A stretch of 11,097 bases of DNA from Acidobacteriota bacterium (lineage in GTDB: Bacteria > Acidobacteriota > Terriglobia > Terriglobales > Acidobacteriaceae): positions 1 through 11,097 of the forward strand of contig JAJXUS010000026.1 in the NCBI GenBank assembly GCA_021782675.1, given 5' to 3'. The position numbers were made by a program, and so were the translations under genes. Positions 1 to 11,097 of the stretch are shown one piece after another. The notes under the pieces are model-generated. The model searched no databases, was not told where the DNA came from, and worked only from the letters and a program-made list of their open reading frames with translations. Numbering within the stretch: position 1 is the stretch's first letter; each line of letters starts with the position of its first letter.

Positions 1-1
1 G

Positions 2-1060
2 TTCAACAGCTATTACAAGACCCTGGGGAAACATCCTGAGAAGAAGCTGCGGGCTTCGTTCTCGCGGCCGTCGCTGGAGGCAGTCGCGGCATACCGGCGA
101 GAAGTGGAACAGGCAGTGCTCCGATTGCTGGAAAATGGTGCATCCGAGGCTGCGCTGGGGCGCATCGAACTGGGGATACACCACGAGCAGCAGCACCAGG
201 AGCTGATCGCGACCGATATTAAGCACGCATTCTGGACCAATCCGCTGCAGCCGGCGTATGCGCCTGCGGCTGAAAGTGTAGATTCGCGCGAACGATGCGC
301 GGCGGGGCGGATGGTCTTTGAACCGTATCCCGGCGGGCTGACGCCAATCGGGCATACGGGGCTTGGATTTTCATTTGATAACGAGCTGGGCCGGCATGAT
401 GTGCAACTGGTGCCGTATCAGTTGGGACGCAGGCTGGTGACGTGTGGCGAATATCTGGAATTTGTCGAAGATGGCGGATATTCGCGGCCGGAGTTATGGC
501 TGTCTGACGGATGGGACACCATTCAGGCAGAACAGTGGCGCGCGCCACTCTACTGGCAGCAGGAAGACGATGGTGGCTGGCAGATTTTCACGCTACGCGG
601 CCGTGTTCCGCTGGAGGTGATGCTGCAGACGCCGGTGTGCCATGTGAGCTATTACGAAGCCGACGCTTACGCACGGTGGGCAGGGTTTCGATTGCCGACG
701 GAGTTTGAGTGGGAGCATGCGGCAAGCAGGTTGCCGGTAGAGGGCAACTTTGTGGAAAGCGGCCGGCTGCATCCAGCATGCGCTGCAGCTACGGCGCGTG
801 GGGAGCAGCCGCAGCAGATGTTTGGCGATGTGTGGGAGTGGACGCAAAGCGCGTATACGGCGTATCCGGGGTACCGGGCGGCCGGGGGTGCGCTGGGCGA
901 GTACAACGGGAAGTTCATGTGCAGCCAGGTGGTTCTGCGTGGTGGTTCCGCTGTCACCCCGCAGACCCACATGCGCGCGAGTTATCGAAACTTTTTTACT
1001 CCGGGGACACGCTGGCAGTTCTCCGGGATTCGCCTGGCAGCCGATGAGGACCGCGCATGA
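2..1060 (+). CDS. egtB: Ergothioneine sulfoxide synthase EgtB, 5' end missing
   Basis: Non-heme iron enzyme that uses O2 to join hercynine to a thiol donor (gamma-glutamylcysteine or cysteine) and form the sulfoxide intermediate of ergothioneine; cytoplasmic. The frame is open from base 2 with family-typical residues (FNSYY, SRPSL), so the gene starts before the window; 352 residues are visible. The DinB_2 part carries HHEQQHQE, with the H-x3-H iron ligands at visible residues 61 and 65; the third histidine ligand lies upstream of the window. The C-terminal FGE-sulfatase (formylglycine-generating-enzyme-like) domain shows GDVWEWTQS near base 825 and LRGGSAVTP near base 940. The TGA overlaps the egtD start (ATGA), indicating translational coupling. 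Family assignment is secure. Which thiol is used cannot be told from this fragment; no egtA or egtC is present downstream. Confidence 0.95.
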   Translation, partial: FNSYYKTLGKHPEKKLRASFSRPSLEAVAAYRREVEQAVLRLLENGASEAALGRIELGIHHEQQHQELIATDIKHAFWTNPLQPAYAPAAESVDSRERCAAGRMVFEPYPGGLTPIGHTGLGFSFDNELGRHDVQLVPYQLGRRLVTCGEYLEFVEDGGYSRPELWLSDGWDTIQAEQWRAPLYWQQEDDGGWQIFTLRGRVPLEVMLQTPVCHVSYYEADAYARWAGFRLPTEFEWEHAASRLPVEGNFVESGRLHPACAAATARGEQPQQMFGDVWEWTQSAYTAYPGYRAAGGALGEYNGKFMCSQVVLRGGSAVTPQTHMRASYRNFFTPGTRWQFSGIRLAADEDRA

Positions 1061-2088
1061 ATCTCGCTCTGATAACGGAAATAAGCCGGCTGACGCCGAC
1101 GAGTTCTGTCTCGAAGACGGCGGAGGCGACGTTGGCGGGTTTGACGGCGGCGCCGCGCTATCTGCCCTCCTGGCTGTTTTATGACGCGGCCGGGTCGCGA
1201 TTGTTCGAGCAGATTACGGAGTTGCCGGAATACTATCTGACCCGCACCGAGCGAGAGATTTTTCGAGCGAACGCGGATGCGATGATTGCGGCGGCTGCGC
1301 GAGAGTGCGACGAGTTGTCAGTGGTGGAGCTGGGAGCCGGAAGCGCCAGCAAGACGCTGTTGCTGCTGAAGGCGCTGGCGGCGCGGCAGCCCTCGTCGTT
1401 ATATCTGCCGATCGATGTTTCGGACGCAGCGCTGCACATGGCTGCGCGCAATGTCCGGTCCGCGCTGCCTACCGTGCGGGTACAGCCGATCCGCGCTGAC
1501 ATTACCCACGCGGAGCATTTCAACCTGCCGGAGAACGGCCGGCGGCTGGCGCTGTACATCGGATCGAGCATTGGGAATTTCGACCCGGATGAGGCGGTGG
1601 AGCTGCTGTGCTGGCTACGGACGCAACTGCAACCGGGCGATGCGCTGCTGCTGGGCACCGATATGGTGAAGGATGAGCCGACGCTGCATGCGGCGTACAA
1701 CGACCGCGCCGGAGTGACCGCTGCGTTTAACAAAAATATGCTGACCCGGCTGAATCGCGAACTGGGAGCTGAGTTTTCGCTGGACCGTTTTCGCCATCGC
1801 GCCTTGTGGAACGGTGAGCGCAGCCGCATGGAGATGCATCTGTTCAGCACGGAACGGCAGATGGTGCGGATCGCAGCGCTGGACCGCGGCTTTACGTTTG
1901 CAGCGGGTGAGTCGATCCATACGGAAAACAGTTACAAGTTCACACCGGATAGTATTGCTGCGATGTTTTCGCGCAGCGGGTTTGCGCTGGAGCAGAGCTG
2001 GTACGACGAAGCGAACTGGTTCGGGGTTCACCTGGCGCGCGTTGTGGATGCGATGGCCGAGCCGACGGAGGATGGCGCTGCCGCTTGA
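1057..2088 (+). CDS. egtD: L-histidine N-alpha-methyltransferase EgtD
   Basis: SAM-dependent enzyme that trimethylates histidine to hercynine, the first committed step of ergothioneine synthesis and the substrate supply for EgtB. 343 residues, slightly longer than the mycobacterial enzyme (about 321). SAM motif I is ELGAGSASK at 91-99; the acidic SAM-ribose residue is D120 in PIDVSD. N174 in GSSIGNFDP, Y214 in HAAYND, and E290 and S292 in HTENSYKF fall at a constant offset of eight from the known histidine-binding residues N166, Y206, E282 and S284 of M. smegmatis EgtD, so the active site looks intact. The ATG is fixed by the 4-base overlap with egtB. The Ala/Glu-rich last 12 residues look like an unconserved tail. 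A hairpin repeat array starts 12 bases after the stop; no egtA, egtC or egtE follows. Confidence 0.96.
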   Translation: MNLALITEISRLTPTSSVSKTAEATLAGLTAAPRYLPSWLFYDAAGSRLFEQITELPEYYLTRTEREIFRANADAMIAAAARECDELSVVELGAGSASKTLLLLKALAARQPSSLYLPIDVSDAALHMAARNVRSALPTVRVQPIRADITHAEHFNLPENGRRLALYIGSSIGNFDPDEAVELLCWLRTQLQPGDALLLGTDMVKDEPTLHAAYNDRAGVTAAFNKNMLTRLNRELGAEFSLDRFRHRALWNGERSRMEMHLFSTERQMVRIAALDRGFTFAAGESIHTENSYKFTPDSIAAMFSRSGFALEQSWYDEANWFGVHLARVVDAMAEPTEDGAAA

Positions 2089-2100
2089 TGGGAAGAGAAG

Positions 2101-2667
2101 CAGATCCCCTGCGGGGATGACAACCAGAAGAGCAACGGCAAAAGCAGAGGGCAAAAGCAGATCCCCTGCGGGGATGACAGCAAGAAAGGCAACAGCAGAA
2201 GCAGGGGCAAAAGCAGATCCCCTGCGGGGATGACAGCAAGAAAGGCAACAACAGAAGCAGGAGCGAAAGCAGATCCCCTGCGGGGATGACAGCAAGAAAG
2301 GCAACAACAGCAGCAGGGGCAAAAGCAGATCCCCTGCGGGGATGACAGCAAGAAAGGCAACAGCAGAAGCAGGGGCAAAAGCAGATCCCCTGCGGGGATG
2401 ACAGCAAGAAAGGCAACGGCAGAAGCAGGAGCGAAAGCAGATCCCCTGCGGGGATGACAGCAAGAAAAGCAACAGCAGAAGCAGAGGGCAAAAGCAGATC
2501 CCCTGCGGGGATGACAGCAAGAAAGGCAACAACAGAAGCAGAGGGCAAAAGCAGATCCCCTGCGGGGATGACAGCAAGAAAGGCAACAGCAGAAGCAGAG
2601 GGCAAAAGCAGATCCCCTGCGGGGATGACAGCAAGAAAGGCAACAGCAGAAGCAGGAGCAAAGCAGG
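2101..2667. repeat. Tandem array of ten 56/57-bp hairpin repeats
   Basis: The core CAGATCCCCTGCGGGGATGA begins at 2101, 2158, 2214, 2270, 2326, 2382, 2438, 2495, 2552 and 2609, giving intervals of 57, five of 56, then three of 57. All ten cores contain the same inverted repeat ATCCCC-TGC-GGGGAT (6-bp stem, 3-base loop). Linkers such as CAGCAAGAAAGGCAACA vary slightly and contain no T on the plus strand. The 57-bp units carry CAGAGGGCAAAAG where 56-bp units carry CAGGGGCAAAAG or CAGGAGCGAAAG. The array fills the space between the convergent egtD and tldE stops, 12 bases from one and about 15 from the other. Frames opened through it in either direction are side effects: the minus strand has no A in the linkers and so no stops, and the 56-base step shifts frame. 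No T tract follows the hairpins, so they are not ordinary intrinsic terminators. Function unknown. Confidence 0.97.
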
Positions 2668-2681
2668 GCGCAACAGAGTTG

Positions 2682-4058
2682 CTAGCTGCCGGCGATCGTC
2701 ATCCCTTCGACCAGCAGCGTGGGTGAAGCGAGCGAACCGCGGAAGACGAGGTCGTTTGCGATCTCCGTGATATTCAGAAAGATCTCTTTCAGGTTGCCGG
2801 CGACGGTGATCTCTTCGACCGGGTAGGCCAGCTCCCCGTTTTCAATCCACAGGCCGGACGCGCCTTGCGAATAATCGCCAGTGACGATGTTGACGCCGTG
2901 GCCGATCAGTTCAGTCACGTAGAGGCCCTGGCGCACATTACGAAGAAGCTCTTCCGGGGATTGCGGTCCCGGCTCCAGATAAAAATTGCCCGCACCGATG
3001 CCGGGCGCACCGGCGAGGCCGCGCGAGGCGTTGCCGGTGGATGACAGACCAAGCTTGCGAGCGGCGTAGGTGTTCAGCAGATAGTTGCGCAGCACGCCGT
3101 GCTCAAGGACGGGTTTTCGCCGCGTCGGAAGGCCCTCCCCGTCAAAGTATGCGCTGCCGAATCCGCCGGGCATGGTGCCGTCGTCGATGACGGTGAGATT
3201 TTCGCCGGCCACTTTTTCGCCGAGCTTGCCGGCCAGGAACGACGCATTGCGGTAGACCGCATTGCCATTGACTGCGCTGAACAGTGCCCCCAGAAGCGAG
3301 CGGGCAGTTTCCGGCGCGAAGACCAGAGGGACTCGCTGCGTGGGAACGCGACGCGCACCCAGGCGGCGCAGCGTACGCCGCGCGGCTTCTGCGCCGACGG
3401 ACTCTGGCGACTCGAGGAGACGGAGCGAGCGCTGGGAGGAGTACCAGTAGTCGCGCTGCATGGCGCCGTCCGGAGTCTGCGCGATGGGCTGCGCCACGAT
3501 GGAGCACATGGAGCCGCGCGATTCGCCGCAGAAGCCGCGGGAGTTGGCGAGGATTTTGCGGCCGATGGAAGCGTCAAAGCTGCCGCCGCCGGAGTTCTGG
3601 ATGCGCGGGTCCGCAGCGAAGGCCGCTTCTTCCGCACGGCGCGCCCAGGCGATGCGCTCCTCCACCGACAGCGAGAAGACATCGTCATGGAACAGGTCGA
3701 GATCGGCGGTCAGAGAGCCGAAGGCGGCGCGATCGGGAAGCTCCGCAAAGGGATCTTCGGAGGTGACGCGCACCAGGTCCATGGCGGAGCCGACGAGCGC
3801 CGCAATGCCCTGCGGGGAGAGATCGCTGGTGGAGGCCGAGGCGGTACGATTGCCGAGAAAAACACGCAGGCCGAGGGCGCGGGAGCCGGCTTCCTTGAGC
3901 TGCTCCACCTGCCCCATGCGGACGACGGTTTCAAACTCATCGCCTTCGGCAAAGACCGCCTCTGCGTCGGAGGCGCCGGCCTTCAGTGCTTTTGTAACAA
4001 TGTCAGTGACGAATTCCTGCGTAATGGATGTTGCGGCGGGTGCGGCGGCTACGTTCAA
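2682..4058 (-). CDS. tldE: TldE/PmbA subunit of the TldD-TldE metalloprotease
   Basis: Non-catalytic partner of TldD. In E. coli the TldD-TldE heterodimer degrades unfolded peptides, including CcdA antitoxin, and removes the microcin B17 leader. 458 residues, close to E. coli TldE (450). The protein has family blocks such as IDDGTMPGGFGSAYFDGEG in the middle and, near the C-terminus, GHGVNIVTGDYSQGASG and WIENGEL, ending LLVEGMTIAGS. It lacks the HExxxH motif, as expected for TldE rather than TldD. The start is a TTG at 4058-4056, four bases after the tldD stop, with AGGA about ten bases upstream; an in-frame stop at 4088-4086 and the absence of an earlier ATG or GTG support it. It is transcribed after tldD as one operon and presumably coupled by the short gap. 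Its stop lies about 15 bases from the last unit of the facing repeat array. Confidence 0.94.
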   Translation of the reverse strand: MNVAAAPAATSITQEFVTDIVTKALKAGASDAEAVFAEGDEFETVVRMGQVEQLKEAGSRALGLRVFLGNRTASASTSDLSPQGIAALVGSAMDLVRVTSEDPFAELPDRAAFGSLTADLDLFHDDVFSLSVEERIAWARRAEEAAFAADPRIQNSGGGSFDASIGRKILANSRGFCGESRGSMCSIVAQPIAQTPDGAMQRDYWYSSQRSLRLLESPESVGAEAARRTLRRLGARRVPTQRVPLVFAPETARSLLGALFSAVNGNAVYRNASFLAGKLGEKVAGENLTVIDDGTMPGGFGSAYFDGEGLPTRRKPVLEHGVLRNYLLNTYAARKLGLSSTGNASRGLAGAPGIGAGNFYLEPGPQSPEELLRNVRQGLYVTELIGHGVNIVTGDYSQGASGLWIENGELAYPVEEITVAGNLKEIFLNITEIANDLVFRGSLASPTLLVEGMTIAGS

Positions 4059-4062
4059 GGCT

Positions 4063-5508
4063 TTAGTGTCCTGTTCCGCCGACCGTCATGCGATCCAGCT
4101 TGATGGTGGGCATGCCGACGCCGACGGGAACGCTTTGCCCCGCTTTGCCGCAGGTACCGACGCCTTCGTCCAGCTCCAGATCATTGCCGACCATGGAGAC
4201 ATACTTGAGCGACTCCGGTCCGTTGCCGATGAGGGTGGCGTTTTTCACGGGCGCGGTGATTTTTCCGTCTTCGATCAGGTAGGCTTCCGACGCCGAGAAG
4301 ACGAATTTTCCGTTGGTGATGTCTACCTGGCCGCCGCCGAAGTTGACGGCGTAGAGGCCACGCTGCACGCTGCGGATGATGTCCTGCGGGTCGTCCTCCC
4401 CGGCGAGCATGTAGGTGTTGGTCATGCGTGGCATGGGGATGTGCTGATAGCTTTCGCGGCGGCCGTTGCCGGTGTCGGCGATGCCCATGAGGCGGGCGGA
4501 GAGTTTGTCGCTCATGTAGCCCTTGAGCACACCATTTTCAATAAGGACGGTGTGCTGCGTGGGCGAGCCTTCGTCATCGACATGCAGCGAGCCGCGGCGG
4601 TTGGGCATGGTGCCGTTGTCGACGACGGTGACTTTGGGACTGGCGACCATCTGCCCGACGAGGCCGGAAAATGCGGATGTTTTCTTGCGGTTGAAGTCGG
4701 CCTCGAGGCCGTGGCCGACGGCCTCATGCAGCAGAATGCCGGGCCAGCCGTGGCCGAGGACGACGGGCATTTCTCCGGCGGGCGCGGGGACGGCGCCAAG
4801 CTGCAGGATGGCCTGACGCGCGGCTTCGAGCGCGAAGTGCTCCGGCGTTTTTTCTGAGAGGAAGAAGTCGAGCAGCACGCGGCCACCACCCCCGGAACTG
4901 CCGCGGGCGATGTTGTCCCCTTGCTTGGCGATGACGGAGACGTTGAGCCGCGCCATGGGCTGGGTGTCGTGCGCAAAGCTGCCGTCTGAAGCGGCGACGA
5001 GGATGCGGCGCCGCTCGTCGGCATAGCTGGCCTGCACCTGTACGATGCGGGTGTCGAAGGCGCGTGCGGTTTTGTCGGCGCGCTCCAGCAGAAGCAGTTT
5101 GGCGGCGACTTCCCCGCTGACCGAGGAGCCGGCGAGCGGATAGAGCGATGCGGCTGTGGACGGACTGCGAAAGCCCTGGACGGGCTCTTTGGCCGGGCCG
5201 CTGGCGATGAGGGCCGCGGTGCGGGCGGCGCGCAGCAGGCGCTCCGGCGAAAGATCGTCGGTGTAGGCGTAGCCGGTGCGCTCGCCGGAGAGGACGCGGA
5301 CGCCGCAACCGGCGCTGATGCCGCTGGTGGCGGACTTGACGAGCGACTCGTCGAGCGAAAGCGAGCCGGCGGTGATGTATTCGAAGTAGAGATCGGCGTA
5401 GTCGCCACCGGCGGAGAGGGCGGCGGACAGGCATTGCTCCAGCAGACGATCGCTGAGGCCGAGATGCTCATAGAAAAATTTGCGGGTATCCGCGGAGGCT
5501 GGTTCCAT
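4063..5508 (-). CDS. tldD: TldD catalytic zinc metalloprotease subunit
   Basis: Catalytic half of the TldD-TldE protease, which cleaves extended or unfolded peptides inside the heterodimer; cytoplasmic. 481 residues from the chosen ATG, the same length as E. coli TldD. The zinc site is clear: HEAVGHGLEAD puts HExxxH at 261-266 (E262 corresponds to catalytic E263 of E. coli), and the third ligand is C453 in GTCGKAGQSVPVGVG. Other family blocks are VDNGTMPNRRGSLHVDDEG and the C-terminal PTIKLDRMTVGG. The frame stays open far upstream, to 6477, but that part overlaps the divergent genes and has no TldD similarity; family similarity begins just after the ATG at 5508-5506. No strong ribosome-binding site precedes it. 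It is the first gene of a tldD-tldE operon, with the promoter presumably in the 123-base divergent gap. Confidence 0.96.
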   Translation of the reverse strand: MEPASADTRKFFYEHLGLSDRLLEQCLSAALSAGGDYADLYFEYITAGSLSLDESLVKSATSGISAGCGVRVLSGERTGYAYTDDLSPERLLRAARTAALIASGPAKEPVQGFRSPSTAASLYPLAGSSVSGEVAAKLLLLERADKTARAFDTRIVQVQASYADERRRILVAASDGSFAHDTQPMARLNVSVIAKQGDNIARGSSGGGGRVLLDFFLSEKTPEHFALEAARQAILQLGAVPAPAGEMPVVLGHGWPGILLHEAVGHGLEADFNRKKTSAFSGLVGQMVASPKVTVVDNGTMPNRRGSLHVDDEGSPTQHTVLIENGVLKGYMSDKLSARLMGIADTGNGRRESYQHIPMPRMTNTYMLAGEDDPQDIIRSVQRGLYAVNFGGGQVDITNGKFVFSASEAYLIEDGKITAPVKNATLIGNGPESLKYVSMVGNDLELDEGVGTCGKAGQSVPVGVGMPTIKLDRMTVGGTGH

Positions 5509-5583
5509 GGGGTCTGCTTTCAGAGGCGGGGAAGCACTGGCACGCCTGTGCTCATTGTAAATATTCGATTCAGGGAGGGTGGT

Positions 5584-5596
5584 GGTTGATTCAACC
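5584..5596. promoter_or_regulatory. Palindrome between divergent genes, possible operator
   Basis: GGTTGATTCAACC has perfect 6-base arms around one central base. It lies in the 123-base gap (5509-5631) that must hold the promoters of tldD (minus) and the DinB-fold gene (plus). The sequence TGATTCA or GATTCA also recurs at about 5567 and 5603 on either side. I found no convincing -35/-10 pair for either direction; TACAAT on the minus strand (5559-5554) is a lone -10-like match. A short palindrome of this length can arise by chance, so an operator role is only a suggestion. Confidence 0.25.
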
Positions 5597-5631
5597 GGCA
5601 AGTGATTCAGCGTGCGTGATAGCGTGGGGGC

Positions 5632-6159
5632 ATGACAGACGATTTGCGGTATCCAACAGGAAAATTCGAGCGGGCAGCAACACTCACTGCGGAACAGCGT
5701 ACAGGGGCGATTGACGCGATTGCGGCGCTGCCCAAAGCGATGCGGGCAGCGGTGGCTGGTTTGACAGAGCAACAACTGGATACGCCGTATCGCGAGGGTG
5801 GATGGACGGTGCGGCAGACGGTGCACCACGTGGCCGACAGCCATATGCAGGCGGCGGGTCGGGTCCGGATGGCTTTGACGGAGGAGTGGCCGAAGATCTG
5901 TCCGTACAGCGAAGCCGCATGGGCGGAGCTGGCGGACGCGCGGACGCTGCCTGCGGAGGTTTCGCTGCAACTGCTGGAGGCGGTGCATACCCGCTGGGCG
6001 GCACTGCTGCGCAGCCTGGATGAGGCGCAGTGGAAGCGGGGCTACGACCATCCACAGAGCGGACGCCAGACGATGGAGCAGGTGGCTGCGCTGTATGCCT
6101 GGCATGGGCGACACCACACGGCGCACATTACCGGGCTGCGCCAGCGCAAGGGATGGTAG
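5632..6159 (+). CDS. DinB-fold metal-dependent protein, YfiT/BstA-like
   Basis: 175-residue four-helix DinB/YfiT-type protein. It begins with the family-typical LRYPTGKF and has GGWTVRQTVHHVADSHM at 56-72 and YAWHGRHHTAHI at 155-166. The probable metal-binding histidines are H66 with H161 and H165 (H-x3-H), matching the His triad of B. subtilis YfiT. YfiT (BstA) is a bacillithiol S-transferase, so a thiol-S-transferase or related hydrolase role is the best guess; the substrate here is unknown. The ATG at 5632 has only a G-run just before it and no good ribosome-binding site, but similarity to the family starts immediately. Its stop overlaps the start of the nuclease-like gene (ATGGTAG), which suggests the two are co-translated. 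Family confidence is high, reaction confidence low. Confidence 0.88.
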   Translation: MTDDLRYPTGKFERAATLTAEQRTGAIDAIAALPKAMRAAVAGLTEQQLDTPYREGGWTVRQTVHHVADSHMQAAGRVRMALTEEWPKICPYSEAAWAELADARTLPAEVSLQLLEAVHTRWAALLRSLDEAQWKRGYDHPQSGRQTMEQVAALYAWHGRHHTAHITGLRQRKGW

Positions 6160-7712
6160 AGGGGCCGCAGCCCGAAGCGCTGGCGGCGCAGATTCTGGAG
6201 TTTCTGGAGGCGCAGCCGTCCCTGGTGCTGGTGGAGGGCGGTCGCATCCTGTTCGATCTGCGGCTGGCGCGCGTGACGGTGACTGCGGAGCATGGCCGCT
6301 GCGTGCTGCATGTGTGGTCGGACGAGCAGGACCTGATCCGCAACGTGGTGGGTGTGACGGCGCGCAAGTATGGACTGCGGCTGCATGTGCTGCGGATGGG
6401 GCAGACGAAGCCGCAGACGCTGGAACTGCATCCGCAGCAGCGCAAGCTGCCGTCGCAGCGGGACACGGCGCGGACACGCTACCTGCCGGTGGTGGAACGC
6501 GCGTGCCGGGCGGCGTTTCCTGACTGGCAGATGGAGGGTCTGCGCACGGCGATGGACCTGGAGCGCAGCTTTGGGCCGGCGTATGCGCGGGGTTTGCTGG
6601 TTCGCGGGAACACGGCGCAGGCGGTGATTGCGATCAACGCGGAGGAGTCGCAGGCGCTGGTCGATGGCGTGCTGACGCTGGGGGTGCTGTGGCTGCACCA
6701 CTGCCGGGAGCATGCCGATGGACGCCGGCACGTCGCAGGGCTGAAGGTGATGGTGCCGAAGGGCCGGGCGACGGTGACGGCCGAGCGCCTGGCGTGGATG
6801 GATACGCGGGCCGCCACGTGGGAGCTGTATGAGCTGGAGGAAGCCAGCGAGCAGCTCTATCTACGAGACCATACCAGCCAGGGAAATCTGGAGTCACGGC
6901 TGTATCATGCGCCGGATACGACGGCAGCGCGGGAGCGTTTTGGCCCGGCGATTGCACGGGTGCGGACGTTGTTTCCGGCGAATGCGGCTGCTGGTGTCGA
7001 GGTGGTATTCCGCAGTGCGACCGAGGTGGCGCTGCTGTGGCATGGGCTGGAGTTTGCGCGTGTTGAGACGATGGTGCAGGAGAATTTCCGGCATGCCGAG
7101 CGGATTGTGTTTGGGTCGGGCGCGAGTGCAACCGAGCTGAGCGCGGAGACGGAAGCGAAGATTCGCGGACTGCTGCAGGGGCTGGTCGAGCGGCGGCGGC
7201 CGGATGGCAACAAGCGCGATGCGCTGTACCGGCAGCAGCCGGAGCGATGGCTGGAGTCGCGCCTGCGGCAGGCGCCTGAGGCGATTGATGCAGGGCTGAT
7301 GCCTGAGCCGATCTATGCGCAGGTGCCCGCATTTACGGCGGCGGACCGGGCGGTGCTGGATCTGCTGGCGATCCGTCGCAACGGGCGGCTGGTGGTGATC
7401 GAGATCAAGGCGGATGAGGATCTGCATCTGGCGATGCAGGCGCTGGATTATTGGATCCGCGTGCGGCGGCATCAGGAGAAGTCCGCAGGAACGGGAAAGA
7501 GCGAGCTGGAGCGGCTGGGATATTTTCCGGGGAAAGTAATTGCGGCTGAGCCGCCGCTGCTGTTGCTGGTGGCGCCGGCGCTGCGTATTCATCCTGCGAA
7601 CGAAGTGGTGCTACGGTATGTGTCGCCGCAGGTGGAGTGGACGCTGGTGGCGCTGGATGAGCGCTGGCGGGAGACGGTGCGGGTGGTGTTCCGGAAGCGG
7701 CGGACGCCGTAG
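6153..7712 (+). CDS. Unknown protein with PD-(D/E)XK nuclease-like C-terminal domain
   Basis: 519 residues; I do not recognise a named family for the full length. Residues 364-440 look like a NucS/RecB-type PD-(D/E)XK core: a helix with WLESRL, then D403 in VLDLLAI, E417 and K419 in VVIEIKA, and Q429 and Y433 in QALDYW (the QxxxY pattern of RecB-like nucleases). Residues 144-176 align without gaps at an offset of 257 (10 of 33 identical) but carry R146, A160, N162, G172 and L176 at those five positions. A second stretch, 199-230, matches 472-503 at offset 273 (P, R, E, W, L, L, E identical). The gene thus seems to hold a degenerate and an intact copy of one domain. Residues 281-345 (VVFRSATEVALLWHGLEFAR and following) separate them. 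No signal peptide or membrane segment is seen. The ATG at 6153 overlaps the DinB-fold gene by 7 bases; the frame is open to 6030, but the upstream part has no coding character. A DNA or RNA nuclease role is inference. Confidence 0.85.
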   Translation: MVEGPQPEALAAQILEFLEAQPSLVLVEGGRILFDLRLARVTVTAEHGRCVLHVWSDEQDLIRNVVGVTARKYGLRLHVLRMGQTKPQTLELHPQQRKLPSQRDTARTRYLPVVERACRAAFPDWQMEGLRTAMDLERSFGPAYARGLLVRGNTAQAVIAINAEESQALVDGVLTLGVLWLHHCREHADGRRHVAGLKVMVPKGRATVTAERLAWMDTRAATWELYELEEASEQLYLRDHTSQGNLESRLYHAPDTTAARERFGPAIARVRTLFPANAAAGVEVVFRSATEVALLWHGLEFARVETMVQENFRHAERIVFGSGASATELSAETEAKIRGLLQGLVERRRPDGNKRDALYRQQPERWLESRLRQAPEAIDAGLMPEPIYAQVPAFTAADRAVLDLLAIRRNGRLVVIEIKADEDLHLAMQALDYWIRVRRHQEKSAGTGKSELERLGYFPGKVIAAEPPLLLLVAPALRIHPANEVVLRYVSPQVEWTLVALDERWRETVRVVFRKRRTP

Positions 7713-7722
7713 ATTACAGAAG

Positions 7723-8865
7723 CTATGCGAGGACGGCGGCCTGAGGTGATTCGGCCGGCAGCGCGCTGCGGGCGGCGAAGAACTGCTCGACGGCATCGAG
7801 GATGCCAGAGCCGGACTTCTGCTCATAGATGGATTTGCGAAGCGACGCGCCGCCGGGGACGCCATGCGTGAACCAGGAGGCGAACTGCTTCATCTTGCCG
7901 GTGGCGTCGGGCAGCTCTTCTTCCAGCAGCATGGAGAAGTAGGTGCGGATGAGGCGGTAGCGGTCGAGCTCCGTGGGTTGGGTGTAGGCGCCGTGCGCGG
8001 TGTACTCGGCGATCTGGCGGAAGATCCAGGGGTTGGCGGGAGCGGCGCGGCCGATCATCACGGCGTCGCAGCCGGTCTCGGCGACGAGCGCGCAGGCGTC
8101 TTCCGGCGTGCGGATGTCGCCGTTGCCGATGACGGGGATGCGCACGGCCTGCTTGACGGCGCCGATCCAGGACCAACGGGCCTGCCCGGAGTAGCCCTGC
8201 TCGCGCGTGCGGGCGTGGAGGGCGACGGCATTGAGGCCGCACTGTTCGGCGAGGCGGGCGAGTTCCACGCAGACGATGTTGTCGTCGTCCCAGCCGAGGC
8301 GGAACTTGACGGTGAAGGGGATGGAGACAGCGGCGCGGACCGCCTGAAAGATGGTGGCGATGAGGGGCAGGTCGCGCAGCAGGCCGCTGCCGCCGTTGCA
8401 CTTGACGACTCGCTTGGCGGGGCAGCCGAGGTTGAGATCGACGAGATCGAAACCGGTGTCCTCGACGATGCGGGCCGCTTCCGCCAGCGTGGCGGGGTCG
8501 GAGCCGAAGAGTTGGGCGGCGATGGGATGCTCATCCTCATAGAAGGTGAGGTAGCGTTTGCGCTTGGCTTCGCGCATGCGGGCGAGGCCGTCGGCGGAGG
8601 TGAACTCCGTCATGATGAGGCCGCACCCGGACTGGTGATTGGAGATTTCGCGGCCGACCGCGCCGGCGAGCGATGCGCCCGAGGGTTCGCCGGCGAAGAG
8701 GCTGGCGTGGCGGATGAAGCGGCGGAAGACGGTATCCGTAACGCCGGCCATGGGGGCGAGGACGGTGGCCGGAGCGATGCGCACGGCGCCGATGGAAAAG
8801 GCCGCGGGCACCCGCACGCCTGCGGGCATGGAGTGGGCGATCGGGTTGTCCCAGTGCTTGTGCAT
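7723..8865 (-). CDS. dusB: tRNA-dihydrouridine synthase, DusB type
   Basis: FMN- and NADPH-dependent enzyme that reduces uridine to dihydrouridine in tRNA. 380 residues. The TIM-barrel part shows APMAGVTD at 37-44, the catalytic cysteine C148 in LNLGCPAKRV, K187 in VKFRLGW, H217 in HART, and the FMN phosphate-binding GNGD at 247-250 and IGRAA at 271-275 followed by NPW. The C-terminal helical domain has KMKQFASWF and LRKSIYE. It is longer than E. coli DusB (321), partly through about 25 extra residues after FRRFIRH (roughly 54-80, SLFAGEPSGASLAG onward). The ATG at 8865 has no clear ribosome-binding site; Met13 (8829) is a reasonable alternative. It lies downstream of rpmE but is separated by a terminator. 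Its stop is 10 bases from the stop of the convergent nuclease-like gene. The assignment to the Dus family is firm; the subtype is likely. Confidence 0.93.
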   Translation of the reverse strand: MHKHWDNPIAHSMPAGVRVPAAFSIGAVRIAPATVLAPMAGVTDTVFRRFIRHASLFAGEPSGASLAGAVGREISNHQSGCGLIMTEFTSADGLARMREAKRKRYLTFYEDEHPIAAQLFGSDPATLAEAARIVEDTGFDLVDLNLGCPAKRVVKCNGGSGLLRDLPLIATIFQAVRAAVSIPFTVKFRLGWDDDNIVCVELARLAEQCGLNAVALHARTREQGYSGQARWSWIGAVKQAVRIPVIGNGDIRTPEDACALVAETGCDAVMIGRAAPANPWIFRQIAEYTAHGAYTQPTELDRYRLIRTYFSMLLEEELPDATGKMKQFASWFTHGVPGGASLRKSIYEQKSGSGILDAVEQFFAARSALPAESPQAAVLA

Positions 8866-8890
8866 GGTGGCGTCGGATGGGCTAATGGCA

Positions 8891-8920
8891 AAACGGCCCC
8901 CGCCGCAGCGGAGGCCGTTT
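8891..8920 (-). terminator. Rho-independent terminator after rpmE
   Basis: The 8-base arms AAACGGCC (8891-8898) and GGCCGTTT (8913-8920) are perfectly complementary, and an inner CCGC/GCGG stem closes a CGCA loop after one mismatch. Read on the minus strand, the hairpin is G+C rich and ends in GTTTTG, a short U tract. It lies 24 bases past the rpmE stop and 25 bases before the dusB start, so it should separate the two genes into different transcripts. The plus-strand copy has no gene to terminate here. Confidence 0.75.
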
Positions 8921-8944
8921 ACTCAAAGGCTGCGGGCGAGCCGG

Positions 8945-9181
8945 TTATTTGGCGGCGGCTGCGGCCTTGGCGGCGTCCGACTGCGCATACTTGCGGCGGA
9001 AGCGCTCGACGCGGCCTGCAGTGTCAATAATCTTCTGCTTGCCGGTGAAGAACGGATGACAACTGGAGCAGATTTCCATGTGGATATCGCCCTTGTGCGT
9101 GGACCGGGTCTCAAAGGAGGAACCGCAGGCGCACACAACGCGAATGGTGTCGTAGTTTGGATGAATGCCTTGCTTTGCCAT
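8945..9181 (-). CDS. rpmE: 50S ribosomal protein L31, zinc-binding type
   Basis: Small protein of the large ribosomal subunit, at the central protuberance where it bridges to the small subunit. 78 residues. The four zinc-ligand cysteines of the C+ type are present: C17 and C19 in [10 protein letters not shown]38 and C41 in [13 protein letters not shown]. The N-terminus [10 protein letters not shown] and the [18 protein letters not shown] segment are typical; the last residues form an Ala/Lys-rich tail. GAAAGG ends 8 bases before the ATG and fixes the start. A candidate promoter lies just upstream, at 9239-9211, and a hairpin terminator follows, so the gene is probably monocistronic. It is divergent from the AAA+ ATPase gene. 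Confidence 0.97.
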
Positions 9182-9210
9182 GGTGAAAACCTTTCAGAGT
9201 GCCAATGATC

Positions 9211-9239
9211 AGTTTATTCGAGATTTGCGCATATCGCAA
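9211..9239 (-). promoter_or_regulatory. Candidate sigma70-type promoter of rpmE
   Basis: On the minus strand TTGCGA (9239-9234, 4 of 6 matches to TTGACA) is followed after exactly 17 bases by TAAACT (9216-9211, 4 of 6 matches to TATAAT). Transcription would begin about 20-25 bases before the rpmE start codon, leaving room for the GAAAGG ribosome-binding site at 9195-9190. Position and spacing fit, but the match scores are modest and the acidobacterial consensus may differ. Confidence 0.4.
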
Positions 9240-9331
9240 CGGCCGGAGGTCGGCGGGCTGGACTGCGATACTTGGGGAATGTGGAGCGGGTGCATGGCAG
9301 GGAAAGTGCGCGGACTGGCGGGGGAACTGGC

Positions 9332-10114
9332 ATGCGGGTGAGTGAGCCGGAGGTCTGCGCGTTGTGCGGCGGGCGCGGGCTGCGGCTGATTGAACGCGAC
9401 GGGCAGCGGTTTGCCGCCGAGTGCGACTGCCAGCGGGAGAAGCGGCAGGCGGCGCGGCTGCGGCGGGTGAGGATTCCGGAGCGGTATACGCACTGCTCGC
9501 TCGAGAGCTTTGAGACGCGGTTCCCGGGCGCGGACCCGTCGCTGGGGATGGCGCTGTTGGCGGCGCGCCGGTTTGCCGAGGGTTACCCGGTAGAGACGGC
9601 AGGGCGCGGCTTGCTGCTGACGGGCAGCATTGGCGCGGGCAAGACGCACCTGGCTGTGGGGCTGGTGCGGGAGCTGGTGGAGCAGCGCGGGGCGACGGGG
9701 ATTTTTTGCGACTACCGGGAGCTGCTGAAGCAGATTCAGCACTCGTACAACCCGCAGGTGATGACGACGGAGATGGAGATTCTGCGGCCGGTGTTTGAGG
9801 CCGAGGTGCTGCTGCTGGATGAGCTGGGCGCGGTGAAGCCGACCGACTGGGTGTGGGACACGGTGGCGCACATTCTGAACACGCGCTACAACGACCGGAA
9901 GACGACGCTGATCACGACCAATTATGCGAATGCTCCGGCGGCGCTGGTGCAGGCGGTGTCTGTAAGCGACCGCGACGTGGCGAAGCGGCGCGAGGAGACG
10001 TTGGGCGACAGAATTGGAGAGCGGATGCGGTCGCGGCTGCACGAGATGTGCATTACGGTCACGATGCAGGGCGCAGATTTTCGGCAGACAGTGCGACGGG
10101 CCAGCTTTTTGTAG
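9332..10114 (+). CDS. DnaC/IstB-like AAA+ ATPase, probable helicase loader
   Basis: 260 residues from the chosen start. A small N-terminal zinc-finger-like segment has C9, C12, C31 and C33 (VCALCGG and ECDCQRE). The AAA+ core has Walker A GSIGAGKTH at 98-106, Walker B LLLDELGA at 160-167, a sensor-1-like TLITTNYAN at 192-200 and an arginine-rich end RIGERMRSRLHEM at 227-239 that should hold the arginine finger. This order is that of DnaC/DnaI helicase loaders and of IstB of IS21 elements. No istA, terminal repeats or target duplications are nearby, so a chromosomal loader that delivers DnaB at replication origins or restart sites is more likely. The ATG at 9332 follows GGGGGAA at suitable spacing; the longer frame from 9272 starts with TTG and adds 20 residues without family character. 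The gene ends shortly before a repeat array. Confidence 0.87.
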   Translation: MRVSEPEVCALCGGRGLRLIERDGQRFAAECDCQREKRQAARLRRVRIPERYTHCSLESFETRFPGADPSLGMALLAARRFAEGYPVETAGRGLLLTGSIGAGKTHLAVGLVRELVEQRGATGIFCDYRELLKQIQHSYNPQVMTTEMEILRPVFEAEVLLLDELGAVKPTDWVWDTVAHILNTRYNDRKTTLITTNYANAPAALVQAVSVSDRDVAKRREETLGDRIGERMRSRLHEMCITVTMQGADFRQTVRRASFL

Positions 10115-10140
10115 CGGGGGTGGCCCGACGGAGACAGTAG

Positions 10141-10541
10141 GAAAGCAAGAAGCAGATCCCCTGCGGGGATGACAGCAAGAAAAGCAAAGGCAGAAGCAGA
10201 TCCCCTGCGGGGATGACAGAAAGAAAAGCAAGGGCAGAAGCAGATCCCCTTGCGGGGATGACAGCAAGAAAGGCAAGGGCAAGAAGCAGATCCCTTGAGG
10301 GGATGAAAGAAAGAAAGGCAAGGGCAGAAGCAGATCCCCTGCGGGGATGACAGCAAGAAAAGCAAGGGCAGAAGCAGATCCCCTGCGGGGATGACAGAAA
10401 GAAAAGCAAGGGCAGAAGCAGATCCCCTGCGGGGATGACAGCAAGAAAGGCAAGGGCAGAGGCAGATCCCCTGCGGGGATGACAGCTAGAAGAGCAAGGG
10501 CAGAAGCAGATCCCCTGCGGGGATGACAGCAAGAAAGGCAA
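10141..10541. repeat. Tandem array of nine 44-bp hairpin repeats
   Basis: Cores begin at 10153, 10197, 10241, 10287, 10331, 10375, 10419, 10463 and 10507, all 44 bases apart except one 46-base step; a partial linker from 10141 precedes the first. Seven cores carry the same ATCCCCTGCGGGGAT hairpin as the array at 2101-2667. The third has an extra T in the loop, and the fourth reads ATCCCTTGAGGGGAT, in which pairing is kept. Linkers are purine-rich and lack T on the plus strand, except for one T in the eighth unit. Orientation is the same as in the first array. It lies between the convergent ATPase gene (stop at 10114) and the short-chain dehydrogenase gene (stop at 10571). No gene is seen in 10115-10570. 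Not a CRISPR: linkers are near identical and there are no cas genes. Confidence 0.96.
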
Positions 10542-10570
10542 AGTCAACGGCGAGAGAAATACCGGTATGT

Positions 10571-11097
10571 CTAGTGGCCGGCGAAGCGGTCTTCCATCCT
10601 CTGATTGAACTGGTTGACGAAGGCGTGCTCCTGCGGGCCGGCGTTGTTGCGGAGTGGCTTGACACGTTCGACGAGGATCTCTGGCGCATCGGTGGCGAGA
10701 GCCTGGAAGGTCTCAGCGATGAAGGCGTCGAGCGGCATGGCGCCCTCTTCTTTTGAACTGTTCATGAGATCGGTGGCGACCCAGGGAGGGACGATCTCCT
10801 GCACGCGGACGCTGGTGTTGCGCAGCCGGAAGCGGAGCGAGAGAGTGTAGGAGTGCAGCGCGGCCTTGGTGGCGGAGTACACGGCCGTGAACGCGAGAGG
10901 TGTAAAGGCAAGCCCGGAGGTGTTGTTGAGGATGGTGGCGGAGGGCTGCTGCTTGAGATGCTCGATGAGCGCGCTGGTAAGGCGGATGGGCGCAAGCAGG
11001 TTGGTGGCGACGGTAGCGGCGAGGTGTTCGTCGTCGATGGGTGCGGCAGCATCATCCGGCTGCATGATGCCGGCGTTGTTGAACAGCACATTAGATC
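10571..11097 (-). CDS. Short-chain dehydrogenase, DltE-like, 5' end missing
   Basis: NAD(P)-dependent oxidoreductase of the classical SDR superfamily. Only the C-terminal 174 residues are in the window; the Rossmann TGxxxGIG segment lies beyond the right edge. Visible features are LFNNAGIM (NNAG at visible residues 6-9), the catalytic serine in NNTSG (S60), YSATK (Y73, K77), and VQEIVPPWVATDL after the last core strand, which resembles the DltE-type subgroup. The frame runs on without a start to the edge; a GTG at 11089-11087 lies inside the conserved core and is not the real start. The substrate cannot be told. The gene faces the AAA+ ATPase gene, with the 44-bp repeat array between them. 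Confidence 0.9.
   Translation of the reverse strand, partial: SNVLFNNAGIMQPDDAAAPIDDEHLAATVATNLLAPIRLTSALIEHLKQQPSATILNNTSGLAFTPLAFTAVYSATKAALHSYTLSLRFRLRNTSVRVQEIVPPWVATDLMNSSKEEGAMPLDAFIAETFQALATDAPEILVERVKPLRNNAGPQEHAFVNQFNQRMEDRFAGH

Follow-up and report, generated by a model that had tools for sequence, protein, structure and literature searches.

An intact and a dead PD-(D/E)XK domain in one chain: a nearly universal Acidobacteriaceae protein that resembles EndoMS/NucS and might act as a DNA-nicking pseudo-dimer

The window considered here, an 11,097-nucleotide stretch of DNA from a member of the Acidobacteriaceae (phylum Acidobacteriota; contig JAJXUS010000026.1 of assembly GCA_021782675.1), carries a gene for a protein of 519 amino acids that follows a gene of the DinB_2 family (Table 1). 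When the open reading frame was re-read, the frame, its coordinates and the named residues all proved to be as given in an earlier reading made from the letters alone (hereafter, the sequence-only reading). The adjoining genes are metabolic or translational, and no Cas proteins were found among the eight neighbouring proteins scanned in the window. Within positions 2-2088, a Methyltransf_33 (EgtD-type) gene (1057-2088) overlaps the end of the frame upstream of it, which, by eye, we take to be EgtB-like; this arrangement suggests an ergothioneine gene pair. The window also contains two tandem arrays, a 56-bp unit repeated 10.1 times (2098-2666) and a 44-bp unit repeated 8.9 times (10148-10541), which have in common a core with the palindrome CCCCTGCGGGG; a 20-base core of the arrays is present in exactly 30 copies in the genome, 17 of them inside the window.

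Table 1. Features of the nuclease gene and its upstream neighbour (window positions)
Feature	Position	Strand	Basis or remark
Upstream DinB_2-family gene	5632..6159	+	stop overlaps nuclease start by seven bases, ATGGTAG at 6153-6159
Whole gene, 519 aa: A1 / dead nuclease-like / A2 / live nuclease	6153..7712	+	ORF, model, alignment
Domain A1 (residues 5-96)	6165..6440	+	one helix and seven strands; predicted model, EndoMS overlay
Dead PD-(D/E)XK-like domain (residues 102-230)	6456..6842	+	model, structure alignment, row counts
R146, faces catalytic D403	6588..6590	+	R in 264/273 rows
Domain A2 (residues 256-347)	6918..7193	+	helix, four strands, helix; G298-L-E-F-A302-R motif
Live PD-(D/E)XK nuclease domain (residues 357-516)	7221..7700	+	model, alignment, structure matches
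Catalytic D403	7359..7361	+	273/273 rows
Catalytic E417 and K419 (ExK)	7401..7409	+	273/273 rows
Q429 and Y433 (QxxxY spacing)	7437..7451	+	273/273 rows

The sequence-only reading proposed that the chain contains two copies of a PD-(D/E)XK-like fold, the N-terminal one having lost its catalytic residues, and expected residues 105-235 to share the fold of residues 360-510. In the AlphaFold model (pLDDT 91.6), helices and strands indeed follow one another in residues 102-229 just as they do in the C-terminal nuclease, and structure comparison with VIA aligns the N-terminal half to PD-(D/E)XK proteins. The core fold of the superfamily is present in the N-terminal domain, too, and the C-terminal domain carries a D...ExK active site on an alpha-beta core. 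Together with the row counts given below, the model thus indicates that the structural claim is right, for reasons that the sequence-only reading did not have. In addition, each nuclease copy is preceded in the predicted model by a small beta-rich domain, A1 or A2, which that reading missed; A2 has fewer strands than A1 (four and seven, respectively). The repeated unit is probably larger than the nuclease alone and, as modelled, consists of a beta-rich domain followed by a nuclease, as in EndoMS/NucS. At residue 63 of A1 (residues 62-64 correspond to window positions 6336-6344), 67 distant rows of alignment A4 have tryptophan and 35 Acidobacteriaceae-like rows have arginine; this tryptophan might be a counterpart of the one that stacks on bases in EndoMS.

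The C-terminal active site is strictly maintained among the relatives. In an alignment of 273 rows (240 proteins, 13 locus proteins of alignment A2 and 20 context loci), D403, E417, K419, Q429 and Y433 are kept in every row; E364, Q390, W434, W505 and G298 are likewise invariant (273/273). Eleven of these rows are known second copies, namely ten genes that occur twice (L021-L030 being the same as L112-L121) and P0121, a copy of the L022 gene; upon their removal, the same five C-terminal residues are kept in 262 of 262 rows. The invariance of D403, E417 and K419, which the sequence-only reading put forward as a check on its proposal, is accordingly borne out. Opposite these five residues, the N-terminal copy has R146, A160, N162, G172 and L176, and none of the 273 rows has aspartate at 146, glutamate at 160 or lysine at 162. 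Position 160, which faces E417, is occupied by alanine in 146 rows, glycine in 123 and valine in three, with one gap. The dead domain has conserved residues of its own: arginine at 146 in all but nine rows, tryptophan at 180 in 268 and arginine at 212 in 263. The few departures at position 146 include glutamate in two rows, L029 and L120, which represent one gene, lack the ExK motif in the dead domain and correspond to tryptophan there in alignment A2, where three of the 16 rows depart from arginine in this column (to G, Q or W). The replacement of a catalytic aspartate by a conserved arginine suggests that the dead domain grips DNA.

Sequence comparison of the two halves is far less telling. 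The sequence-only reading based its case for an ancient tandem duplication on two gap-free blocks, residues 144-176 against 401-433 (offset 257, 10 identities in 33) and residues 199-230 against 472-503 (offset 273, seven identities in 32, including W223). Both counts are exact. As evidence of duplication, the first block is at chance level: when the N-terminal half was shuffled, 262 of 400 trials gave a gap-free 33-residue match with at least 10 identities, the real halves contain an 11-identity gap-free match at an unrelated offset, and, with family profiles, the block scored -15.7, with 7,070 of 50,388 placements as good or better. The second block fared better with the profiles (score 3.6; 136 of 50,840 placements as good or better) and is not evidence of kinship, either. 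Comparison of the halves with hhalign found no relation (E 0.093, against 0.14 for the reversed control of the same pair and down to 0.013 for that of another pair), nor did it with a more diverse set, where E was 0.4 in another register; a PDB sequence search with the profile of the N-terminal half returned only TREM1 (0.18-0.19), judged a chance match. Since the registers of the sequence-only reading fit the strands predicted later, its alignment may still be right, although the identities are no proof of it. With no sequence relation detectable between the halves, the duplication of one gene lacks support at this level.

The structural comparisons point to EndoMS/NucS. This enzyme (PDB 2vld, 5gke, 5gkj) is a homodimer. 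Its two N-terminal domains, half-closed beta-barrels that serve DNA binding and dimerisation, clasp a base pair that is mismatched or damaged, and each of the two nucleases cuts one strand. EndoMS/NucS was the top Foldseek match for the whole model and also for the C-terminal half folded alone. VIA aligned EndoMS with residues 3-232, the order of domains being preserved and A1 falling on the EndoMS N-terminal domain, at an rmsd of 12.4-13.0 A. For the dead domain, the highest Z of any match was 9.4, slightly above the level that, according to the note of the tool, unrelated models reach. The large rmsd and this Z count against an EndoMS-type build, as does the coverage on the C-terminal half, where VIA covers the nuclease part only and it is Foldseek alone that places A2 within EndoMS, in alignments of 229-261 columns. 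As in EndoMS, the C-terminal nuclease is RecB-like and has the residues D, E and K, with a Y after them. The residues of EndoMS in this comparison are those given in PMC7343888; its base-flipping residues are Y41, N76 and W77 (Tko numbering).

Family models, however, do not assign the protein to NucS. None of the Pfam families reaches its cut-off on the 519 residues, and the EndoMS/NucS model NF003270 gives 13.4 bits (E 0.03) against a cut-off of 216 bits. Pfam NucS_C (cut-off 24 bits) has no match for P0001 and matches two of 16 members, with a best E of 0.011. TIGR01784 (1.7e-4) and PDDEXK_2 (0.27) also match the nuclease core, locally and weakly. The sliding-clamp motif [E/K][L/Y][T/R]LF, described for the C-terminus of actinobacterial NucS in PMC8228993, occurs within the last 25 residues in none of the 273 rows. 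Judged by the family-model cut-offs and the defining features tested, then, the Acidobacteriaceae protein is not a member of NucS. It differs from EndoMS/NucS, too, in that the latter is a homodimer with two live nucleases, whereas here each chain has two units, of which one is dead throughout the rows examined.

The sequence-only reading knew of no named family with such a layout; this does not hold. Can1, a protein of type III CRISPR, combines one dead nuclease-like and one live nuclease domain in a single chain, just as the 519-residue protein does. As described in PMC6981274, Can1 (TTHB155) has the order domain, dead nuclease-like domain, domain, nuclease; it nicks supercoiled DNA, and the R206E/R249E variant, in which two arginines of the nuclease-like domain are reversed in charge, is inactive. 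Judging by the model, the EndoMS dimer is closer in fold to the present protein than Can1 is. Among the titles and abstract openings of the literature matches listed, there was no tandem or single-chain EndoMS and nothing on this nuclease family.

The gene is found in 115 of 120 Acidobacteriaceae genomes, representing 62 of 63 genera; in the phylum as a whole, 57 of 199 genomes carry it (the window's own genome being counted in both cases). It occupies one place per genome, save for four Acidobacteriaceae genomes with a match in two adjacent pieces. In all three genomes of genus g7 (G130, G275 and G292), the match comes in two parts, separated near residues 350-371, inside one long open frame of 630-682 aa, as if something had been inserted in the linker that joins A2 to the live nuclease. 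A protein search yielded 4313 relatives at E <= 0.001 among 8000 candidates scored; such searches list their 120 best rows each. Among 33 locus rows (23 distinct genes), 32 reach a cover of at least 0.74 in each of the four domains; L128 lacks most of A1. Phage and plasmid records yielded no relative, and none of the 35 pattern matches in viral contigs was confirmed as one. By its distribution and setting, the gene has the appearance of a housekeeping gene passed on by vertical descent. Short ancestral proteins of a single unit were considered in view of at least 120 matches to the C-terminal half of 236-454 aa, and rejected because the ten inspected, all on long contigs, begin at various places inside the full-length sequence, a pattern expected of wrongly placed starts or of fragments.

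The genomic neighbourhood was counted over 80 named Acidobacteriaceae loci, with the window's own copy (L111) excluded. A DinB_2-type gene is present in 71 of them and lies directly upstream, on the same strand and within 100 bases, in 52, while relatives of TldE/PmbA and Dus occur in 61 and 27, respectively; all four counts are lower bounds because many contigs end early. The overlap ATGGTAG and the recurrence of the same neighbour in 52 loci suggest translational coupling. An operon partner conserved throughout the phylum was rejected: in 30 loci (20 distant and 10 from Acidobacteriaceae), no other cluster occurs in more than six, and, among the 20 distant ones, shared neighbours form clusters of five at the most. 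We also rejected a genuine DinB-nuclease fusion in P0039 (725 aa); a frameshift is likelier, as the DinB end of the protein shares the reading frame of the nuclease (compare the frame 6030-7712 in the window).

What, then, is this protein? The reading that we hold to have about an even chance is that of a single-chain, half-dead nuclease made of two EndoMS/NucS-type units, folded as a pseudo-dimer and predicted to nick DNA. Against it count the missing sequence relation between the halves, the NucS family-model scores, the absence of the clamp motif and the fewer strands of A2. The first of these is also what one would expect if two PD-(D/E)XK domains of separate origin had been joined, their likeness being that of the superfamily only, with no duplication of a unit. 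In keeping with separate origins, the best single-domain VIA matches differ, PaqCI and XisH for the N-terminal domain and EndoMS for the C-terminal one, and A1 and A2 are unequal in strand number. Neither the nuclease domain of PaqCI, a restriction enzyme, nor XisH, an element-excision factor (2inb, 2okf), has a known link to the gene. However, great age would likewise erase the sequence signal, and EndoMS both tops the Foldseek matches of the full model and of the C-terminal half and aligns by VIA to residues 3-232 with its domains in matching order. We regard a separate origin as unlikely, if still worth bearing in mind.

Two further alternatives assign the protein to other biological contexts. 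By analogy with Can1 and with Can2/Card1, which are homodimers with CARF domains, the A domains could bind a signal that joins the dead and live domains on DNA or RNA. Against such a ligand-switched nuclease, A1 and A2 are predicted to be beta-rich, as opposed to the alternating strands and helices of the two Rossmann-type CARF domains of Can1. Can2/Card1 have a fold score below that of EndoMS. Can1 is absent among the VIA matches listed, which by itself is no argument against a likeness. With metabolic or translational neighbours in the window and the gene in nearly all genomes of the family, a ligand switch seems quite improbable. Least probable of all, we believe, is an anti-phage defence nuclease of the PDC-S11 or Shedu kind. 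PADLOC PDC-S11 does match the nuclease core, likewise weakly (4.1e-7), but in the window protein this match is confined to the surroundings of the active site (40 to 78 residues); the defence gene Shedu SduA has a different N-terminal architecture. The near-universal presence in the family, in many cases after DinB_2, is unlike that of a patchy defence gene, and neither phage nor plasmid records yielded a relative.

If the protein is indeed a pseudo-dimer of EndoMS/NucS-type units, it could be envisaged to work as follows. Unit 1, consisting of A1 and the PD-(D/E)XK domain without catalytic residues, and unit 2, consisting of A2 and the intact PD-(D/E)XK domain, would pack against each other in one chain, and A1 and A2 would jointly recognise a DNA duplex that is distorted. 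One strand would be gripped by the dead domain via the conserved R146, R212 and W180, and the live domain would cut the other, leaving a metal-dependent nick rather than a double-strand break. We infer a common origin of the two units and a housekeeping role in DNA repair; the favoured reading is that the protein nicks DNA where a base is damaged or mispaired, and that excision or ligation can use the nick. The protein may well work like a half-silenced NucS. All of the 40 family genomes searched have MutS1, 39 of them above the cut-off, so the nuclease is not a replacement for MutS; moreover, with MutS1 already there, a mismatch role is not needed, which counts against the EndoMS-type reading. 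Of 297 genomes of the phylum, none reaches the cut-off of the full NucS model, and 33 have a weaker match; NucS_C matches six of 40 genomes of the family, and the genome of the window is not one of them. A bolder version is possible, if rather doubtful: a single-chain EndoMS would have become a core gene of Acidobacteria, one of its nucleases being turned to DNA gripping. A type of enzyme that breaks both strands at mismatches would thereby have given rise to a nickase that chooses its strand where DNA is damaged or mispaired, and that acts beside MutS.

Should the two-unit reading be true, a near-universal unnamed gene of the Acidobacteriaceae, which are abundant soil bacteria, would gain a testable job in DNA repair. 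The protein would exemplify the conversion of a dimeric double-strand cutter into a single-chain nickase by the silencing of one half; as such, it would be a natural counterpart to Can1. The EndoMS architecture would be extended to a phylum in which none of the 297 genomes searched passes the NucS cut-off.
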